This document shows, in pieces, positions 1 to 64,000 of a stretch of 64,000 nucleotides of DNA. Both the position numbers and the translations under genes were made by a program. The stretch is from Chryseobacterium tructae (GTDB lineage: Bacteria > Bacteroidota > Bacteroidia > Flavobacteriales > Weeksellaceae). The notes beneath the pieces are model-generated. The model was not told the origin of the DNA and did not search any database. It saw only the letters and a list, made by a program, of their open reading frames with translations. The DNA lies in assembly GCF_030409875.1 (NCBI RefSeq), contig NZ_JAUFQR010000001.1, forward strand, positions 1,364,001-1,428,000, written 5' to 3'. Position 1 is the first letter of the stretch; each line of letters opens with the position of its first letter.

Positions 1-810
1 CTAATTTACAAGGGTGATCGTGCTGTTGTTGATCCGGCATCTCCACCGGGAGGTATCAGAGTCGATTATAAATCTGCAATGACAATTTCAGGTTTGACGG
101 CTAATCTTACTCCTGGTTGTCCTTTTGTGATTTCTCCAGTTAATAATGCTCAATTTGTATCATTGTCGCCTGTTATTACCTGGCAATCAGTGATGGGGGC
201 CGCCTCTTATAGATTGTCTTTAGGTACAACTCCCGGAGGGACGGATGTTATTAATCATCAAACTGTAAATGGAGCAGGTTATAATCTTTCTCCATCCATT
301 GTTCTTAACCGTGATACTACTTACTATTTAAAAGTAACAGCTGTATCTGCTAATGGAGAGTCTTCAGGTTGTGCAGAATATACATTTAAAACCATTCCTC
401 CGATACCTGTAAATGATGCATGTTCCGGAGCTTTGCTTGCATCTACATTCCCTTACGCTTATACACAGGCTGATGGAATGTCTTCCACGAATAATGGAGG
501 TTTTATATTAGCTTGTGCTAATGATGGAATGAATGATGGTTTGTGGTTTAAATTGATAGGAGATGGTGGTCAATATACAATTAAAGCTACTCCTTCAGCG
601 GCCTCTTTTGATCCTAAAATAGGAGTGTACAGCGGAACTTGCAATAGTTTGACTTGCGTAGGAACAATGGATAATGGTGGTGGTGGATCTGCGGAAACAA
701 TGACCATTACAACAACCGCAGGAACAGAATATTTTATCAATATAGGATCTTACGAAGATTCAGTAGATATGCCGGAGGGTGCATTTACTATAAATATTAC
801 GAAATTATAA
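1..810 (+). CDS. Surface/secreted protein with fibronectin-III-like domain, 3' part only
   Basis: The frame is open from the first base of the window, so the 5' end lies outside. The visible 269 residues begin in a linker, followed by an Ig/FN3-like beta-sandwich segment (ITWQSVMGAASYRLSLGTT, then TTYYLKVTAVSANGES) and a second beta-rich, cysteine-containing domain (NDACSGALL to the end). Domains of this second type are common near the end of secreted Bacteroidetes adhesins and peptidases. The protein ends in FTINITKL with no type IX sorting domain (no YPNP motif). An extracellular or surface role is inferred from domain type only; the substrate or ligand is unknown. Confidence 0.7.
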   Translation, partial: LIYKGDRAVVDPASPPGGIRVDYKSAMTISGLTANLTPGCPFVISPVNNAQFVSLSPVITWQSVMGAASYRLSLGTTPGGTDVINHQTVNGAGYNLSPSIVLNRDTTYYLKVTAVSANGESSGCAEYTFKTIPPIPVNDACSGALLASTFPYAYTQADGMSSTNNGGFILACANDGMNDGLWFKLIGDGGQYTIKATPSAASFDPKIGVYSGTCNSLTCVGTMDNGGGGSAETMTITTTAGTEYFINIGSYEDSVDMPEGAFTINITKL

Positions 811-814
811 TTCT

Positions 815-1288
815 GTGCAAAAGGAATATAATGGTAAATTATATATAGCAATCAGTTGTTTATTATTTCTAGTTTCTTGCAATAGAGAAGTAAAGTTGAA
901 TCCTTATTCTTCATTTGGTTATGAAAGCTTAACCGATAGTTACCATTCAAAAACGAATACTTTTGAAAGAAGATATAGCGATGATACCATCAAAATAGAA
1001 ATAATATTAACAGAAAATGAAAGGACAAAAATAATAAAAGCGTTTTCCGAAAACCAATTTCAAGAGTTTTCCCGTGAAATTGATTGTTCTCAATGGGGAA
1101 CCAATCCTATAATATATGATGAACTTTTCATAGATGATTTTTCCGTAAAATATATACATAATAGGAGTGACGGATGGTTTTGTTCAAATGGGAAAAGGTT
1201 TAACAAAATAAATACAATTATTCAGGATGTTATTTTAAATAAACCGGAAATAAAAAAGATAGAATCTTCTGATATTGCTTATGAGTAG
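815..1288 (+). CDS. Small putative lipoprotein, unknown function
   Basis: This 157-residue protein starts at a GTG four bases after the preceding stop. It has an N-terminal hydrophobic stretch ending in a lipobox-like FLVSC followed by NREV, which suggests export and lipid anchoring. The remainder is hydrophilic with no motif I recognise. The tight spacing suggests cotranscription with the surface protein upstream. A hairpin with a T-run follows. The start is uncertain because no ATG lies in frame before the signal segment. Confidence 0.6.
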   Translation: MQKEYNGKLYIAISCLLFLVSCNREVKLNPYSSFGYESLTDSYHSKTNTFERRYSDDTIKIEIILTENERTKIIKAFSENQFQEFSREIDCSQWGTNPIIYDELFIDDFSVKYIHNRSDGWFCSNGKRFNKINTIIQDVILNKPEIKKIESSDIAYE

Positions 1289-1354
1289 TAAATAAATGGT
1301 TTTTTTTATGATAGTATGTATAAAATAAACTCTGCTGTATAAATGATATAAAAG

Positions 1355-1386
1355 TGTTGTGGCAATTATTTGTCACAACATTTTTT
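1355..1386 (+). terminator. Rho-independent terminator
   Basis: TGTTGTG (1355-1361) pairs with CACAACA (1374-1380), with an inner CAA/TTG extension, and six T follow directly. It lies 67 bases after the lipoprotein stop and separates it from the Bat locus. Confidence 0.7.
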
Positions 1387-1575
1387 ATAATAGATTGAAT
1401 GATAATACAAAAGACTTAAATATGAAGATGAAATTATCGCAATAAAATTTATCTTGAATTCAAAATGCTTTGTTAAAGCCGGAATATTTAACAAACTTTA
1501 ACTCAAATATGGCATTGATTATGTTGATTAATGCAAGTATTTATCAGAAATTTACCACTTATTTTAAATCAAGCT

Positions 1576-2580
1576 ATGTCAGATACATATCAAGCCGAGG
1601 ATATCCGTCAGTTGACGGAAAAAGTAAAAGAAAAAAACTACTTATTTTCTCTTCTGAGACAGGAAATCAACAAGGTGATTATTGGACAGGAATACATGGT
1701 AGACCGTCTATTGGTAGGGCTTTTAGGGAATGGTCACGTTCTTTTAGAAGGAGTTCCGGGCTTGGCGAAGACCTTAGCCATCAAAACCCTGGCAGATGCT
1801 GTTCATGGTGAGTTTTCAAGAATTCAGTTCACACCGGATCTGCTTCCTGCTGATGTTGTGGGAACTATGATTTATAATATCAAAGAGAATGATTTCTCAA
1901 TAAAAAGAGGCCCTGTTTTTGCCAATTTTGTTCTTGCTGATGAGATTAACCGTGCTCCTGCTAAAGTACAGTCAGCACTGTTAGAAGTAATGCAGGAGAA
2001 GCAGGTAACGATTGGAGATGAAACGATGAAGCTTCCAAAACCATTTTTGGTATTAGCGACTCAGAACCCAATTGATCAGGAGGGGACTTATTTGTTACCA
2101 GAAGCACAAAGTGACCGTTTTATGCTGAAATGCACCATAGATTATCCCGCTTTTGAAGATGAAAGAAAGGTAATGAGAATGGTTTCTACTTCTCATCAAC
2201 CAACGGTAAATCCAGTTGTTTCACTTCAGGATATTGTGGATGCAAAAGAGTTGATTAATCAGATCTACCTGGATGAAAAAATAGAAAAGTATATCCTTGA
2301 TATGGTGTTTGCAACGCGATATCCGGAAAACTATGGATTATCCGAGCTGAAAAACTATATCAGCTTTGGAGCTTCTCCAAGAGCATCCATTAACCTTGCT
2401 ATTGCTTCAAGAGCATATGCTTTCTTAAAAGGAAGAGCATTTGTAATTCCTGAAGATGTAAAAGCATTAGCCAAAGATGTATTGAGACACAGAATGGGTT
2501 TAACCTTTGAAGCGGAAGCAGAAGAGATATCAACTGAAGAAATCATTAATAGAATTTTAGCAAAAATCCAGGCACCATAA
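1576..2580 (+). CDS. moxR: MoxR-family AAA+ ATPase
   Basis: MoxR ATPases act as chaperone-like partners of von Willebrand A (VWA) domain proteins. The Walker A motif GVPGLAKT lies at about residues 59-66 and the Walker B region FVLADEINRAP at about 118-128, with the MoxR-typical ATQNPIDQEGTYLLPEAQ segment behind it. The length of 334 residues is normal. I chose the ATG giving MSDTYQ; an in-frame ATG 45 bases upstream would add an atypical tail. It is the first gene of the Bat locus, and its stop overlaps the next start (TAATG). It probably energises assembly or regulation of the VWA proteins encoded downstream. Confidence 0.92.
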   Translation: MSDTYQAEDIRQLTEKVKEKNYLFSLLRQEINKVIIGQEYMVDRLLVGLLGNGHVLLEGVPGLAKTLAIKTLADAVHGEFSRIQFTPDLLPADVVGTMIYNIKENDFSIKRGPVFANFVLADEINRAPAKVQSALLEVMQEKQVTIGDETMKLPKPFLVLATQNPIDQEGTYLLPEAQSDRFMLKCTIDYPAFEDERKVMRMVSTSHQPTVNPVVSLQDIVDAKELINQIYLDEKIEKYILDMVFATRYPENYGLSELKNYISFGASPRASINLAIASRAYAFLKGRAFVIPEDVKALAKDVLRHRMGLTFEAEAEEISTEEIINRILAKIQAP

Positions 2581-3038
2581 TGAGTGATGTTATCATTAGA
2601 AAAGCAGTTCAGGAGGATTGTGCTTCCATGTTGGACTTAATTAAAGAACTTGCCGAATATGAAAAAGCGTTACATGAGGTAACGGTGACTTTGGATGAAT
2701 TTACTGAAGATGGATTTGGTAAATCTCCGGTTTGGGGAGCCTTCGTGGCAGAATTGAACGGTAAAGTTGTAGGAATCTCATTATATTATGACCGATATTC
2801 AACCTGGAAGGGAAGAAGATTGTATCTTGAAGATCTTGTTGTAACAGAAAGAATGAGAGGAAAACAGATTGGAAAACTTCTTTTCGATGCCACAGTAGAA
2901 TATGGGAAATCCAATGCATATAGTGGGATGGTTTTTCAGGTGTTGAACTGGAATGAACCAGCCATCAATTTTTATAAGAAATACAGCCCGAAGTTTGATG
3001 ACGAATGGTTGAATGTATCTATTGAGTTTAAGAATTAG
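2580..3038 (+). CDS. GNAT-family N-acetyltransferase
   Basis: A 152-residue protein with a GNAT fold: the central strand LYLEDLVVTERMRGKQIGKLLF carries the acetyl-CoA loop (R-x-x-G-x-G-like RMRGKQIG at about residues 91-98), and the C-terminal NWNEPAINFYKK is typical of the group that includes diamine acetyltransferase-like proteins. It starts inside the moxR stop codon (TAATG), so it is probably translated with it. A GNAT gene is not part of the canonical Bat set; the substrate cannot be read from the sequence. Confidence 0.85.
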   Translation: MSDVIIRKAVQEDCASMLDLIKELAEYEKALHEVTVTLDEFTEDGFGKSPVWGAFVAELNGKVVGISLYYDRYSTWKGRRLYLEDLVVTERMRGKQIGKLLFDATVEYGKSNAYSGMVFQVLNWNEPAINFYKKYSPKFDDEWLNVSIEFKN

Positions 3039-3130
3039 AAAAGCGATCAGAGTTTCAAATCCCGAAACGTGAATCCCGGATCTCAAAAAACTTAAACCCA
3101 AAACTTTCAACTTTAAACATAAAGACCTCT

Positions 3131-3994
3131 ATGCAGATAAAAGATATTGTAAAAAAAGTAAAGCAGATAGAAATCCGTACCAGAAAAAAGACGGAGGCTG
3201 CTTTGATGGGGCAATATCACAGTGCCTTTAAAGGGCAGGGGATGACTTTTTCAGAAGTTCGTCCCTACCAATTTGGTGATGAGATCAGAAGAATCGACTG
3301 GAATAAAACCGCACGTTTCCGAGAACCATTCGTAAAAGTAATGGAGGAAGAAAGAGAACTGACGATGATGCTTGTCGTAGATATTTCTGCCTCTATGGAT
3401 TATGGAACAAAAGCTCAGCTGAAAAGAGAATATGTTGCGGAAATTGCTGCCAGCTTAGGATTTTCAGCGGCCGGAAATAACGATAAGGTGGGATTGATCC
3501 TGTTTGCAGATAAAGTATATAAAGTAATTCCTCCTCAGAAAGGAAGAAAACATATTCTTTCCATTATCAGTAATATCCTTACTGCAGACTATGTTCCGGC
3601 TGAATCTAAAATAGACAAAGCCCTGGAATATATGATGGGGATTTTTAAAAGAAAATCTCTGGTATTTTTATTTTCGGATTTTCAGGATGAATATGATTCC
3701 AAAATGTTGCGCGTAGCATCAAAGAAACATCAGTTATTGGGATTAAGGATTTACGATGAAAAAGACAATGAAATTCCGGATGTAGGCTATACCTTATTAT
3801 ATGATGCTGAAACAGGAAAGCAAATATGGGCCAATACTTCCAGTGCAAGATGGCGATATACGTTTGCGGAGGCTCAAAAACAAAAATTAAGAGCATTAGA
3901 GGACGATTTTTCTAATAGTTCGGCCAGTTTTATGAATGTAAATACCGGTTCAGATTATTCAAAATTGTTGTATAATTATTTTCAGAAAAAATAA
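3131..3994 (+). CDS. DUF58 domain protein of the Bat locus
   Basis: 287 residues. The DUF58 signature YQFGDEIRRIDWNKTAR sits at about residues 46-62, followed by a VWA-like fold with the metal-site motif DISAS at residues 84-88. No membrane helix is seen. DUF58 proteins regularly stand between moxR and the batA/batB genes and are thought to work with the MoxR ATPase. A 92-base gap, rich in A and C, separates it from the GNAT gene. Confidence 0.9.
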   Translation: MQIKDIVKKVKQIEIRTRKKTEAALMGQYHSAFKGQGMTFSEVRPYQFGDEIRRIDWNKTARFREPFVKVMEEERELTMMLVVDISASMDYGTKAQLKREYVAEIAASLGFSAAGNNDKVGLILFADKVYKVIPPQKGRKHILSIISNILTADYVPAESKIDKALEYMMGIFKRKSLVFLFSDFQDEYDSKMLRVASKKHQLLGLRIYDEKDNEIPDVGYTLLYDAETGKQIWANTSSARWRYTFAEAQKQKLRALEDDFSNSSASFMNVNTGSDYSKLLYNYFQKK

Positions 3995-4051
3995 CCGCGG
4001 GTTTTGTCCGTCAATAAAACATCAGGCTTTAGCCTTTATTACTATTTAACA

Positions 4052-4948
4052 TTGAAAAAAATACTTTTAATATTATCTTTTCTATTCTGTGTAAACACTT
4101 TTTCACAGGTGTTATCATCCAATGTAGAGAAGAAAACCATTGCTTTGGGAGAAACCAATCATCTCGTTATCAAGATTGATAATCTTAATAATGAGCAGGT
4201 AAGTTCTGCACCCAAAAACGAACTATTGCCTTTTCATTTTGAAGAAACCAAGGACAGTATTGGTCAAAATGCCAATTTCTATGAAAGAAAAGTAGAATTT
4301 GCTGTTTTTGAAGAAGGAAAATTTACCATTCCGGAATTGGAGTTTAAAGTAGGGGGTAAGATTCTTAAAACAATCCCTTATGAAATAGATGTCATTAATA
4401 CAGCTCAAAAAGCTGATCAGATCAATGATATCATGAAGAATAAAGAAATAAAACTTGATGCTAAAGACTATTGGGAGTTATACAAGTTTTATATTTTAGC
4501 AGCATTGGCTGTGATTGCTCTTATCATTGCAATTATTATGATTGTAAAATGGGGTAGAAAGGCCAAGGGTTCTCCCGTAGTAGCTACTAATCAAACCTTG
4601 AAAGAGCTAGATTCCCTTAAGAAGAAAAAGTATATTGAAGGAGGTAATTTCCGCTCATTTTATGTGGAGCTAATTGAAATATCAAGGAATTTTATTACCA
4701 AACAATATCACCTTCCTGCGGATGTTCTTTTAACGGATGATCTTATCGATGTTATGAAAAGGAACAATACCATTTCTCAGGATAATGAGAAAATTATAGA
4801 AGATGTATTCCTCAGAGGTGACTTGGTGAAATTTGCTAAGACGTTTCCGGATCAGGAAATGATGGAGAAGGATTTTGCAAATATTAGAGATTTTGTAAAA
4901 AGATCATCCAAAGATTTAGAATTCGAAAACTTAAGAAAGGATGTTTAA
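4052..4948 (+). CDS. Membrane protein of the Bat locus (BatD-like, single pass)
   Basis: The protein has a signal peptide (KKILLILSFLFCVNTFSQ), an extracytoplasmic beta-rich domain to about residue 140, a transmembrane helix (FYILAALAVIALIIAIIMIVKW) and a cytoplasmic helical tail of about 110 residues. I prefer the TTG at 4052 because it places the signal peptide at the N-terminus; a TTG at 4004 is also possible. The gene overlaps batA by 8 bases, so coupled translation is likely. In Flavobacteriia a protein of this kind normally sits between DUF58 and batA. Its role is unknown; the context suggests part of the envelope complex. Confidence 0.75.
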   Translation: MKKILLILSFLFCVNTFSQVLSSNVEKKTIALGETNHLVIKIDNLNNEQVSSAPKNELLPFHFEETKDSIGQNANFYERKVEFAVFEEGKFTIPELEFKVGGKILKTIPYEIDVINTAQKADQINDIMKNKEIKLDAKDYWELYKFYILAALAVIALIIAIIMIVKWGRKAKGSPVVATNQTLKELDSLKKKKYIEGGNFRSFYVELIEISRNFITKQYHLPADVLLTDDLIDVMKRNNTISQDNEKIIEDVFLRGDLVKFAKTFPDQEMMEKDFANIRDFVKRSSKDLEFENLRKDV

Positions 4949-5933
4949 TTTTGAGTTTTATAGTCCGTGGTTTTTACTGCTTTTTCTGCTTTTTATTCCT
5001 CTTTTGATAAAAGATGCGGGTAAAAAGAAAAGAAAAGGTATAAAAGTTCCTACCATACAAAATATGAACGCCAGCAGTGGAATACAGGGAGTTCTTTTTT
5101 TGTTGAAAATATCAAAGTACATTATTCTGTCGGCACTTATTATCGCCATGGCTAGACCTAGAACCTTTACGGTTTCTCAGGATAGAGATGATACAAAAGG
5201 CGTGGATATTATGCTTTCTATTGACGTTTCACTCAGTATGCTGGCAAAAGATTTAAATCCGGATCGTATAACAGCTCTTAAAGATATTGCCGTTAAGTTT
5301 GTCCAGAAGCGACCGAATGATAGGATAGGAGTTGTAGCTTACGCTGCGGAAGCATTTACTAAAGTTCCGGTTACTTCAGATCATCAGGTAGTGATTGATG
5401 AAATTAAAAATCTTAATTCTAACGGTCTTGAACCAGGTACAGCTATTGGAGAAGGACTTTCTGTTGCGGTAAATCACTTGGTTAAGAGCAAAGCAAAGAG
5501 TAAAGTGATCATTTTAATGACGGATGGAGTCAGTAATATTGAAAATGCAATTCCACCACAGCTTGCTGCTGAACTGGCTAAAAATAATAATATAAAAGTA
5601 TATACCATTGGAATTGGAACAAATGGGTATGCTTTGATGCCAACAGCTGTAGATTTCTTTGGGGATCTTGTTTTTACTGAAGCTCAGGTAACCATCGATG
5701 AAAATACATTAAGAGAAATTGCCCAGACTACGGGTGGAAAATATTTCAGGGCTACTTCCAATAGCAGTCTTGAAGAAGTATATGATGAGATCAATCAATT
5801 GGAAAAATCTGATGTAAAAGTTTCAAAACTGTACAACTATGAGGAATATTTCAAAATTTTCTTGTGGATTGCTTTAGCGATGTTGGTACTGGATGCATTA
5901 TTGAGATGGGTGTTTTATAAAATTTTAAGCTGA
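4941..5933 (+). CDS. batA: BatA, VWA-domain inner-membrane protein
   Basis: BatA belongs to the Bacteroides aerotolerance set, implicated in oxidative and envelope stress tolerance. Two N-terminal transmembrane helices (about residues 9-24 and 51-70) are followed by a VWA domain with a complete metal-site motif DVSLS (residues 95-99) and the later TDG motif, and by a C-terminal helix near residues 308-328. The length of 330 residues is typical. Its start overlaps the preceding gene, and its stop overlaps the batB start (TGATG). Confidence 0.92.
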   Translation: MFNFEFYSPWFLLLFLLFIPLLIKDAGKKKRKGIKVPTIQNMNASSGIQGVLFLLKISKYIILSALIIAMARPRTFTVSQDRDDTKGVDIMLSIDVSLSMLAKDLNPDRITALKDIAVKFVQKRPNDRIGVVAYAAEAFTKVPVTSDHQVVIDEIKNLNSNGLEPGTAIGEGLSVAVNHLVKSKAKSKVIILMTDGVSNIENAIPPQLAAELAKNNNIKVYTIGIGTNGYALMPTAVDFFGDLVFTEAQVTIDENTLREIAQTTGGKYFRATSNSSLEEVYDEINQLEKSDVKVSKLYNYEEYFKIFLWIALAMLVLDALLRWVFYKILS

Positions 5934-6940
5934 TGAGTTGGTCTTTAGGAAATTTTTGGTATTTATTTTTACTGTTGCTTTTGCCGCTTTTAGCTTCTTT
6001 TTTGATTCGTTTTTTAAAATGGAGAAAGAAAAAGAGAGAAATTTTTGCGGCTAGCCAGTTTCATGATAATTTATTTGAAAAAAGTTCAGGATTTACAAGG
6101 TTTTTCCCTGCATTATATTTATTGGGCACATTATTCCTGATATTTTCAATCATTGATCTTCTGAATGGTTCTGAAGAAGTGAAAAGTAATCAGAGACTGA
6201 ATAATGTGGTTTTTATGTTGGATGTTTCCAATTCCATGAATGCAGAAGATATTGAGCCCAGCCGTCTCGCAGAAGCCAAAAATCTGATGATACAAACGAT
6301 GGCTAAAATGAAGAATGATAAAGTGGGAATTGTCATTTTTGCCGGGCAGGCAATATCGATCATGCCATTAACCACAGATTATAATACTGCTGAGACCTAT
6401 ATCAGTGGCGTTGAAACCACTTCCATGAAGATCCAGGGAACAGACTTTCTAAAAGGAATACAGGCTGCAACAGAGAAATTTAAAAATGTAAGCAAAGGAT
6501 CACGAAAAATCATATTGCTAAGTGATGGTGAAGACAATGAAGGGAATGATAATGCGGCCATAAGACTTGCTAATAAAGAAGGAATAACCATAACATCTGT
6601 AGGAATAGGAACTGATGAAGGTGCACCGGTTCCGGTATACAATGATGGTCAACTGATGGGATATAAAACAGATGTAAACGGAAATACAGTGATTTCTAAA
6701 AGACAAACCGAAGCCTTAAACAAAATGGCGGGCTCTACAGGAGGAACATACATTGAAGGAAATAATATTAATGAAGCTCCCGATAGAATTATTGAAGCGA
6801 TCAATAAGAAGTCTTCAGGATCGGAAACATTGGTGAAATCGCAGAATGCAAACCATTATTATCAATATTTTTTAGCGGTATCTATTCTGTTTTTCTTTTT
6901 AATTTATATTTTTAATCCCAAAAATGATTTTAATCTGTAG
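5933..6940 (+). CDS. batB: BatB, VWA-domain inner-membrane protein
   Basis: A paralogue of BatA: N-terminal helices (about residues 8-28 and 56-77), a VWA domain with DVSNS at residues 97-101, a second metal-site region around LLSDGEDNEGND, and a C-terminal helix (YFLAVSILFFFLIYIF). The length is 335 residues. The ATG overlaps the batA stop, so the pair is probably cotranslated and heterodimerisation is plausible. Confidence 0.92.
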   Translation: MSWSLGNFWYLFLLLLLPLLASFLIRFLKWRKKKREIFAASQFHDNLFEKSSGFTRFFPALYLLGTLFLIFSIIDLLNGSEEVKSNQRLNNVVFMLDVSNSMNAEDIEPSRLAEAKNLMIQTMAKMKNDKVGIVIFAGQAISIMPLTTDYNTAETYISGVETTSMKIQGTDFLKGIQAATEKFKNVSKGSRKIILLSDGEDNEGNDNAAIRLANKEGITITSVGIGTDEGAPVPVYNDGQLMGYKTDVNGNTVISKRQTEALNKMAGSTGGTYIEGNNINEAPDRIIEAINKKSSGSETLVKSQNANHYYQYFLAVSILFFFLIYIFNPKNDFNL

Positions 6941-7025
6941 TCTCTCTTATTATTGATATGGATGGTAATGGCTACTTTAACCGAACTTTAACAAATAAAA
7001 CTCTGTTTCTTAACATATAAAGGGA

Positions 7026-7033
7026 TAATTTTG
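7026..7033 (+). promoter_or_regulatory. Candidate -7 box before batC
   Basis: TAATTTTG matches the Bacteroidetes TAnnTTTG -7 consensus and lies just upstream of the batC ATG at 7040, in the only gap of about 100 bases between batB and batC. The -33 TTG is not clear. If real, it would be an internal promoter for batC and batD. Confidence 0.4.
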
Positions 7034-7039
7034 CAGGTA

Positions 7040-7783
7040 ATGAATACTAAAATCATATTTTTATCGTTTATAGTTGCTTTCTCGTTCTCAGGCTTTTTGT
7101 TTGGGCAGGAAAACTATCGAACTTTGGTTCATGAAGGCAACCAAAAATTCGACGGTAAAGATTATGATGGAGCCTCTTCCAAATATATGGATGCTGTGAA
7201 GTCCAACGATAAGGATTTTACCGCTCATTATAATATGGGGAATGCTCTGTATAAAAGCAAAAAGTATGAAGAAGCGAAGGCTGAATTTGAAAAGGCTCAG
7301 CAGCTTTCACAGACTCTTCCCGATAAGGCGGCTGCCCTTCATAATTTAGGAAATACCTATATGCAGATGAATCAGCCGGAAAAGGCGGCAGATTATTATA
7401 AAAAATCGCTTAAACAAAATCCTTACAGTGAGGCTACTCGTAAAAATTATGAGATTGCCAAGCTGAAGGATAAAGAAAAGCAACAAAATAAAAACCAGCA
7501 GAATAACTCTGGAAAAGGCGGCGGCGGTAATGATCAGAATAAAGGTGAAGATCAGAAAGGTGATAATAAAGACCAAAGGCAAGACCAAGGAAATGGCCAG
7601 CAAAACGAAGGTAAAAGTGACCAGGGCAATCCTCAGCAGAATAAAAACAATGAGGATAGACTGCCAAAAAATCTTGAAAATCAGCTCTTAGATAAAATTA
7701 ACGAAAAAGAAAAAGAAACCGCCAGAAGAATTTTAAACAAAAATTCTTATTCGATGCCCGAAAGCAACGAGAAAGATTGGTGA
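7040..7783 (+). CDS. batC: BatC, TPR-repeat protein
   Basis: The ATG at 7040 gives a signal peptide (IFLSFIVAFSFSGFLFGQ). Tetratricopeptide repeats follow to about residue 135 (AHYNMGNALYKSKKYEEAKAEF and ALHNLGNTYMQMNQPEKAADYY), then a low-complexity tail rich in Q, N, G and K. TPR domains bind partner proteins, and BatC is expected to scaffold the BatA/BatB complex on the periplasmic side. The stop overlaps the batD start (TGATG). Confidence 0.88.
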   Translation: MNTKIIFLSFIVAFSFSGFLFGQENYRTLVHEGNQKFDGKDYDGASSKYMDAVKSNDKDFTAHYNMGNALYKSKKYEEAKAEFEKAQQLSQTLPDKAAALHNLGNTYMQMNQPEKAADYYKKSLKQNPYSEATRKNYEIAKLKDKEKQQNKNQQNNSGKGGGGNDQNKGEDQKGDNKDQRQDQGNGQQNEGKSDQGNPQQNKNNEDRLPKNLENQLLDKINEKEKETARRILNKNSYSMPESNEKDW

Positions 7784-9521
7784 TGAAACACAGATTGATT
7801 TACATATTGTTTATTTTAGCATCCGTAATTACTTACGGACAGGTAAATCTATCTCTTGATGCTGATAAAGCCGAATACGCTGGAAAGGATATTGTAAATC
7901 TTACTATTGTCCTTGAACTTAACGGAAGCGACCTTGTTCAGCAGACAGGTTTCAGCTGCCCGATCTTTCAAAATTCAATATTATCGGCAGTGGATCTGTA
8001 ACCAATACGGTGATTGACCCTGCTACCAATACACTGATTACTCAAAAAGTTTCCAGAATTGCTCTTGAACCGAAGAAAAAAGGAAAGATCAAAATCGGAT
8101 CAGTACTCGTTACTGTCAATAATAAAATTTACAAAACAGAACCTTTCGACGTTAATATCCGAGATATTATTGAAAAGAAATCCCTAGCCGGTAATACTTC
8201 CAATGAAGTGTATCTGAATATGGAAATCGAAGACAGAGATGTATATCAGGATCAGCCTACTATTGCTGTTCTAAAAGTGTATTCAAGAAACATGGATAAT
8301 CTTAGAAAGGTAAAGAATATCCGTCTTCCTCAACAGGATAACATCAATGTACATCCTATTAACTTTACAAAATCTGAGATTGATCCATCCGGTAATGGGA
8401 ATATGGCTTCCCAGATTCTGGCCATGTTTATGGTATTCCCGAATGAGGCAGGATATGTTGAAGTTCCTGGAGTTTCAGCATCAGTAAGTACATACTCGAA
8501 TAAAAATAAAATTGTTTCCAATAAGGTAAAGATTAATGTAAGAAAACTGCCGGAAGGAGCTCCTGACTGTTTTAAAAATGCCGTCGGTAATTTCAAGGTA
8601 AGTGTTTATAATACCAGCAAAGAGAAGCCAGAAGCTAAAAAACCAATACATGTTGTGGTGAAGGTTGCAGGAGAAGGTAATTTACCGGATCTGGTACTTC
8701 CCAAAATTGCATCCTCTCCAGACTATGAAGTTTTTGCACCAAAAATCACTTCAAAAGTTTCTCCGGGAGCATCAGGTATGAAAGGGGAGATTTCTGCCAA
8801 TTATGTGGTTATTCCTAATAAATCAGGAGCCATTTCTATCAAGACGGAACAATTTGCATTCTTTGATCCTGAAAGTAAGGAATATGTAGACCTGGGACAA
8901 AACACATTGAATGTAAATGCACTTTCGCATGATCAGGTAATGGAGTCTCGTTCTACGGTAGAAAAGGTAAATGAGTATACCAATAATCTGTTGGAAACAG
9001 TTAATACACCTGTTTTAAAAACGACTTCGTTTCAGGTAAAAGAGAAAAGTAAATTCCATTGGAATATTCTTTTAACCAATATTGCCATCCTTTTAGGCTT
9101 ATTTGTTGCATATCTGATATTTAAGACTTGGCAAAAAAAACGTACATTAGTTAGGGAAACCGTATCTCAAAAACCTCTGGGTTCTGTGGCCGAAACGGAA
9201 AAAGAAATCAGAGAGTTGCTGAAAACGGATATCAATGATTATTTTGGATATCTTGAAAACCTTAAGGATAACGGTGAGTATGAAAAGTTCTTTACTACCT
9301 TGGAAGAATTGGATCAGGAAGTGAGAAGCCAGTATTTCCAAGGCTCTATTGCAGAGTTTAAGACTTTTCTTGAAAAGCACAAGGGTTCTTCGATTGCTGA
9401 AGAATATGGAAAATTGCAGCAGAAAATTCAAATGGAGAAATATTCTCCTGTGAAATCTCATGATGGTATAGAGGAACTTTTGAAAACAATTGTTAATTTA
9501 TATTCACAAATTAGCAAATAG
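7783..9521 (+). CDS. batD: BatD, oxygen-tolerance protein, broken by one frameshift
   Basis: The first frame (7783 to a stop at 8001) carries the signal peptide and the start of a beta-sandwich domain. The second frame, used to 9521, continues directly (LPDLSKFNIIGSGSVTN), so together they form one protein of about 579 residues. The junction is at 7951-7955, where TTCAGCTGCC would read through as TTCCAGCTGCC, so one C is missing. A transmembrane helix (NILLTNIAILLGLFVAYLIF) precedes a cytoplasmic helical tail. BatD is the large membrane protein closing the Bat locus. Because the rest of the frame is intact, I favour sequence error over decay. Confidence 0.85.
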
Positions 9522-9535
9522 TTAATTTATTTTCA

Positions 9536-9543
9536 TATTTTTG
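9536..9543 (+). promoter_or_regulatory. Candidate -7 box for marC
   Basis: TATTTTTG is an exact match to TAnnTTTG, 22 bases before the marC ATG at 9566. No good -33 TTG is visible at the expected spacing. Confidence 0.4.
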
Positions 9544-9565
9544 CGAAATTTTTAATTACAAAGAG

Positions 9566-10168
9566 ATGGAAATTTTTGAGGGTTTCTCTATTAAAGAGAT
9601 CGTTACCAGCTTTATGGTTCTTTTTGCCGTTATCGATATTATCGGCTCAGTTCCTATTATAGTAAGCTTACAGCAGAAGTTTGGAAAGATTGAAGCTGGA
9701 AAGGCTGCGATTACTGCCGGAGCAATTATGATTGTTTTCCTGTTTGTAGGAAATAAAATTCTAAAACTTATTGGAGTAGATGTGAATTCATTTGCTATTG
9801 CCGGAGCTTTTGTGATTTTTGTCATAGCACTGGAAATGATTTTAGGAATTGAGATCAATAAAACAACCGAGGCAAAGGCCGCATCTATTGTTCCCATTGC
9901 ATTTCCGTTGGTTGCAGGTGCCGGAACTTTAACAACAGCGCTATCCCTCAGAGCTGAATTTCATGATATTAATATTATTTGCGGAATCATTCTTAATACA
10001 ATTTTCGTATATTTGGTGCTGAAATCAGCGAAATGGTTGGAGCAGAAAATTGGAGATGCTACTTTGATGATTCTTCAGAAAGTTTTCGGGATTATCCTTT
10101 TAGCGATTTCAATTAAATTATTCACTGCTAATTTTGCCCAACTGGTGCTGAATTATGTTAATTTTTAA
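9566..10168 (+). CDS. marC: MarC-family integral membrane protein
   Basis: 200 residues with six predicted membrane helices, starting EIVTSFMVLFAVIDIIGSVPI. Characteristic MarC/UPF0056 segments are VDVNSFAIAGAFVIF and AFPLVAGAGTLTTALSL. The family is widespread but its function is unresolved; an early link to multiple antibiotic resistance in E. coli was not upheld. The next gene starts 5 bases after this stop, so the two are probably cotranscribed. Confidence 0.9.
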   Translation: MEIFEGFSIKEIVTSFMVLFAVIDIIGSVPIIVSLQQKFGKIEAGKAAITAGAIMIVFLFVGNKILKLIGVDVNSFAIAGAFVIFVIALEMILGIEINKTTEAKAASIVPIAFPLVAGAGTLTTALSLRAEFHDINIICGIILNTIFVYLVLKSAKWLEQKIGDATLMILQKVFGIILLAISIKLFTANFAQLVLNYVNF

Positions 10169-10173
10169 AAATT

Positions 10174-10371
10174 ATGAAGAAGTTTTATAAAGTATTTTTA
10201 ATACTGTTCATCGTTTTCATCGCTATTAATTTGTATGCTATTAACTGGCAAAATGACCTTATCGCTGATGAAGATAACATCAAGTTCGTATTTTCTGCAT
10301 CCGCTGCTGCAATAGGTCTTATCCTGCTTTTCGTAATGGATACCTGGAGCCGAATCGGTGTGAAGAAGTAA
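10174..10371 (+). CDS. Small two-helix membrane protein
   Basis: 65 residues with two hydrophobic segments (VFLILFIVFIAINLYAINW and FSASAAAIGLILLFVMDTW). It follows marC by 5 bases and is followed by a terminator. No family is recognised with certainty. A coding role is supported by its position in an operon and its typical two-helix layout. Confidence 0.7.
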   Translation: MKKFYKVFLILFIVFIAINLYAINWQNDLIADEDNIKFVFSASAAAIGLILLFVMDTWSRIGVKK

Positions 10372-10393
10372 ATTAAATATTTATATAGATATA

Positions 10394-10421
10394 GCCTCTT
10401 TCGTTTTGAAGGAGGTTTTTT
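10394..10421 (+). terminator. Terminator after the marC operon
   Basis: CCTCTTTC pairs with GAAGGAGG across a five-base loop (one G-T pair) and is followed by seven T. It lies 22 bases beyond the small membrane protein gene and directly before the heptamer array. Confidence 0.65.
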
Positions 10422-10425
10422 TATG

Positions 10426-10596
10426 GATAAAAGATAAAAGATAAAAGATAAAAGATAAAAGATAAAAGATAAAAGATAAAAGATAAAAGATAAAAGATAA
10501 AAGATAAAAGATAAAAGATAAAAGATAAAAGATAAAAGATAAAAGATAAAAGATAAAAGATAAAAGATAAAAGATAAAAGATAAAAGATAAAAGAT
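10426..10596. repeat. Tandem heptamer array, 24 copies of GATAAAA
   Basis: By direct count the array holds 24 perfect copies of GATAAAA (10426-10593) and a final truncated GAT. There is no variation between units. Because 21 bases is a multiple of three, long spurious open frames appear on the minus strand, encoding a repeated SFIFYLL; I do not regard these as genes. The array lies between convergent gene ends, not at a promoter or inside a gene, so a phase-variation role is not evident. Copy number probably varies between isolates. Confidence 0.95.
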
Positions 10597-10625
10597 CTTG
10601 TCGTTAAACAACTATTACGCATCAG

Positions 10626-10658
10626 GATATCAACATCAATAGAGGTGGGCTTTAGCCC
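10626..10658. repeat. Palindromic GGGCTTTAGCCC element, copy 1
   Basis: A 33-base unit starting GATATCAACATCAATAGAGG and ending in the palindrome GGGCTTTAGCCC. It is nearly identical (one mismatch) to the copy at 10691. Related sequences occur in the hairpin at 40319-40348 and as degenerate GGCTTTAGCC cores near 4025 and 10750, which suggests a dispersed REP-like family. Confidence 0.75.
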
Positions 10659-10690
10659 ATCCTTTTGATTAAACGTCAATTATTCAAACA

Positions 10691-10723
10691 GATATCAACA
10701 TCAATAGGGGTGGGCTTTAGCCC
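10691..10723. repeat. Palindromic GGGCTTTAGCCC element, copy 2
   Basis: Second copy of the 33-base unit, 65 bases downstream of the first and differing by one base (G for A before the GGTGGG). A shorter degenerate copy (CCGGCTTTAGCC) follows near 10748. The rest of 10597-10950 shows no gene. Confidence 0.75.
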
Positions 10724-10950
10724 GCCAATAAATAAAATAAAATTCATCCGGCTTTAGCCAAAACCTACTATTGAAACAGATCCAAATAGTTTAACGAATT
10801 TCAAAATTGCTGAAAGCAGATTTTACAACAATAAGACCTGTCATTCTGAAATAATCTAAACATATTGATTCTTTTCCTTATTAATAAAATATAAGAAAAT
10901 CGGTTGAAAGTTGTAAAAAGGAGTGATTAGAAAGTAATACTTCTTATGAT

Positions 10951-11918
10951 TTATGAGACAACCAGATTTTTTAGAATGGCCTCAGACTTCAGTTCTGTTT
11001 CAGTCCATTCTTTTTTCGGATTGCTCTGAGCGGTAATCCCACCGCCTACAAAAACGTGTACAGAGTCTTTATAAAGTCTTGCACATCGAAGATTCACAAA
11101 ATAGAGGATACTTTCTTCAGTTTCCACTTTAATATAACCCGCATAGAATTCACGTGGAAATTTCTCATACTTTCGGATGTTTCATTGCAGACATCTTTAG
11201 GAATGCCACAAACTGCCGGAGTGGGATGCAGATCGTGAATCAGGCTGTCAAGGTCATTGGATTTTATTGTTGTTTTAAAATCTGTACGCAGGTGTTTGAT
11301 ATTTCCGGAAACATGGTCATATGTTTCAGATTGCTGAATCTGATCCGAATAGTTTTTAAGGATGTTCTGAATATAAGTAGTCACCGGCTTTTGTTCTTCA
11401 ATTTCTTTTTCTGTCCATTCTTCAGAAGTAGGAAGGGTTCCTGCCAATGCCATGGTTTCAAACTCATGAGTTGTTTTATTGAACTTACCCAATACTTCTG
11501 AAAAGGCTCCCATCCATGCGTTTTCACCATCATTAAACAGATATCTGAAGGCATTAGGGTAGGTCTCGCATAAATTATCAAAACTTGCCTTATAATCAAT
11601 CATATTAAAGTCTGTAAAAATCTTCCTTCTTGAATAAACCAGCTTGGGAAGATCATTTTCTTTAATAACCTCAATGACCTGTTGTAAAGTGTCACAATAT
11701 TCTTCTTTGGTTTCTGCTATAAAATGGGTAGCATCCTTTGTTAAGGATTCATTGGTGATCGAAATATCATTCCATTTTGAACGATCAGCTTTGATGATGT
11801 TTCCATTAAAGTTGATTTGTATAAGGCTGTTGTAAGAATAAAAATTGACAGCGTTTTTATCGTTTGTTTCCTCTACAGTGTGCAATCCTTCGTTGAAGGG
11901 AAGTTTGAAATAAATCAT
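10951..11918 (-). CDS. menF: Isochorismate synthase, broken by one frameshift
   Basis: Chorismate-binding enzyme converting chorismate to isochorismate, the entry step of menaquinone synthesis. Motifs of the family are visible: KLVYSRRK, EVLGKFNKTTHEFETMALAGT, the HLRTDF segment and PTPAVCGIPKD. The first frame ends at 11094 just after CGIPKDVCNET, but the expected C-terminus (KYEKFPREFYAGYI and GGGITAQSNP) is encoded in the next frame to a TAA at 10951. One A is missing near 11182 (ACATCCGA for ACAATCCGA). About 322 residues when joined. Menaquinone is the respiratory quinone of this group, so true loss is unlikely. Confidence 0.82.
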
Positions 11919-11944
11919 TAGTTATGAACGGATTTTGAAAATCA

Positions 11945-12820
11945 TCAACCGGAAATAATATAGGAAATCCCGAAGTTGATTTTCCTTTCTGCAAAGGTAT
12001 TATTAGTCTTAAAGATGTCAAAATTATATGAGCTGTTTTTTAAGGAAACATTGTCCGTTTTATATTCCTGATATTCTAATGACAGCATCCATTTTTTCAG
12101 TGCTTTATATTGAATTCCCATTGTATATCCGAAATTGAGCTGATTGGAAGTAAAATCCTCTTGTTTAGTCAAAATAAGGTTTTCAGGCACTAAAAACTGC
12201 ATTTTATAAATGTTTTTGTTCGCTAAAAGGCCTATAAATGGATGGAAGTTTTTCCATGTGTACAATAATTTTAGCTGTAAAGCATATTCAAAATGTTTAT
12301 TATTGAATTTCTGAAAAAGCAAAGGTTGAGAATTTTCTGTAAAATAATATCCGTTCAGCCATGTATCTTCTTTATTGGCATCCAGATCAATAGTAGAATT
12401 CCAATGATATACATGAGCAGACAGCATTAATGAAAAATTATGAATGAGTGACCTTGAAATCCACAATCCGGCATTCACTCCAAATTGAGAATTATTTTTG
12501 TTAGGGTCTTTAGCCCAGCTGCTATTTTTTAAACCAGTCCCAATCTCTATTCCAAACTGAAATTTTTTCATCATGTATACAGGTACTCCTTGGGTTTCAT
12601 CTTTAGTGGAAATTATATTTGCCAGTTCTTTCCCTGTTATTATTGGCGATGAATGAAGAGAAAGTCCCTTGGGTTGTATCTTTATTGCCTTTTCAAGATA
12701 AATAGTATCATAAATGATAACCTTTTCGTAAACATATAAGGTATCTGCCTTCTTTCTTTGAGCATTGAAGGTCTGTAAAAGAGCAAGCAACAATATAAGA
12801 ATTGATTTTTTTAAAAACAT
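11945..12820 (-). CDS. Putative outer-membrane beta-barrel protein paired with a sigma factor
   Basis: Starting at the ATG at 12820, the protein has a signal peptide (KKSILILLLALLQTFNAQ), a short segment with LYVYEKVIIYDTIYLEK, and then alternating beta strands rich in aromatic residues up to GISYIISG, as in small outer-membrane barrels. A longer frame starts at 12847 and would overlap the sigma factor gene. It directly follows that gene and shares with its C-terminus a V-I-V/I-x-x-x-I-Y-E-like motif. No enzyme motif is seen. Confidence 0.6.
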   Translation of the reverse strand: MFLKKSILILLLALLQTFNAQRKKADTLYVYEKVIIYDTIYLEKAIKIQPKGLSLHSSPIITGKELANIISTKDETQGVPVYMMKKFQFGIEIGTGLKNSSWAKDPNKNNSQFGVNAGLWISRSLIHNFSLMLSAHVYHWNSTIDLDANKEDTWLNGYYFTENSQPLLFQKFNNKHFEYALQLKLLYTWKNFHPFIGLLANKNIYKMQFLVPENLILTKQEDFTSNQLNFGYTMGIQYKALKKWMLSLEYQEYKTDNVSLKNSSYNFDIFKTNNTFAERKINFGISYIISG

Positions 12821-12833
12821 GGTGGTTATTCGT

Positions 12834-13946
12834 TTATCTTTCAACATATATGGTCTCTCTTTGTATAATTTTTTTCACAACAATAACTTTTCGGGGAAGA
12901 TCCTCTTGGGCAGTATCCTTTATTGTAATTAGATGTCCTTTAGCCTTTATATGACTTGTTTTCTCTTCTGGAATTAATGATTTTTCTGTTCCAATGTTAT
13001 TTTTATCATGATGCTGATCAGTATTGGATATTGTATTTTTAAAATCTTCAGCTTCAACTTTCGCTTGTATTGCTTCCTCTACTGTTCCAGCTTTTTCTGG
13101 TTTAACATAATTTCTGTATATACTGTTATCAATAGGTCTGAACATAAGTACTGATGCAAAGGTGATGAGGCAAAGAGTGCTGCCCACTATTATCATTGCC
13201 ATTTTTTTGGTTATAAATCCTATACCCTTAGGAATTGTATAGTTCTGTGAAAACGACTGTTCTGGTATTTCCAATATTTTTGATGTAGGTATTGAAAAAT
13301 CTGAGAATTTACTTCTGAAAGTCTGTGCCCATAGTAAACTACCAAAACCAAGAAAAATCAATAACTGAGTAAGCTTTTTTCTGTTTCTTGGAGTACCCGC
13401 TTGTATCTTATTAAGCAGATGGTTTTGTACTGCTTTTTTTGCCCTTAAAAGATGTGACTTTGAAGTATTGACTGTAATTCCTAATTCTTTGGCAATTTCT
13501 GCATGGGAATAATTTTCAATACAATATAAATTGAAAACAGATTTATGATGGTGGGGAAGGATGTCAATAGAAGAAAGAAGCTCTTCCTGGGTAAAATCAT
13601 AGGCAAGAACATAGTCTTTTTCTTCATGGTTGCTCATGGCCAATGAGGTTTCAGGGATTTCCGGCAACTCATCTGTAATGAAAGTCTCTTTATTACTTTT
13701 TCGTAAGTGTTGTAACGCATTATTGACTACAATTTTTTTTAACCAGGCAAAAAGCATTTTTTCATCTTTAAGCTGATGAATATTTTGGATGGCTGCGATA
13801 AAGCTATCCTGAAGAATATCTTCCGCAGTATACAGATCTTGTATATATCTACGGCAAATCCCCAGAAGTTTGGGGGAATGTGTACTGTAGATTTTTTGCC
13901 AGTCGTTGGTTTTTACTATCAATCGTATTAATTTTTGACTACCCAT
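12834..13946 (-). CDS. ECF sigma factor with transmembrane C-terminal extension
   Basis: Residues 20-85 match sigma region 2 (AEDILQDSFIAAIQNIHQL, then MLFAWLKKIVVNNALQHLRK). Residues 128-175 match region 4, with the helix-turn-helix YSHAEIAKELGITVNTSKSH. Instead of ending near residue 180, the protein continues to 370 with two hydrophobic segments (about 190-208 and 243-264) and a charged tail ending RETIYVER. Most ECF sigma factors are about 160-200 residues and are held by a separate anti-sigma factor; here the sigma domain appears tethered to the membrane by its own chain. The downstream gene may be its partner or target. Confidence 0.85.
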   Translation of the reverse strand: MGSQKLIRLIVKTNDWQKIYSTHSPKLLGICRRYIQDLYTAEDILQDSFIAAIQNIHQLKDEKMLFAWLKKIVVNNALQHLRKSNKETFITDELPEIPETSLAMSNHEEKDYVLAYDFTQEELLSSIDILPHHHKSVFNLYCIENYSHAEIAKELGITVNTSKSHLLRAKKAVQNHLLNKIQAGTPRNRKKLTQLLIFLGFGSLLWAQTFRSKFSDFSIPTSKILEIPEQSFSQNYTIPKGIGFITKKMAMIIVGSTLCLITFASVLMFRPIDNSIYRNYVKPEKAGTVEEAIQAKVEAEDFKNTISNTDQHHDKNNIGTEKSLIPEEKTSHIKAKGHLITIKDTAQEDLPRKVIVVKKIIQRETIYVER

Positions 13947-14136
13947 GATAGAGATGATCTTATCTCTAACTTGAGTCTTATGATTATTTATTTCTTGAAA
14001 GTAAAGCTATTTCTATAGATATTATTTTATAAGATGTGAAAGTAATGTGGGACAATAGAAAACGGCATATCCCCAAACGTTTTTGGGGTATATACCTTGT
14101 AGATTTCTCAATCACTCATCTTTATCATCAATTGTG

Positions 14137-15194
14137 TTATTTTTTTACAACAAAGATTGAATTGAAACAACCTCTCATTATATTAGGCAGACTTTGAGTT
14201 TCTACATCATTGATATAAAACTTTACAGAGGTCTGATTGGGTTTGTATCTGGTGGAATATATATTCTGATCCTTTACAATGAACTGGCCAATATCATTAA
14301 ATCCATTAGTAGTATTTATCGGAACTAAAGTATTGTTCTTATAATAGAAATCTTTACCAATATAGTATTTATCAGATCCCTCAAATACACCTGGCTGATT
14401 CCACTTTGAGCAATATTAGCCGGAATCTGTATATCATTTCCAGAGGTAATATTTTTAATAGATGAAATATTAAGAGGATAACCATCAGTTTTAGTGATCA
14501 TATAAATTTGGGAAGGATTGGACGGATCATTAATAAATTTATGAGGTAAGAACTTATCCGTATTAAACAATGTATAATAACTATTGTTATTGTAATATCC
14601 TACATCCCATGTAACAGTGGGATAATTAGATAAATCAATATTTTTACGAATTGCAGTATATACGATATTATTAAAAACCTCTATCCCTCCGTTTAGTCTT
14701 GCTGAACTTCCTGATCCATAGGTTTCTAAAACCGTTTTTATCCCATTTTTCCAATAACAATACTGGTACTTATCCTGTGAAGACGTGGAAGAAGGATTCG
14801 TAGCTTTTCCCAGAAAATAGATATTGCCATTACGAACGATCATGTCAGAGTAGATCGAAAATTCATCATCAGAACCTGCGTTTAAATACTCTGCTACATT
14901 ATGTTTTACTCCGTTTTTCCAGAAATACCATGCAGGTTTCGGATCTATCTTGTCTATATTTGTACCGAAAAGATAAACATCATTATTGTCTACAATAATT
15001 TTGGTTCCCATCAGATCTTGTCCGCCCTGTACAAAAGTCTGTTGTCCGTTTTTCCAGTAACACGCTTTGAACTCATCTACACCGCCAAGGTAAACGTCGT
15101 AAGATGCTGTTTTTTCTAAAAGAGCTGAATCTTCATTATTACAGGAGACACAGAATAAGAAAGCCGCTAAAAAAGAGAGAATTTGAATTTTCAT
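14137..15194 (-). CDS. Putative lipoprotein with repeated beta segments, one frameshift
   Basis: The N-terminus (KIQILSFLAAFLFCVSC) is a lipoprotein signal with a lipobox. The body has recurring units of the form CYWKNGxxT, VYLFGTN, IYFLGKA and YCYWKNGIKT, like the blades of a beta-propeller. The first frame ends at 14325. The next frame carries a sensible continuation (VFEGSDKYYIGKDFYYKNNT) to a TAA at 14137, so one base is missing between about 14390 and 14410. Joined length is about 352 residues. Function unknown. Confidence 0.65.
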
Positions 15195-15248
15195 GGTTGT
15201 TCGTTTCTTATAAGATGCAAAAAAATAAAAAGGTTGCAGTAAGGATAT

Positions 15249-15278
15249 AAAAAAAGCCCAAATTTTTTGAGCTTTTTT
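15249..15278 (-). terminator. Terminator after the thioesterase gene
   Basis: AAAAAGC and GCTTTTTT flank a short loop in an imperfect hairpin, with A/T runs on both sides. It lies just after the stop of the minus-strand gene ending at 15297. Confidence 0.45.
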
Positions 15279-15296
15279 ATTATATGTCTGTTTAAC

Positions 15297-15725
15297 CTAC
15301 CTATTAATAATGGTATTCGTCATGGTGGTATGGTTGATGAGTGTTCCTTTTTCATCCCTGATCTCAATCTCAGAAACGTGCATCGATTTTCCTTTTCTTA
15401 TGAAACGTGCGGTAGCGGTTACAATGCCATCTTTTTTACTTCTAAGATGATTGGAATTAATATTGGTTCCTACACCATAATATTTATCGCCATCTATGAA
15501 GATGTTAGACAGGCTTGAACCTAATGTTTCAGCAAGTACACAGCTTGCTCCTCCATGCATGATTCCGAAAGGTTGATGCGTTCTTGGCAATACAGGCATC
15601 GTAGCGGTAAGGGTTTCATTTTCGAGATCAATATCAATGAATTTGATTTCCATTGCTTTTGCCAGGGTCTCGCCGCCCCAGTTATTCATGAATGCTAATA
15701 TTTCTTCTTTAGTCTGGCCTTTCAT
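15297..15725 (-). CDS. PaaI/MenI-type hotdog thioesterase
   Basis: 142 residues with the hotdog fold and the active-site motif HGGASCVLAETLGS (about residues 77-90), preceded by LPRTHQPFGIM. This is the PaaI subfamily, which includes the enzyme that hydrolyses 1,4-dihydroxy-2-naphthoyl-CoA in menaquinone synthesis. In related genomes such a gene often lies beside menF; here menF is 3.4 kb downstream on the same strand. That supports MenI over phenylacetate metabolism, since no paa genes are present. Confidence 0.8.
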   Translation of the reverse strand: MKGQTKEEILAFMNNWGGETLAKAMEIKFIDIDLENETLTATMPVLPRTHQPFGIMHGGASCVLAETLGSSLSNIFIDGDKYYGVGTNINSNHLRSKKDGIVTATARFIRKGKSMHVSEIEIRDEKGTLINHTTMTNTIINR

Positions 15726-15764
15726 TTTTATATAGATAAATGATGATTGATAGATAATAATTGA

Positions 15765-16349
15765 TTATTCACCTGTTCCCATAATATTAGGATTCCAGTT
15801 CTCAGGAACTTTAGGGACAATATCGTTTTTTACATAATAATCCTGAATTTCCTGCATGATCTCAGAAAAAGGAACGGATGCAATTCTTTCGTAAGGAATG
15901 GTGTAGCCCAGGTATACAATATTTCTTTTAAAATCTCCTGCAGCCAATACAATAGGAACTTTTGCAGCCATAGCCATGTGATAGAATCCTTTTCTCCATT
16001 TCGGAACCCAGCTTCTTGTACCTTCCGGGGTAATTACAAGACTGAAATCCTCTTGAGCAAACTTGCTGGCAACAAAATTTACAAGATCATTCTTTTGGCT
16101 TCTGTCGATACCAATACCTCCAAGTCCTTTTACAACACTTCCATACCACGCTTTGGTATGGGCATCCTTAATAATGATTTTTAAAGGTCTATTCAGAGAC
16201 CAATAGGCAAAGTTTCCTAAAATGTATTCCATATTGTGGGTATGCGGTGCCACCACGAGGATACATCTGTTCAGGTTGTTAACGTCGCCCTGTAGAACAA
16301 CTTTCCATCCTAATAATTTTAACATCAGTTTGCCTATCAGCTTTTTCAT
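15765..16349 (-). CDS. PlsC-like 1-acylglycerol-3-phosphate acyltransferase family protein
   Basis: 194 residues with the acyltransferase motif APHTHNMEY (residues 34-42), in which the usual HxxxxD reads HxxxxE, and the motif II/III segment ITPEGTRSW. A glycine-rich GLGGIGIDR follows the first block. These enzymes acylate lysophospholipids or related acceptors at the inner membrane. The Asp-to-Glu change is notable but may be typical of this subgroup. It lies 39 bases upstream of the thioesterase gene on the same strand. Confidence 0.8.
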   Translation of the reverse strand: MKKLIGKLMLKLLGWKVVLQGDVNNLNRCILVVAPHTHNMEYILGNFAYWSLNRPLKIIIKDAHTKAWYGSVVKGLGGIGIDRSQKNDLVNFVASKFAQEDFSLVITPEGTRSWVPKWRKGFYHMAMAAKVPIVLAAGDFKRNIVYLGYTIPYERIASVPFSEIMQEIQDYYVKNDIVPKVPENWNPNIMGTGE

Positions 16350-16425
16350 AGATTCTTGGGATTAAAAACAAAAAGTATAACCAAATTGGTTATACTTTTA
16401 CAAATATATTGAAATATTATTGCTC

Positions 16426-16488
16426 TTAAAATAAACCGTTGATTAAATCTACGATTTTCATTACGAATTCCATTGCAAATTGTATCAT
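16426..16488 (-). CDS. Possible 20-residue amphipathic peptide
   Basis: A short frame encodes MIQFAMEFVMKIVDLINGLF, which would form an amphipathic helix (hydrophobic residues interrupted by E7, K11, D14 and N17). It lies in the 314-base gap between the PlsC-like and PspC genes, which otherwise holds only AT-rich sequence. There is no clear ribosome binding site, and Flavobacteriia often lack one. The support is the unusual composition only; chance is a real alternative. Confidence 0.3.
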   Translation of the reverse strand: MIQFAMEFVMKIVDLINGLF

Positions 16489-16663
16489 AATAAGAGTGTT
16501 TTTTAGTGTTTGTTGGTTATTAAATTTTTGCTATACGAAATTAAAACAATTTTTTCACATAGAGAACTAAAAATTAGTTTTTTTTCACTTTCCTGAGAGA
16601 AGAATGGTGTGAATTTCAAACGGTTGCTTTCCACTCACACCTTCTACCACTCTCTGTAGTTAA

Positions 16664-18385
16664 TTATTTAGTTTGTATGGATATTTCGTTTTTTCCGTCC
16701 TTTATTTTGATGTCCACATCTTTGTTGATTTTTTTAATATCAGATGCTACGGAATCAATAACTTTCTTAGCTTGGTTGTTTGGAACTTTTTTGCCATTAA
16801 TGATAATACTGTCTTTATCATCAGAATTGTATTCTATGCTTGAACCATTTACCGTAATCTTATTTTTTTCGATTCTGATTCCGTTGTGGTTGTCATATTC
16901 ATCCTGATCCTGATCATCAATACCATCTCCATTCAGGTCTCCATCAAAATGGATATGGTCTTTCTTCACAGGGATTATCACTGTTTTCTGAGGAACTACA
17001 AGTTCATAGTCTACTCTGTAATCTCTGAATCTTTGATCATATGGATACTTGATGAAATTAGGAAGCATCACTTTGTTGTTTACTATTTCTACCGGAACTG
17101 TCAGTTGAACAGGGATATTATATCCGTTTCCTTCTTTTTTGATAATCAAGTAAGGGGTTTTAATATCTGTTTTTCTGATAACATCTACTGAAATATAATC
17201 TTCTTCATATACACTTCTTTTATCAGAATAGATGTCATCGTCATAAGCCTTAAAGTTTTGAGGAATAGTTACCTGCTTGATATCTACATAAAGGGTATCT
17301 GAAGTTGTATTAATTGCTACATTTTCAGTGTCTTCTTTGCTGCCTTTGTAGATCAGGTTTTTCTTAGCCATGCTTACTCCAAAATAAGCTCCTAATCCAA
17401 GTAATAAAAGAAATATACCTCCTAGTACCCATCCGATATTTCTTAATTTTGTTTTTGGTGAAAAGATTTTGATGCCTAATAAGCTGAAAATAATTGCTGG
17501 AATTAAACTTCCAAGAACCATTATAGCTACCAGAACCTTATCAAGTCCATTTTCACCCATGTAAAACTCTATTTTATTCGCTCCAGGAAAGTCTACCCCT
17601 GTTCCGAAAAGCCCAAAGATAACAAAGACTCCTATGATACTGCTTACGGCAAGTAGTACAAAGATTCCGCCTACAATGTATTTCAGTACATTCCAGATTC
17701 CGCTCCCGGCATTGTTGATGTACGGTTTATTTTCGGTGTAGATTTCTCCGACCCTCTGAGTAGATTCATTGGCAAACTGTACCAATTTATTAGACTCATT
17801 CTTAAGATTGTCGAAGTTCATAGGCTTTCCCTGCATTTTCAGGAAATCTGCTGCTGTTTCAGCTTTTGGAAGTACGGCCCAAAGAATTACGTAAAGAAGT
17901 CCAATCAATGAAGAGGAGATGGCTGCTGTGAAGATTCCTAAGACGAAAACCCCTAGCCAGATTGCTCTCATAGCCGTAATGTCCATTCCTACATACTGAG
18001 CTAAACCAGCACAAACACCCGCGATTTTTTGTTTTTCAGGATCACGGAATAATTGTTTTTTGTCTGAGTAACTCGTTCCTGTATTGGTCTTTTTATTTGT
18101 ATTTTTTTCAGAAAAATAAGCTTCTTCCTGTTCTTCAATTTTCTCAGGCGTTCCGATCTGTGCGATTACCTTTTCTACATCGGTATCGTTAATTACTTCT
18201 CGTTTTCCTAGAGAATCTCTGAAGATCTCCACCATTCTTATTTCTATGTCATGCATTACCTCATCAGCTTCCGAAGCATCTAGCGAGCTTCTAAGAGCGT
18301 TCAGGTAGTCGCTGAGCTTTATATATGCGTGTTCTTCTATTGTAAAAGAAAAACCTGCGAGTCCTATTGAGAGTGTCTTGTTCAT
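16664..18385 (-). CDS. PspC-domain envelope stress membrane protein
   Basis: 573 residues. An N-terminal cytoplasmic domain (EADEVMHDIEIRMVEIF, then VEKVIAQIGTPE) precedes a PspC domain with the signature LFRDPEKQKIAGVCAGLAQY and helices through LIGLLYVILWAVLPK. Three more helices follow (about residues 235-260, 285-305 and 317-338). The C-terminal part is a beta-rich domain with acidic repeats (DGDLNGDGIDDQDQDEYD, possibly calcium-binding). PspC proteins sense or respond to membrane stress. The PadR gene 11 bases upstream is the probable regulator. Confidence 0.88.
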   Translation of the reverse strand: MNKTLSIGLAGFSFTIEEHAYIKLSDYLNALRSSLDASEADEVMHDIEIRMVEIFRDSLGKREVINDTDVEKVIAQIGTPEKIEEQEEAYFSEKNTNKKTNTGTSYSDKKQLFRDPEKQKIAGVCAGLAQYVGMDITAMRAIWLGVFVLGIFTAAISSSLIGLLYVILWAVLPKAETAADFLKMQGKPMNFDNLKNESNKLVQFANESTQRVGEIYTENKPYINNAGSGIWNVLKYIVGGIFVLLAVSSIIGVFVIFGLFGTGVDFPGANKIEFYMGENGLDKVLVAIMVLGSLIPAIIFSLLGIKIFSPKTKLRNIGWVLGGIFLLLLGLGAYFGVSMAKKNLIYKGSKEDTENVAINTTSDTLYVDIKQVTIPQNFKAYDDDIYSDKRSVYEEDYISVDVIRKTDIKTPYLIIKKEGNGYNIPVQLTVPVEIVNNKVMLPNFIKYPYDQRFRDYRVDYELVVPQKTVIIPVKKDHIHFDGDLNGDGIDDQDQDEYDNHNGIRIEKNKITVNGSSIEYNSDDKDSIIINGKKVPNNQAKKVIDSVASDIKKINKDVDIKIKDGKNEISIQTK

Positions 18386-18396
18386 AGCTTTGTTTT

Positions 18397-18726
18397 TTAA
18401 TGTTGTTGAGTGATTTGGTTTACTGAGGCGGTAAGCTCATTCCACGTATTTTGAAGTTCATCCAGGAAAAGTTTGCCTTTTTCTGTGATCTGATAATATT
18501 TTCTGGGCGGCCCACCTGTAGATTCTTCCCATCTGTAAGAGAGAAACTCTCCGTTTTTAAGTCTTGTGAGAAGAGGATAGAGGGTTCCTTCCACGACATC
18601 CAGTTTTCCTTTTTTCAGTTCATCAATAAGATCGGAAACATACATTTCTCGTTGGTTGATGAGACTTAGAATACAGAATTCCAGAATCCCTTTTCGCATT
18701 TGCGCTTTGGTATTTTCAGTATTCAT
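18397..18726 (-). CDS. PadR-family transcriptional regulator
   Basis: 109 residues with the PadR winged helix: KGILEFCILSLINQREMYVSDLIDEL, EGTLYPLLTRLKNGEFL and the wing GGPPRKYYQITEKGK. PadR proteins usually repress their own operon and a stress or efflux gene next to it. It is transcribed with the PspC gene 11 bases downstream. A clear promoter and an overlapping inverted repeat lie upstream at 18797-18837 and fit autoregulation. Confidence 0.92.
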   Translation of the reverse strand: MNTENTKAQMRKGILEFCILSLINQREMYVSDLIDELKKGKLDVVEGTLYPLLTRLKNGEFLSYRWEESTGGPPRKYYQITEKGKLFLDELQNTWNELTASVNQITQQH

Positions 18727-18796
18727 CTTTGATAAGTTTTGTTAATTAGGTTATATTTTTAGAAAAATGCTCCTAGCTAGTTGAGCCTTTTCTAAT

Positions 18797-18819
18797 TTTA
18801 CATTACAAAGATATGTAAA
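18797..18819. promoter_or_regulatory. Candidate PadR operator (inverted repeat)
   Basis: TTTACAT (18797-18803) and ATGTAAA (18813-18819) form a perfect inverted repeat with a 9-base spacer. It covers the -7 box of the padR-pspC promoter. A regulator bound here would block transcription. The known PadR half-sites ACAT/ATGT are present, though in the opposite order to the usual ATGT-N8-ACAT. Confidence 0.5.
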
Positions 18820-18837
18820 TAAAATGGTATTATGCAA
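18806..18837 (-). promoter_or_regulatory. Promoter of the padR-pspC operon
   Basis: On the minus strand TTG (18837-18835), a 21-base spacer and TATCTTTG (18813-18806) match the Bacteroidetes -33/-7 promoter. The padR start is about 80 bases downstream. The remainder of the intergenic region up to 19219 shows no gene. Confidence 0.6.
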
Positions 18838-19219
18838 TACAAAGTAGTGAAATTTTAAAAATAAAACATATAGTATGTTGATAATCAGTAATATAATTTT
18901 ATGTTAGTTTTTTTGATCAATTGATTTTAGAAGCAAAAAATTAAAAATAGTATGAAAACTGATTGATTTTTTGGTGAATGGAAGGAGTAGCAACCCATTT
19001 TTTGAAGTAAAACGCGAGAATTTTATTTTGAGATTGAATAGTAAGAATATTTTAGATCCTTCCAAGGTAGTACTCCATTAGTTTATGAGAAAAGATATGG
19101 GTAATTAGGATTTATAAAATGATTCAAAACAAAATACAAATAGCTGTACTTTGGCTTTATTGTTTCACCAGTGATTATTTAGTCCTTATTGTTTATCATC
19201 ATATTAATACGTCTGAGTT

Positions 19220-19249
19220 TTGAAATAGGAACTATGATTCGTATTTTTG
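19220..19249 (+). promoter_or_regulatory. Promoter of the gene starting at 19289
   Basis: TTG (19220-19222), a 19-base spacer and TATTTTTG (19242-19249) fit the Bacteroidetes consensus exactly. The ATG at 19289 is 40 bases downstream. This also argues against using the upstream in-frame TTG/ATG inside the promoter as the start. Confidence 0.65.
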
Positions 19250-19288
19250 TTTGGACGTTTTTATAAAACACTTGAATCCAATATTACT

Positions 19289-19993
19289 ATGAACATGAAT
19301 ATTTTAAATTATTACAAGAGTTTATCTGCTTTTATATTATTAGGCCCTTTATGTTTCGGGCAATATCAGTTTGAGGTAAAAGATGCTTCGAAAAACTATG
19401 ATGCCATTATTACAATCAATAATTGTTTTGATGATCAATGTATGGATAAAGGTACAGTGGAGTTGTTTGATAATAAAAACAGCAAAGTACAAACTTTTAC
19501 ATCAGATAATCTGGTGCTATATCTTGGAAAGGGACAGAGATTGGAACGTGGAAAAATAATCCCGCTGGCGAAAGAGCAAAGCCCTCTGATTTTTGGTGAT
19601 TTCAATTTTGACGGAACCGAAGATCTGGCGATAAGAAATGGGAATATGGGGAATTACAGTTCAGCGTCTTATGATGTATATGTATTCAATAGTACCAGAA
19701 TGTCGTTTGTAAAAAGTAAAGAACTTACAGAGTTGGGATCAGATAATTTTGATTTTTTTGAAACAGATCCGGTTCGTAAGCGCATTATTACCTTTGGAAA
19801 GGATGGCTGCTGCCGACTTTTCACCACAGAATTTGAAGTAATTCCTAATAAAGGACTTGATAAGGTTCTTGAAAAAGAAGAAGACCTTACCAATGAGGAT
19901 TATGTAAAAGTTACGATAAAAGAAAAGAAAAACAATAAATGGACAACCAGAACCAAGGTGTATCCATCAGATCAATATAATAGAGAAAAGTAA
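19289..19993 (+). CDS. Secreted protein of unknown function
   Basis: From the ATG at 19289 the product is 234 residues with a signal peptide (YYKSLSAFILLGPLCFGQ). The mature part contains a segment like FG-GAP/XAC2610-type repeats (PLIFGDFNFDGTEDLAIRNG, then YDVYVFNS), in which the D-x-N-x-D-x-x-D loop resembles a calcium site. Similar proteins are common exported proteins in Flavobacteriia. The next gene starts 1 base after its stop. Confidence 0.7.
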   Translation: MNMNILNYYKSLSAFILLGPLCFGQYQFEVKDASKNYDAIITINNCFDDQCMDKGTVELFDNKNSKVQTFTSDNLVLYLGKGQRLERGKIIPLAKEQSPLIFGDFNFDGTEDLAIRNGNMGNYSSASYDVYVFNSTRMSFVKSKELTELGSDNFDFFETDPVRKRIITFGKDGCCRLFTTEFEVIPNKGLDKVLEKEEDLTNEDYVKVTIKEKKNNKWTTRTKVYPSDQYNREK

Positions 19994-19994
19994 G

Positions 19995-20585
19995 ATGAAA
20001 ATTCAGAAAGAGATCGATTTTATCCTGGCAGTAGATGCCCTGAAAAACGTACAGAGAAGAAATTATAATGCAGATGATTCCAGAAGAGAGAATACAGCAG
20101 AGCACTCCTGGCAGATCATTATTCTAGCGCAAATCCTTTATCCTTATGCGAAAAACCGTGCGGATATTGATTTGCTGAGAGTCATAAGAATGCTTTCCAT
20201 TCATGACCTTGTGGAAATTGAAGCAGGAGATACTTTCCTTTTCGATGAAGCAGCTATGGTAGGAAAGTTTGAAAGAGAGAAGATTTCTGCACAGAAGATC
20301 TTTGGGATTCTTGATGAGCCTTTACGTACAGAATTTTTCAATCTATGGCTTGAGTTTGAAGAGGAGGCTACTCCAGATGCTATTTTTGCATGTTCTATCG
20401 ATAGAATTATGCCTTTTATCCTAAATTCTTATACGTCAGGAAAGAGCTGGACGGAAGCGGGGGTAACGGAAAAGCAGATCAGAAATATGCTTGAAAATGC
20501 AATTACAAGAGCTTCTGATGAAATGGGAGAGGCCTTTGAACTACTATTAAGTAAAAGCCTTGAAACAGAAAAAGTTTTGAAATAA
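19995..20585 (+). CDS. HD-domain phosphohydrolase (YfbR/HDDC2-like)
   Basis: 196 residues with HD metal-binding residues: H in AEHSWQIIILAQ (about residue 35), HD in SIHDLVEIEAGDTF (about residue 72) and a later D in FACSIDRIMPFI. The pattern fits the group of small HD 5'-deoxynucleotidases that remove the phosphate from dNMPs. It is adjacent to the secreted protein gene, so it may be cotranscribed, though no functional link is evident. Confidence 0.82.
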   Translation: MKIQKEIDFILAVDALKNVQRRNYNADDSRRENTAEHSWQIIILAQILYPYAKNRADIDLLRVIRMLSIHDLVEIEAGDTFLFDEAAMVGKFEREKISAQKIFGILDEPLRTEFFNLWLEFEEEATPDAIFACSIDRIMPFILNSYTSGKSWTEAGVTEKQIRNMLENAITRASDEMGEAFELLLSKSLETEKVLK

Positions 20586-20712
20586 TCTAAGTTAGGAAGC
20601 TGGAAGAGGGAGGTTGGATGTTATTGTTGCTTCTGTAATGTATGGAAGCCATTTGTCTAGTCCTTCTGGTATCAGTAAAAACAGAGATATTGAGAGTAAA
20701 ACAGATATCATA

Positions 20713-20749
20713 AAAAGTTTCGGGCGGCCAAAGGCCGCCCGAAACTTTT
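20713..20749. terminator. Bidirectional terminator
   Basis: A perfect 17-bp stem, AAAAGTTTCGGGCGGCC (20713-20729) and its complement (20733-20749), with a three-base loop. It separates two convergent genes and has A/T runs on both sides, so it can stop transcription in both directions. Confidence 0.85.
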
Positions 20750-20753
20750 CTAT

Positions 20754-21137
20754 TTATAGTATCTGGATTGGTTTCTTGAATTCATCAATCGCTACAAAAG
20801 TAAAATCACCTACGATTGCTTTTTCTCTTTCATAAGAATACATCTGCTCAGTGTAGATTTCAACGTTTACCTTCATACTTGTTTTTCCAACGTATGAGAC
20901 TTTTCCGATCAGTTCTACAATAGTTCCTGCAGGAATAGGCTTTTTGAAATCGATTTTATCACTGCTTACTGTTACTACCCTTTTTCTTGCGAAACGGGTC
21001 GCAGCAATAAAGGCTACTTCATCCATAAGCTGCATGGCAGTACCTCCGAAAAGAGTATCGTAATGATTGGTTGTGTTAGGGAATACCGCTTTAAAGATTC
21101 TGGTTTCGGCAGCTTCAATTCTTTCTTCTGTAGTCAT
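20754..21137 (-). CDS. Acyl-CoA thioesterase (hotdog, YciA-like)
   Basis: 127 residues, with the N-terminal ETRIFKAVFPNTTNHYDTLFGG and MQLMDEVAFIAATRFARKRVVT typical of the hotdog acyl-CoA hydrolases of the YciA/BACH group, where an N-x-x-x-x-LFGG region and a D in MDE form the active site. It hydrolyses acyl-CoA to free acid and CoA. A cobalamin riboswitch lies 126 bases upstream on the same strand with no other full-length gene between, an unexpected neighbour for this enzyme. Confidence 0.85.
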   Translation of the reverse strand: MTTEERIEAAETRIFKAVFPNTTNHYDTLFGGTAMQLMDEVAFIAATRFARKRVVTVSSDKIDFKKPIPAGTIVELIGKVSYVGKTSMKVNVEIYTEQMYSYEREKAIVGDFTFVAIDEFKKPIQIL

Positions 21138-21223
21138 ATTTCATTATTAATTAAGGCGAAATGAAATAGTATCAAAACAACAGAATGATGACAGGAACGT
21201 TGGAAATCCCTGAAACAATCCAT
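21134..21223 (-). CDS. Possible 29-residue leader frame overlapping the thioesterase start
   Basis: An ATG at 21223 opens a 29-codon frame (MDCFRDFQRSC, ending LINNEI) whose TGA overlaps the thioesterase ATG in the form ATGA. It lies between the riboswitch and the thioesterase gene. Overlap of this type often couples translation, but the frame is short and lacks a clear ribosome binding site; it may be chance or the remnant of a deleted gene. Confidence 0.2.
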   Translation of the reverse strand: MDCFRDFQRSCHHSVVLILFHFALINNEI

Positions 21224-21252
21224 CAGATCAATAAAACTTCAAATCGCGAAAG

Positions 21253-21268
21253 TTTCTTGTTTAAGAAA
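21253..21268 (-). promoter_or_regulatory. Possible expression-platform hairpin of the cobalamin riboswitch
   Basis: TTTCTT and AAGAAA form a small hairpin with a four-base loop. Its upstream arm overlaps the 3' strand of the riboswitch closing stem, so the two structures would be mutually exclusive. No T-run follows, which argues against a simple terminator. Confidence 0.35.
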
Positions 21269-21449
21269 GTGGCAGGTCTCCTGACTTGTAACATCTTTTA
21301 TCTCCTTCCCATGCCTCGCACAGTGGATCTTTTGATAAAGATTACAGTTACTTACAGTTGCGCGACAGTCCGTGATTTTCACACGGTTCCCTTTTAATCT
21401 GTGGTTATACAGAACCAGTTTCTATGATGAATAAGCGTTACACTTTTTC
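21263..21449 (-). ncRNA. Cobalamin riboswitch
   Basis: Read on the minus strand, the conserved blocks of the cobalamin aptamer occur in order: AAAAGGGAACCGTGTGAAAA, then CACGGACTGTCGCGCAACTG, a GGGAAGG segment, and the B12 box AGTCAGGAGACCTGCC. A closing stem can form between AAAAAGTG near 21448-21441 and CACTTTCTT near 21270-21262. In this phylum such elements usually control TonB-dependent B12 receptors or cobalamin genes. Here the next downstream gene is an acyl-CoA thioesterase 126 bases away. It starts 14-20 bases after the stop of the upstream minus-strand gene. Confidence 0.9.
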
Positions 21450-21468
21450 GGCTGCAAAATTAATAAAT

Positions 21469-22266
21469 TTATTCCGGATTATGATAAATAATCTGGCTGA
21501 TTACTCTTCCCTTTTTGATCGTCCATAAAGTCGTATATCTATATTCTCCCGAACCATTGATCATATAAAGAAAAATGTTATCATTGTCGAGTGCGGTCAC
21601 TCCCACATTATTGAAGTCCATAGTAGGCTGGAACATATTTTTGATGGCTTCTCTTACAAAAACAGAACCTCTTCCGGGCTGTTGAAGTCTGATGGATTTG
21701 ATTTCAGTCATCCCTTCAGGAAGGTCGTTTCCAATTCCCCACGGTTTAACTTTATCAATCGTAAGAAGTTTTCCTTCTGCATCTTTTTCCTTTTTACGGT
21801 AACCGGCATTGGATGGGTAAACATCAATAACGACTTTACTTCTTTGTGCAGTAGGAATTTTGGGATCGGAATTATCAGTGAAGATCAATGATCTTCCATT
21901 CTTAGATTTGGAAGGGGTATAGGCTGGAAGTTGATCCACAAAGGCAATACGTTCTTTGTTAACCATTCCTTCTTTGTCAAGAGTTTCATATCGTACAAAA
22001 GGTTTGTCATCATCTTGCTTTTCAGGATATTTGATCCAGATCCATTCCGTTTCTCCCGGAGCAGGTTTTACATAAACAAATACATCGCCTTTACGCATTC
22101 TGATCTTATCTACAATTTTTCTGTAGTTATCCTTATGAACACGTACATTGGCATATCCTTCTTCAGCTTTTACAACACCAAAAGGAACTTTATTTTGACC
22201 TTTCACGAAGGCTAAAGAAAAAATACTGAAAGCAGATACGTAGAATGCTTTGTTTATGAAAATCAT
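21469..22266 (-). CDS. Secreted SH3-like protein of unknown function
   Basis: 265 residues with a signal peptide (YVSAFSIFSLAFVKGQ). The first part, PFGVVKAEEGYANVRVHKDN and GDVFVYVKPAPGETEWIWIKY, resembles a bacterial SH3-like fold as seen in the paralogues at 45.9-47.3 kb. The C-terminal part (NNVGVTALDNDNIFLYMINGSGEYRYTTLW) also resembles the end of those paralogues. Location is probably periplasmic or outer membrane. Function unknown. Confidence 0.7.
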   Translation of the reverse strand: MIFINKAFYVSAFSIFSLAFVKGQNKVPFGVVKAEEGYANVRVHKDNYRKIVDKIRMRKGDVFVYVKPAPGETEWIWIKYPEKQDDDKPFVRYETLDKEGMVNKERIAFVDQLPAYTPSKSKNGRSLIFTDNSDPKIPTAQRSKVVIDVYPSNAGYRKKEKDAEGKLLTIDKVKPWGIGNDLPEGMTEIKSIRLQQPGRGSVFVREAIKNMFQPTMDFNNVGVTALDNDNIFLYMINGSGEYRYTTLWTIKKGRVISQIIYHNPE

Positions 22267-22313
22267 GATGAAAAAAATTTAATGGTTCAAATATATAAAT
22301 TTAATGGACGAGT

Positions 22314-23369
22314 TTAAAGAATAGCCTTCCCAATTTTTGAGGCATAATCCCCCAGGTCAGTCAGGTTGGTATTTGATAAAATAATAATACTTAAACCATT
22401 GTTCAAATAATGGAACCATACACAATTTGCACCTGCTATTCTTCCATACCGCTCCATTCGCTTGTATTTTTCAATATCACGAATCCAAACACTATATCCA
22501 TAATCATCCAGACCAGGAGTTAACAATTGGTTTAAAGTTTCTTTTTTGATAAGCTTATCATCAAAAAGAGCATTGTTAAATTTGATTAAATCGGATGTAC
22601 AGGAATACATTGCACCTGCAGCAGAAAAATCTCCCACATAAATTGGAATATTTGGAATTAAATGATCAAGATTCTTGTCCTTGTAGTATGGCGTAGCTAG
22701 ATTCTTTATCAATTTGTAATGGGAAATAAGTCCTGAATTATTCATTTTTAGAGGGACAAGGATTTTTTGACTCAGGATTTCTTCATAAGTCATTTGATAA
22801 ACGACCTCCAAGATTCGACCAAGGATCATGTATTCTCCATTATTGTAGTCAAACTTTGTTCCCGGTTCATTAACCAAAGGGTTGGAACAAAATTGATTGA
22901 CAATCTCTTTTAATTCGTAGGGTCTGTTATAGAATCCCAATCCGTATTTTAAAAAATTTTCGTCTCTTGCTGTATCTGTATTTTTCATTCCGGATGTATG
23001 ATTCAATAGCTGACGAATAGACACCTTAGAACCGCCTTCTCCTTTGTAATCCGGTAAATAGTCAAGTATTTTTTTGTTTAAATCAATTTTTCCCTGATCC
23101 ACAAGCTGAAGAATGAGAACCGCCGTGAAAGTTTTGGTTATTGAGCAAACTTGGTATCTGGTATCGTTTGTGGTAGGTGAATTGAAGGAACGTTCAGCTA
23201 CACCAAAGCTTTTGTGATAGATTGTTTTGGAATCTTTTTGAATTAAAACTGTTCCGTTAAATTGATGCTCAGAGGCATAATTTTCAACCAATTGCTTGAC
23301 TTTTTGGGTTTGCCCGAGAGCAAAATGAGAAAGTAGGGAGAGAAGTATTGGAATTAAGATTTTATGCAT
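22314..23369 (-). CDS. Serine hydrolase of the beta-lactamase/penicillin-binding family
   Basis: 351 residues with a signal peptide (ILIPILLSLLSHFALGQ). The nucleophile motif SxxK reads SITK at residues 76-79, followed by the family segment LLNHTSGM. A Y-x-N triad occurs at KFDYNNGEYMILGRIL. This is the class C beta-lactamase-like family (esterases, peptidases and true beta-lactamases), and substrate cannot be decided. It is probably periplasmic. The gene stands alone on the minus strand. Confidence 0.85.
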   Translation of the reverse strand: MHKILIPILLSLLSHFALGQTQKVKQLVENYASEHQFNGTVLIQKDSKTIYHKSFGVAERSFNSPTTNDTRYQVCSITKTFTAVLILQLVDQGKIDLNKKILDYLPDYKGEGGSKVSIRQLLNHTSGMKNTDTARDENFLKYGLGFYNRPYELKEIVNQFCSNPLVNEPGTKFDYNNGEYMILGRILEVVYQMTYEEILSQKILVPLKMNNSGLISHYKLIKNLATPYYKDKNLDHLIPNIPIYVGDFSAAGAMYSCTSDLIKFNNALFDDKLIKKETLNQLLTPGLDDYGYSVWIRDIEKYKRMERYGRIAGANCVWFHYLNNGLSIIILSNTNLTDLGDYASKIGKAIL

Positions 23370-23816
23370 TGTAATTAAATTATAGAGTACTGATGGTCAT
23401 TTTCTATTCATAGATGGCTTATATTATCATTCTAATCAATAGATTTTAAGAAAAATGACTGCTTTCGAATGATTCTTAGATCTATTTCTTATGATGGCTA
23501 ATCTACTCATTTATTAATCGTTGGCAAATGGTTACTTCTGATATTTTTTGTTTTAATATAGATATTATAGCATGGGTCATATTTTAATTGAAATATCTGA
23601 AAAGTCTATGATTTATTTTGAGTAAAGAAAAATAGTATCTTTTAACAATACAATGAATAGGAAATAAGTAGGTAAACTTCTCAAAATATGAGTCTTCATT
23701 TCTTGAAATTTTGTTATCTATTGTGGGTGTTGTAGAAGTTGACAGAAATAAGAAATGCAAAAAGCGCTAATCAATCAGCGCTTTTTGGTTTGTCAATTGG
23801 TAATGACTGATATACT
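23370..23816. other. Intergenic region without a gene
   Basis: 447 bases between two minus-strand genes. It is AT-rich and contains only the terminator at 23759-23786. I see no RNA gene, promoter with a good match, or coding frame of note. Confidence 0.6.
23759..23786. terminator. Terminator of the mutS2-like gene
   Basis: AAAAAGCGCT (23759-23768) and AGCGCTTTTT (23777-23786) form a perfect 10-bp stem with an 8-base loop. Runs of T follow on either strand. It lies 31 bases beyond the minus-strand stop. Confidence 0.8.
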
Positions 23817-25964
23817 TTAAATTCTCTCTAATTCATCTGCATCAATCGTGGTCTTGAAAGTTCCGTAGTTCACAATCACCTTATTTCTGGAGATTTTCTC
23901 AATGGTACCTACACTGGTGCTTCCAGTAATGCGGACACGCTGGCCTATTTTCATCCAAATGGCACGGTCGCTCTTACGTTGTTCTTCCAGTTTTTCATTG
24001 GTTTCAGCAATTTTTTCAATTACTTCTTCTTTCTTAAGCTGTTGAGTGATCTTTCTCTTTACCACCTGAAGACGTTTTGATTCATCCTTATCAGCACCAA
24101 TCTTTCTGAATTTTTCCTGTTCAAGCAGTTTCACAAAATCCTTTACCACATCTTTTCTGGATTTTCCTTTCGTGTAGCTGTCAATGAAAGCCTCAATCTT
24201 GTTTCCGAATTGAAGTTTACGGTGTTCTTCTTCATAGAGTTTCTGAAAATTATACAGTTTCTGCTGAAGCTGGTCATTTAGTTTCTGAAGATTATCACGT
24301 TTGTCTTCTACAGATTCTTTTCTTTCAGCAAGATCAGTTTTTAGTTTTTCAACCTCATATTTCTCCTGTTGCAGCTTTACAATCGTTTTATCAAGATTTA
24401 CAATATCATGTTCAACCTTTTTCTTGGCAGAATGAATGATAAATCTTGGAATCTTATTCTTCTCAGCAACTTCAAAAGTAAATGAACTTCCTGCTTGGCC
24501 TACTTCCAGTTTATACATCGGCTCCAATGTTTCTTCATTGAAAAGCATGGCCGCATTCTGAGCATTAGGAAGTTGTTCTATAACTAGTTTGATGTTGGTG
24601 TAGTGCGTTGTAATGATCGCAAAACTCTTTTTATCATAGAAAAACTCCATGAAACTTTCAGCCAAAGCACCTCCTAATTCCGGATCAGAACCTGTTCCGA
24701 ACTCATCAATCAATAAAAGGGTGTTTGCATCAGCCTCACGAATGATCCCGGACATTTTCTTTAATCTCGATGAATAAGTGGATAAGTGGTTTTCAATAGA
24801 TTGATTATCACCAATATCTGTCATGATCTTCTCAAAGAAAAACATCTCAGATTTTGGATGGACAGGAACCAGAATACCACTTTGAATCATCAACTGAAGC
24901 AATCCAACCGTTTTTAAGGTAATTGATTTTCCACCGGCATTAGGCCCTGAGATACAGATAATTCTGTTATGTTCCGTTAAAGCCAGAGTCTGTGGGTGAA
25001 TTGTTTTGTTCTCTACCTTGTTTCTCAGCCATAGCAAAGGGTGAAAGGCATCCTTTAGCCTCAATGTTTTATGGCGGTTGATTTTAGGAAGGATACCATT
25101 GATAAGCTCTGAAAATTTAGCTTTGGCCCTTACCAGGTCAAGATCAAAAATATATCCTTGATATCTCCAAAGTTGAGGCTGAAATTCTGCAAGTTCTGCA
25201 GTAAGCTTTCTAAGGACTCTATCAATCTCTTTTTTCTCTTCCTCTTCGTTTTCGCGAAGTTTGAAGTAATGCTTTACTACGCTATCAGGCTGAATGTAAG
25301 TAATAGAGCCGGTTTTTGAAATTCCCAGGGTTCTTCCCGGAACTCTTTTCTTAAAACCTGATTTGACGGCCAAAACTCTTTGATCGTCAATAATAGTTTC
25401 CCGTATATCATCCAAAAAGTCACTTTGTCCATAGGTGGTCAAAGCGCGGTTGAAGTTTTCCTGAATTGCTTTTTTAGCATGCTGGATCTCTGTTCTTATC
25501 CCTTTTAAAGTAGGAGAAGCTTCACTTTTTACCTCACCAAAACGGTTGAAAACCTTATCCACCTTCTCGATAATCTCTTTTCTGAATTCCAGGACAGCAA
25601 CTTCTTCCAATAAAGTAGGGAATGTTTCCGGCATGGTAGGGAAGAACTTTTGTAATCTTCCGATCTGTTCCGTGATGGTTTTTATTTTGATGAAAGCACT
25701 GTTTTCCAGACGGTAATTCTCAATCAGCATTAATTTCAGCTCATTTTCAATATCTTCATATTCATCAAACGGAATCGCATTTGAACTTTCAAAACTCGAC
25801 AGATATTCTGCCGTTTTTTTTAATGAAAGTTCCGCCTCGTCAATTTCCATGGGACGAAGTTGAAGAATTTTTTCTCTTGTTTTAGGAGAATACGCAAATG
25901 GGGAGATTTCCGCGAGCAATTGCGGAAACTCTAATTCGTCTAAATCTTCTTTATCTATATACAC
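23817..25964 (-). CDS. mutS2: MutS2-like DNA-binding ATPase lacking the Smr domain
   Basis: 715 residues. The core helical domain is followed by a MutS ATPase with Walker A GPNAGGKS (residues 340-347), Walker B LLLIDEFGTGSDPELGGA and the switch ITTHYTNIK. A long coiled coil follows (about residues 505-590), then a KOW-like end (GQRVRITGSTSVGTIEKI). Full MutS2 has a C-terminal Smr nuclease domain of about 80 residues; here the protein ends at ELERI without one. MutS2 acts on branched DNA or stalled ribosomes, not mismatch repair. No frameshift is seen at the end, so loss of Smr looks genuine or ancestral. Confidence 0.88.
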   Translation of the reverse strand: MYIDKEDLDELEFPQLLAEISPFAYSPKTREKILQLRPMEIDEAELSLKKTAEYLSSFESSNAIPFDEYEDIENELKLMLIENYRLENSAFIKIKTITEQIGRLQKFFPTMPETFPTLLEEVAVLEFRKEIIEKVDKVFNRFGEVKSEASPTLKGIRTEIQHAKKAIQENFNRALTTYGQSDFLDDIRETIIDDQRVLAVKSGFKKRVPGRTLGISKTGSITYIQPDSVVKHYFKLRENEEEEKKEIDRVLRKLTAELAEFQPQLWRYQGYIFDLDLVRAKAKFSELINGILPKINRHKTLRLKDAFHPLLWLRNKVENKTIHPQTLALTEHNRIICISGPNAGGKSITLKTVGLLQLMIQSGILVPVHPKSEMFFFEKIMTDIGDNQSIENHLSTYSSRLKKMSGIIREADANTLLLIDEFGTGSDPELGGALAESFMEFFYDKKSFAIITTHYTNIKLVIEQLPNAQNAAMLFNEETLEPMYKLEVGQAGSSFTFEVAEKNKIPRFIIHSAKKKVEHDIVNLDKTIVKLQQEKYEVEKLKTDLAERKESVEDKRDNLQKLNDQLQQKLYNFQKLYEEEHRKLQFGNKIEAFIDSYTKGKSRKDVVKDFVKLLEQEKFRKIGADKDESKRLQVVKRKITQQLKKEEVIEKIAETNEKLEEQRKSDRAIWMKIGQRVRITGSTSVGTIEKISRNKVIVNYGTFKTTIDADELERI

Positions 25965-26026
25965 AGTGCAAATTTAGTGAGAATTTTGATTATTACGTAT
26001 ATTTGAATGATTTACAAAATATTTCC

Positions 26027-26383
26027 ATGAAACAATTATTCTTTATTCTGCTTTTCTTTTCCATAGGAATTCAGGCTCAAATTAAAAAACAGAAGCCTGG
26101 AAAGGTGAATAGGGTTGAAAATAAGCTCTATTCTAAAAGCAATAAGAAGCCTCAATATGGAACCAAAAACCTAAAAGATGAGCAGGTGAAAAGGATTATT
26201 AATCTCAGCCAGCAAAAAGATCGCCCTAAAAATGAAATCGTAAAGAAAAATACGGATGATGAGAAGGGAACAGTTATTTATGAGGAAACTTCTTTCATAA
26301 GATATAAAATGTTGTTCATTGGTCTGGAGACCAATAAAGATGCTTTTTCGGAGGATAAAAGACTTGTTCTAAGAGATATTTGA
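26027..26383 (+). CDS. Small exported basic protein, unknown function
   Basis: From the ATG at 26027 the product is 118 residues: a signal peptide (KQLFFILLFFSIGIQAQ) and a lysine- and asparagine-rich hydrophilic chain. No known domain is recognised. It is divergent from the mutS2-like gene, and the frame extends upstream into that gene, which is probably a shadow. The next gene starts 23 bases later. Confidence 0.6.
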   Translation: MKQLFFILLFFSIGIQAQIKKQKPGKVNRVENKLYSKSNKKPQYGTKNLKDEQVKRIINLSQQKDRPKNEIVKKNTDDEKGTVIYEETSFIRYKMLFIGLETNKDAFSEDKRLVLRDI

Positions 26384-26406
26384 TATAACATAAGACTATA
26401 AGAAAT

Positions 26407-26913
26407 ATGAAACTGGAAACAGAACGTCTTACCTTAAATTATATAGATGAAGTGCATACGGAAGACATCCTGCGCATCAGAAGTAATGAAGTTACCAATC
26501 AATATGTGAAAAGAAAATCTCCTAAGACCAATTATGATGCCTTGGAATTTATCTTACATATCAAAAAAGAAACTCTGAATAAAGAGGTCGCTTTTTGGGG
26601 AATTTCATATAAAGATTCCTGGAATTTTATTGGAACGATATGCCTATGGAATTTTTCACCAGATAAGAAAACAGCTGAGGTAGGGTATGAGTTACTACCA
26701 GATTATCATAAAAAAGGAATTATGTCTGAGGCTCTAAGTGCTGTTTTGGACTATGGATTTAATGATTTGCAGTTGCAAGAGATCATAGCGATCACAAATC
26801 AATTCAATGAAAGTTCTAAACGACTTCTTTTAAAACATAATTTCATATTGCAAGAAGATCAAAAAGATGAAGAAAGCCCTGATAATATTATTTTTAGCTT
26901 AAAAAGACAATGA
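26407..26913 (+). CDS. GNAT acetyltransferase, RimJ/RimL type
   Basis: 168 residues. Features of the ribosomal-protein alanine acetyltransferase group are visible: N-terminal METERLTLN-like KLETERLTLNYID, the acetyl-CoA site GYELLPDYHKKGIMSEALSAVLDYGF, and ITNQFNESSKRLLLKHNF. It transfers an acetyl group to an amine, but the substrate is not fixed by sequence. It stands between two unrelated genes. Confidence 0.88.
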   Translation: MKLETERLTLNYIDEVHTEDILRIRSNEVTNQYVKRKSPKTNYDALEFILHIKKETLNKEVAFWGISYKDSWNFIGTICLWNFSPDKKTAEVGYELLPDYHKKGIMSEALSAVLDYGFNDLQLQEIIAITNQFNESSKRLLLKHNFILQEDQKDEESPDNIIFSLKRQ

Positions 26914-26977
26914 TCATGAAGCTCGGCAGTTTTTTTTCTATCTTTAACCTCAAACAGATTAATAGTACACACAATAT

Positions 26978-27979
26978 ATGAAAAATGAGATAAAGTCCTT
27001 AACCGGATTAAGGGGAGTTGTAGCGTTATGGGTTACTTTTTTTCATTTAAGTCACTTTAAAATTGATCTTATCCAGACTGTTGTAAAGAAAGGATATGTT
27101 GCAGTAGATATCTTTTTTGTATTAAGCGCATTTTTATTAGCTATTTCTTATGCAGATAAATTTAAAACATTAGATTTTAGTGCAATACAGAAATTCTATA
27201 AGAAAAGAGTTAACAGAATTTATCCAGCTTATTTTCTATCTGTTATTTTTATTGCTGTTTTCCTCATTGATACCTCAAAGACGAAATTCTTGATTAATAC
27301 TGCTTTATTGCAGTGTTTTTTTAATCCCAATTATTCATTAGGCACAGTTTATTGGTCATTAAGTACCGAATGGATCTGTTATCTAATATTTCCTTTCTTG
27401 CTTTTCTTTATTGTTCGATACAAAATACGCAGTGAAATATTAATTGTTGCAGGCTTAAGCTTAAGGCTGATTCTTCCATATCTTCCGGATCATTTATATC
27501 TTGGTTCAGATATGCAGATGCCTGTAGCTAAATCTACCAATTATCTCGATCTTACTCATGGTCTAACTTCCCTAGTAAGAACGGTATCATCATATCTTTT
27601 GGGAATAGGAATTGCTTTTTTGCCAGGGTTTGCATTGCGAAAAAAAATAGTGGCCTATGTTGCATTAATCTTGTCTGTGGTATTATTATATACAGAAAAA
27701 GGACTGTTTTTTATTCCGTTATTATCAGCAATAATGATTAAACAGCTGTACGATGGGGAAGATAGTGTGATTAAAAGATTTTTGGGAAGCAACATGGTTT
27801 ATTTTCTTGGAAACATCTCTTATTCATTGTATATCATCCATTATATCGTATTGAGAGAAAGAATAATATGGGTGAGATCAGAGCTTCTTAATAGTTTCCT
27901 GTTAATTGGTTTGTCTATTCTGTTATCCTACTTTTCATATATTTTAATTGAAAGAAAAGTGAAGATATTTAAAGTCTGA
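26978..27979 (+). CDS. Acyltransferase 3 family membrane protein (OafA-like)
   Basis: 333 residues with about ten membrane helices. The family signatures are [17 protein letters not shown] at residues 7-23, with the catalytic-type histidine H22, and [15 protein letters not shown] followed by [12 protein letters not shown]. These enzymes O-acylate surface sugars or antibiotics using cytoplasmic acyl donors. No glycan synthesis genes are nearby, so the acceptor is unknown. Confidence 0.88.
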
Positions 27980-28004
27980 GCTATGCTTTTATTTTTATAT
28001 TAAT

Positions 28005-28012
28005 TACTTTTG
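28005..28012 (+). promoter_or_regulatory. Candidate -7 box for ung
   Basis: TACTTTTG matches TAnnTTTG and lies only 5 bases before the ung ATG. Transcription would begin at or very near the start codon, giving a nearly leaderless mRNA. No clear -33 TTG is present. Confidence 0.4.
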
Positions 28013-28016
28013 CAAT

Positions 28017-28658
28017 ATGACCTGGACAGAAATTTTAGCCCCGATAAAAAGCACAGAATATTTTACAACTCTTTGGGAAAAAGTTAAAAATGAATATGCA
28101 ACGACAAAAGTTTTTCCACCGAAAAATCAAATTTTCAGAGCGTTAGAATTGACCCCTTTTGACGATGTAGAAGTCGTTATCATTGGCCAGGATCCTTACC
28201 ATAACGATTATCAGGCTAATGGGTTGTGTTTTTCCGTGTCTGAGCAGGTGACTGCTCCGCCATCTCTTAAAAATATTTTTATTGAATTAAAAGATGATCT
28301 AGGTGTTGTAAGAACTTCCAAAGAGCTGGATGACTGGGGAAAACAAGGTGTTCTTTTATTGAACGCAACGTTAACGGTTCGTGCCCACTCACCCAATTCT
28401 CATAAAGATCTTGGCTGGGAGACATTTACCAACTATATTATCAAAGAAATTTCTGATAAAAAAGAAAATGTGGTTTTCGTATTGTGGGGGGCTTTTGCAC
28501 AGAAAAAAGCCGAACTCATTGATCCGGCTAAGCATTTTATATTGAAATCGGCGCATCCGTCACCGTTTTCTGTTTATAGAGGATTCTTCGGAAGCAAGCC
28601 TTTTTCAAAAATTAATGAATATCTTGTTTCCAAAGGGAAGAAACCTATTTCGTGGTAG
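28017..28658 (+). CDS. ung: Uracil-DNA glycosylase
   Basis: Removes uracil from DNA in base-excision repair. The family 1 motifs are intact: the water-activating GQDPYH (residues 57-62, catalytic D59), FSV for uracil stacking, and the DNA-intercalating HPSPFSVYRGF near residues 183-193. The length of 213 residues is normal. The 3' end overlaps the convergent lipoprotein gene by 14 bases. Confidence 0.96.
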   Translation: MTWTEILAPIKSTEYFTTLWEKVKNEYATTKVFPPKNQIFRALELTPFDDVEVVIIGQDPYHNDYQANGLCFSVSEQVTAPPSLKNIFIELKDDLGVVRTSKELDDWGKQGVLLLNATLTVRAHSPNSHKDLGWETFTNYIIKEISDKKENVVFVLWGAFAQKKAELIDPAKHFILKSAHPSPFSVYRGFFGSKPFSKINEYLVSKGKKPISW

Positions 28659-29145
28659 TATTGGATGAAGCTCCGGCTTTTTTAATACTGATTCCTATTT
28701 TATAATTTCCATTTAATGCTGTAGTACCGCCTGCTTCTTTAGGGTAAGGATTTACTTCTTGTAACGTAATTGTGTACCCGTTGAAATCAGCAGATTGATG
28801 ATAATTACGGTTGGGAAAATCCATGCTGGCCAGATTTAAAAGCATAGGTCTGGTAGAAGTTCCCATCACTTCAATTTGAGCAAGAGCTACTCCCGCCCAG
28901 ATACAGTTGACCCCTTCAGGGCAACGACTGTCTTCAGAAACTCCTTTGAAGGTAATATTCATCTGATATTCTTTCAGAAATTTATTTTCTCCTTCACTCA
29001 AATAGATGATGCCATTTTTTTGGCTATTCGAAGTTGTATTGGTTGTCATTTGAGGTGCTTTTGATTCTGTTTTGGCTTTCTTTTGAGCATCGCATCCCGT
29101 TAATGCAAAAATTCCCAAACTGAATATGACGGCTTTATGGAACAT
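28645..29145 (-). CDS. Putative lipoprotein
   Basis: Starting from the ATG at 29145, the 166-residue product has a lipoprotein signal (AVIFSLGIFALTGC) and a lysine-rich linker. The mature domain has a C-x-x-x-x-x-C pattern (SRCPEGVNCIWAGVALAQIEV), which is common in secreted proteins of this phylum. An upstream in-frame ATG at 29178 would overlap the next gene. Function unknown. Confidence 0.72.
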   Translation of the reverse strand: MFHKAVIFSLGIFALTGCDAQKKAKTESKAPQMTTNTTSNSQKNGIIYLSEGENKFLKEYQMNITFKGVSEDSRCPEGVNCIWAGVALAQIEVMGTSTRPMLLNLASMDFPNRNYHQSADFNGYTITLQEVNPYPKEAGGTTALNGNYKIGISIKKAGASSNTTTK

Positions 29146-29164
29146 AGTTTTTCTGTTTTTAGGG

Positions 29165-29656
29165 TTAAATGATATCAAACATATTAAGAAGTACTACCAA
29201 AAACATTGCCACACCCACTACGAAACTGAAACCCGTCCCATAAATAAAACCAATTAAAGCTCCTTTAGTGGATTGTAAGGCCTTATTCATATCCTTACTA
29301 TCATGAAGAAGTTCGCCGATAAATACCCCAGCAAACATTCCAATCAGAAAACCCAAAGGAATCGGAATAAATATTCCTACGATGGTTCCTATCACAGATC
29401 CTATACTTCCCCAGCGTGTCCCCCCATATTTCCTGTTGGTTCTTGCCGGAATCACATAGCTTAAAACAACAGAAGCCGCAGTGAGAATTCCAAAAGCCCA
29501 GATATAGATCATCGGAAGATCAGCGTTCGTCCCAAACTTGTAGATCAATAAGCCACAAATACTTAATAGAAGTCCAGGTAAAACAGGGAGAAATGTTCCC
29601 AGTATCCCGACAAATAACAAAACAAGACAGAGAATATTAATAATAGTTGTATCCAT
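29165..29656 (-). CDS. DUF456 membrane protein
   Basis: From the ATG at 29656 the product has 163 residues. The glycine-rich helices of DUF456 are visible (LCLVLLFVGILGTFLPVLPG and GTRWGSIGSVIGTIVGIF, then IPLGFLIGMFAGVFIGELL). The family is a small integral membrane protein of unknown function. I chose the later ATG because it begins directly before the first helix. It lies 20 bases upstream of the lipoprotein gene. Confidence 0.85.
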   Translation of the reverse strand: MDTTIINILCLVLLFVGILGTFLPVLPGLLLSICGLLIYKFGTNADLPMIYIWAFGILTAASVVLSYVIPARTNRKYGGTRWGSIGSVIGTIVGIFIPIPLGFLIGMFAGVFIGELLHDSKDMNKALQSTKGALIGFIYGTGFSFVVGVAMFLVVLLNMFDII

Positions 29657-29820
29657 TTTTTTTAATATAGACGAAGATATGAAACCTGAGTGATTCAATA
29701 AATATGCCTGATGATGAAAATACAGAGTTTCCCAACAAATAAAAAAAGAAATTTATAAGGACTTTTTAAATTTGGGATGAAAATTGATTACGAATACTCA
29801 TATCATCACCCTTAATTTTA

Positions 29821-29828
29821 TAAATTTG
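29821..29828 (+). promoter_or_regulatory. Candidate -7 box for the MscS gene
   Basis: TAAATTTG matches TAnnTTTG and lies 5 bases before the ATG at 29834. A good -33 element is not seen. Confidence 0.4.
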
Positions 29829-29833
29829 CTGTA

Positions 29834-31102
29834 ATGAAAGATGACCTACAGGATACTAAAAACTATTTGCAGGAAATAAGCGAACAGTTGTACTTATATA
29901 TTACTCAGATTTCTCCCACCGGGCTGGATTGGGTGATTCATATTATTGTAAAACTGGCATTGCTTTGTGCTGTATTTTTGATTGTAGATTTTGTGCTTAA
30001 GTTCAGCATCAATGCTGTTTTCCGTCTTTTTCATAATGAAGAAAAATTTCCGGTACTTAAATCTATATATCAATCCAAGATCACGAATTCAGTAGCTCAT
30101 TTTGCCGCTCTGACTATCGTTGGCGGGATACAAGGATCTATATTTCCTGAAGGAGCATTGCCTAAAACGACAATCTTTATTATACGTTGTGTGAATCTGG
30201 GATTAGTAATGATTCTCGCGGGAATGTTGTACAGATCATTAACTGCATTAAGAAATTATTTTTCTATCAAGCAGGACTTTTATAAAATCATGGCTTTGAA
30301 TGCTATTTCAGAAACGGTAAAAATCCTTGGCCTTTTTGTGTTCACAGTTGTGGGGCTCTGCGTCATCTTCGGGATCAAAGGGACAACGATTGTAGGAAGT
30401 TTAGGAGCTATTACCGCAGTTCTGGTTCTCGTTTTCAGAGATACGATTCTAGGTTTTGTAACCGGGATTCACGTGGCTACTTCCAAGAATATGAAAGTAG
30501 GAGATTGGATCAGTATTCCTAAATACAGCATAGAAGGAAATATTACAGAAATAAGTCTTCTGACGACGAAAATTACCAATTTTGATAAAACGGTTTCCAC
30601 TATTCCTACTTATGATTTCCTGACTACAGAAATCAAGAATATGCAGGTTATGTCTGAATCCAATAACAGAAGAATTAAGAAATCTATTTATTTTAATATC
30701 AATTCCTTTAAGTTTCTTACTGATGAGGATATTGAACGTTTGAAAGAAATCAATCTTATTGCAGATTATCTGGAGCAAAAAAGAGTAGAAATAAGGAATG
30801 AAAAAGAAAGTCTGAGTAATAATGATAAGACCATTAATGGCAGGCAGCTTACCAATATCGGTGTTTTCAGATATTATGCCCAAAAATATATAGAAAACGA
30901 TCCTGATATTGAAAAAAATGCAACAAGAATGGTTCGTCAGTTGGAAATTACTCCTCAGGGATTACCGCTTGAAGTTTATTGCTTCGCCAATGACTCCAAA
31001 TGGGAGCATTTTGAGCAAATTCAGGCTGATATTTTTGACCACTTACTCGTGGCTTCAAAGGAATTTGAACTTCAGGTGATGCAGGTAAGCATTAAAGTAT
31101 AA
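29834..31102 (+). CDS. MscS-family mechanosensitive ion channel
   Basis: 422 residues, larger than E. coli MscS (286). The N-terminal part has about four helices. The pore-lining helix and beta domain are recognisable in GSLGAITAVLVLVFRDTILGF and VGDWISIPKYSIEGNITEISLLTTKI. The C-terminal cytoplasmic part is longer than in MscS, with an inserted charged region (EQKRVEIRNEKESLSNNDKT). It is probably an osmotic relief valve of the YbdG-like or MscM type in the inner membrane. Confidence 0.9.
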   Translation: MKDDLQDTKNYLQEISEQLYLYITQISPTGLDWVIHIIVKLALLCAVFLIVDFVLKFSINAVFRLFHNEEKFPVLKSIYQSKITNSVAHFAALTIVGGIQGSIFPEGALPKTTIFIIRCVNLGLVMILAGMLYRSLTALRNYFSIKQDFYKIMALNAISETVKILGLFVFTVVGLCVIFGIKGTTIVGSLGAITAVLVLVFRDTILGFVTGIHVATSKNMKVGDWISIPKYSIEGNITEISLLTTKITNFDKTVSTIPTYDFLTTEIKNMQVMSESNNRRIKKSIYFNINSFKFLTDEDIERLKEINLIADYLEQKRVEIRNEKESLSNNDKTINGRQLTNIGVFRYYAQKYIENDPDIEKNATRMVRQLEITPQGLPLEVYCFANDSKWEHFEQIQADIFDHLLVASKEFELQVMQVSIKV

Positions 31103-31262
31103 AATAGAAAGATAAAACAAAGCCGTTGAGCTCTTTCTCAAAAAAAATCAATTTTAAATGATAAAGAAATTAGAACATCAAAAAGGAGTAGTAAGTTTGG
31201 ATAAGTTTCCCCTCTTTTGCTTCATTTTTCTAACTTCTACTATCTAACATCTAAATAAAAAA

Positions 31263-31982
31263 ATGACAAAACTAAGCGTAAACATCAATAAGATTGCGAC
31301 ATTAAGAAATGCAAGAGGAGGTGAAACACCAAGTGTGACAGAAGCAGCTATAAAGATTCAGGAATTCGGCGGTCAGGGAATTACCATTCACCCAAGACCA
31401 GACGAAAGACATATTACAAGAAAAGATGTATATGATCTGAAACCATTGGTGACGACTGAGTTTAATATTGAAGGAAATCCGCATCAATCATTTATTGATA
31501 TGGTATTGGACGTGAAACCAGAGCAAGTAACTTTAGTGCCTGATGCAGATGATGCTATCACTTCAAACGCAGGATGGGATACTAAAAGACACCTGGATTA
31601 TCTTACAGAGATTATTGCTGAATTTAAAAATGCAGGAATCCGTACTTCAATCTTTCTTGATCCTTTGCCTGAGTTGGTAGAATATGCTGCAAAGACAGGA
31701 GCAGACAGAATTGAATTGTATACGGAAGCTTATGCAAAAGACTATTTGTCCAATAAAGAGCAGGCGATCAAACCTTATTATGATACCGCTGTTGTTGCAA
31801 CTGAATTCGGATTGGGAATTAATGCGGGACATGATCTAAGCCTTGAGAATCTAAAATATTTTGCGGATACTATTCCCAATCTTTTAGAAGTATCCATTGG
31901 ACATGCTTTGGTCTCTGAGGCACTGTATATGGGCTTGGAAAACACAGTTCAATCTTATTTGAAAAGATTGGCAAAATGGTAA
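31263..31982 (+). CDS. pdxJ: Pyridoxine 5'-phosphate synthase
   Basis: Condenses 3-amino-1-phospho-acetone and deoxyxylulose 5-phosphate to pyridoxine phosphate in vitamin B6 synthesis. The 239-residue length and the motifs LSVNINKIATLRNARGG, ITIHPRPDERHI, INAGHDLSLEN and EVSIGHALVSEAL are standard. A T-rich stretch upstream contains a possible -7 box, TAAGTTTG, at 31192-31199. The downstream hydrolase starts 59 bases later. Confidence 0.95.
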   Translation: MTKLSVNINKIATLRNARGGETPSVTEAAIKIQEFGGQGITIHPRPDERHITRKDVYDLKPLVTTEFNIEGNPHQSFIDMVLDVKPEQVTLVPDADDAITSNAGWDTKRHLDYLTEIIAEFKNAGIRTSIFLDPLPELVEYAAKTGADRIELYTEAYAKDYLSNKEQAIKPYYDTAVVATEFGLGINAGHDLSLENLKYFADTIPNLLEVSIGHALVSEALYMGLENTVQSYLKRLAKW

Positions 31983-32041
31983 TAACAAAGAAGCTGGCAT
32001 AGGTTTTATCTGGCTTCTTACATTTAACTTCTATAAAAAAT

Positions 32042-32821
32042 ATGGAAATCTTAAACTCAAAAATATTTGGCGAAGGTTCTACCGCTACGCCGCTTTTAGT
32101 ATTTCACGGATTGTTTGGAATGCTTGATAACTGGGGAAGCTTCGGGAAAGATCTTGGAGAATATCTTCCGGTACATCTTATTGATCTTAGAAATCATGGA
32201 AGAAGTTTTCATTCTGATGATATGTCTCATGATGATCTCGCAGATGATATTTTCCGCTATATGGAGCATTATGGGATTCAGAAAGCTCATGTTTTAGGAC
32301 ATTCACTGGGAGGGAAAGCGGTGATGCAGTTTGCAATTAAATATCCTGAAAAAGTAGAGAAACTGATTGTTGTCGATATTTCACCAAAAGCATATCCGCC
32401 ACATCACCAGGGAATCATCAAAGCCTTGGAAACGGTAGACTTTAATACCGTAGGTTCAAGAAATGATGTAGAGGCTGTTTTGGCTCAGTATATTCCTGAA
32501 AGATCAACCATACAGTTTTTAACAAAGAACCTGTATTGGGATGATGATAAAAAGCTGAATTGGAGATTCAACCTTAAAACGTTATCCGAAAAGTATAATG
32601 AATTTGTATCAAATGCAGTGAAATATGGCGTTTTTGAAGGAGAGGCTTTATTCATAGCAGGGGAGAAATCCAATTATATTTTACCACAAGATGAATATGG
32701 AATAAAGCAACAGTTCCCCAAAGCTAAAATCGTAACGGTTAAAAATGCTGGACATTGGGTACAAGCGGAAAATCCTATGGATTTTGCTAATGTTGTTAAG
32801 CAATTTCTTGGTTTAGATTAA
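32042..32821 (+). CDS. Alpha/beta-fold hydrolase (YbfF-like esterase)
   Basis: 259 residues. The nucleophile elbow GHSLGG (about residues 86-91), the oxyanion-hole HGLFGMLDNW region, DLRNHGRS and the catalytic H in NAGHWVQAENP are all present. The pattern fits the YbfF group of short-chain acyl esterases. It lies behind pdxJ and ahead of the graspetide genes; its spacing suggests it does not belong to that cluster. Confidence 0.88.
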   Translation: MEILNSKIFGEGSTATPLLVFHGLFGMLDNWGSFGKDLGEYLPVHLIDLRNHGRSFHSDDMSHDDLADDIFRYMEHYGIQKAHVLGHSLGGKAVMQFAIKYPEKVEKLIVVDISPKAYPPHHQGIIKALETVDFNTVGSRNDVEAVLAQYIPERSTIQFLTKNLYWDDDKKLNWRFNLKTLSEKYNEFVSNAVKYGVFEGEALFIAGEKSNYILPQDEYGIKQQFPKAKIVTVKNAGHWVQAENPMDFANVVKQFLGLD

Positions 32822-32899
32822 TAATATTCTTGATTTTTTGATGATATGTTAAAATTATCTTAAAAAATTGATTTATTTCTCTGTAAGTTGAAAAAAGTG

Positions 32900-32907
32900 T
32901 ATCTTCG
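32900..32907 (+). promoter_or_regulatory. Weak candidate -7 box for the graspetide precursor
   Basis: TATCTTCG resembles TAnnTTTG with one mismatch and lies 29 bases before the precursor ATG. No TTG is at the right distance; one occurs at 32868, a 29-base spacer. Support is weak. Confidence 0.3.
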
Positions 32908-32935
32908 GGTATCAAATAAATAAAAATATTAACTT

Positions 32936-33154
32936 ATGGAAAACAAAAAATCAACCAAAAAGCCATTTTTTGCGTCATTTCTTGAAAAACAACTTAAAGA
33001 TCCGGAAACAGTAAAAGGAGGAACAATTATTACAATCCCGGAGAGGGATAGTGTTACATTACCTACCTTAGACGGTGCCACTTCTAAGCTGAGCGATATG
33101 GATCATACAATGAAATATCCTTCTGACGGTGACGATGATACGATCTTACTATAA
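32936..33154 (+). CDS. Microviridin-type graspetide precursor peptide
   Basis: 72 residues. The leader contains PFFASFLE at residues 10-17, the recognition helix that ATP-grasp ligases of the microviridin family bind (usually PFFARFLE). The core TMKYPSDGDDD (residues 58-68) matches the TxKxPSDx(E/D)(E/D) pattern. By analogy, esters join T58 to D64 and S63 to D66, and an amide joins K60 to D67, giving a tricyclic cage. Asp replaces the usual Glu at both acceptor positions, so two rings would be one carbon smaller, and D68 gives a spare acceptor. A GG pair at residues 28-29 could mark leader removal. There is only one core, unlike multicore relatives. Confidence 0.9.
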   Translation: MENKKSTKKPFFASFLEKQLKDPETVKGGTIITIPERDSVTLPTLDGATSKLSDMDHTMKYPSDGDDDTILL

Positions 33155-33194
33155 AATGATTATTTTATAATAACATATTAATAAAATTGTAACG

Positions 33195-33229
33195 AAAAGG
33201 GAAACTTAAAAGGTTAAGTTTCCCTTTTT
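33195..33229 (+). terminator. Terminator/attenuator between precursor and ligase genes
   Basis: AAAAGGGAAACTTAA (33195-33209) pairs perfectly with 33214-33228 across the loop AAGG and ends in a T-run. It lies 41 bases after the precursor stop and 15 before the first ligase ATG. Partial read-through would give many precursor copies per enzyme, a common arrangement in RiPP operons. Confidence 0.85.
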
Positions 33230-33243
33230 AATAAAATCGGCAA

Positions 33244-34200
33244 ATGATTCTCTGTATCACCCATTCACAGGATTTTTATACTATTGATCATTTCTTTCAA
33301 TACCTTTCCTCTAAAAATATTCCTTATTTCAGACTGAATTCAGATCGTTTGAACCATCTTCAGAAGATCAGCGTCAATGAAAATTCTTTTGAGATAACTG
33401 ATGAGCATGGAAATACCCTTCATTCGGATATGATTAAAGGAGTATGGCACAGAAAAGCATGGCGGATCAGTATACCTGAAGAACTCGACCAGGACTATGA
33501 AAAAATATTCCTGAATGAATATACAAACCTTCGCTATAATCTGTTGACTCAATTAGAGCATCTGCCTTGGATCAATCCTTATGAGAATGAAAAGAAGATT
33601 GACGGAAATAAAATGTTTCAGTTGAAAATTGCCCAACGAAATAATCTGCTCATTCCGCCCACTATTTTTTCTAATGATGAAGAAAAAGTAAAAGCTTTTT
33701 TTGATCAATATTGTTCAGGAAAAGCGATTGCTAAACTTCATAGTGTAACCAGAAAAACAATGAGTGGTGAAGGGATCGTTTCTACAATGGTGATTGAAGA
33801 AGATACATTGGAAAACCTTTCGGATATAATCTATTGTCCCATGATTTTTCAGCCTTATATCGATAAGGAATACGAATTGAGAATCATGTATATAGACGGT
33901 GAGTTTTATACCGGAAAGATCAATAATAGTGAAAATGCAGATTGGAGAGTAAGTCATGAAAATTATTTCTGGATAGCTTATGAACTTCCGGATGATATCA
34001 AATCTAATCTTACTTCTATGATGAAGGAAATGGGATTGTATACCGGAGCTATTGATATGATCCGGGGAAAGGACAGGAAGTATTATTTTTTGGAAGTCAA
34101 TCCGCAGGGAGAATGGGGAATGCTTCAAAAAGAGCTGGGTTTTCCCATCGCAGAAAGAATTGCCGAAAAGCTTATCAAAAGAATCAATATCCATGAATAA
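33244..34200 (+). CDS. Graspetide ATP-grasp ligase, first of two
   Basis: 318 residues in the MvdC/MvdD family of peptide ligases. The N-terminal domain starts LCITHSQDFYTIDHFFQYL, with the family motif VWHRKAW at residues 67-73 (usually VWxRR). ATP-grasp features follow: K in AKLHSVTRKTMSGEG and the metal-binding FLEVNPQGEWGML (E284, N286). These ligases activate Asp or Glu side chains as acyl phosphates and join them to Thr, Ser or Lys. The end GFPIAERIAEKL suggests the ester-forming type (MvdD/MdnC), but this is not certain. It overlaps the next gene by 8 bases. Confidence 0.88.
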   Translation: MILCITHSQDFYTIDHFFQYLSSKNIPYFRLNSDRLNHLQKISVNENSFEITDEHGNTLHSDMIKGVWHRKAWRISIPEELDQDYEKIFLNEYTNLRYNLLTQLEHLPWINPYENEKKIDGNKMFQLKIAQRNNLLIPPTIFSNDEEKVKAFFDQYCSGKAIAKLHSVTRKTMSGEGIVSTMVIEEDTLENLSDIIYCPMIFQPYIDKEYELRIMYIDGEFYTGKINNSENADWRVSHENYFWIAYELPDDIKSNLTSMMKEMGLYTGAIDMIRGKDRKYYFLEVNPQGEWGMLQKELGFPIAERIAEKLIKRINIHE

Positions 34201-35197
34201 AATATTAATTATAACACATACTGCAGATAATTTTTCCATTGAAAAAGTAACAGAATATATTCAGGATAACCATTGTGAGGTTATTCGATTTGATGTTGAT
34301 TTATATCCGTTGCAGAATAAATTGTCTACCGTTTTCCAGGATGGAGAATGGATTACAATCCTCGAGACAGCAGAAAAAAAATACCGGTTAGATGATATTT
34401 CAGCAGTTTGGTATCGCCGGGCTTATAATATAGGAAAAGGATTAAAAGAAGAGATAGATGGAAAGTTCTATAATGCGGCGATGGGAGAAATTCGCAATAC
34501 ATTATTTGGGTTTCTTGAATCTATTGATGCGTATTCATTAGGGAAACCAAGTGTTTACAGGAGGCTTGATAGCAAAGAAGAACAACTGAAAATTGCTCAT
34601 AAAATAGGACTTACTGTTCCCGAAACTTGTCTTACCAATAATCCTGAAGAAGCAAAGCAATTTATTTTGAAACATCAGAATGTTGTGGCTAAAATGCAAA
34701 CAGGCTTTGCGATCTATGAGGATGGTGTAGAAAATGTAGTGTTCACCAATGTTGTGAGTGAAGATAAACTTGAAGAACTGGATTCACTTTTGTATTGCCC
34801 GATGCAGTTTCAGAAGATGATTCAAAAGAAAAAGGAACTTCGGGTTACCATAGTGGGAAGAGATGTGTACGCTTTTGAAGTAGATTCCCAACAGTTTGAA
34901 GATGCTAAAGTGGATTGGAGAAAAGATGGTGTTAATTTGTTAGATAAATGGACACCGACAGAATTACCAACAGAGGTTCAAGAAAAACTTCTGGAGCTTC
35001 TCGATGTTTACAATGTTGACTACGGAGCAATAGACATTATTGTTTCTCCGGAGGATGAGTATTATTTTATAGAAATCAATGCCGCAGGAGAATTTTTCTG
35101 GCTGGATAATCGTACGGAAGGAAACCTGATCTCTAAAAGTATTGCAGATGTTTTGTGTGATAAAGCTCCGAGGAGAGACAATGTAGTGATGGTATAA
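34193..35197 (+). CDS. Graspetide ATP-grasp ligase, second of two
   Basis: From the ATG at 34193 the product has 334 residues. It begins NKILIITHTADNFSIEKV and carries VWYRR at residues 72-76, an intact copy of the family motif. The metal-binding segment is FIEINAAGEFFWLDN (E294, N296). The start lies inside the end of the first ligase gene, so translation is coupled. Two ligases are expected for a microviridin-type product: one makes the esters and one the Lys-Asp amide. The EFFWLD end suggests the amide-forming type (MvdC/MdnB), but assignment is tentative. No GNAT, transporter or peptidase gene follows. Confidence 0.88.
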   Translation: MNKILIITHTADNFSIEKVTEYIQDNHCEVIRFDVDLYPLQNKLSTVFQDGEWITILETAEKKYRLDDISAVWYRRAYNIGKGLKEEIDGKFYNAAMGEIRNTLFGFLESIDAYSLGKPSVYRRLDSKEEQLKIAHKIGLTVPETCLTNNPEEAKQFILKHQNVVAKMQTGFAIYEDGVENVVFTNVVSEDKLEELDSLLYCPMQFQKMIQKKKELRVTIVGRDVYAFEVDSQQFEDAKVDWRKDGVNLLDKWTPTELPTEVQEKLLELLDVYNVDYGAIDIIVSPEDEYYFIEINAAGEFFWLDNRTEGNLISKSIADVLCDKAPRRDNVVMV

Positions 35198-35228
35198 TGA
35201 TATAAATGATTAACTTTTTATATAGTAG

Positions 35229-35262
35229 TCCTGGAGGTTTTTTAGCTTCCAGGGCTTTTTTT
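35229..35262 (+). terminator. Terminator of the graspetide operon
   Basis: CCTGGA and TCCAGG form a stem, extended by G-T pairing, followed by a run of seven T. It lies 32 bases after the second ligase stop and marks the end of the cluster. Confidence 0.7.
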
Positions 35263-35463
35263 AACCCCCTCTTCCAAAAGATAGGGATTTTCACTAAGCT
35301 TCATAGACTTCTTATAAACAAAGCTGGTAACTTAAATTTCTTAAGTGTTCAAAAACTTTTGTGTCTAAAATAATAAGGATCTCTTTTTAGTTTCATATTT
35401 TGTGATTTCCAGAATGATAATATTGGTTAAATAAACTTGAATTTTGCTTTAAAAATCGCAAAT

Positions 35464-35493
35464 TTGCAAAAGCAGTTTTTTAGGTAACTTTTG
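35464..35493 (+). promoter_or_regulatory. Candidate promoter of the epimerase-acyl-CoA synthetase pair
   Basis: TTG (35464-35466), an 18-base spacer and TAACTTTTG (35485-35493) approximate the Bacteroidetes promoter, with one extra base in the -7 box. The start codon lies 70 bases downstream. The rest of 35263-35563 shows no gene. Confidence 0.4.
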
Positions 35494-35563
35494 CAGAAAC
35501 CTGAAGAATTGCCGGATAGAAAATATTGTCATATTTTAGTCAGCAATCAAGTAACATACATTA

Positions 35564-36577
35564 ATGGTTTTTGTAACGGGTGCAACCGGAATTCTGGGGA
35601 GAATAATCGTGCTGGAGCTTCTTAAAAGAGGTAAAAACGTACGTGCTTCCAAAAGACCGGGCAGCAATTTAAACGAAGTAAGGCATTCATACAGCTTTTA
35701 TACGGAGAATCCTGATGATTTTTTCAATAAAATCGAATGGATAAATGTGGATTTTGAAGATATTGATTCCTTAAAAGAAGCCTTGAAAGGGGTAGATGAG
35801 GTTTATCATTGTGCCGCAAAAGTAAGTTTTCATCCCAAAGATGAAAAAGAGATGTATGCTACCAATATTAAAGGGACTGAAAACTTATTGTATGCCTGCG
35901 AAGGATCCGAAGTTAAAAAGTTTCTGCATGTAAGCTCTGTAGCCGTTTTAGATAACTATAACGAAAAAGGAGAACTGGATGAAGAGTCTGATTTTAATCC
36001 AAAATTGGAGCATTCTGCTTATGCCATTTCCAAACATCTATCTGAAATGGAAGCCTGGAGAGCTTCTGCCGAAGGAATGAATATAGTAATCATTAATCCT
36101 GGTATGATCGTAGGAAGTGGAAACTGGACACAAAGCAGTGGTGAGCTTTTTTCAACCTTTGAAGACAATAGTTTTACCTTTGCCGGAGGATCTGCTTATG
36201 TAGATGTAAGAGATGTTGCTAAAACTGCGATTGAACTGATGGAAAACAATATTTTTGGAGAACGATTTATCATTGTTTCTGAAAATAACAGATATGCCGA
36301 TCTGGCAAAACAGATCAGAACCCGATTGGGACTTAAAGAGGCGAGAATCCTTACAAGATCTCAATTGAATATAGGAAAACTAGCCAATACTCTTTTGGGA
36401 TGGCTGATTCCTAAACTAAAAATGGCTACAGAATCAAATATTGAGGCGATTTCCTCATTCAACACCATTTCCAATCACAAAGTCACGGAAAAACTGAATT
36501 ACCAGTTTATTCCAATCCAAGAAAGCATCGACTTTCACCTGAACAATTATATTAACGACAAAAAGCTGAAGAAATGA
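35564..36577 (+). CDS. NAD-dependent epimerase/dehydratase (extended SDR)
   Basis: 337 residues. The nucleotide-binding motif VTGATGILGRI (residues 4-14) and the SDR catalytic Y-x-x-x-K (YAISK, about residues 149-153) are present, with INPGMIVG behind. Extended SDRs act on sugar nucleotides, flavonoids or steroid-like substrates. The gene overlaps the acyl-CoA synthetase by 4 bases (ATGA), so they are cotranslated; a role in lipid metabolism is possible but not shown. Confidence 0.85.
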   Translation: MVFVTGATGILGRIIVLELLKRGKNVRASKRPGSNLNEVRHSYSFYTENPDDFFNKIEWINVDFEDIDSLKEALKGVDEVYHCAAKVSFHPKDEKEMYATNIKGTENLLYACEGSEVKKFLHVSSVAVLDNYNEKGELDEESDFNPKLEHSAYAISKHLSEMEAWRASAEGMNIVIINPGMIVGSGNWTQSSGELFSTFEDNSFTFAGGSAYVDVRDVAKTAIELMENNIFGERFIIVSENNRYADLAKQIRTRLGLKEARILTRSQLNIGKLANTLLGWLIPKLKMATESNIEAISSFNTISNHKVTEKLNYQFIPIQESIDFHLNNYINDKKLKK

Positions 36578-38343
36578 ATCTTGCAGAGGCAATTATCCTT
36601 AAAAATGTAGAAAAACATCCTATAAAAGCAGCAATTGGCTTTAAAAAGAAAGATGAAGCCTGGAAAGAGCTAAGCTGGAAAAAATTCAGTGAAATTATTT
36701 TTAAAACAGCCAACGCATTAAAAGAAGCAGGAGTTCAGGAAAATGATAAAGTGGCTATTTATTCAGATAATTCATCTGAATGGGTGATCGTAGATTTAGC
36801 GGCAATGGCTATCGGAGCAGTTACCGTTCCCATTTACTCTACCAATAATGCTGAGCAGGCAGAATATATCATTAACGATTCCGAAGCGAAGGTCGTTTTA
36901 GTGGGAAATCAGGGGCAATATGATGCTTGTCTGGAATTTTTAAATAAAGAAAGCAATCAACTTGAAACCATTCTTATTTCTAAAAAAGCAGTATGGATCA
37001 AGAAAGAATTCAATAGTTATTATCTGGAAGATTTTATAGCGAAATCTTCTCCGGAGCTGGAAATCTGTAAAAAAGAATACGATGATACAGCAACGTTGAT
37101 CTATACTTCCGGAACTACAGGAACACCTAAAGGAGTAATGCTTACTCATGGAAATTTTATCAAAGCATTTGATTCTCACTTTGAATTTTTTAAATTTAAA
37201 AACTTTGAAGAAGAGCTTTCTCTGGCATTTTTACCATTAAGCCACGTTTTTGAAAGAAGCTGGAGTTTATTATGTTTATACGGGGGAGCAAGAGTTTACT
37301 TCCTTGAAGATCCGAAAAATGTAGCCAAAGCATTGGAAGAAGTAAAGCCTACTGCCATGTGTGCAGTACCAAGATTCTTCCAGAAAGTTTATGCCGGAGT
37401 GTTGGAAAAAGCAGAAGAAGGTTCATCATTGAAGAAGAAAATATTCGATTGGGCGCTTAAAACCGGATGGGAAACTGCAGAATTGAGAAGAAATGAAAGA
37501 TCGATTCCTTTTGGATTAAAATTAAAAGAATCAGTGGCAGATATGTTGGTCTTCAGTAAGATCAAGAATAAAATGGGTGGTAGATTATGGTTTTTACCTT
37601 GTGGTGGAGCTTCATTATCACCTGAGGTAACCAAATTTTTTGAATCAGTGGGTATTCACGTTACGGTTGGATATGGTTTAACGGAAACGACCGCAACTTT
37701 AACTCTTTTTCCTTTAACTCACTTTGAGCATGCAACAAGCGGAAAACCTTTACCGGGAGTAGAAATCCGTATTGGAGAAAGCGATGAGATTCAAGCCCGA
37801 GGAAACGGAATCATGAAAGGCTATTATAAAAGACCTGAAGAAACTGAAAAGGTATTTACAGAAGATGGCTGGTTTAAAACAGGAGATGCAGGTAAAATTG
37901 ATGATAAAGGAAATCTTATCATCACAGACAGGCTTAAAGATCTGATGAAAACTTCCAACGGAAAGTATATTGCCCCACAACAGATTGAAAACCTTCTGAC
38001 CAATAATAATTTCATTCAACAAATCATGTTGGTTGCGGAAGGAAGACAATTTGTATCTGCTTTAATTGTTCCGAATTTTGAATTCTTACAGGATTATATT
38101 AAAAAGAATAATATCCCTTTTACCAATTGGGAGGAAGCTGTAAAAAATGATAAGATAATAAGCCTTTATAAAGAAAAAATAAAAGAATTACAAAGTCACC
38201 TTGCCGACTATGAGAAAGTAAAGAAATTTACACTGATGCCGGCCGAATTTGATATCAATACGGGAGAAATTACTCCAACATTGAAAGTGAAAAGAAATGT
38301 AGTTCTTAAAAAATATGCGGATATTATAGAGAAGATGTATTAG
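36574..38343 (+). CDS. Long-chain fatty acid-CoA ligase (AMP-forming)
   Basis: 589 residues. The AMP-binding P-loop TLIYTSGTTGTPKGVMLTH (about residues 172-190), GYGLTETTATL and the WFKTGDAGKIDDKGNLIITDR hinge place it in the long-chain acyl-CoA synthetase group (FadD15-like). It activates fatty acids with ATP and CoA. The ATG overlaps the preceding gene stop (ATGA). Confidence 0.9.
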   Translation: MNLAEAIILKNVEKHPIKAAIGFKKKDEAWKELSWKKFSEIIFKTANALKEAGVQENDKVAIYSDNSSEWVIVDLAAMAIGAVTVPIYSTNNAEQAEYIINDSEAKVVLVGNQGQYDACLEFLNKESNQLETILISKKAVWIKKEFNSYYLEDFIAKSSPELEICKKEYDDTATLIYTSGTTGTPKGVMLTHGNFIKAFDSHFEFFKFKNFEEELSLAFLPLSHVFERSWSLLCLYGGARVYFLEDPKNVAKALEEVKPTAMCAVPRFFQKVYAGVLEKAEEGSSLKKKIFDWALKTGWETAELRRNERSIPFGLKLKESVADMLVFSKIKNKMGGRLWFLPCGGASLSPEVTKFFESVGIHVTVGYGLTETTATLTLFPLTHFEHATSGKPLPGVEIRIGESDEIQARGNGIMKGYYKRPEETEKVFTEDGWFKTGDAGKIDDKGNLIITDRLKDLMKTSNGKYIAPQQIENLLTNNNFIQQIMLVAEGRQFVSALIVPNFEFLQDYIKKNNIPFTNWEEAVKNDKIISLYKEKIKELQSHLADYEKVKKFTLMPAEFDINTGEITPTLKVKRNVVLKKYADIIEKMY

Positions 38344-38372
38344 CTTTTTGATACTCATTAAAATTAAATTGT

Positions 38373-39086
38373 ATGTTACAAAAAATTATTCCGGATTTAT
38401 TAAACTACTTTTCAGCTTTAAGTCTTATCATCATTATCTTTTATCTTTATTTTTCAAATAAGATTTCAAAAGATAAAGTGAATTATTACTTATTGATAGG
38501 ACTTGTTTTTACTATTTTAGGTTATATTTTACAATATTATGCAAATAAGCTTTTGCTAGCAGATTACAAAACATCATCAGATATTCTGAAATGGTACCCT
38601 TTCATTAGCTTGGTTGGAGGTTTTGGATATAAGCTTACTTTGTATGGTATAATTGTTTATTTGCTGAAATTTGAGATTCTTAAAAATGAAATAAAAAGAG
38701 AAAATATTTTTCTCCTCATTGTATATTCTACGTTAAGTTTTGGTCTTTATGTTCCATATTGGTTTATTAAAAAAGATATTAAATTCAATGCAGGAATTAA
38801 AGTGTGGATTATTCTGTTAATATTCTTTCTCTCATGTATTCATGTATGTTTAATTGGAATATTTGGCTCTTCTTCTTCTCCCTCAAATGAGAAGATTTTG
38901 ATGATTTTGTATTGGCTGGGACAAATTGGCTATGTAACATGTTTTTTAGTTTGTATTTTTTCCCTCCGAAAACAAATGATCAAAAAATTAGTAGGGATCA
39001 ATATCAATTCCGTTTGGGTATTTTTCATAGGAATACTGCACGTTCAATTTTCATTGAATCAATATATTAAAAAGCACGAAAAATAA
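38373..39086 (+). CDS. Seven-helix membrane protein, unknown function
   Basis: 237 residues with about seven hydrophobic segments, including FSALSLIIIIFYLYF, YYLLIGLVFTILGYILQYY and IILLIFFLSCIHVCLIGIF. Conserved-looking charged residues are few. No family is recognised with certainty. It follows the acyl-CoA synthetase by 29 bases; cotranscription is possible. Confidence 0.65.
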   Translation: MLQKIIPDLLNYFSALSLIIIIFYLYFSNKISKDKVNYYLLIGLVFTILGYILQYYANKLLLADYKTSSDILKWYPFISLVGGFGYKLTLYGIIVYLLKFEILKNEIKRENIFLLIVYSTLSFGLYVPYWFIKKDIKFNAGIKVWIILLIFFLSCIHVCLIGIFGSSSSPSNEKILMILYWLGQIGYVTCFLVCIFSLRKQMIKKLVGININSVWVFFIGILHVQFSLNQYIKKHEK

Positions 39087-39239
39087 TTATGAAAAAATTT
39101 TATAAAGGGGAGACGTATTAAATTATCCTTGGATTAAAACATGTCTTTCATATTATAGAGCATATAAAAAGAATCAGCAATTAATGAGAACCTTAATTGT
39201 TGAGATTAAAAATAAGTTTATCATTTTTGAATTAAAGGG

Positions 39240-40301
39240 ATGACAACAACACAAGAATTTATAGGAAAAGAAAATTTTACCATACATGCACAAACGGTTT
39301 CAGAGAGCTGTCCGTCTAATATTGCCTTAATTAAATATTGGGGAAAGTACGACAATCAGATTCCGGCTAATCCGAGTATCAGTTATACCTTAAATCATTG
39401 TAAGACGAATACTACCATGGAATTTCTGGCCAATGAAGCTTTTTCTGTACAGACTTTCCTAGCAGGAAATGAAGAGACGAAATTTGCTGAAAAGATTGAA
39501 AAATATTTCAAGAATATTGAGCAATACCTTCCTTGGATTTTAAAAGGAAAATACATCATCAGAACAGAAAATACATTTCCACACAGTTCCGGGATTGCAA
39601 GTTCGGCTTCAGGATTTGGAGCGATTGCAAAATGTCTGATGGCATTGGATGAAAGCTTCACAGGGAAACCTTCTGAAGAAGAATCTTTAAGAAAAGCCTC
39701 GTTTTTAGCGAGATTAGGAAGTGGAAGTGCATGTAGAAGTTTATACAACGGATTGATCGTTTGGGGAGAAACAGAAGAGGTTCAGGGAAGCTCTGATCTG
39801 TTTGCGGTACCTTATCCTGATACTGAGATTCATAAAGTATTTAAGAGTTTCAATGACTGGGTATTATTGATTCATGAAGGGCAAAAAAGTGTTTCTTCAA
39901 CAGTTGGACATGGTTTAATGAAATCAAATCCTTATGCAGAAAGAAGATTCCAGGAAGCAAGAGAAAACTTTGTTCCGATGAAGGAGATCCTGAAAAGCGG
40001 AGATATGGAAAGCTTTATCAAATTGGTAGAACATGAGGCACTTACTCTTCACGCCATGATGATGATGAGTGATCCTGCTTTTATCCTGATGAAAACAGGA
40101 ACCTTAGAGGTCATTAATAAAATCTGGGACTTCAGAAGAGAAACGGGACTTCCGTTATTCTTTACCTTGGATGCAGGTGCCAACGTACATCTTTTATTCC
40201 CGAATGATACTTCAGAAGAACAAATCAAGACATTCATCGAAGCCGAATTATTACAACATACACAGAAAAATGGAATCGTGAAAGATGTAATGAGGTTTTA
40301 A
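39240..40301 (+). CDS. mvaD: Diphosphomevalonate decarboxylase
   Basis: ATP-dependent conversion of mevalonate diphosphate to isopentenyl diphosphate, the last step of the mevalonate route. 353 residues of the GHMP family. CPSNIALIKYWGKYD (residues 19-33) and the ATP-binding HSSGIASSASGFGAIA (about 115-130) are characteristic, as is LDAGANVHLLF near the end. Its presence shows the organism makes isoprenoids by mevalonate, as Flavobacteriia do. A palindromic terminator follows at 40319. Confidence 0.93.
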   Translation: MTTTQEFIGKENFTIHAQTVSESCPSNIALIKYWGKYDNQIPANPSISYTLNHCKTNTTMEFLANEAFSVQTFLAGNEETKFAEKIEKYFKNIEQYLPWILKGKYIIRTENTFPHSSGIASSASGFGAIAKCLMALDESFTGKPSEEESLRKASFLARLGSGSACRSLYNGLIVWGETEEVQGSSDLFAVPYPDTEIHKVFKSFNDWVLLIHEGQKSVSSTVGHGLMKSNPYAERRFQEARENFVPMKEILKSGDMESFIKLVEHEALTLHAMMMMSDPAFILMKTGTLEVINKIWDFRRETGLPLFFTLDAGANVHLLFPNDTSEEQIKTFIEAELLQHTQKNGIVKDVMRF

Positions 40302-40318
40302 AAAGAAAGACAATATTC

Positions 40319-40348
40319 AAAAAAGGTGGACTTTAGCCCACCTTTTTT
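40319..40348. terminator. Bidirectional terminator built from a GGTGG/CCACC palindrome
   Basis: AAAAAAGGTGG (40319-40329) pairs with CCACCTTTTTT (40338-40348). The loop region ACTTTAGC makes it a relative of the GGGCTTTAGCCC element at 10.6 kb. It separates convergent mvaD and the gene ending at 40353. Confidence 0.75.
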
Positions 40349-40352
40349 ATGT

Positions 40353-41468
40353 TTAATCTTCAGTAGCAATTACTTCCCGATTGCCATCTTCCTGTTTTCC
40401 TTCTTCTATCATGATTTCTGCTTCTGCTTTTTCTTCTGGAGTTGCTGTTTCTATAAGTTCTACCTGTTGACCATTGTGATGGTCTATGAAAAACTCACAG
40501 TATACCGGAAGATGATCTGAACCAAAACTTTCCAATGTCTTCAACTGTCTTATAAAAATATCTTCGCTGTGAAACATCAGATCAATGGGAAATCTTAAAA
40601 AACGATATTTTGCATGGAAAGTAGAAACAAAAGAATGCCCTATTCTCGGATCTATTAGATGACTTGTTTTTCTGAAAAGTACAGATGATCTTGACCAAGC
40701 AACGTTATTGAAATCTCCTACAACAATAACCGGTTTTTCGATATCTTTTACCTGTTTGGCTGTACTTAGAAGATCGCCATCTCTTTCCTTGGAAGTTTCC
40801 TCCTCTGTAGGACTTGGTGGTGGAGGGTGAACCCCAAAGAAAACAAAAGAAAAACCATCAGTGGTTTCCATATGTATTTCAATGCTCGGAATATCATCTG
40901 CTACAAAATAATGAGTTCTGGCTTCCTTAATTTCAATCTTTGAATAGAAGTGCATGCCATAAGTGTTTTCAAGAGTTACTTTATGCTGGTGGGGATATTT
41001 TTTTTCCAGATTTCTCATTGCTTTTTCCCAATCGCTATTGCTTTCCATAGTCATGAAAAAATCAGGCTCATATTTTTCAATAAGCTTAGAAAATCTTTTA
41101 TATTCCTTATTGAACTGATACACATTGGCAGAGACAAAATGGAGTTTTCCGGAGGATTTGTGACGGTGTTTATGTTTTTTTACAGGATAGAAGCGCGTAT
41201 ATTTAATGAGGGTTTGGCTGTGGTAAACAAATAAAACAAGCAGAAACCCCTGATAATACCATAAATATTCTGTAGAATTAATCATGAATCCTAATAGAAA
41301 AGTAAAAAATATAAGATAAGTGACCTGTATTTTAGCAAATTCGGGAACCCGGAATATCCAGTGAGAATGCTGAATTTTGGGTAGTATAGTTAAGACCAGT
41401 AAAAGTATGGTCAGAATCATATAAATAATCCACATATGAAAATTCTTTGTCTGAAATAATTTTGTCAC
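40353..41468 (-). CDS. Endonuclease/exonuclease/phosphatase family membrane protein
   Basis: 371 residues. Three N-terminal helices (to about residue 88) are followed by a catalytic domain with FVSANVYQFN, the metal ligand E in MTMESNSDW, GDFNNVAWS and the terminal GSDHLPVYCEF. These are the standard motifs of the DNase I/phosphatase fold. The C-terminal tail is acidic and low in complexity. The substrate (phospholipid, sphingolipid or nucleic acid) is not clear; membrane anchoring favours a lipid. Confidence 0.85.
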   Translation of the reverse strand: MTKLFQTKNFHMWIIYMILTILLLVLTILPKIQHSHWIFRVPEFAKIQVTYLIFFTFLLGFMINSTEYLWYYQGFLLVLFVYHSQTLIKYTRFYPVKKHKHRHKSSGKLHFVSANVYQFNKEYKRFSKLIEKYEPDFFMTMESNSDWEKAMRNLEKKYPHQHKVTLENTYGMHFYSKIEIKEARTHYFVADDIPSIEIHMETTDGFSFVFFGVHPPPPSPTEEETSKERDGDLLSTAKQVKDIEKPVIVVGDFNNVAWSRSSVLFRKTSHLIDPRIGHSFVSTFHAKYRFLRFPIDLMFHSEDIFIRQLKTLESFGSDHLPVYCEFFIDHHNGQQVELIETATPEEKAEAEIMIEEGKQEDGNREVIATED

Positions 41469-41550
41469 AATTTAAGAAAAATGAATTTTAAAATCTTATA
41501 ACCAATTTAAATTTTATTTTACTTATTTTAGTTTTCTAAACCTTTTTCTT

Positions 41551-41991
41551 ATGAATAAAATGGCCATAATTCTTCTCATATTCACTAGCTTCTGTTTCGG
41601 ACAGCAAAATCAGGAAATAGAAAGGCCTATTCGTAACCTGTTTCTTGGCATGAAAAATGCGGATGCAGAGCTTGTAAAAACAGCTTTTGCTGAAAATGCT
41701 ATTTTGCAAACCATTACAAAGGATGGAGCTGTAAAAAACGATAGTGTACAGGATTTTATTGATTCTGTTTCAAAGTTTACCAAGGGTGATCTGGATGAAA
41801 GAATTTTAGTAGAAGCTATTCATACAGATGGAAGGCTGGCAAGCGTATTTACTCCCTATAGCTTCTATCTGAAAGGAAAATTATCTCATTGTGGAGCTAA
41901 CAGTTTTCAATTAATTCAGCAAAACAGTGAGTGGAAAATTCAATATATTATTGATACCAGAAGAAAGGATAATTGCAAGGAAATAAAATAA
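41551..41991 (+). CDS. SnoaL/NTF2-like secreted protein
   Basis: 146 residues with a short signal peptide (MAIILLIFTSFCFGQQ). The chain NLFLGMKNADAELVKTAFAENAILQT and later SFQLIQQNSEWKIQYIIDTR are typical of the NTF2-like fold used by SnoaL-type proteins. No catalytic residues can be assigned, and the role is unknown. The gloxalase-like gene starts 21 bases later. Confidence 0.75.
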   Translation: MNKMAIILLIFTSFCFGQQNQEIERPIRNLFLGMKNADAELVKTAFAENAILQTITKDGAVKNDSVQDFIDSVSKFTKGDLDERILVEAIHTDGRLASVFTPYSFYLKGKLSHCGANSFQLIQQNSEWKIQYIIDTRRKDNCKEIK

Positions 41992-42012
41992 TTAAAACTA
42001 TTCAAGAACAAA

Positions 42013-42390
42013 ATGAAAATCCACCATATTGCCATCATTGGTTCAGATTACGAAGTGTCAAAGAATTTTTATACAGAGATTATAGGGTTACAGATTGTCC
42101 GTGAAGTGTACCGTGAAGAAAGGCAGTCTTATAAACTGGATCTGGCTATAGGAGATCATTATGTGATTGAACTGTTCTCTTTTCCCAAGCCTCCTGCAAG
42201 GCCATCTCGCCCTGAGGCATGTGGCTTAAGGCATCTTGCTTTTTCGGTTGAAAATGTAATGGAAAAGCGAAACGAATTGATAGGAAAGGGGCTAGATTGT
42301 GAAGAGATTCGTATTGATGAGTTCACAGGAAAAGAATTTTTCTTTACTCAGGATCCAGACCAGTTGCCGTTGGAGTTTTATGAAATGTAA
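42013..42390 (+). CDS. Glyoxalase/VOC superfamily protein (YaeR-like)
   Basis: 125 residues of the vicinal oxygen chelate fold. The metal ligands are probably the H in KIHHIAIIGSDY, E in YVIELFSFP, H in LRHLAFSVENV and E in LPLEFYEM. The pattern, with PPARPSRPEACGLRH, matches the SMU1112c/YaeR group of small VOC proteins. Function within the group is unsettled. Confidence 0.85.
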   Translation: MKIHHIAIIGSDYEVSKNFYTEIIGLQIVREVYREERQSYKLDLAIGDHYVIELFSFPKPPARPSRPEACGLRHLAFSVENVMEKRNELIGKGLDCEEIRIDEFTGKEFFFTQDPDQLPLEFYEM

Positions 42391-42774
42391 TTAATGTGCG
42401 TAACCTGCAAAGAAGCTTACTGCCATAATCGCTAAAACAATTGAAGAAATGAATACATATACGTAGTCTTTTTCTTTTAAGTAGCCTATTAAAGCGAAGA
42501 TAATTCTCATCAGTGGAGTAAGGATCAGGATCAGGATTCCAAGCTGAATAATAGCCATCCCTTCTCCTTTGCATAAAGAATCCCAAAAGTGGCTCCATAC
42601 TTTATCAGAAGAGGAGCTTACTGCAAGGCTTGTGTATTTTTTAGGCATTTCAAAACCTTCGGTAAACAGTTTGATAAAACCGATCAGTGAAGTAGCCACA
42701 GACAGAATTACACCCAGTCTCAGGAGATTTCCTACGGAACGGTTCAGATCTACATCTGTAAAATTCTTTTTCAT
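42391..42774 (-). CDS. DUF1634 membrane protein
   Basis: 127 residues with three helices (LLRLGVILSVATSLIGFI, MAIIQLGILILILTPLMRII and YVFISSIVLAIMAVSFFAG). DUF1634 genes are regularly adjacent to TauE/SafE exporters. Here the ATG overlaps the exporter stop (TAATG), so the two are cotranslated and probably form one transporter. Confidence 0.85.
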   Translation of the reverse strand: MKKNFTDVDLNRSVGNLLRLGVILSVATSLIGFIKLFTEGFEMPKKYTSLAVSSSSDKVWSHFWDSLCKGEGMAIIQLGILILILTPLMRIIFALIGYLKEKDYVYVFISSIVLAIMAVSFFAGYAH

Positions 42775-43603
42775 TATCTGAAGCTTTTGTTGATTCCGTT
42801 ATACATCATATAGACTGAAAGGATTGTAATTACAATGGCAAAAAACACCTTCAGCTTTTTGGTTTTGGAGACCATCAAAGTTTTAGAACCTATAAAACTT
42901 CCAATCACCACTCCAATCAGTACAGGAGCTGCAATTACCGGAATAATTTCACCTCTTTGGAAATAGATCAGTGCACTGGCAACAGCCGTTACTCCAATCA
43001 TAAATTACTGGTTGTTGTAGAAACTTTGAAAGGCAATTTCATCATATTGTCCATCGCCAGTACTTTCAAGGCGCCAGATCCAATTCCCAATAATCCGGAC
43101 ATCGCTCCGGCAAACATCATCATCAAAAATCCGGGAACTGTATTTCTTGCAGAATAGCTTTTCAATATTCCTTTATCCGGGAAAGTTCCGTAAAGTTTGA
43201 GCCTCTCTTCCAGACTTCCATTGATCAAAGGTTCCTGATGGTCAGGTTTTCCTTTTAAATTTAAAATAACTGTTAGAAGAAGAATACTGGCGAAAATAAT
43301 TCCGATGGTATTCGGATTAAGCATTCCTGAAACTAAGGCACCTACGATGGCTCCAGCAGTAGTGGCTATTTCGAGAAACATTCCGATCCTCATATTGGTA
43401 AAACCTTCTTTTACGAAGGCAACCGCAGCACCGGAAGACGTTCCGATTACAGAAATGAGAGAAGCCCCGATAGCATAGTGCATTGGTACGCCGAATCCCA
43501 GCGTTAATAAAGGAATGATGATAACTCCCCCTCCCAGCCCTGTAAGTGAGCCTACAAGGCCCGCAGAAATAGCGCCAAAGAAGAGTATGATGATTTCTGA
43601 CAT
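42774..43603 (-). CDS. TauE/SafE family sulfite exporter, broken by one frameshift
   Basis: The N-terminal frame (43603 to 42998) carries GSLTGLGGGVIIIPLLTLGFG, the typical first repeat of TauE/SafE permeases. It ends at STTTSNL. The next frame continues MIGVTAVASALIYFQ to the TAA at 42774, so the joined protein has about 276 residues. The site is a T-run at 43002-43004 of the plus strand, one base short. The family exports sulfite or other sulfonates. Partner: DUF1634 directly downstream. Confidence 0.85.
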
Positions 43604-43654
43604 ACTACAATTAATGTTACAAATATAAAATTATTGTAGTAGTCTGCCAAACAT

Positions 43655-43683
43655 TTGAAAAAGATAAATTTAACGTATTTTTG
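43655..43683 (+). promoter_or_regulatory. Promoter of the DUF1543 gene
   Basis: TTG (43655-43657), an 18-base spacer and TATTTTTG (43676-43683) match the Bacteroidetes promoter well. The start codon is 5 bases further for the first ATG and 17 for the second. Confidence 0.65.
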
Positions 43684-43688
43684 TATGC

Positions 43689-44252
43689 ATGAAAAGTGAA
43701 ATGAAATTATTTTATGTCATCCTTGGGGCAACTCCCAAAGGACGAAATATCGAACAGCATGACGTATTTTTCGGAATTGCAGAGAATCTTAAAGATTTGG
43801 TTCCCGATATGAAGGACTTCTGGAAAGAAGCAGAAGGTAAGATTCACCTTGATTGTTATCAGGAAGTGAAATTTGCTGATGGCTATGAGGTGAAGATCGT
43901 TGAAAGAGGAGCAGATACATCAGAAAACCAGTTGTTTTTCCTTAATTTAGGAGGATATAAGCCTGGATTTTTTGAAGAATTCCATGAGCAGCATTTGATG
44001 GTAGGACAAACGATGGGAGAGATCGTGAAACGTGCCAAAGCTACTGAATTTTATCAGACAATGGGATTTGAAGGAGCTGTAAGCCATATTGACGATAAGC
44101 ATGGAGTGGATATTGATGATATTTTCAATGTGAGTGATATTCTTCCGGCAGCGATGAAAGAAAAATATACCATTGTTCTTACAAAATCTGATGCTGAAAA
44201 TCAGGAAAACCCAATGGGACTAGGATATTTAAAAATTGATAAAGTTCAATAA
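43689..44252 (+). CDS. DUF1543 domain protein
   Basis: 187 residues. KLFYVILGATPKGRNIEQHDVFFGIAE at the start and the later WKEAEGKIHLDCYQEV identify DUF1543, a family of unknown function. The ATG at 43689 or that at 43701 may be used; the second gives the usual N-terminus MKLFYV. It lies 24 bases upstream of purK and may share its transcript. Confidence 0.85.
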   Translation: MKSEMKLFYVILGATPKGRNIEQHDVFFGIAENLKDLVPDMKDFWKEAEGKIHLDCYQEVKFADGYEVKIVERGADTSENQLFFLNLGGYKPGFFEEFHEQHLMVGQTMGEIVKRAKATEFYQTMGFEGAVSHIDDKHGVDIDDIFNVSDILPAAMKEKYTIVLTKSDAENQENPMGLGYLKIDKVQ

Positions 44253-44276
44253 GCGTAAATCTAATAAAAATAAAAA

Positions 44277-45388
44277 ATGAAAATAGGAATTCTGGGAGGC
44301 GGACAGCTGGGAAGAATGTTGATACAAAGTGCATTGAAGTATGATGATGAGTTTTATACTCTGGATCCGGCTTCTGACGCACCATGCCACAATATCTCGT
44401 ATTTTACGCAGGGTAATTTCAATGATTATGAAACCGTTCTTAACTTTGGAAAAGAGAAGGATGTAGTGACCATCGAAATAGAGCATGTAAATGCAGATGC
44501 ACTGGCTGAACTTGAAAAACAGGGAATCAGAGTGGTTCCTAATGCAAGTATCATCAAAACCATTCAACAGAAAATCCTTCAGAAGGAATTTTATAAAGCT
44601 CATGATATCCCAAGTCCGGAATTTCAGGTGGTGTGGAACAGTGATGAGAAGATCATGATGCCATTGCCATTTGTTCAGAAGATGAATACAGGTGGATATG
44701 ATGGAAAGGAGTACAGGTTATCAAAACAGAAGATGATTATCAGCATTTATGGAAAGAAGCTTCAGTGATTGAAAGTTTGGTAGATATTGATAAGGAGCTT
44801 TCTGTGATCGTTGCCAGAAATGAAAAAGGTGAAACCAATATTTTCCCGGTAACGGAAATGGTTGCTGATCCAAAACTTAATCTTTTGGATTTCAATGTAT
44901 GTCCGGTTCTTCTGACTGAAGATGTACAGCAGCAGATTGATGTCATTACAGAGAAGTTCTTGAATGCAGTCAATTCTCCGGGGCTTTTTGCTATTGAATT
45001 ATTCCTTGATAAAGAAGGAAAGGTTTGGGTGAATGAAACGGCTCCAAGACTACATAACTCCGGGCACCAAAGCCAGGAAGGAAATACCAATTCACAGTTC
45101 GAACAGATGTATCGTGTGGTAAGGGATCTTCCTTTAGCAGATACGGATGCCATTACCTACAGCGGAATGCTGAACTTGGTAGGAGCAGAAGGCTACTCTG
45201 GAAAGGTAGTATACGAAGGAATGGAAGATGTTCTTCAATTACCGGAAACTTATATTCATTTATACGGAAAAACAGAAACTAAACCCGGAAGGAAAATGGG
45301 GCACATCAATGTGTTGGCAGATTCCAGAGAAGAGCTTATGGAAAAGCTTGTCATGGTAAAAGGAATGGTAAGAGTGATTTCTGAATAA
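44277..45388 (+). CDS. purK: PurK, 5-(carboxyamino)imidazole ribonucleotide synthase, broken by one frameshift
   Basis: ATP-grasp enzyme that carboxylates aminoimidazole ribonucleotide in purine synthesis. The N-terminal part has IGILGGGQLGRMLIQSA. The frame breaks after GGYDGK at about 44708, where GGG has become GG; the second frame resumes with SVIESLVDIDKELSVIVARN and ends with GKMGHINVLADSREELMEKL. Joined length is about 370 residues, normal for PurK. Loss would make the organism depend on exogenous purine, so sequence error is the likeliest explanation. PurE, its partner, is at 52.6 kb. Confidence 0.88.
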
Positions 45389-45401
45389 CAGTGAAGAGAT
45401 A

Positions 45402-45433
45402 AAAAATAGCTGTAGTTTTCTACAGCTATTTTT
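45402..45433. terminator. Bidirectional terminator after purK
   Basis: AAAAATAGCTGTAG (45402-45415) pairs perfectly with CTACAGCTATTTTT (45420-45433) across a TTTT loop. It separates convergent purK and the membrane protein gene at 45455. Confidence 0.85.
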
Positions 45434-45454
45434 GTTTGTATATTCTTTTGAAAC

Positions 45455-45820
45455 TTAATGATAGGATGCATACTTCTTCTTAATCCAGAAGGCTGTTTCC
45501 CAAAGTATAATGGAGGTTACTGCATTTCCAACAATTGCTGTCATCATTCCTATGCTATCCCAATTCGGAACCCAATGTAGCTCTAATAAAAGATAAGCTG
45601 TTGATAAGGAAATAAATGCAATCACAAATCCGATGGTGATATTAAAACTGCTTTTCCATTTTAAAATAATAAAAGCAATGATTGAGTTTAAAATTCCAAA
45701 TCCCAAACCTGTCACCAAATAGAAATTATGAAGGTTCAACATGTTGTCGATACCGGCAATAGGAAATGCAAGCAGACAGTAAATTATAAATAAGATCACA
45801 TAAATAATTGCTTTTTTCAT
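45455..45820 (-). CDS. Four-helix membrane protein, unknown function
   Basis: 121 residues with four hydrophobic segments (IIYVILFIIYCLLAFPIAG, YLVTGLGFGILNSIIAFII, ITIGFVIAFISLSTAYLL and GMMTAIVGNAVTSIILW). No family motif is recognised. It is the last gene of a minus-strand group with the two SH3-like paralogues, spaced about 30 bases from the next. Confidence 0.6.
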   Translation of the reverse strand: MKKAIIYVILFIIYCLLAFPIAGIDNMLNLHNFYLVTGLGFGILNSIIAFIILKWKSSFNITIGFVIAFISLSTAYLLLELHWVPNWDSIGMMTAIVGNAVTSIILWETAFWIKKKYASYH

Positions 45821-45851
45821 GATTTATAATTTGGCTGATTTTAAAACTAAC

Positions 45852-46559
45852 TTAAAAAGGTTTTTTTACAATTCTTTCTTTATAGACTCCTTTTACAATT
45901 TTAAAAAGAGCAACATAAGCTCCGGCTCCGTCAGAATTAATCATAGTGAGATATATCGTGTCATTTTTACGATCGTAATAACACCCTGTAAATTCATTGC
46001 TGATATTAAAAAGGTTTTCAATTTCTTTATTGGGAATCTGAACTTTTTTATCTTTGATCTGAACGGTGATAGATTTATAGTGAGTTTTGGGAGTGGTTCC
46101 GTCTGTTCCCCATATAAGGTTCCCTTTATACTTATCTTCTATTTTTTGGCCACCATAATTGGATGAAGAAAAGAACTTTTTATTTTCCTTATAATTGAAC
46201 TTTTCAGTAATGATATCCACTTTGATATTTCCGGATTTGAAAATAGCTTTATTTTCATCCTTTGTTATAGGAAGAATTACTTCATAAGAATCAATAAGTT
46301 TAACTTTCGAATGATTGATATAACCCGTTGTTTTATCATCATCATAAACATTCAGCCAGTTTTTGTCAGCTTTTTCCAGCTCAAAAGTATAAACAATTTT
46401 ATCAGAGTTGATTTTTCCTGTGATCTTACTTTTGGCGTCCGGACTTTCTCTTAGATTTACATAGCCATCTTTATCTACAATTTTGGCGAACTGAGCAAAA
46501 GAAAATTGAATACTTAAAATTGCTGCTGCAAGGAATATCTTTTTTGGTTTCAATGCCAT
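45852..46559 (-). CDS. Secreted SH3-domain protein, paralogue A
   Basis: 235 residues: a signal peptide (PKKIFLAAAILSIQFSFAQ), a bacterial SH3 domain (KIVDKDGYVNLRESPDAKSK to YDDDKTTGYINHSKVK, about residues 24-82), and a C-terminal domain ending in YVALFKIVKGVYKERIV. Its neighbour at 46622-47287 has the same layout and about half identical residues. Such SH3 proteins bind peptidoglycan or other periplasmic ligands, but the ligand here is unknown. Confidence 0.75.
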   Translation of the reverse strand: MALKPKKIFLAAAILSIQFSFAQFAKIVDKDGYVNLRESPDAKSKITGKINSDKIVYTFELEKADKNWLNVYDDDKTTGYINHSKVKLIDSYEVILPITKDENKAIFKSGNIKVDIITEKFNYKENKKFFSSSNYGGQKIEDKYKGNLIWGTDGTTPKTHYKSITVQIKDKKVQIPNKEIENLFNISNEFTGCYYDRKNDTIYLTMINSDGAGAYVALFKIVKGVYKERIVKKPF

Positions 46560-46621
46560 TGGATGGTTTTAAATTTTAATAATAGCTTTATTGTTTAATG
46601 GGGTGTAAACAGTTATTTTTA

Positions 46622-47287
46622 CTAAAAAGGGATCTCCAACGTTCTTCCTTTATATTGACCCTTTTCAATGGTGAAAAGTGCCACATAGGTGCCAGCTCCT
46701 TCAGAATTCAGCATGGAGATGTACAACGTATCATTTTCACGGTCATAATAACAGGTCGTATATTTATTGCTGACCTGAAACAAGTTCTCAATGTCTTTGG
46801 TTGGAATTTCGATGATTTTATCGCCAACTTGCGCAGTAATGGAAAGATAGTGTGTCTTAGGAATTGTTCCGTCTAGCCCCCAAACTTGTTGTTCCTTATA
46901 GAAATCTCCATGTAATGTTGAAGTGAAATCTTTTTCATTTTCTTTAAAGTTAAATTTTCCGGAAGCTATATTTACTTTAATATTTCCGGACTTAAAGATC
47001 GCTTTGCCGGCATCACGTACAATCGGAGGGACAGCTGGGTAAGATTTTATATATTTCAATCTGGAATTATGAACATACCCATTGCTTACATTCGCCCAAT
47101 TCTTATGATCAGGATCAAATATATAGACGATCTCATCCGAATTGATTTTTCCAACGATATTACTGTTTGCATCTGCATTTTCCCTTATATTCACATAGCC
47201 ATCTTTATCTACAATTTTTGCAAACTGAGCAAATGATAATTGTACACTTAAAGCGGCTGTTAAAAGGAATATTTTCTTCATTTTCAA
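46622..47287 (-). CDS. Secreted SH3-domain protein, paralogue B
   Basis: 221 residues with the same order: a signal peptide (KKIFLLTAALSVQLSFAQ), an SH3 domain with KIVDKDGYVNIRENADANSN, and a C-terminal domain with ENLFQVSNKYTTCYYDREND and TYVALFTIEKGQYKGR. The two genes are a tandem duplication, 63 bases apart. A third more distant relative is at 21469-22266. Confidence 0.75.
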   Translation of the reverse strand: MKMKKIFLLTAALSVQLSFAQFAKIVDKDGYVNIRENADANSNIVGKINSDEIVYIFDPDHKNWANVSNGYVHNSRLKYIKSYPAVPPIVRDAGKAIFKSGNIKVNIASGKFNFKENEKDFTSTLHGDFYKEQQVWGLDGTIPKTHYLSITAQVGDKIIEIPTKDIENLFQVSNKYTTCYYDRENDTLYISMLNSEGAGTYVALFTIEKGQYKGRTLEIPF

Positions 47288-47452
47288 TGAATTTTAATTT
47301 TAGGTAAAAATAAGTAAAAAGGCTTGAAGCCAGAAGAAGAAAATTATTGAGAATTAATATATAATTATACTTTCCTTTAAGATTACCATCAGTAGTTTAC
47401 TGCTGATACGTAACTTACGGCCTCCTTCTTCCAGCTTCCATCCTCTACTTTT

Positions 47453-49574
47453 TTATTTAAATATCTTCTGAATCACATTTCCGATTTCCACGAAATCTCC
47501 ATGATTGCCTACAGAACGTATTTCAGGACTATTTTTGTCATACTCGGAGAATGGGAAGATCAAAAGATAGTTATTGTCACTCAGGTATCTGTTCAGGAGT
47601 TCCGGAATAAGTCTCATTCTAGGAATATAAGATTGCATTCCGCGTTTGGCCATCAGAACAATCAGAGCTTCGTTTTCTTTCAGTTGGGCTGCCGTTTTTT
47701 CACCGTCCTGCCATGTATTCATAATAATAAACTCTGCTTCTATATTGGCTTTTTTGATAATCTTCTGAAGGATATCCAGAATATTTTCAGGAGCATAAAA
47801 GACAACGGTAGCCCCGGAATTTCTTGCAATGTTCCAAACCCTTAACAGGGCATGGAAGAATCCAGCTTCTTTATGAGCGTTTTCAGGAATCATGACTGCG
47901 TATTTCTTTATGGTAGAAAGTGGTTGCGCAGCATGATATACTAATATATTTACATCATCATTCTGAAGGTATCCGTTATAAAGATTGTAAACAAAAGATG
48001 GTGAGAAACCTTTCTCATCTTCCAGCCCGATAATCAGATCGGTAATTTTTGTTCTTTGATGACATTGTTTACCCCATTGATAACATCATTGTCATATCTT
48101 TTAAGAGCCTGTAACTTAACATCCGCTGCCGCTGCCGCATCCGATGCTTGGTGCAGTAGCTTTTCTGCATTCTTTACAGAGGATTCGTTTTTATCTTCAT
48201 TAATGACATTTAGAGCGAAAAGATCTTCCGTATTGGAATGGGCTTTAATCAAAATTCCCAAGTTGACCATTCTTTCTACAGTTTCTTCGTGATTGATGGC
48301 CAACAAGATATTTTCTTCTTCATGGCTGTTTCCGGAAACCGTATCTTCATTATCTGCTTCAGCGATTTTTTGGGCACTGGCCATAGAGATAAATGATGAA
48401 ATTGTACAGGAGATCAGAATCAATAAGATACTTCCGTTCAATACGTGTTCATTCAATAATCTTACAGGTTCTCCGGTTTCAGTTTCAGAAAGGATGATAT
48501 TATATCCTACCATTACAGAGGCCAAAGTTGCCGCTGCAGAGGCCGAGCTTAAACCGAAGATCAGTTTTCCTTCTTCTTTTGTTAGTTTAAATGTTTTTTG
48601 AGTGGCCACTGCGGAAAGATATTTTCCACCAATAGATGCTGCAAGCATGATCCCAGCCACTTCAAGCGTTTCCCAACTTTTGAAAAACACTTTAAAATCA
48701 ATCAGCATTCCTACACTAATCAGGAAAAAAGGAATAAAGATGGCATTTCCTACAAATTCAACTCTGTTCATCAGAGAAGAGGTGTGCGGAATAAGCCTGT
48801 TTAATGCTAATCCGGCAAAGAAAGCTCCGATGATGGCTTCTACTCCTGCAAGTTCTGCAAGCATTGCTGCCAGATAAATCATAACCAATACAAAAATATA
48901 TTGTGAAATTTTATCATCAACTTTTTTGAAGAACCAACGCCCTATAATAGGAAAGACAATCAGTACAATCAGCGCAAAAACAATGAATGACACCGATAAT
49001 TTCACCCAAAATTCTGTTCCTACATCGCCTTGTGACATTCCTACAATCACCGCCAATACCAATAAGGCTAGAATATCGGTAATCATGGTTCCGCCAACGG
49101 TAATGTTAACTGCTTTATTTTTGCCATTCCCAGCTTGCTTACCAACGGATACGCAATAAGCGTATGGGAAGAGAAAAGACTGGCAAATAGGATGGATGTA
49201 AGCATTGAGAAATGAAGGATATAATACCCTCCCAAATATCCCAGTACAAAGGGAACAATGAATGTATAAAGTCCAAAAGTTAAACTTTTCCATTTGTTTT
49301 TCTTAAAATCTCCCATATCAATTTCCAGTCCTGCCAGGAACATGATGTAAAGCAGTCCGGTTGTTCCGGTGACTACAATACTGCTGTCTCTGGATAGCAC
49401 ATTAAATCCGTTAGGACCTATGATGGCTCCCGCGATAATAAGACCTAAAAGATGAGGGACTTTAATTTTATTCAGTAATAATGGTGCTGCAAGAATGATG
49501 ATCAGAACCAATAGGAACTTCAGTACCGGATCCTCTATAGGAAGGCTCAGGTTGTGTATACTCAGTAAAATCAT
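47453..49574 (-). CDS. CPA2-type cation:proton antiporter with Usp-like tail, broken by two frameshifts
   Basis: Three frames join into one protein of about 707 residues. The N-terminal frame (49574 to 49083) has the first antiporter helices (IAGAIIGPNGFNVLSRDSS). It breaks in the T-run at 49118-49122, where one base is missing. The middle frame carries more helices (IIGAFFAGLALNRLIPHTSS and ASIGGKYLSAVATQ) and ends at 48034 after a second missing base in the T-run at 48046-48050. The last frame (to 47453) is a soluble universal-stress-like domain (TTIKKYAVMIPENAHK, then VYNLYNGYLQNDDVNILVYH). It exchanges Na+ or K+ for H+ in the inner membrane. Confidence 0.82.
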
Positions 49575-49580
49575 AAGTGT

Positions 49581-50144
49581 TTATTTGGTGGAACGTACTA
49601 ATTCAACAGAGAACTTAGCTGTACACCCATCAGAAGTAATGGTTCTTGTTCCCTTGAGTTTATTGTCAGAAATATCATTAATCAGAACGCTCATATCTAC
49701 ATTCTTTTTAGCCGTAGAATCTGTTTTGAAGGAAAGTCTGATCTCGTTATTTTCAAATTTTCCGGAATACAGTCTTACCAGGTTATTATTATTAATGATT
49801 TTGGTAATGGGTTGAGTAGAATCATTATCAAATTCCCAGATATCCGTACGTTGGTCACCCACAGCATAATCACTGCAGTTAGATTCTGTGCAGATTACTT
49901 TTCCGTTCCATGGACCGGAGATTTGAGCAGGCCAGGTAGCGATCACCACCGAGTCTTTTTTAGAAAAAATACTGTCTCTCATTTTTAAAAGTGACTGGTA
50001 TTCCGATTCTTTTTTGGCAAATGTTTTTTCTTTTTCCAATAGTTGTTTTTCCCTGTCAGTCAGGTTCTTTTCCTTTTCTTTGTAATCACAGCTTACAAGA
50101 AGAAAAGAGGCTGCAAGAAGTACGAAAAATGTGTTTTTAATCAT
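49581..50144 (-). CDS. Putative lipoprotein with coiled-coil segment
   Basis: 187 residues with a lipoprotein signal (FFVLLAASFLLVSC) followed by a charged coiled coil (KEKEKNLTDREKQLLEKEK, about residues 22-50). The C-terminal domain (IATWPAQISGPWNGKVICTE, then AVGDQRTDIWEFDND) is beta-rich. It ends 7 bases before the antiporter start region on the same strand and may be cotranscribed. Function unknown. Confidence 0.7.
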   Translation of the reverse strand: MIKNTFFVLLAASFLLVSCDYKEKEKNLTDREKQLLEKEKTFAKKESEYQSLLKMRDSIFSKKDSVVIATWPAQISGPWNGKVICTESNCSDYAVGDQRTDIWEFDNDSTQPITKIINNNNLVRLYSGKFENNEIRLSFKTDSTAKKNVDMSVLINDISDNKLKGTRTITSDGCTAKFSVELVRSTK

Positions 50145-50375
50145 ATTGTATAGGTTGAGTATACAATATAAGAAAAATGAAAAGAATATGAAAACCGACT
50201 TTCCGATGTTCTTTTATTTTCTGGATTGAATCCTGAATATTTTATTTTTTGTAAATTGGTAATAATCTTCTATTTACCTCTTGATTTTTTTCTCAATATG
50301 TATTATTTTTAATCTTATGATTGGACGATATGAATTTTACCAATCTTATGATATTATTAAGTAAAGCCGAATGAA

Positions 50376-51296
50376 ATGAAAAATACATTTTGGATGATCT
50401 TTCTTTTTTCAAACTTATCTTTCGCACAGAATAAAGTTGAAGCTCAGAGTTTTTTGCCGATCATTACTCTCTGGACAAAAATACCGGATGGGCCTGGTCC
50501 AAAAGGAGAGGTGATTATTTCATCAAAAGGCTCTTTTACTAATATTAGTGCCCCTAAATTGATTATTCACCAACCTACTCACCCTAATGGAATTGCAGTT
50601 TTGATAATAAGTGGCGGCGGATATGCGCACATAGAATCTGGTTCTGAGGGTAATCCTGCGGGAGAGTGGCTAAAATCACAAGGAATTACAGCTTTTGAAT
50701 TGATATACAGACTGCCAGGAGAAGGCTGGGCTACCGAATCAGTTCCTTTTCAGGATGCTCAACGTGCCTTACGAATCATCAGAAGTAATGCAGAAAAATA
50801 TAAAATTAATCCTAATAAAATAGGCGTTTTGGGCTTTTCTGCGGGTGGTCACCTCGCAGGTTATATTTCTTCTACTTTTGATAAAGGGTATTATCCATTA
50901 CAAGATGCCATAGATCAAGTTTCTGCCAGACCAGATTTTACCGGAATGATTTATCCTGTGGTGTCCATGCTTCCCCCTAATAATACAACGCATTCTTTCA
51001 AATCTTTATTGGGAAAATCATCAGATACAAAAGATCAGATAAAATATTCTGTTGAAAAGCAGGTCACAGGACAAACTCCAATTACCTTTCTGGCACAGTC
51101 TGAAGATGACCCCATTTCATCAGTAGAAAACAGTATCCTTATGTATCAGGCCTTGAAGAATAACCAAGTTCCTGCAGAATTACATTTGTTTCAATCCGGA
51201 GGGCATGGCTGGGGATTGGGTAAAAAAGAGACCAATACCGGTGAGTGGACAAATTTGTTTTTAGATTGGTTAAAGCTGAACGGAGTCTATAAATAA
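50376..51296 (+). CDS. Secreted alpha/beta hydrolase (acetyl esterase-like)
   Basis: 306 residues with a signal peptide (WMIFLFSNLSFAQN). The oxyanion region is VLIISGGGYAHIESGSEG, the nucleophile elbow is GFSAGGHLAG (about residues 153-162) and the terminal GGHGWGLG supplies the histidine. The pattern fits the esterase/lipase group that deacetylates polysaccharides (xylan or related). No carbohydrate gene cluster is adjacent, so the substrate is open. Confidence 0.85.
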   Translation: MKNTFWMIFLFSNLSFAQNKVEAQSFLPIITLWTKIPDGPGPKGEVIISSKGSFTNISAPKLIIHQPTHPNGIAVLIISGGGYAHIESGSEGNPAGEWLKSQGITAFELIYRLPGEGWATESVPFQDAQRALRIIRSNAEKYKINPNKIGVLGFSAGGHLAGYISSTFDKGYYPLQDAIDQVSARPDFTGMIYPVVSMLPPNNTTHSFKSLLGKSSDTKDQIKYSVEKQVTGQTPITFLAQSEDDPISSVENSILMYQALKNNQVPAELHLFQSGGHGWGLGKKETNTGEWTNLFLDWLKLNGVYK

Positions 51297-51377
51297 TGTA
51301 TAGATTGAATAATCATTAAACTCTTATTTAAAGATCTTTGAAAAAAGGAAAGATTCATTTTTTCCCGCTAATCAATC

Positions 51378-52328
51378 TTATGCAGCCACTTTCTGCCTTT
51401 TAAACATTTCCGGTTTGTAGTTGATAATAAATACGCCACAAATAATTAATGCCGCTGCAAGAATAAATTTGAAAGATATCTGTTCATCCATTATCAGCCA
51501 GCCGAGGAATATAGCAATAATGGTATTGACGTAAGCCAATATGGAAACCTGTACCGGAGAAATTTTAGTCAAAGCATAATGAAAAGCAAAAAAAGCTGCT
51601 ACTGAGCCAAAAATCGATAGATATAACATGGCTGAAATACTTTTTAATGTCCAGTTTCCGAAATTATAGTTTTCTGAAAATATCAAAGCCAGAATAATCT
51701 GAACGATGCCTGCGAATAGAAATTGATAGAATAGATTCAGGGTGATATTTCCACTTTGAATATTCAGTTTTTTGGTGAAAATAGTTCCTGAAGCCCATCC
51801 TGAAATAGCACAGAAAAGGAAGATCATTCCTGTTCTATAATCAGGGTTGGCAAGATCCTGAAGCCCATCCCAAAAAATAAAAAGGATTCCGCTGAAGCAC
51901 ATCAGAACACCAAGAAATGCGCGGATGCTAAACTTTTGTAAGCCTACTGCTACACTTCCTAAGAAGACCAGAATAGGAGAACAGGCACTGATAAGTGATG
52001 CCAAGCTGCTTGATACGGTTTCTTCAGCAACAGTGGTCATTCCATTAGCAACAACCAACATTAGTGATGCAAAAATGATTTGATATCCAAGACTTTTCCA
52101 GCCAATCCATTTGAGTTCCTTTCTTGAAAGAAGGATAATCAACATAATAATAGAAGCCAAGAACTGACGGATTCCTGCAACAAACCATGCCGGAATAGTT
52201 TCTACAGCCACACGAATTGCTAAAAATGTAGTGCCCCAGACTAAAGCAACGGTAAGAACAGCGAAAATAAGTTTATAATCTTTCAAAGCGAAATAGAGTG
52301 TAACAAGCAAATGTAATAGTTTTTTCAA
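51378..52328 (-). CDS. EamA-family (DMT) transporter
   Basis: 316 residues with ten helices in two EamA repeats. The first repeat includes ALVWGTTFLAIRVAVETIPAWF and the second FLFCAISGWASGTIFTKK, then AYVNTIIAIFLGWLIMDEQIS. These permeases export metabolites or amino acids. The start could also be at the ATG for YFALKDYKLI, but the given one fits the frame. It stands alone. Confidence 0.88.
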   Translation of the reverse strand: MKKLLHLLVTLYFALKDYKLIFAVLTVALVWGTTFLAIRVAVETIPAWFVAGIRQFLASIIMLIILLSRKELKWIGWKSLGYQIIFASLMLVVANGMTTVAEETVSSSLASLISACSPILVFLGSVAVGLQKFSIRAFLGVLMCFSGILFIFWDGLQDLANPDYRTGMIFLFCAISGWASGTIFTKKLNIQSGNITLNLFYQFLFAGIVQIILALIFSENYNFGNWTLKSISAMLYLSIFGSVAAFFAFHYALTKISPVQVSILAYVNTIIAIFLGWLIMDEQISFKFILAAALIICGVFIINYKPEMFKRQKVAA

Positions 52329-52610
52329 AATTTGAATGGGTACAGTTGAAGTGATTTTTGATGATACAGATGGGAAGGAGGGAAGCGGGAAGATGGATGA
52401 GGGAAGTTATAGTAGCCCGTAGAGTAATTGACATATGAAATAGATAAAGGAGCACGTCGTTTTGGTGGTATTTGGATGGAAAGGAAGCAGGAAACGGAAA
52501 AATGGAGGTACCAGTAGTTTTCGTAGAAATTACAGGATGAAAGGAATGGGTATTATGTTGTTCGGAATAAACTTCCAGCTTCCAGCCTCCTAACTTCCAG
52601 CTTTATTTTT
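52329..52610. other. Intergenic region with purine/pyrimidine-rich repeats
   Basis: 282 bases before the purE promoter with no gene. It carries several copies of GGAAGxxGGA-type purine tracts (near 52375-52400 and 52480-52510) and a pyrimidine tract ACTTCCAGCTTCCAGCCTCC at 52571-52590 that resembles tracts near 20.6, 47.4 and 61.9-62.0 kb. Confidence 0.55.
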
Positions 52611-52618
52611 TATCTTTG
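52611..52618 (+). promoter_or_regulatory. -7 box for purE
   Basis: TATCTTTG matches TAnnTTTG exactly and lies 21 bases before the purE ATG at 52640. A pyrimidine-rich repeat sits where the -33 element would be. Confidence 0.5.
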
Positions 52619-52639
52619 AACATCTAATAAAAATTGAAG

Positions 52640-53142
52640 ATGGTAGGTATTATTATGGGCAGTCAGAGTGATCTTCCGATCATGGAACAAGCTGCAAATT
52701 TTCTTAAAAGTCTGGATATTCCTTATGAATTGACTGTAGTTTCAGCACACAGAACGCCGGAAAGAATGTTTGATTATGCAAAGACAGCTCAGGAGAGAGG
52801 TCTTAAAGTAATTGTTGCCGGAGCAGGAGGGGCAGCACACCTTCCAGGGATGGTGGCAAGCTGTACAACACTGCCGGTAATCGGAGTTCCGATTTATCCA
52901 GCAATTCTATTGATGGATGGGATTCTGTACTTTCAATCCTTCAAATGCCGGGCGGAATTCCGGTAGCAACTGTAGCATTGAACGGCGCCTTAAACGCTGG
53001 GATTTTAGCGGCTAAAATTATAGGCAGCGGTAATGATGAAGTTGCCGTAAAACTTCAAAAATATCAGGACTCATTAAAAGATAAAGTTTTGGGAACTGTG
53101 GAAGATATTAAAGCACAGCATCCTAATCATTTTGATAAATAA
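52640..53142 (+). CDS. purE: PurE, N5-carboxyaminoimidazole ribonucleotide mutase, broken by one frameshift
   Basis: Moves the carboxyl group made by PurK to carbon 4 of the imidazole. The motifs [11 protein letters not shown] (about residues 8-18), [11 protein letters not shown] and [24 protein letters not shown] are intact. The frame breaks at about 52892-52897, where one base is missing. The next frame gives the expected [19 protein letters not shown] and ends at 53142. Joined length is about 167 residues, normal for PurE. Sequence error is more likely than loss of a purine gene. Confidence 0.88.
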
Positions 53143-53164
53143 TTGAGAGATACACTCCGTATAT

Positions 53165-53194
53165 AAAAAGCTTCATTGAAAAATGAGGCTTTTT
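53165..53194. terminator. Terminator after purE
   Basis: AAAAAGCTTCAT pairs with ATGAGGCTTTTT across a six-base loop (one G-T pair). It lies between convergent purE and the minus-strand gene ending at 53199. Confidence 0.75.
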
Positions 53195-53198
53195 GCTT

Positions 53199-54875
53199 TT
53201 ACTTTTTTATCAATTTAAAATTCTGTGTATTCTCTTTTAGATGAAGTTGTAGAAGATAATTTCCCGGGGCTAACGTTTGGATGTTAATTTTTTCATTGGT
53301 CATACTTCCTTTTAAAACAACTCTTCCTGTGAGATCAAGGATTGTATAGTGATCTGCAGTGGTGTTTTTAATGTAAATAATATCTGTGGCAGGATTAGGA
53401 TAGATGCTGACTTTGTTATCCATTTTTATATCTGAAGTACCAAGATGGGATAAACATTCCGGGTTATAGGCATCTCCGGTGATTGTCCAGCCTTTATAAT
53501 TGATCAGATAATCTCTTGCTGTATCTGCTTGAGGAGTTGAATACACAAGAGAAGTGACTGGCGATATATTGATCGTATTAGCGAGTGACTGATTTTGACT
53601 CCACCCATAAAGAGTGTTGTTGTAGTTTTGACAGCTTATAGCTGTATTTTCTAGAAGATTGTTGGCTATTTGTAATGAGTTGAGTTTCCAGTTTCCTAAA
53701 TTTTGATCAAAAGTCTTCGCATCACTAAACATATAAGGCATGCTGGTTACGGAGCTTACATCCCATCCGCTTATATTTTGATTGAATTTTTTGGCTCCAT
53801 TAAACATATTGGACATATCTTTTACACTGCTTACATTCCAGGTTGAAATATTACCATTGAATTGTTCTGCCATCAAAAACATATATCTCATCAACTTCAC
53901 CTTACTCGTGTCCCAGGTACTGATGTCCTGGTTAAAGTTGGTTGCAAATTGAAACATAGAGTGCATGTCAATGACGTTTGAGGTATTCCAGTTTCCGATG
54001 GGTTGGTTAAATTGTAATGCATTTACAAACATTAGTTCCATTTGAAGGTTTCTGGACATATTCCAACTGCCAATAGGCTGATTAAATTCAAAAGCATAAA
54101 AAAACATGGAGGCTGTGGTTTCTACTTTAGAGGTGTTCCAGTTTCCAATGGGTTGATTGAATTTCTGAGCCATCAGGAACATCGCTGCCATTGAAGTCAC
54201 GTTAGAGGTATTCCAATTTCCTATAGGCTGGTTGAATAAATAACATGTATTAAAGGTTCCTACTAAGGTGGTAACATTGGATATATCCCAGTTATTAATG
54301 GTAGGATTCCCAATCAGATGATGGCAGTTGTAAAACATATTAGACATATCGTTTACTTCCGAAAGATCAGGAATGTCCGTTGCAGTAATATCCAGATTTT
54401 CACAACGATGAAATGCATTCTGCATAGAAGCCCAGGCTATATTTCCCCATTGTTCAATATTTACGATTTTATATGAATCTCCTATCATGTTAAGAGGCTG
54501 GTTTCCACCAACTATCTGCGAGCTCATAAATTGTATTTGATTGAAACTTCCGCTCCCGTTACTTATTTTTACCCTGTAAGTGGCATCGGAAGGAATAGGA
54601 TTTAGCGGGTGTCCAAAATCAATAAAGATCTGATAATCGGAAGATACATTCGATAGAGTAGCGTTATGAGATGGATAGCCAATTTCTTCCCAATAGATAT
54701 TGTAATCGGTTCCTTTTCCAGGAAACCAGATCTGATTTTCATTAGAAGGATAGGGGATTCCTGTGGAAGACGACGAAGGAAGACTAGGCTTCCAGACTGT
54801 GATAAACTCATTTTGAGCTTTTATGATCTGAAAGAATACAATAAAAAGAATAAAAAGTAAATTTTTCTTATGCAT
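53199..54875 (-). CDS. BspA-like (DUF285) surface protein secreted by the type IX system
   Basis: 558 residues. A signal peptide (LLFILFIVFFQIIKAQ) is followed by an N-terminal domain and nine repeats of about 24 residues built as FNQPIGNWNTSNVTSM-x-x-MF (about residues 170-400), the DUF285 leucine-rich-like repeat found in BspA-like proteins. The C-terminal sorting domain starts VSIYPNPATDIIYIKN and ends in QNFKLIKK, the type A signal of the type IX secretion system. The protein should be anchored or released at the cell surface, with a likely role in adhesion. Confidence 0.9.
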   Translation of the reverse strand: MHKKNLLFILFIVFFQIIKAQNEFITVWKPSLPSSSSTGIPYPSNENQIWFPGKGTDYNIYWEEIGYPSHNATLSNVSSDYQIFIDFGHPLNPIPSDATYRVKISNGSGSFNQIQFMSSQIVGGNQPLNMIGDSYKIVNIEQWGNIAWASMQNAFHRCENLDITATDIPDLSEVNDMSNMFYNCHHLIGNPTINNWDISNVTTLVGTFNTCYLFNQPIGNWNTSNVTSMAAMFLMAQKFNQPIGNWNTSKVETTASMFFYAFEFNQPIGSWNMSRNLQMELMFVNALQFNQPIGNWNTSNVIDMHSMFQFATNFNQDISTWDTSKVKLMRYMFLMAEQFNGNISTWNVSSVKDMSNMFNGAKKFNQNISGWDVSSVTSMPYMFSDAKTFDQNLGNWKLNSLQIANNLLENTAISCQNYNNTLYGWSQNQSLANTINISPVTSLVYSTPQADTARDYLINYKGWTITGDAYNPECLSHLGTSDIKMDNKVSIYPNPATDIIYIKNTTADHYTILDLTGRVVLKGSMTNEKINIQTLAPGNYLLQLHLKENTQNFKLIKK

Positions 54876-54982
54876 GTCAATATTTTGTGAAATAAATATA
54901 GTAAAAATAAGGCAAATGATTATTTTGTTAATTATTTATGATTTTTCTATCTTTTTTTTTAAATTATTGATAATATAAGATG

Positions 54983-55011
54983 AAAAAACTCTCCAGCATG
55001 GGAGAGTTTTT
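54983..55011. terminator. Terminator after the YiaA-like gene
   Basis: ACTCTCC and GGAGAGT form a stem around a six-base loop, flanked by A and T runs. It lies just after the minus-strand stop at 55015. Confidence 0.75.
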
Positions 55012-55014
55012 GTA

Positions 55015-55407
55015 TTATTCCTGAAGCATATTGTCTCGGGTATTCTTTTGAACAGCAATAGCACCAAAAAGTGCCAGCAGGAAGGCAAAAGCGTAGAATC
55101 CTTTTTCACTTGGAAGTATAGTGGCGTTCCAAAGGCCTATAGCCAGCAATACAATGGAAGAAAGGGTAGCAAACCAACAAATCCCATAGTAAATATCTGT
55201 TACCTGGATATTTTCCAATTTATCACGAACAGCTTTCTGTAAAGAAACAACGGCAAATAGACCATATAATAAGATCGTAAAATAGTAACCTTTTTCATTC
55301 AGCAACATTTCTGCTCTTGCAAGACCTACGATATAACCGATCATTCCTGCTCCCAATGCGACCCAAGAAGCTGCGACAAATGCATTTGATACTCTTTGTT
55401 TTTTCAT
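55015..55407 (-). CDS. YiaA/YiaB two-helix domain membrane protein
   Basis: 130 residues with four helices in two repeats: FVAASWVALGAGMIGYIVGL with ARAEMLLNEKGYYFTILLYG, and a second copy, ATLSSIVLLAIGLWNATILPSEKGFYAFAF. The pattern is the YiaA/B family of unknown function, involved in inner-membrane processes. The gene is alone on the minus strand; the neighbouring insertion sequence is 119 bases upstream. Confidence 0.88.
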   Translation of the reverse strand: MKKQRVSNAFVAASWVALGAGMIGYIVGLARAEMLLNEKGYYFTILLYGLFAVVSLQKAVRDKLENIQVTDIYYGICWFATLSSIVLLAIGLWNATILPSEKGFYAFAFLLALFGAIAVQKNTRDNMLQE

Positions 55408-55566
55408 GAATTTAATGTTTTGTTTAAGAGGCTAAATATATTCATTTTTTGTTAACATTGTTATTATCATAAAAAAATATGGGTAAAATACGGAATGATA
55501 ATGGGGATGTGAATGGGATGACTAGTCCTGAAAATCTGATACAGATTATAGGACAAAAATAAATAA

Positions 55567-56439
55567 TTAAACCAGAGCAAAGTTTTTTTTGCTTTGGTTT
55601 TTATTTTTATAAGTTCTCATTTTAATTTCTGACTGCTTATGCATCTGGTTTGGGGTTAGATAGTAATTTGAAAAATGAGGACGCAGCTCATTGTAAATTT
55701 CGATGGATTCCTCTACTAACTTTCTTCTTAAAGCATGGTTTATATGATGCCTGTCAATATTAAATTCGTGCTTTAAAATGCCATTCACTCTCTCCGCTAC
55801 TGCATTTTCATAAGGATCGGAATTTTGTGTCATACTACATTTTAATTGATGCTTTTGCAAAACGTTCTGGTATTCATTCGAGCAGTATTGTAAGCCACGA
55901 TCAGAATGATGGATTAAGGATCCCGCCATACCTTTATGTTTCTTTAAAGCTCTTTTCAATGCCATAAGACTACTCTCTGTATTTAAATTATCTGCTACAA
56001 AAATGTCCCCACTATTTTTCTTAGAATAAGCGTCAGTTATTAAGCTTAAATAGCTTGGATTTCTTCTGTCTCCTATATAAGTAATATCGGCAACCCAAAC
56101 CTGGTTGGGTTTTGTTATCTGATAGTCCAGAATCAAATTTTTGTGCTTTCTGAAGCGATGATGGGAGTTGGTAGTAACATGATAATTTTTCCTGGGAGCA
56201 ATCAATAAGTGATTGGCTCTTAGGATATCAAAAAATTTATCTCTTCCCACTTTGATAGAACTTAGTGATTTTTGTAACATAAAATATAGTTTCCTGCCTC
56301 CTAATCTGGGCATTTTAACACGAATACTCTCTACCAGCTTTACAACCTCTGAAGCCCTATTCTTACAAACTTTTGTACGCTTGATACTTCTATAATAGAT
56401 TTGTCTATTTAACCCTAACAATCCACAAGTAAAAATCAA
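55567..56439 (-). CDS. IS3-family transposase OrfB (DDE integrase)
   Basis: 290 residues. The catalytic acids are visible: D in QVWVADITYIG, D in HHSDRGLQYCS and E in NAVAERVNGILKHEF, with spacing typical of the rve core. The N-terminal half has the HTH_21 region (RLGGRKLYFMLQKS). The start is a TTG overlapping the orfA stop, and a run of A and G at the junction (AAAGAAAAAGAAAC) could also allow a programmed -1 frameshift making OrfAB. Both frames look intact. Confidence 0.9.
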   Translation of the reverse strand: MIFTCGLLGLNRQIYYRSIKRTKVCKNRASEVVKLVESIRVKMPRLGGRKLYFMLQKSLSSIKVGRDKFFDILRANHLLIAPRKNYHVTTNSHHRFRKHKNLILDYQITKPNQVWVADITYIGDRRNPSYLSLITDAYSKKNSGDIFVADNLNTESSLMALKRALKKHKGMAGSLIHHSDRGLQYCSNEYQNVLQKHQLKCSMTQNSDPYENAVAERVNGILKHEFNIDRHHINHALRRKLVEESIEIYNELRPHFSNYYLTPNQMHKQSEIKMRTYKNKNQSKKNFALV

Positions 56440-56870
56440 AGTTTCTTTTTCTTTACTGCGGAAGTCATCGATTGTTCGGGTGGTGAGTTTTTTCGAATAT
56501 CAATGTGATATTCTTTCTCTGCAAGATCAATCATCATATCAAAAAATATAGCTTTTTTATCAGCAATATAAGCCTGCTTTTCCAAGAAAGCTTTTTGCTT
56601 TTCAAGAAGTCTTACTTCGGCTTCTAGTTCCATAATTCGTTGTTCAGGTGTTTTTTCCATGGCATAAGGTCTTTGGTTTTCCCAATCAAAGTTACCATAT
56701 TTTCTGAGCCAATTCAAAACTGTAGCATGGGATTGTATGCCATATTTTTTGCGACAACTGGTAATAGTTGACTCGCCGGATTCAACTTCTTTTACTATTT
56801 GAAGTTTTAAACTTAAACTGTAATCTTTCTGCGTACGTTTGATGTACTGTGATTTTAATTGTTCTTCCAT
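56436..56870 (-). CDS. IS3-family transposase OrfA
   Basis: 144 residues. The helix-turn-helix of transposase_8 is seen in SLSLKLQIVKEVESGESTITS and HATVLNWLRKYG, followed by a leucine-rich coiled coil (EQRIMELEAEVRLLEKQKAF) that mediates oligomerisation. The tail KKKKL overlaps the OrfB start. It binds the element ends. Confidence 0.9.
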   Translation of the reverse strand: MEEQLKSQYIKRTQKDYSLSLKLQIVKEVESGESTITSCRKKYGIQSHATVLNWLRKYGNFDWENQRPYAMEKTPEQRIMELEAEVRLLEKQKAFLEKQAYIADKKAIFFDMMIDLAEKEYHIDIRKNSPPEQSMTSAVKKKKL

Positions 56871-56928
56871 AACGATTTGTTTTTTTTGTGTATCGCTATT
56901 TCAGGACTAGACAGGAGTTAAAAATAAA

Positions 56929-56953
56929 AAGCCCTCCGGTATTCGGGGGGCTT
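56929..56953 (-). terminator. Terminator after the first tandem lipoprotein
   Basis: AAGCCCTCCG pairs with CGGGGGGCTT (one T-G pair) around GTATT. It lies 8 bases past the stop of the gene ending at 56961 and next to the right end of the insertion sequence. Confidence 0.7.
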
Positions 56954-56960
56954 CTTTATC

Positions 56961-57764
56961 TTATTGTGAGATATATTCGTAGTCGTATTGTACGGAAAGA
57001 TTTCCGTCACTGCCTATTCCTGTTGCCTTAACTGGAAATCCGGAATTGTTGTATTGAATGGTAAAAGTAGTTGTCTCACTTGGTGTCCAACTGCCATTGA
57101 ACAGGAAACTGTCTTTGTTGATCAAGTAATTGTTCTTACTTAAAGCAGTTATTTCTCCCATCATTATTTTCAGATACTTATTGATGTTGGTGTATGGGTT
57201 CAATTTATTGTCATATGAATATTCAGACCTATTGCTCATATCGAAAGCAGATGTTCCTAATGTGGTTCCTACTGAGATATTGTCTCCGGAATAAGTATAA
57301 GAAGTCGTATTGGAGTTGGAACAATCTTCTGTTTTGCAAAGAGTAGAAGAGGAAAGCTGACCATTGGAATTATAAGCATAATTTATCGTTCTGCTCCCAG
57401 ACTGATTTGAGTAAACATTTTTGATTTTATTAAGCTGACTCCCTGTATAATAAAAATTGGAATAGAAATCCAGCTGTTGTTGGGCATTATAATAATTCGC
57501 TTTTATGGGTTTACCGTTACTATATTCAAAAGTAATGGCTTTTCCTGCAGATAATTGTTTGATAAGTTCCCCCTGGCTATTGTATTCGAAGCTTTTGATA
57601 ACGGTTTTAGGTTTAGACGGATCGTCATAGTAGGTTGTCGTAACTTTACTTAACAATAATGTTTTTCCTGTAGGCTCATTTTTAGTTTCATTATCATCAT
57701 TACTGCTGCAGCTGCTAAAGAATACAACAGTGCTCATCATCCCCAGGAATAAGTAGTTTTTCAT
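56961..57764 (-). CDS. Tandem lipoprotein paralogue 1 (YD-repeat-like)
   Basis: 267 residues. A lipoprotein signal (YLFLGMMSTVVFFSSC) is followed by SNDDNETKNEP and by beta segments with tyrosine-aspartate repeats: EYSNGKPIKANYYN, YAYNSNGQLSSST, YTYSGDNISV and SYDNKLNPYTNINKYL. The protein ends VQYDYEYISQ. It is one of three neighbouring paralogues, each with its own terminator. Function unknown; an outer-membrane exposed lipoprotein is inferred. Confidence 0.78.
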   Translation of the reverse strand: MKNYLFLGMMSTVVFFSSCSSNDDNETKNEPTGKTLLLSKVTTTYYDDPSKPKTVIKSFEYNSQGELIKQLSAGKAITFEYSNGKPIKANYYNAQQQLDFYSNFYYTGSQLNKIKNVYSNQSGSRTINYAYNSNGQLSSSTLCKTEDCSNSNTTSYTYSGDNISVGTTLGTSAFDMSNRSEYSYDNKLNPYTNINKYLKIMMGEITALSKNNYLINKDSFLFNGSWTPSETTTFTIQYNNSGFPVKATGIGSDGNLSVQYDYEYISQ

Positions 57765-57916
57765 GTAATTTTAAATTTTTGGCAAAAATAAAAAATGCAA
57801 TGAGGTTTTAACATAGAAAGCTTTATTATTTCAAAATACTGGGATTAAATCATGTTTTATAGCCGGAATATAGTATACAAAGTAATAATGTTTATTTTGC
57901 ACTCAGCGTATAAAGA

Positions 57917-57943
57917 AAGCTCTCCAATATTGGAGAGCTTTTA
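57917..57943 (-). terminator. Terminator after the second tandem lipoprotein
   Basis: AAGCTCTCCA and TGGAGAGCTT form a perfect 10-bp stem around ATAT. The stem lies 8 bases past the stop of the gene ending at 57951. Confidence 0.8.
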
Positions 57944-57950
57944 TGGGTAT

Positions 57951-58714
57951 TTACAGGGTAATATACTCGTAATCATATTGAACAAAAGGTTCTCCATTTT
58001 TACTTTTACCTATAGCCTTAATGGGAAATCCGGAACTATTGTATTCTAAGCTGTATATGGTGATTTCATTTCCAGTGAGGTTTGAACTGCTTTTGTCTAC
58101 CATGCAGTTATTTTTACTTAAAACATCATTTGTACCCCAGAAAATCTTTAAATATTTATTGGTATACGTATATGGGTTTAAGTTATTATCGTAAGTGTAC
58201 TCGTTTACCATTCCTTCATTTTTAAGAGTACGTAATGATATATTATCCCCATTATATGTATAGGTTTCTATAGAAGGATCAGAACAATTGGGAGATTTGC
58301 AGATGGAGTAAGAAGCAAGCTGACCAAGAGAGTTATAAGTGTATTGATGGGTTCTGTTATTCTCAGAATTTGTATACACCATCTTGTTGCCTACTAATCG
58401 ATCTCCGGAGTAATTAAACTCGGCATAGCTTTCTAGCTGCTGTTGTGGATTATAATTATTGGATTTTACAGGCTTTCCATTATTGTATTCAAAAGTAGAG
58501 ACTCCTTCTTTGGAGTGTATTTTTACAAGCTGTCCCTGATTATTATATTCCATTGTTAGTGTACCATTTAGGTAACTTACAATAGGGTCAGCGTAAGTTG
58601 TAGTAACTTTGCTTAGTAATATTTCTTTCCAGTAGGTTCATTATCATCATTACTGCTACAGCTATTGAAGGATAGAACTGCGCTCATCATCCCAAGAAAT
58701 AAGTATTTTTTCAT
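57951..58714 (-). CDS. Tandem lipoprotein paralogue 2, broken by one frameshift
   Basis: The ATG at 58714 starts a lipoprotein signal (YLFLGMMSAVLSFNSC) followed by SNDDNEPTGKK. The frame then stops after KYY, because one T is missing in the T-run at 58622-58624 of the plus strand. With the base restored the frame runs through ILLSKVTTTY into MEYNNQGQLVKIHSKEG and on to VQYDYEYITL at 57951. The joined protein has about 254 residues, matching its paralogues. Confidence 0.75.
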
Positions 58715-58950
58715 GTTTTATTAAAAAATTTCTCAAAAGTAAAGAATGCATTAGTGTTTTAGAAATAAAAAGCTCTTTTATTTCAATTTGCTGGGACTAA
58801 ATCATGTTTTAAAGTAAAGAACCTTTGTGTGCGAAATTACTTTTACCAACTTCTCCTAGCCCCATAGTAGCGGTTACCCCGGAACAGGAGAAGGGTTAGT
58901 TCAGGTGTGAGGAGTATGAGCGTATAGCGGGAATTAGCTTCAAAAATAAT

Positions 58951-58974
58951 AAACTCCCCAAATTGGAGAGTTTT
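58951..58974 (-). terminator. Terminator after the third tandem lipoprotein
   Basis: AAACTCCCCA and TGGAGAGTTT form a stem with one mismatch and a T-run follows on the plus side; the minus side is A/T-rich. It lies 12 bases past the stop of the gene ending at 58986. Confidence 0.6.
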
Positions 58975-58985
58975 TATGATTGCTT

Positions 58986-59774
58986 TTATTGAGAAATATA
59001 TTCGTAATCGTATTGAACATATTTTTTTCCATTGGCTTCTGTTCCGATAATCTGAACAGGAAGTTGAGAGCTATTGTATTGGATCTTGTAAGTAATAAAT
59101 TGTCCCTGTTTCCAATTGCCGGCACTATCTTTATTGCTGATTTTTTCAGTTGTATAATTATTCACACTGATGCCATATGCTCCTCCCATGGTTATTCTCA
59201 AATATTTATTGAGATTGGTGTAAGGGCTTAGCTTATTGTCATAGGTAAATTCACTTTTATGGGAACTTCCTCCCAATGCAAAAGTGCTGGTTTCTGAAGA
59301 AACATTGTCTCCATTATACGTTATAGAAAAGGTTGTTGGGTAATCACAGTCTGCAGATTCACAATGAGTAGAAGATATCATTTTGCCGTTGACATCGTAG
59401 CCGTAAGTCATAGTTGATTTATCGGCCGAATTGGGGGTGATATATTGAACATTCACCAACTGATCTCCATTGTAATTATAGACAGAATTAGATTCTAACT
59501 TTTGTTCTTTAGCATAATATTTACTTTTTACAATCTTTCCATTGCTGTATTCAAAAGTGGTAGTACTAAATCTTGATTCAATTTTTATAACTTCTCCATT
59601 ATTATTGTATGCGTATATGATGTCCTCAGGAATAGGATTAGGAGAGTAATCATAATAATTGATTGTTGCCTTACTCAATAATAATTTTTTGGGAGAATCA
59701 TTATCATCACTACTGCAGCTGTTAGTAAAGGATGCAACTGCACCCATGATTCCCAGAAATAAGTATTTTTTCAT
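58986..59774 (-). CDS. Tandem lipoprotein paralogue 3
   Basis: 262 residues with a lipoprotein signal (YLFLGIMGAVASFTNSC), SSDDNDSPKK and the same pattern: EYSNGKIVKSKYYAKEQKLE, YGYDVNGKMISST, TYNGDNVSSET and TYDNKLSPYTNLNKYLRI. It ends VQYDYEYISQ. It is intact, as is paralogue 1. The lack of signals for shared transcription suggests independent expression. Confidence 0.78.
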   Translation of the reverse strand: MKKYLFLGIMGAVASFTNSCSSDDNDSPKKLLLSKATINYYDYSPNPIPEDIIYAYNNNGEVIKIESRFSTTTFEYSNGKIVKSKYYAKEQKLESNSVYNYNGDQLVNVQYITPNSADKSTMTYGYDVNGKMISSTHCESADCDYPTTFSITYNGDNVSSETSTFALGGSSHKSEFTYDNKLSPYTNLNKYLRITMGGAYGISVNNYTTEKISNKDSAGNWKQGQFITYKIQYNSSQLPVQIIGTEANGKKYVQYDYEYISQ

Positions 59775-59828
59775 GTTATTTTTTTATTTTTCAAAAATAA
59801 AGAATGCCTCGAGGTTGGGAAACAAAAA

Positions 59829-59854
59829 ATCCCACTATTTTGAAATAGTGGGAT
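59829..59854 (-). terminator. Terminator of ahcY
   Basis: ATCCCACTATTT (59829-59840) and AAATAGTGGGAT (59843-59854) form a perfect 12-bp stem with a 2-base loop. Six A on the lower-coordinate side give a T-run on the minus strand. It lies 20 bases past the ahcY stop. Confidence 0.85.
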
Positions 59855-59873
59855 AATATCATATTTTAGAATC

Positions 59874-61187
59874 TTAGTATCTGTAGTATTCAGGCTTGAA
59901 TGGCCCCTTCACATCTACTCCGATATACTCAGCTTGTTCAGTAGAAAGAGTTTCAAGTTCTACGCTTAATTTCTTAAGGTGTAAAGCTGCTACTTTTTCA
60001 TCTAAGTGCTTAGGCAGCATATATACTTCGTTTCCGTATGCCGCAGAATTGTTCCATAACTCGATCTGAGCCAAAGTTTGGTTAGAGAAAGAGTTAGACA
60101 TTACGAAACTTGGGTGACCTGTAGCACATCCAAGGTTTACCAATCTTCCTTCTGCAAGGATGATAACTTCTTTTCCTTCGATGGTATAGATATCTACCTG
60201 AGGCTTCACTTCAGATTTAGTAGAGCCATAGTTTTCGTTTAACCAAGCCATATCGATTTCGTTATCGAAGTGACCAATGTTACAAACGATCGCTTTATCT
60301 TTCATCTTAAGGAAGTGCTCACCTCTTACGATGTTGAAGTTACCTGTTGTAGTGATGATGATATCTGCGTTATCTACCACAGTATCTAATCTTTTTACTT
60401 CATAACCGTCCATTGCAGCTTGAAGCGCACAGATTGGGTCAATCTCAGTAACTGTAACGATAGAACCAGCTCCTCTGAAAGAAGCAGCAGTACCTTTACC
60501 TACGTCTCCGTATCCGCAAACTACCACTCTTTTTCCTGCCAACATTACGTCAGTAGCTCTTCTTACAGCATCTACTGCAGATTCTTTACATCCGTATTTG
60601 TTGTCGAATTTAGATTTAGTTACAGAGTCGTTTACGTTGATAGCCGGCATTACTAAAGTTCCGTTTTTCATTCTTTCGTACAATCTGTGTACTCCGGTAG
60701 TTGTTTCTTCAGAAAGACCTTTGATATCTTTTGTAAATTCAGGGTATTTATCAAAAACCATGTTGGTTAAATCTCCACCATCATCAAGGATCATGTTCAA
60801 TGGCTTCCTGTCTTCACCAAAGAATAAAGTCTGCTCAATACACCAGTCAAAGTCTTCTTCATTTAAACCTTTCCAAGCGTAAACAGGAATTCCAGCAGCA
60901 GCAATAGCCGCAGCAGCGTGATCCTGTGTAGAGAAAATATTACAAGATGACCAAGTAACTTCAGCTCCTAAAGCTACTAATGTCTCGATAAGCACAGCCG
61001 TTTGGATCGTCATGTGAAGACATCCAGCGATTCTTGCTCCTTTAAGCGGTTGAGATGGACCGTATTCTTCACGGATAGCCATCAAACCTGGCATTTCTGC
61101 TTCTGCAAGGGTGATTTCTTTTCTTCCCCATTCTGCAAGGGAGATATCCTTAACTTTATAAGGAACGTATTGTGTTGTTGTACTCAT
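59874..61187 (-). CDS. ahcY: Adenosylhomocysteinase
   Basis: Hydrolyses S-adenosylhomocysteine to adenosine and homocysteine, relieving inhibition of methyltransferases. 437 residues. The catalytic region [15 protein letters not shown], the NAD-binding [18 protein letters not shown] and the C-terminal [11 protein letters not shown] are all standard. The start at 61187 gives the usual N-terminus. Transcribed alone, with a -7 box about 45 bases upstream and a strong terminator. Confidence 0.97.
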
Positions 61188-61226
61188 ATGTAATGAATAA
61201 ATTTAAATTCAATTGATAACGAAAGG

Positions 61227-61234
61227 CAAAATTA
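61227..61234 (-). promoter_or_regulatory. Candidate -7 box for ahcY
   Basis: On the minus strand TAATTTTG matches TAnnTTTG, 40 bases before the ahcY ATG. A -33 TTG at the right spacing is not obvious. No S-adenosylhomocysteine riboswitch structure is recognised here. Confidence 0.4.
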
Positions 61235-61352
61235 CAATTTATAATTAAGATAAAAAAACGGCAGATCAATTTCAGTTTCATGAGATTAAACATGATTTAA
61301 AATTATTTAGTCTTAATATAAATAACTACTTTTAACTGATAAATACTATATT

Positions 61353-61871
61353 ATGAATACGACTCATACAGAGAAAAAAGCAAAACCTGTTGCGCCTAAA
61401 GTAAAGGAGCTGATTGAAAGATCTAAAAGTGTAATTCTTGCTACTGTAGATGCAGAAGGAACTCCCAATTCCAGTTATGCACCTTTTGTACAGGTGGATA
61501 ATGTATTTTATATTCTTGTTTCTTTTATGGCAAGACATACTAAAAACCTTTCTGAAGGAAGAAAAACTTCAATCATGTTTATAGAAGACGAATCGGCTAC
61601 GAAACAGATCTATGCCCGTGAACGTTTAACGATAGAAGCAACTACTTCTCAGATTGAAAGAGACTCAGAAACATGGAATAATGTTGTTGTAAAACTAAAA
61701 GAAACTCACGGAAAAGTAGTGGATATCATTTCGGAGATGGGTGATTTTATCTTAATTGCTTTACAACCTACAAAAGGATCTTATGTGAACGGATTCGGAA
61801 GCGCTTATTTTGTAGATGCCAATCTGGAAATTGTAGAGCATAGAAATGATGCGAATCATCAGGCAAAATAA
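61353..61871 (+). CDS. Pyridoxamine 5'-phosphate oxidase-like protein (HugZ/heme-utilisation group)
   Basis: 172 residues of the flavin-binding split-barrel fold: ELIERSKSVILATVDAEGTPNSSYAPF (residues 18-44), ILVSFMARHTKNLSEGRKTS and SATKQIYARERLTIEATTSQ. This pattern fits the HugZ-type heme oxygenase-like group, in which iron is released from heme. Whether this protein binds heme or another ligand is unresolved; no heme uptake gene is adjacent. Confidence 0.8.
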   Translation: MNTTHTEKKAKPVAPKVKELIERSKSVILATVDAEGTPNSSYAPFVQVDNVFYILVSFMARHTKNLSEGRKTSIMFIEDESATKQIYARERLTIEATTSQIERDSETWNNVVVKLKETHGKVVDIISEMGDFILIALQPTKGSYVNGFGSAYFVDANLEIVEHRNDANHQAK

Positions 61872-62026
61872 ATAAGAAGGATGCTGGAAGAGGGAAGCAG
61901 GAGGTTCTGGTTGTTAAGCTCAATAGAGAATCTGCTTTTGAATAGATTTTCTAAATAAGCTTACATTTATTGTTATTGACAGATAGAAACTTCCATCTTC
62001 CAGCTCTCATCTTCCAACTTTTTCCT

Positions 62027-62034
62027 TATTTTTG
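62027..62034 (+). promoter_or_regulatory. -7 box for the phosphopantetheinyl transferase gene
   Basis: TATTTTTG matches TAnnTTTG exactly, 15 bases before the ATG at 62050. A pyrimidine-rich repeat (61990-62022) occupies the -33 region, as it does at purE. Confidence 0.5.
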
Positions 62035-62049
62035 TCGAATAAAAAAAGA

Positions 62050-62664
62050 ATGCCCCTTTACCGCGATTTTTCAGATGATAATGCTACAATCCTTGTTTGG
62101 AAGTATGATGAAAGTGAAGAACTTGATATCAATGAACTTCTGGAACCGGAAAATGCAGAAAAAGTAAAGGATTACCATCCTAAAAAGCTCTTGGAAGTAC
62201 TGATGGTTCGCAAGCTTCTGAAAGGCTTAAAACCGGATTCTAAGATTTTATACAAAGAAAGAGAACCTTTTCTTTCTCCATACGACGCAGAGATTTCCAT
62301 TACCCATTCTTACCCTTTTGCAGCTATTGCTATTTCTAAAAATAAAATAGGAATAGACATTGAAAAATTCAATCCTAAGATTTTAAGGGTCATTGATAAA
62401 TTTACCTATGAAAATGAAAGAGGGTTTATTCCTGAAGATAAAGCTGATACTTTTTACACCATTATCTGGAGCGTAAAAGAAAGCATGTATAAGATTCATC
62501 ATTCCAAATACTGGTCTCTAAAGAAAAATTACGAGGTAAAACCTTTTGAGCTGAAACACCTTCATAAGATCAGCTGTCGTGTATATGACGAGCAGTTCTC
62601 AGATGAATTTAAAGCCAGAGTAGAATTTTTTGATGACTACTGCTTTACCATTGTTGAGGAATAA
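62050..62664 (+). CDS. 4'-phosphopantetheinyl transferase (Sfp-type)
   Basis: From the ATG at 62050 the product is 204 residues. The magnesium-binding motif IGIDIEKFNPKI and the WSVKESMYKI motif (W-x-x-K-E-S/A) are the hallmarks of the family. It transfers phosphopantetheine from CoA to carrier proteins of fatty acid or natural product synthesis. An upstream TTG at 62032 would lengthen it inside the promoter, so I prefer 62050. No polyketide or NRPS genes are present in the window. Confidence 0.9.
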   Translation: MPLYRDFSDDNATILVWKYDESEELDINELLEPENAEKVKDYHPKKLLEVLMVRKLLKGLKPDSKILYKEREPFLSPYDAEISITHSYPFAAIAISKNKIGIDIEKFNPKILRVIDKFTYENERGFIPEDKADTFYTIIWSVKESMYKIHHSKYWSLKKNYEVKPFELKHLHKISCRVYDEQFSDEFKARVEFFDDYCFTIVEE

Positions 62665-62665
62665 T

Positions 62666-63373
62666 CTATTGTTGCTTTAGCAGCTGCCGTATTGACACCA
62701 AATGTCCAAAAAAGACAACAGGAACAATAAAAGTAGGAAGCCAGCTAAATGGAAAATACAGTATGGCAATATTAGGCTGATTAAATGCTATCTTTTGTAA
62801 TGGTGATGGAGCTGAAAGGAAAGCTATTGTTACGATATTGAAAAGCAGGGCAAGACCTATGATATTCCATACCAAGATTAATTTTCTACTTATTTTCGAC
62901 ATTCTAATTCCATAATATGCAATGAATGGAGCTGAAATCCCTATCAGAATATCAAAGTTGATCCCCTTAAATGTCATGATCTCCGGTATCATTTTGTATA
63001 GGAATAGCTTATGTAAGGTTATTTCCACAAAAATTCTTATGATATTAAGATAAGTGATATGCAAAAGCGAAAGGCTGTCTATAAAGAGTTTCCCTTTTTC
63101 CAGATTAAAAATAAGGACTATGACGAAAATTGTTGGAAGGATGCCTAACAATACAATTTTGGGTGGAATAGAATTTAGATGATCACTATATATCCCATTC
63201 AAAGATAAAGCGGCCTGAATGAGTAGCCAGCCAAGCAGGATAAGAAAAATTATTCCTGCCCTGGATCGTATGCCCTGTGAATCAGAATTTTTGACTGCCC
63301 AGCAAAACAACAGCAGTGTGGCCAAGGTGATGAGTCCAAAAAATAATGAAAGAGTAAGCGGCAGATTTTCCAT
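62666..63373 (-). CDS. Membrane protein, seven helices, unknown function
   Basis: 235 residues with seven hydrophobic segments, among them TLSLFFGLITLATLLLFCWAV, IIFLILLGWLLIQAAL, VLLGILPTIFVIVLIF and LVWNIIGLALLFNIVTIAFL. The gene is convergent with the phosphopantetheinyl transferase and ends 1 base from it. No family is recognised with certainty. Confidence 0.65.
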   Translation of the reverse strand: MENLPLTLSLFFGLITLATLLLFCWAVKNSDSQGIRSRAGIIFLILLGWLLIQAALSLNGIYSDHLNSIPPKIVLLGILPTIFVIVLIFNLEKGKLFIDSLSLLHITYLNIIRIFVEITLHKLFLYKMIPEIMTFKGINFDILIGISAPFIAYYGIRMSKISRKLILVWNIIGLALLFNIVTIAFLSAPSPLQKIAFNQPNIAILYFPFSWLPTFIVPVVFFGHLVSIRQLLKQQ

Positions 63374-63449
63374 GGTTGATTTTTAACTAAGATATTATAA
63401 TTCGTCAAAAATCAGATTGCCGTAAGACAAGAAACGAAAAGATGAAGTA

Positions 63450-64000
63450 TTATGATTCTTCTACTTTTTCAGCTCTGTATTTTTCGATGACCTTTCGTTG
63501 TTCTTTGGCAACATCATAAATCAGTTCCAGAATATCGTGGATGTTTTTCAGCTCTGTTAAATGCGAAATTTTATCAGGATCTCTTCGATCAACAATATCA
63601 TTTTCCTCAATCTCGGTTTTTCTTTTCATCAGCATATCCTCAATAGACGAATCTTCAGGCTCTAAACGGCTTTCCATTCTAAGCGTTTCGGTGATGTCGT
63701 TTCCGTTTAATAGAGTTGAGGTTTGCTGCATTTCTGCCTCTATTTTTCGGCTCCAGCTTTCTGCATCAATTTCAGGATATTGCTCGTTATTTTTAGAGTA
63801 TTGAGAAAGAGAAGCGGTATAAGCCGTAATAAGATGTGATGTTGCTACAAACTGATGGACGACCTCTAATTTTTTCTGTTGGTTTTTAGGATCCGAAATC
63901 ATTCGCTGGAAATTATCCGAAAGGTTAGCCAATGAAATGATGGCATTTTTTCGTTTTACTTTATAATCTTCAATATCGAAATTTCCCTGCAGGAACTTAG
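63450..64000 (-). CDS. FUSC-family membrane protein, C-terminal part
   Basis: The frame is open to the window edge, so the 5' end lies beyond. The visible 183 residues are the cytoplasmic C-terminal part: KFLQGNFDIEDYKVKRKNAI at the start and NLSDNFQRMISDPKNQQKKL with VVHQFVATSHLITAYTAS, which match the tail of YccS/FUSC proteins. An internal TTG at 63932 is not the true start. The full protein would have several N-terminal helices and is thought to export aromatic acids or similar compounds. Confidence 0.75.
   Translation of the reverse strand, partial: KFLQGNFDIEDYKVKRKNAIISLANLSDNFQRMISDPKNQQKKLEVVHQFVATSHLITAYTASLSQYSKNNEQYPEIDAESWSRKIEAEMQQTSTLLNGNDITETLRMESRLEPEDSSIEDMLMKRKTEIEENDIVDRRDPDKISHLTELKNIHDILELIYDVAKEQRKVIEKYRAEKVEES

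Follow-up and report, generated by a model that had tools for sequence, protein, structure and literature searches.

The window, a stretch of 64,000 nucleotides from Chryseobacterium tructae (G000:C1:1364001-1428000, within the 5.63 Mb own genome), very likely contains a chryseoviridin-type graspetide locus that would give rise to a six-ring product and in which a hairpin would limit expression of the ligases. The genes, the modules and tail of the precursor, the hairpin and the conservation of all of these are seen directly in the DNA. The locus is an ordinary example of a cluster present in most Chryseobacterium species, and this type of locus has already been published (PMC8939145); the conserved hairpin is the one feature that is absent from the literature surveyed on the locus. 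The cluster product would be a peptide rich in rings that belongs to the family of protease inhibitors.

The precursor gene cdnA (32936-33154, + strand) encodes a chryseoviridin-type protein of 72 aa that scored 75.1 bits against NF033738 (cut-off 26) and 29.1 bits against PF12559 (cut-off 21) and thus is a member of these families; its relatives in Chryseobacterium are annotated at the source as microviridin/marinostatin family. It is followed on the same strand by cdnB (33244-34200), encoding an MvdC/MdnB-like ATP-grasp ligase of 318 aa with the motifs VWHRK and EVN that is predicted to form the lactam, and by cdnC (34193-35197, ATG at 34193), encoding an MvdD/MdnC-like ATP-grasp ligase of 334 aa with the motifs VWYRR and EIN that is predicted to form macrolactones; the two ligase genes overlap by 8 bases (34193-34200). 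CdnC scored 482.8 bits against TIGR04184 (equivalog cut-off 475) and thus belongs to the MvdD/MdnC family. CdnB scored 74.7 bits against PF21068 (cut-off 27), and its top-scoring family was TIGR04185, matched over the full length with 410.5 bits; as this score is under the equivalog cut-off of 425, CdnB is classified here as MvdC-like only. The closest PDB structures were 7m4s (AMdnB) for CdnB and 7mgv (CdnC, E 5.3e-188) for CdnC. The locus is neighboured by pdxJ and an alpha/beta hydrolase gene upstream and an NAD-dependent epimerase gene downstream, and the arrangement of precursor, CdnB and CdnC, with the alpha/beta hydrolase on one side and the epimerase on the other, matches the chryseoviridin locus in the available part of PMC8939145. 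The first-pass annotation had described a 72-residue precursor with PFFASFLE and TMKYPSDGDDD and two ATP-grasp ligases with an 8-base overlap, all of which is borne out, and had called the cluster a microviridin-type graspetide cluster, which is right at the class level.

Across the whole own genome, NF033738 found a single precursor, i.e. the product of the gene at 32936-33154. Elsewhere in this genome, an ATP-grasp maturase of 309 aa (L083, G000:C1:515210-515515), for which TIGR04187 was the best match with 215.8 bits (cut-off 350), adjoins an ORF of 114 aa whose three repeats end in SDSDD or GTDDD; L083 is probably another multi-core graspetide locus. Moreover, a grasp-with-spasm-like ATP-grasp gene (L084, G000:C1:1573660-1573908; TIGR04192 224.7 bits, cut-off 230) is preceded by five ORFs of 60-63 aa with similar leaders, 4 of the 5 with HGG.

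A protein search with the precursor returned 164 relatives, and the organism names shown among the 120 listed were Chryseobacterium. The locus, flanked by hydrolase and epimerase and with four precursor clades, was reported for 47 species related to C. gregarium as well as for C. gregarium itself (available part of PMC8939145), and microviridin clusters were reported in four Chryseobacterium genomes (available part of PMC8151938). CdnC (E <= 1e-60) was detected in 142 of 173 genus genomes and, across 320 genomes of the family, in 1 of 33 genera. From the 88 loci of a CdnC scan, the 80 best were taken, a set biased toward close relatives. These 80 loci together with the window and L081, which is the window again, contained 193 precursor ORFs, and 192 after L081 was dropped.

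The spacer between cdnA and cdnB contains a conserved hairpin (33197-33229, + strand), in which the arms GGAAACTT and AAGTTTCC are extended by adjoining pairs and followed by a T-tract, and in which the stem ends ~20 bases upstream of the cdnB start. With its G-C pairs, the T-tract behind the stem and its location 3' of a coding region, this likely intrinsic terminator/attenuator is best read as an intrinsic terminator that would limit ligase expression. The generic promoter/terminator scan did not list it; in our opinion, this is because the A-tract pairs with the T-tract. An Rfam scan of 32800-35600 gave two matches, both far below gathering scores. A literature search on hairpins and attenuators, whether of this locus or of RiPP operons in general, gave nothing on this locus in titles and abstracts, and in the available text of PMC8939145 the terms terminator, attenuat-, stem-loop, promoter and intergenic did not occur and 'hairpin' occurred in a reference only.

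By a simple rule, an inverted repeat with T-tract was detected in the precursor-cdnB spacer of 80 of 81 loci, and the locus missed by this rule, L061, does have the hairpin, with two G.U pairs. In the alignment of the 81 spacers, the 3' arm AAGTTTCC was 100% identical, the 5' arm GGAAACTT 96-100% and the T-tract (33225-33229) 95-100%, as compared with 14-90% for the upstream spacer (33155-33196). In the 17 core stem columns, mean pairwise identity was 0.989, as compared with 0.402 for 41 columns of the upstream spacer and 0.408 for the loop; at fourfold sites, it was 0.438 in cdnB and 0.424 in cdnC (80 loci each, L026 left out). When both ligase genes were scanned, none of 949 and none of 1018 9-base windows reached a mean top frequency of 0.99. 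As a control served a terminator-like hairpin 3' of cdnC (35227-35256, + strand), which is poorly conserved in sequence and much more variable than the cdnA-cdnB hairpin, in an alignment that contains a wrong-frame row for L026, whose two ligase genes share a single frame. By a loose rule that accepts some hairpin with T-tract, 2 of 109 spacers between precursor paralogues were positive, and so were 58 of 405 shuffled precursor-cdnB spacers.

The RNA folding z of the cdnA-cdnB hairpin was -3.82. In a 48-locus subset of the 81, pairing was present in 94.7% of cells, and two-sided changes occurred in 19 cells versus 9.9 in shuffled data, carried by only 2 pairs versus 2.3 shuffled; the third pair from the outside was A-U in 28, G-C in 17 and G-U in 3 of these loci, and the six inner stem pairs were invariant, an invariance that by itself is uninformative on pairing. 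In a 28-locus subset of the 81, the paired fraction of cells was 98.2%. The exact arm pattern was absent in 5 of the 81 loci (L015, L025, L026, L029 and L061); in these five as well as in L125 and L127, which also lack the exact pattern, an A-to-G change in the 5' arm faces an intact U and gives a G.U pair, with fewer change events than loci since L015, L025 and L026 are close kin. Such changes would be paired only as RNA of the operon strand. In L074 and L075, a 3'-side change has removed one pair that lies outside the 8-base arms, beside the loop. In the 76 loci with the exact pattern, the gap between the 8-mers was 5, 6, 7, 8 and 9 bases in 2, 18, 47, 7 and 2 loci, respectively.

The exact arm pattern occurs in a single place in the 5.6 Mb of the own genome, in one place each in 75 of the 80 relatives' loci and in 134 of the 173 genus genomes, which comprise 132 with pattern and CdnC, 10 with CdnC only, 2 with the pattern only and 29 with neither. 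R1, a covariance model derived from 28 genus loci, which it fits by construction, matched all 142 CdnC-positive genus genomes (E <= 5.4e-5), and in CdnC-negative genus genomes no match was better than 1.3e-4 except in G136 and G157, in which the same locus is interrupted by a contig end. The hairpin lay 998-1001 bases upstream of the CdnC start in 30 of 30 CdnC-centred loci (L121-L150, own included), and in 30 of 30 hairpin-centred loci (L091-L120) a cdnB start lay at most 90 bases away and a PSD precursor frame at most 250 bases away. In the window, R1 scored 59.7 bits on the + strand and 44.9 bits on the - strand at the same place, and there were weak matches at two other places (E 0.048 and 0.49). 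Of the 147 family genomes from outside the genus, 6 had a match at 5.4e-5 or better, the best being G221 (2.4e-7). A restriction of the hairpin sequence to this locus was considered and is weakened by the R1 matches at E <= 0.01 in 63 of these 147 genomes.

In G221 (C8:14965-15009) and G308 (C20:152908-152953), the GGAAACTT..AAGTTTCC stem, together with its A- and T-tracts, is flanked by convergent genes. This stem is apparently a terminator form shared with two other genera of the family, and the position between convergent genes is a site for a two-way terminator and therefore supports a function in termination. The conservation of the arm sequence exceeds the needs of a plain terminator, and termination alone leaves the fixed 3' arm unexplained. 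Instead of a plain terminator, the hairpin might be a sequence-specific RNA regulatory element, i.e. a switch that is bound by a protein or an RNA and acts on translation of the ligases or on termination, which we consider unlikely. The invariant 3' arm AAGTTTCC (81 of 81 loci) opposite a 5' arm that allows A-to-G wobble, the variable control terminator 3' of cdnC and the ~20 bases between the stem end and the cdnB start are in line with such an element; against it, the equal stem that sits between convergent genes in G221 and G308, both from other genera, resembles a generic terminator, and no regulator gene was seen in the locus. It is similarly doubtful that the hairpin is a dedicated RNA switch in which a factor or the ribosome would read the invariant 3' arm and the T-tract and so match ligase synthesis to precursor supply genus-wide; if true, this would be a conserved stoichiometry control for a RiPP operon across Chryseobacterium. 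A terminator limiting ligase expression remains our preferred reading.

The precursor carries the leader recognition motif PFFASFLE at residues 10-17 (32963-32986, + strand), which is of the PFFARFL type described in the available part of PMC8939145, and a GG doublet at residues 28-29 (33017-33022, + strand), at which the leader would likely be cleaved. Past GG, it reads TIITIPERD SV TLPTLD GA TSKLSD MDH TMKYPSDGDDD TILL. Three T-x4-D units are present between GG and the tail: module 1, TIPERD (T33-D38; 33032-33049), module 2, TLPTLD (T41-D46; 33056-33073), and module 3, TSKLSD (T49-D54; 33080-33097), all on the + strand and each predicted to form a single macrolactone. They are followed by the microviridin-like terminal core TMKYPSDGDDD (33107-33139, + strand), for which we predict the links T58-D64, S63-D66 and K60-D67, with D68 spare; these were placed by position homology to microviridin, whose linkage pattern presumably applies here. 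The motif TxxxxDxxxTxKxPSDxD[DE], given for precursors of chryseoviridin loci in the available part of PMC8939145, is present in the precursor as TSKLSDMDHTMKYPSDGDD.

At least three T-x4-D units were obtained by chance in this precursor region in 0.155% of 100000 shuffles. The 192 precursors contained 607 units as compared with a shuffled mean of 110.5 and a maximum of 139 (1000 sets). Of the 81 ligase-proximal rows, 49 had three units, 31 had two and 1 had none, with L008 represented by its upstream copy because the frame of its proximal copy is disturbed, and with the region of L066 and L078, which start at an upstream ATG, taken from residue 27 rather than from GG. The 'single core' of the first-pass annotation is thus in fact preceded by three modules, as in chryseoviridin precursors, and the product, for which a loss of three waters had been expected, is predicted to lose six if all predicted rings form. 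This prediction follows from the enrichment of T-x4-D units, from their conservation across the single-precursor group to which the window belongs, where the T and D of all three modules are kept in 9 of 9 loci as the intervening residues vary, and from the available part of PMC8939145, according to which the variable part of the core could give 1-3 additional linkages, there termed lactam. The full product therefore probably has six rings, not three: three single rings, two tail esters and one lactam. The six-ring product would differ by -108 Da, with neutral monoisotopic masses of 7875.97 for the full precursor with Met1 and 4582.23 for residues 30-72; the correction of the ring number decides the target masses for mass spectrometry.

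A single-core tricyclic microviridin with all-Asp acceptors, in which only TMKYPSDGDDD would be modified, three waters lost and residues 30-57 left as a linear spacer, is quite improbable: the tail by itself fits the classical TxKxPSD core motif, and genus precursors are classed as class I with one core per leader (both in the available part of PMC7823629), but the invariance of the module T and D in 9 of 9 group loci with variable residues between them, the 607 modules in 192 precursors versus 110.5 expected and the 1-3 further linkages possible from module residues (available part of PMC8939145) argue against it. The six-ring product is the reading that we retain.

The two residues after PSDx were DE in 95, DD in 93, DA in 3 and DS in 1 of the 192 precursors, i.e. 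Asp was present at the second acceptor in all 192 and at the third in 93; these counts come from related loci, and no probability is to be read from them. Ligase-proximal precursors had DD in 74 and DE in 7 of 81 cases, and 71 of the 74 proximal DD rows also had the spare third Asp; the 111 non-proximal precursors had DE in 88, DD in 19, DA in 3 and DS in 1. The all-Asp acceptor set, initially taken as unusual, is thus the usual form in ligase-proximal precursors of the genus (74 of 81). The Lys donor was present in 188 of 192 precursors, and the other 4 had Arg. Because the third acceptor is mostly Asp in proximal and mostly Glu in other precursors of the same loci, CdnB probably accepts both Asp and Glu as third acceptor.

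A profile search of open frames in these loci found two more, damaged, precursor copies, a ligase-proximal copy with a disturbed N-terminal frame (L008:3731-3982) and a truncated copy (L063:3372-3530). Damaged copies included, the 81 loci had 1, 2, 3, 4 and 5 precursors in 15, 33, 21, 10 and 2 cases, respectively. In a CdnC tree of 81 rows, from which only the window's group was used as it includes the wrong-frame row of L026, the window grouped with L001 (support 100/96), and nine single-precursor loci, i.e. the window, L001-L006, L011 and L080, formed one group (88/88, not starred). The remaining single-precursor loci are located elsewhere in the tree (L045; L071-L073; L074-L075), and the single-precursor label requires four changes. 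A single loss of the upstream precursors in the window's lineage is likely. In L026 (Chryseobacterium sp. ERMR1:04), cdnB and cdnC form one open frame of 651 aa, and the open frame around CdnC at G104:C10:222994-223992 has 660 aa; if the assemblies are right, L026 and G104 contain a natural fusion of both ligases.

Precursor-ligase hairpins are known in other RiPP operons, e.g. that of nisin. In the mechanism that we propose, with ring pattern and enzyme roles modelled on characterised relatives, CdnC would bind the PFFASFLE leader, join Thr to Asp side chains in the three successive T-x4-D modules and next form the two tail esters T58-D64 and S63-D66; CdnB would add the lactam K60-D67, and leader removal would occur at GG, perhaps through a C39 peptidase-transporter whose gene lies outside the locus. 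Transcripts begun before the precursor would mostly end at the hairpin (33197-33229), and read-through would yield less of the two ligase genes, so that precursor exceeds enzyme. Termination as well as cleavage, export and target are predictions, and the conserved hairpin could explain precursor excess over enzyme in a RiPP operon. That the inverted repeat is instead a DNA operator for a dimeric regulator is very improbable, since, for all that the palindrome with the exact arm pattern occurs once in the own genome and once in each of 75 of 80 relatives' loci, the 5-9 base gap variation would rotate the half-sites and the arm changes are A-to-G changes in the 5' arm that keep pairing only in RNA of the operon strand.

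No peptidase, protease or transporter gene was seen in the window's locus. In L071, a 718-aa ABC transporter (L071:6009-8165) with a C39 peptidase-like start (MAKITYYRQLDSMDCGPTC) is encoded between cdnC and the epimerase gene, and in L074, as judged by eye, a similar transporter frame begins at this position. In NCBIfam, the L071 transporter best matched peptide-export ABC transporters, with the top-ranked matches under their cut-offs; it is a candidate for both leader proteolysis and export. The own-genome proteins most closely related to it, C2:126767-128941 and C1:1183074-1185254, share 45-46% identity with it and overlap two of the four PF03412 matches; for leader removal, they are no more than candidates.

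As compared with microviridin J/K of cyanobacteria (MdnA, MdnB and MdnC), the leader motif, the TxKxPSD core and two ATP-grasp ligases are common to both; by contrast, the window has Asp instead of the Glu of cyanobacterial microviridins at the second and third acceptors and three extra T-x4-D modules, and no acetyltransferase or transporter gene was seen adjoining its ligases. Marinostatin, like the window, has Asp acceptors after PSD in its core; however, it is bicyclic without a lactam, whereas the window has the Lys and the CdnB ligase. The marinostatin leader is related to that of the window (available part of PMC7823629). In AMdnA/AMdnC of Anabaena PCC 7120, a single leader precedes several ringed units, as in the window, but the AMdnA units are full microviridin cores whereas the three units in the window are T-x4-D only; the acids of the second macrolactone in AMdnA are E53, E78 and D95, i.e. 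Asp in one of three cores (available part of PMC5934393).

Among the systems compared, the chryseoviridin locus of C. gregarium shares with the window the leader, the T-x4-D modules and the PSD tail, and the window CdnC and its counterpart in C. gregarium DSM 19109 (L066) share 82% identity. Zhao et al. 2021 reportedly found CdnA3 to have four consecutive small rings followed by a microviridin-like end. CdnA3 is the characterised chryseoviridin peptide in the available part of PMC8939145, in which the locus likewise has an alpha/beta hydrolase before and an epimerase after it. The window has one precursor gene versus four in L066, and its tail ends in GDDD, as does that of the ligase-proximal precursor of L066, whereas the third-in-order precursor of L066 ends in SDE.
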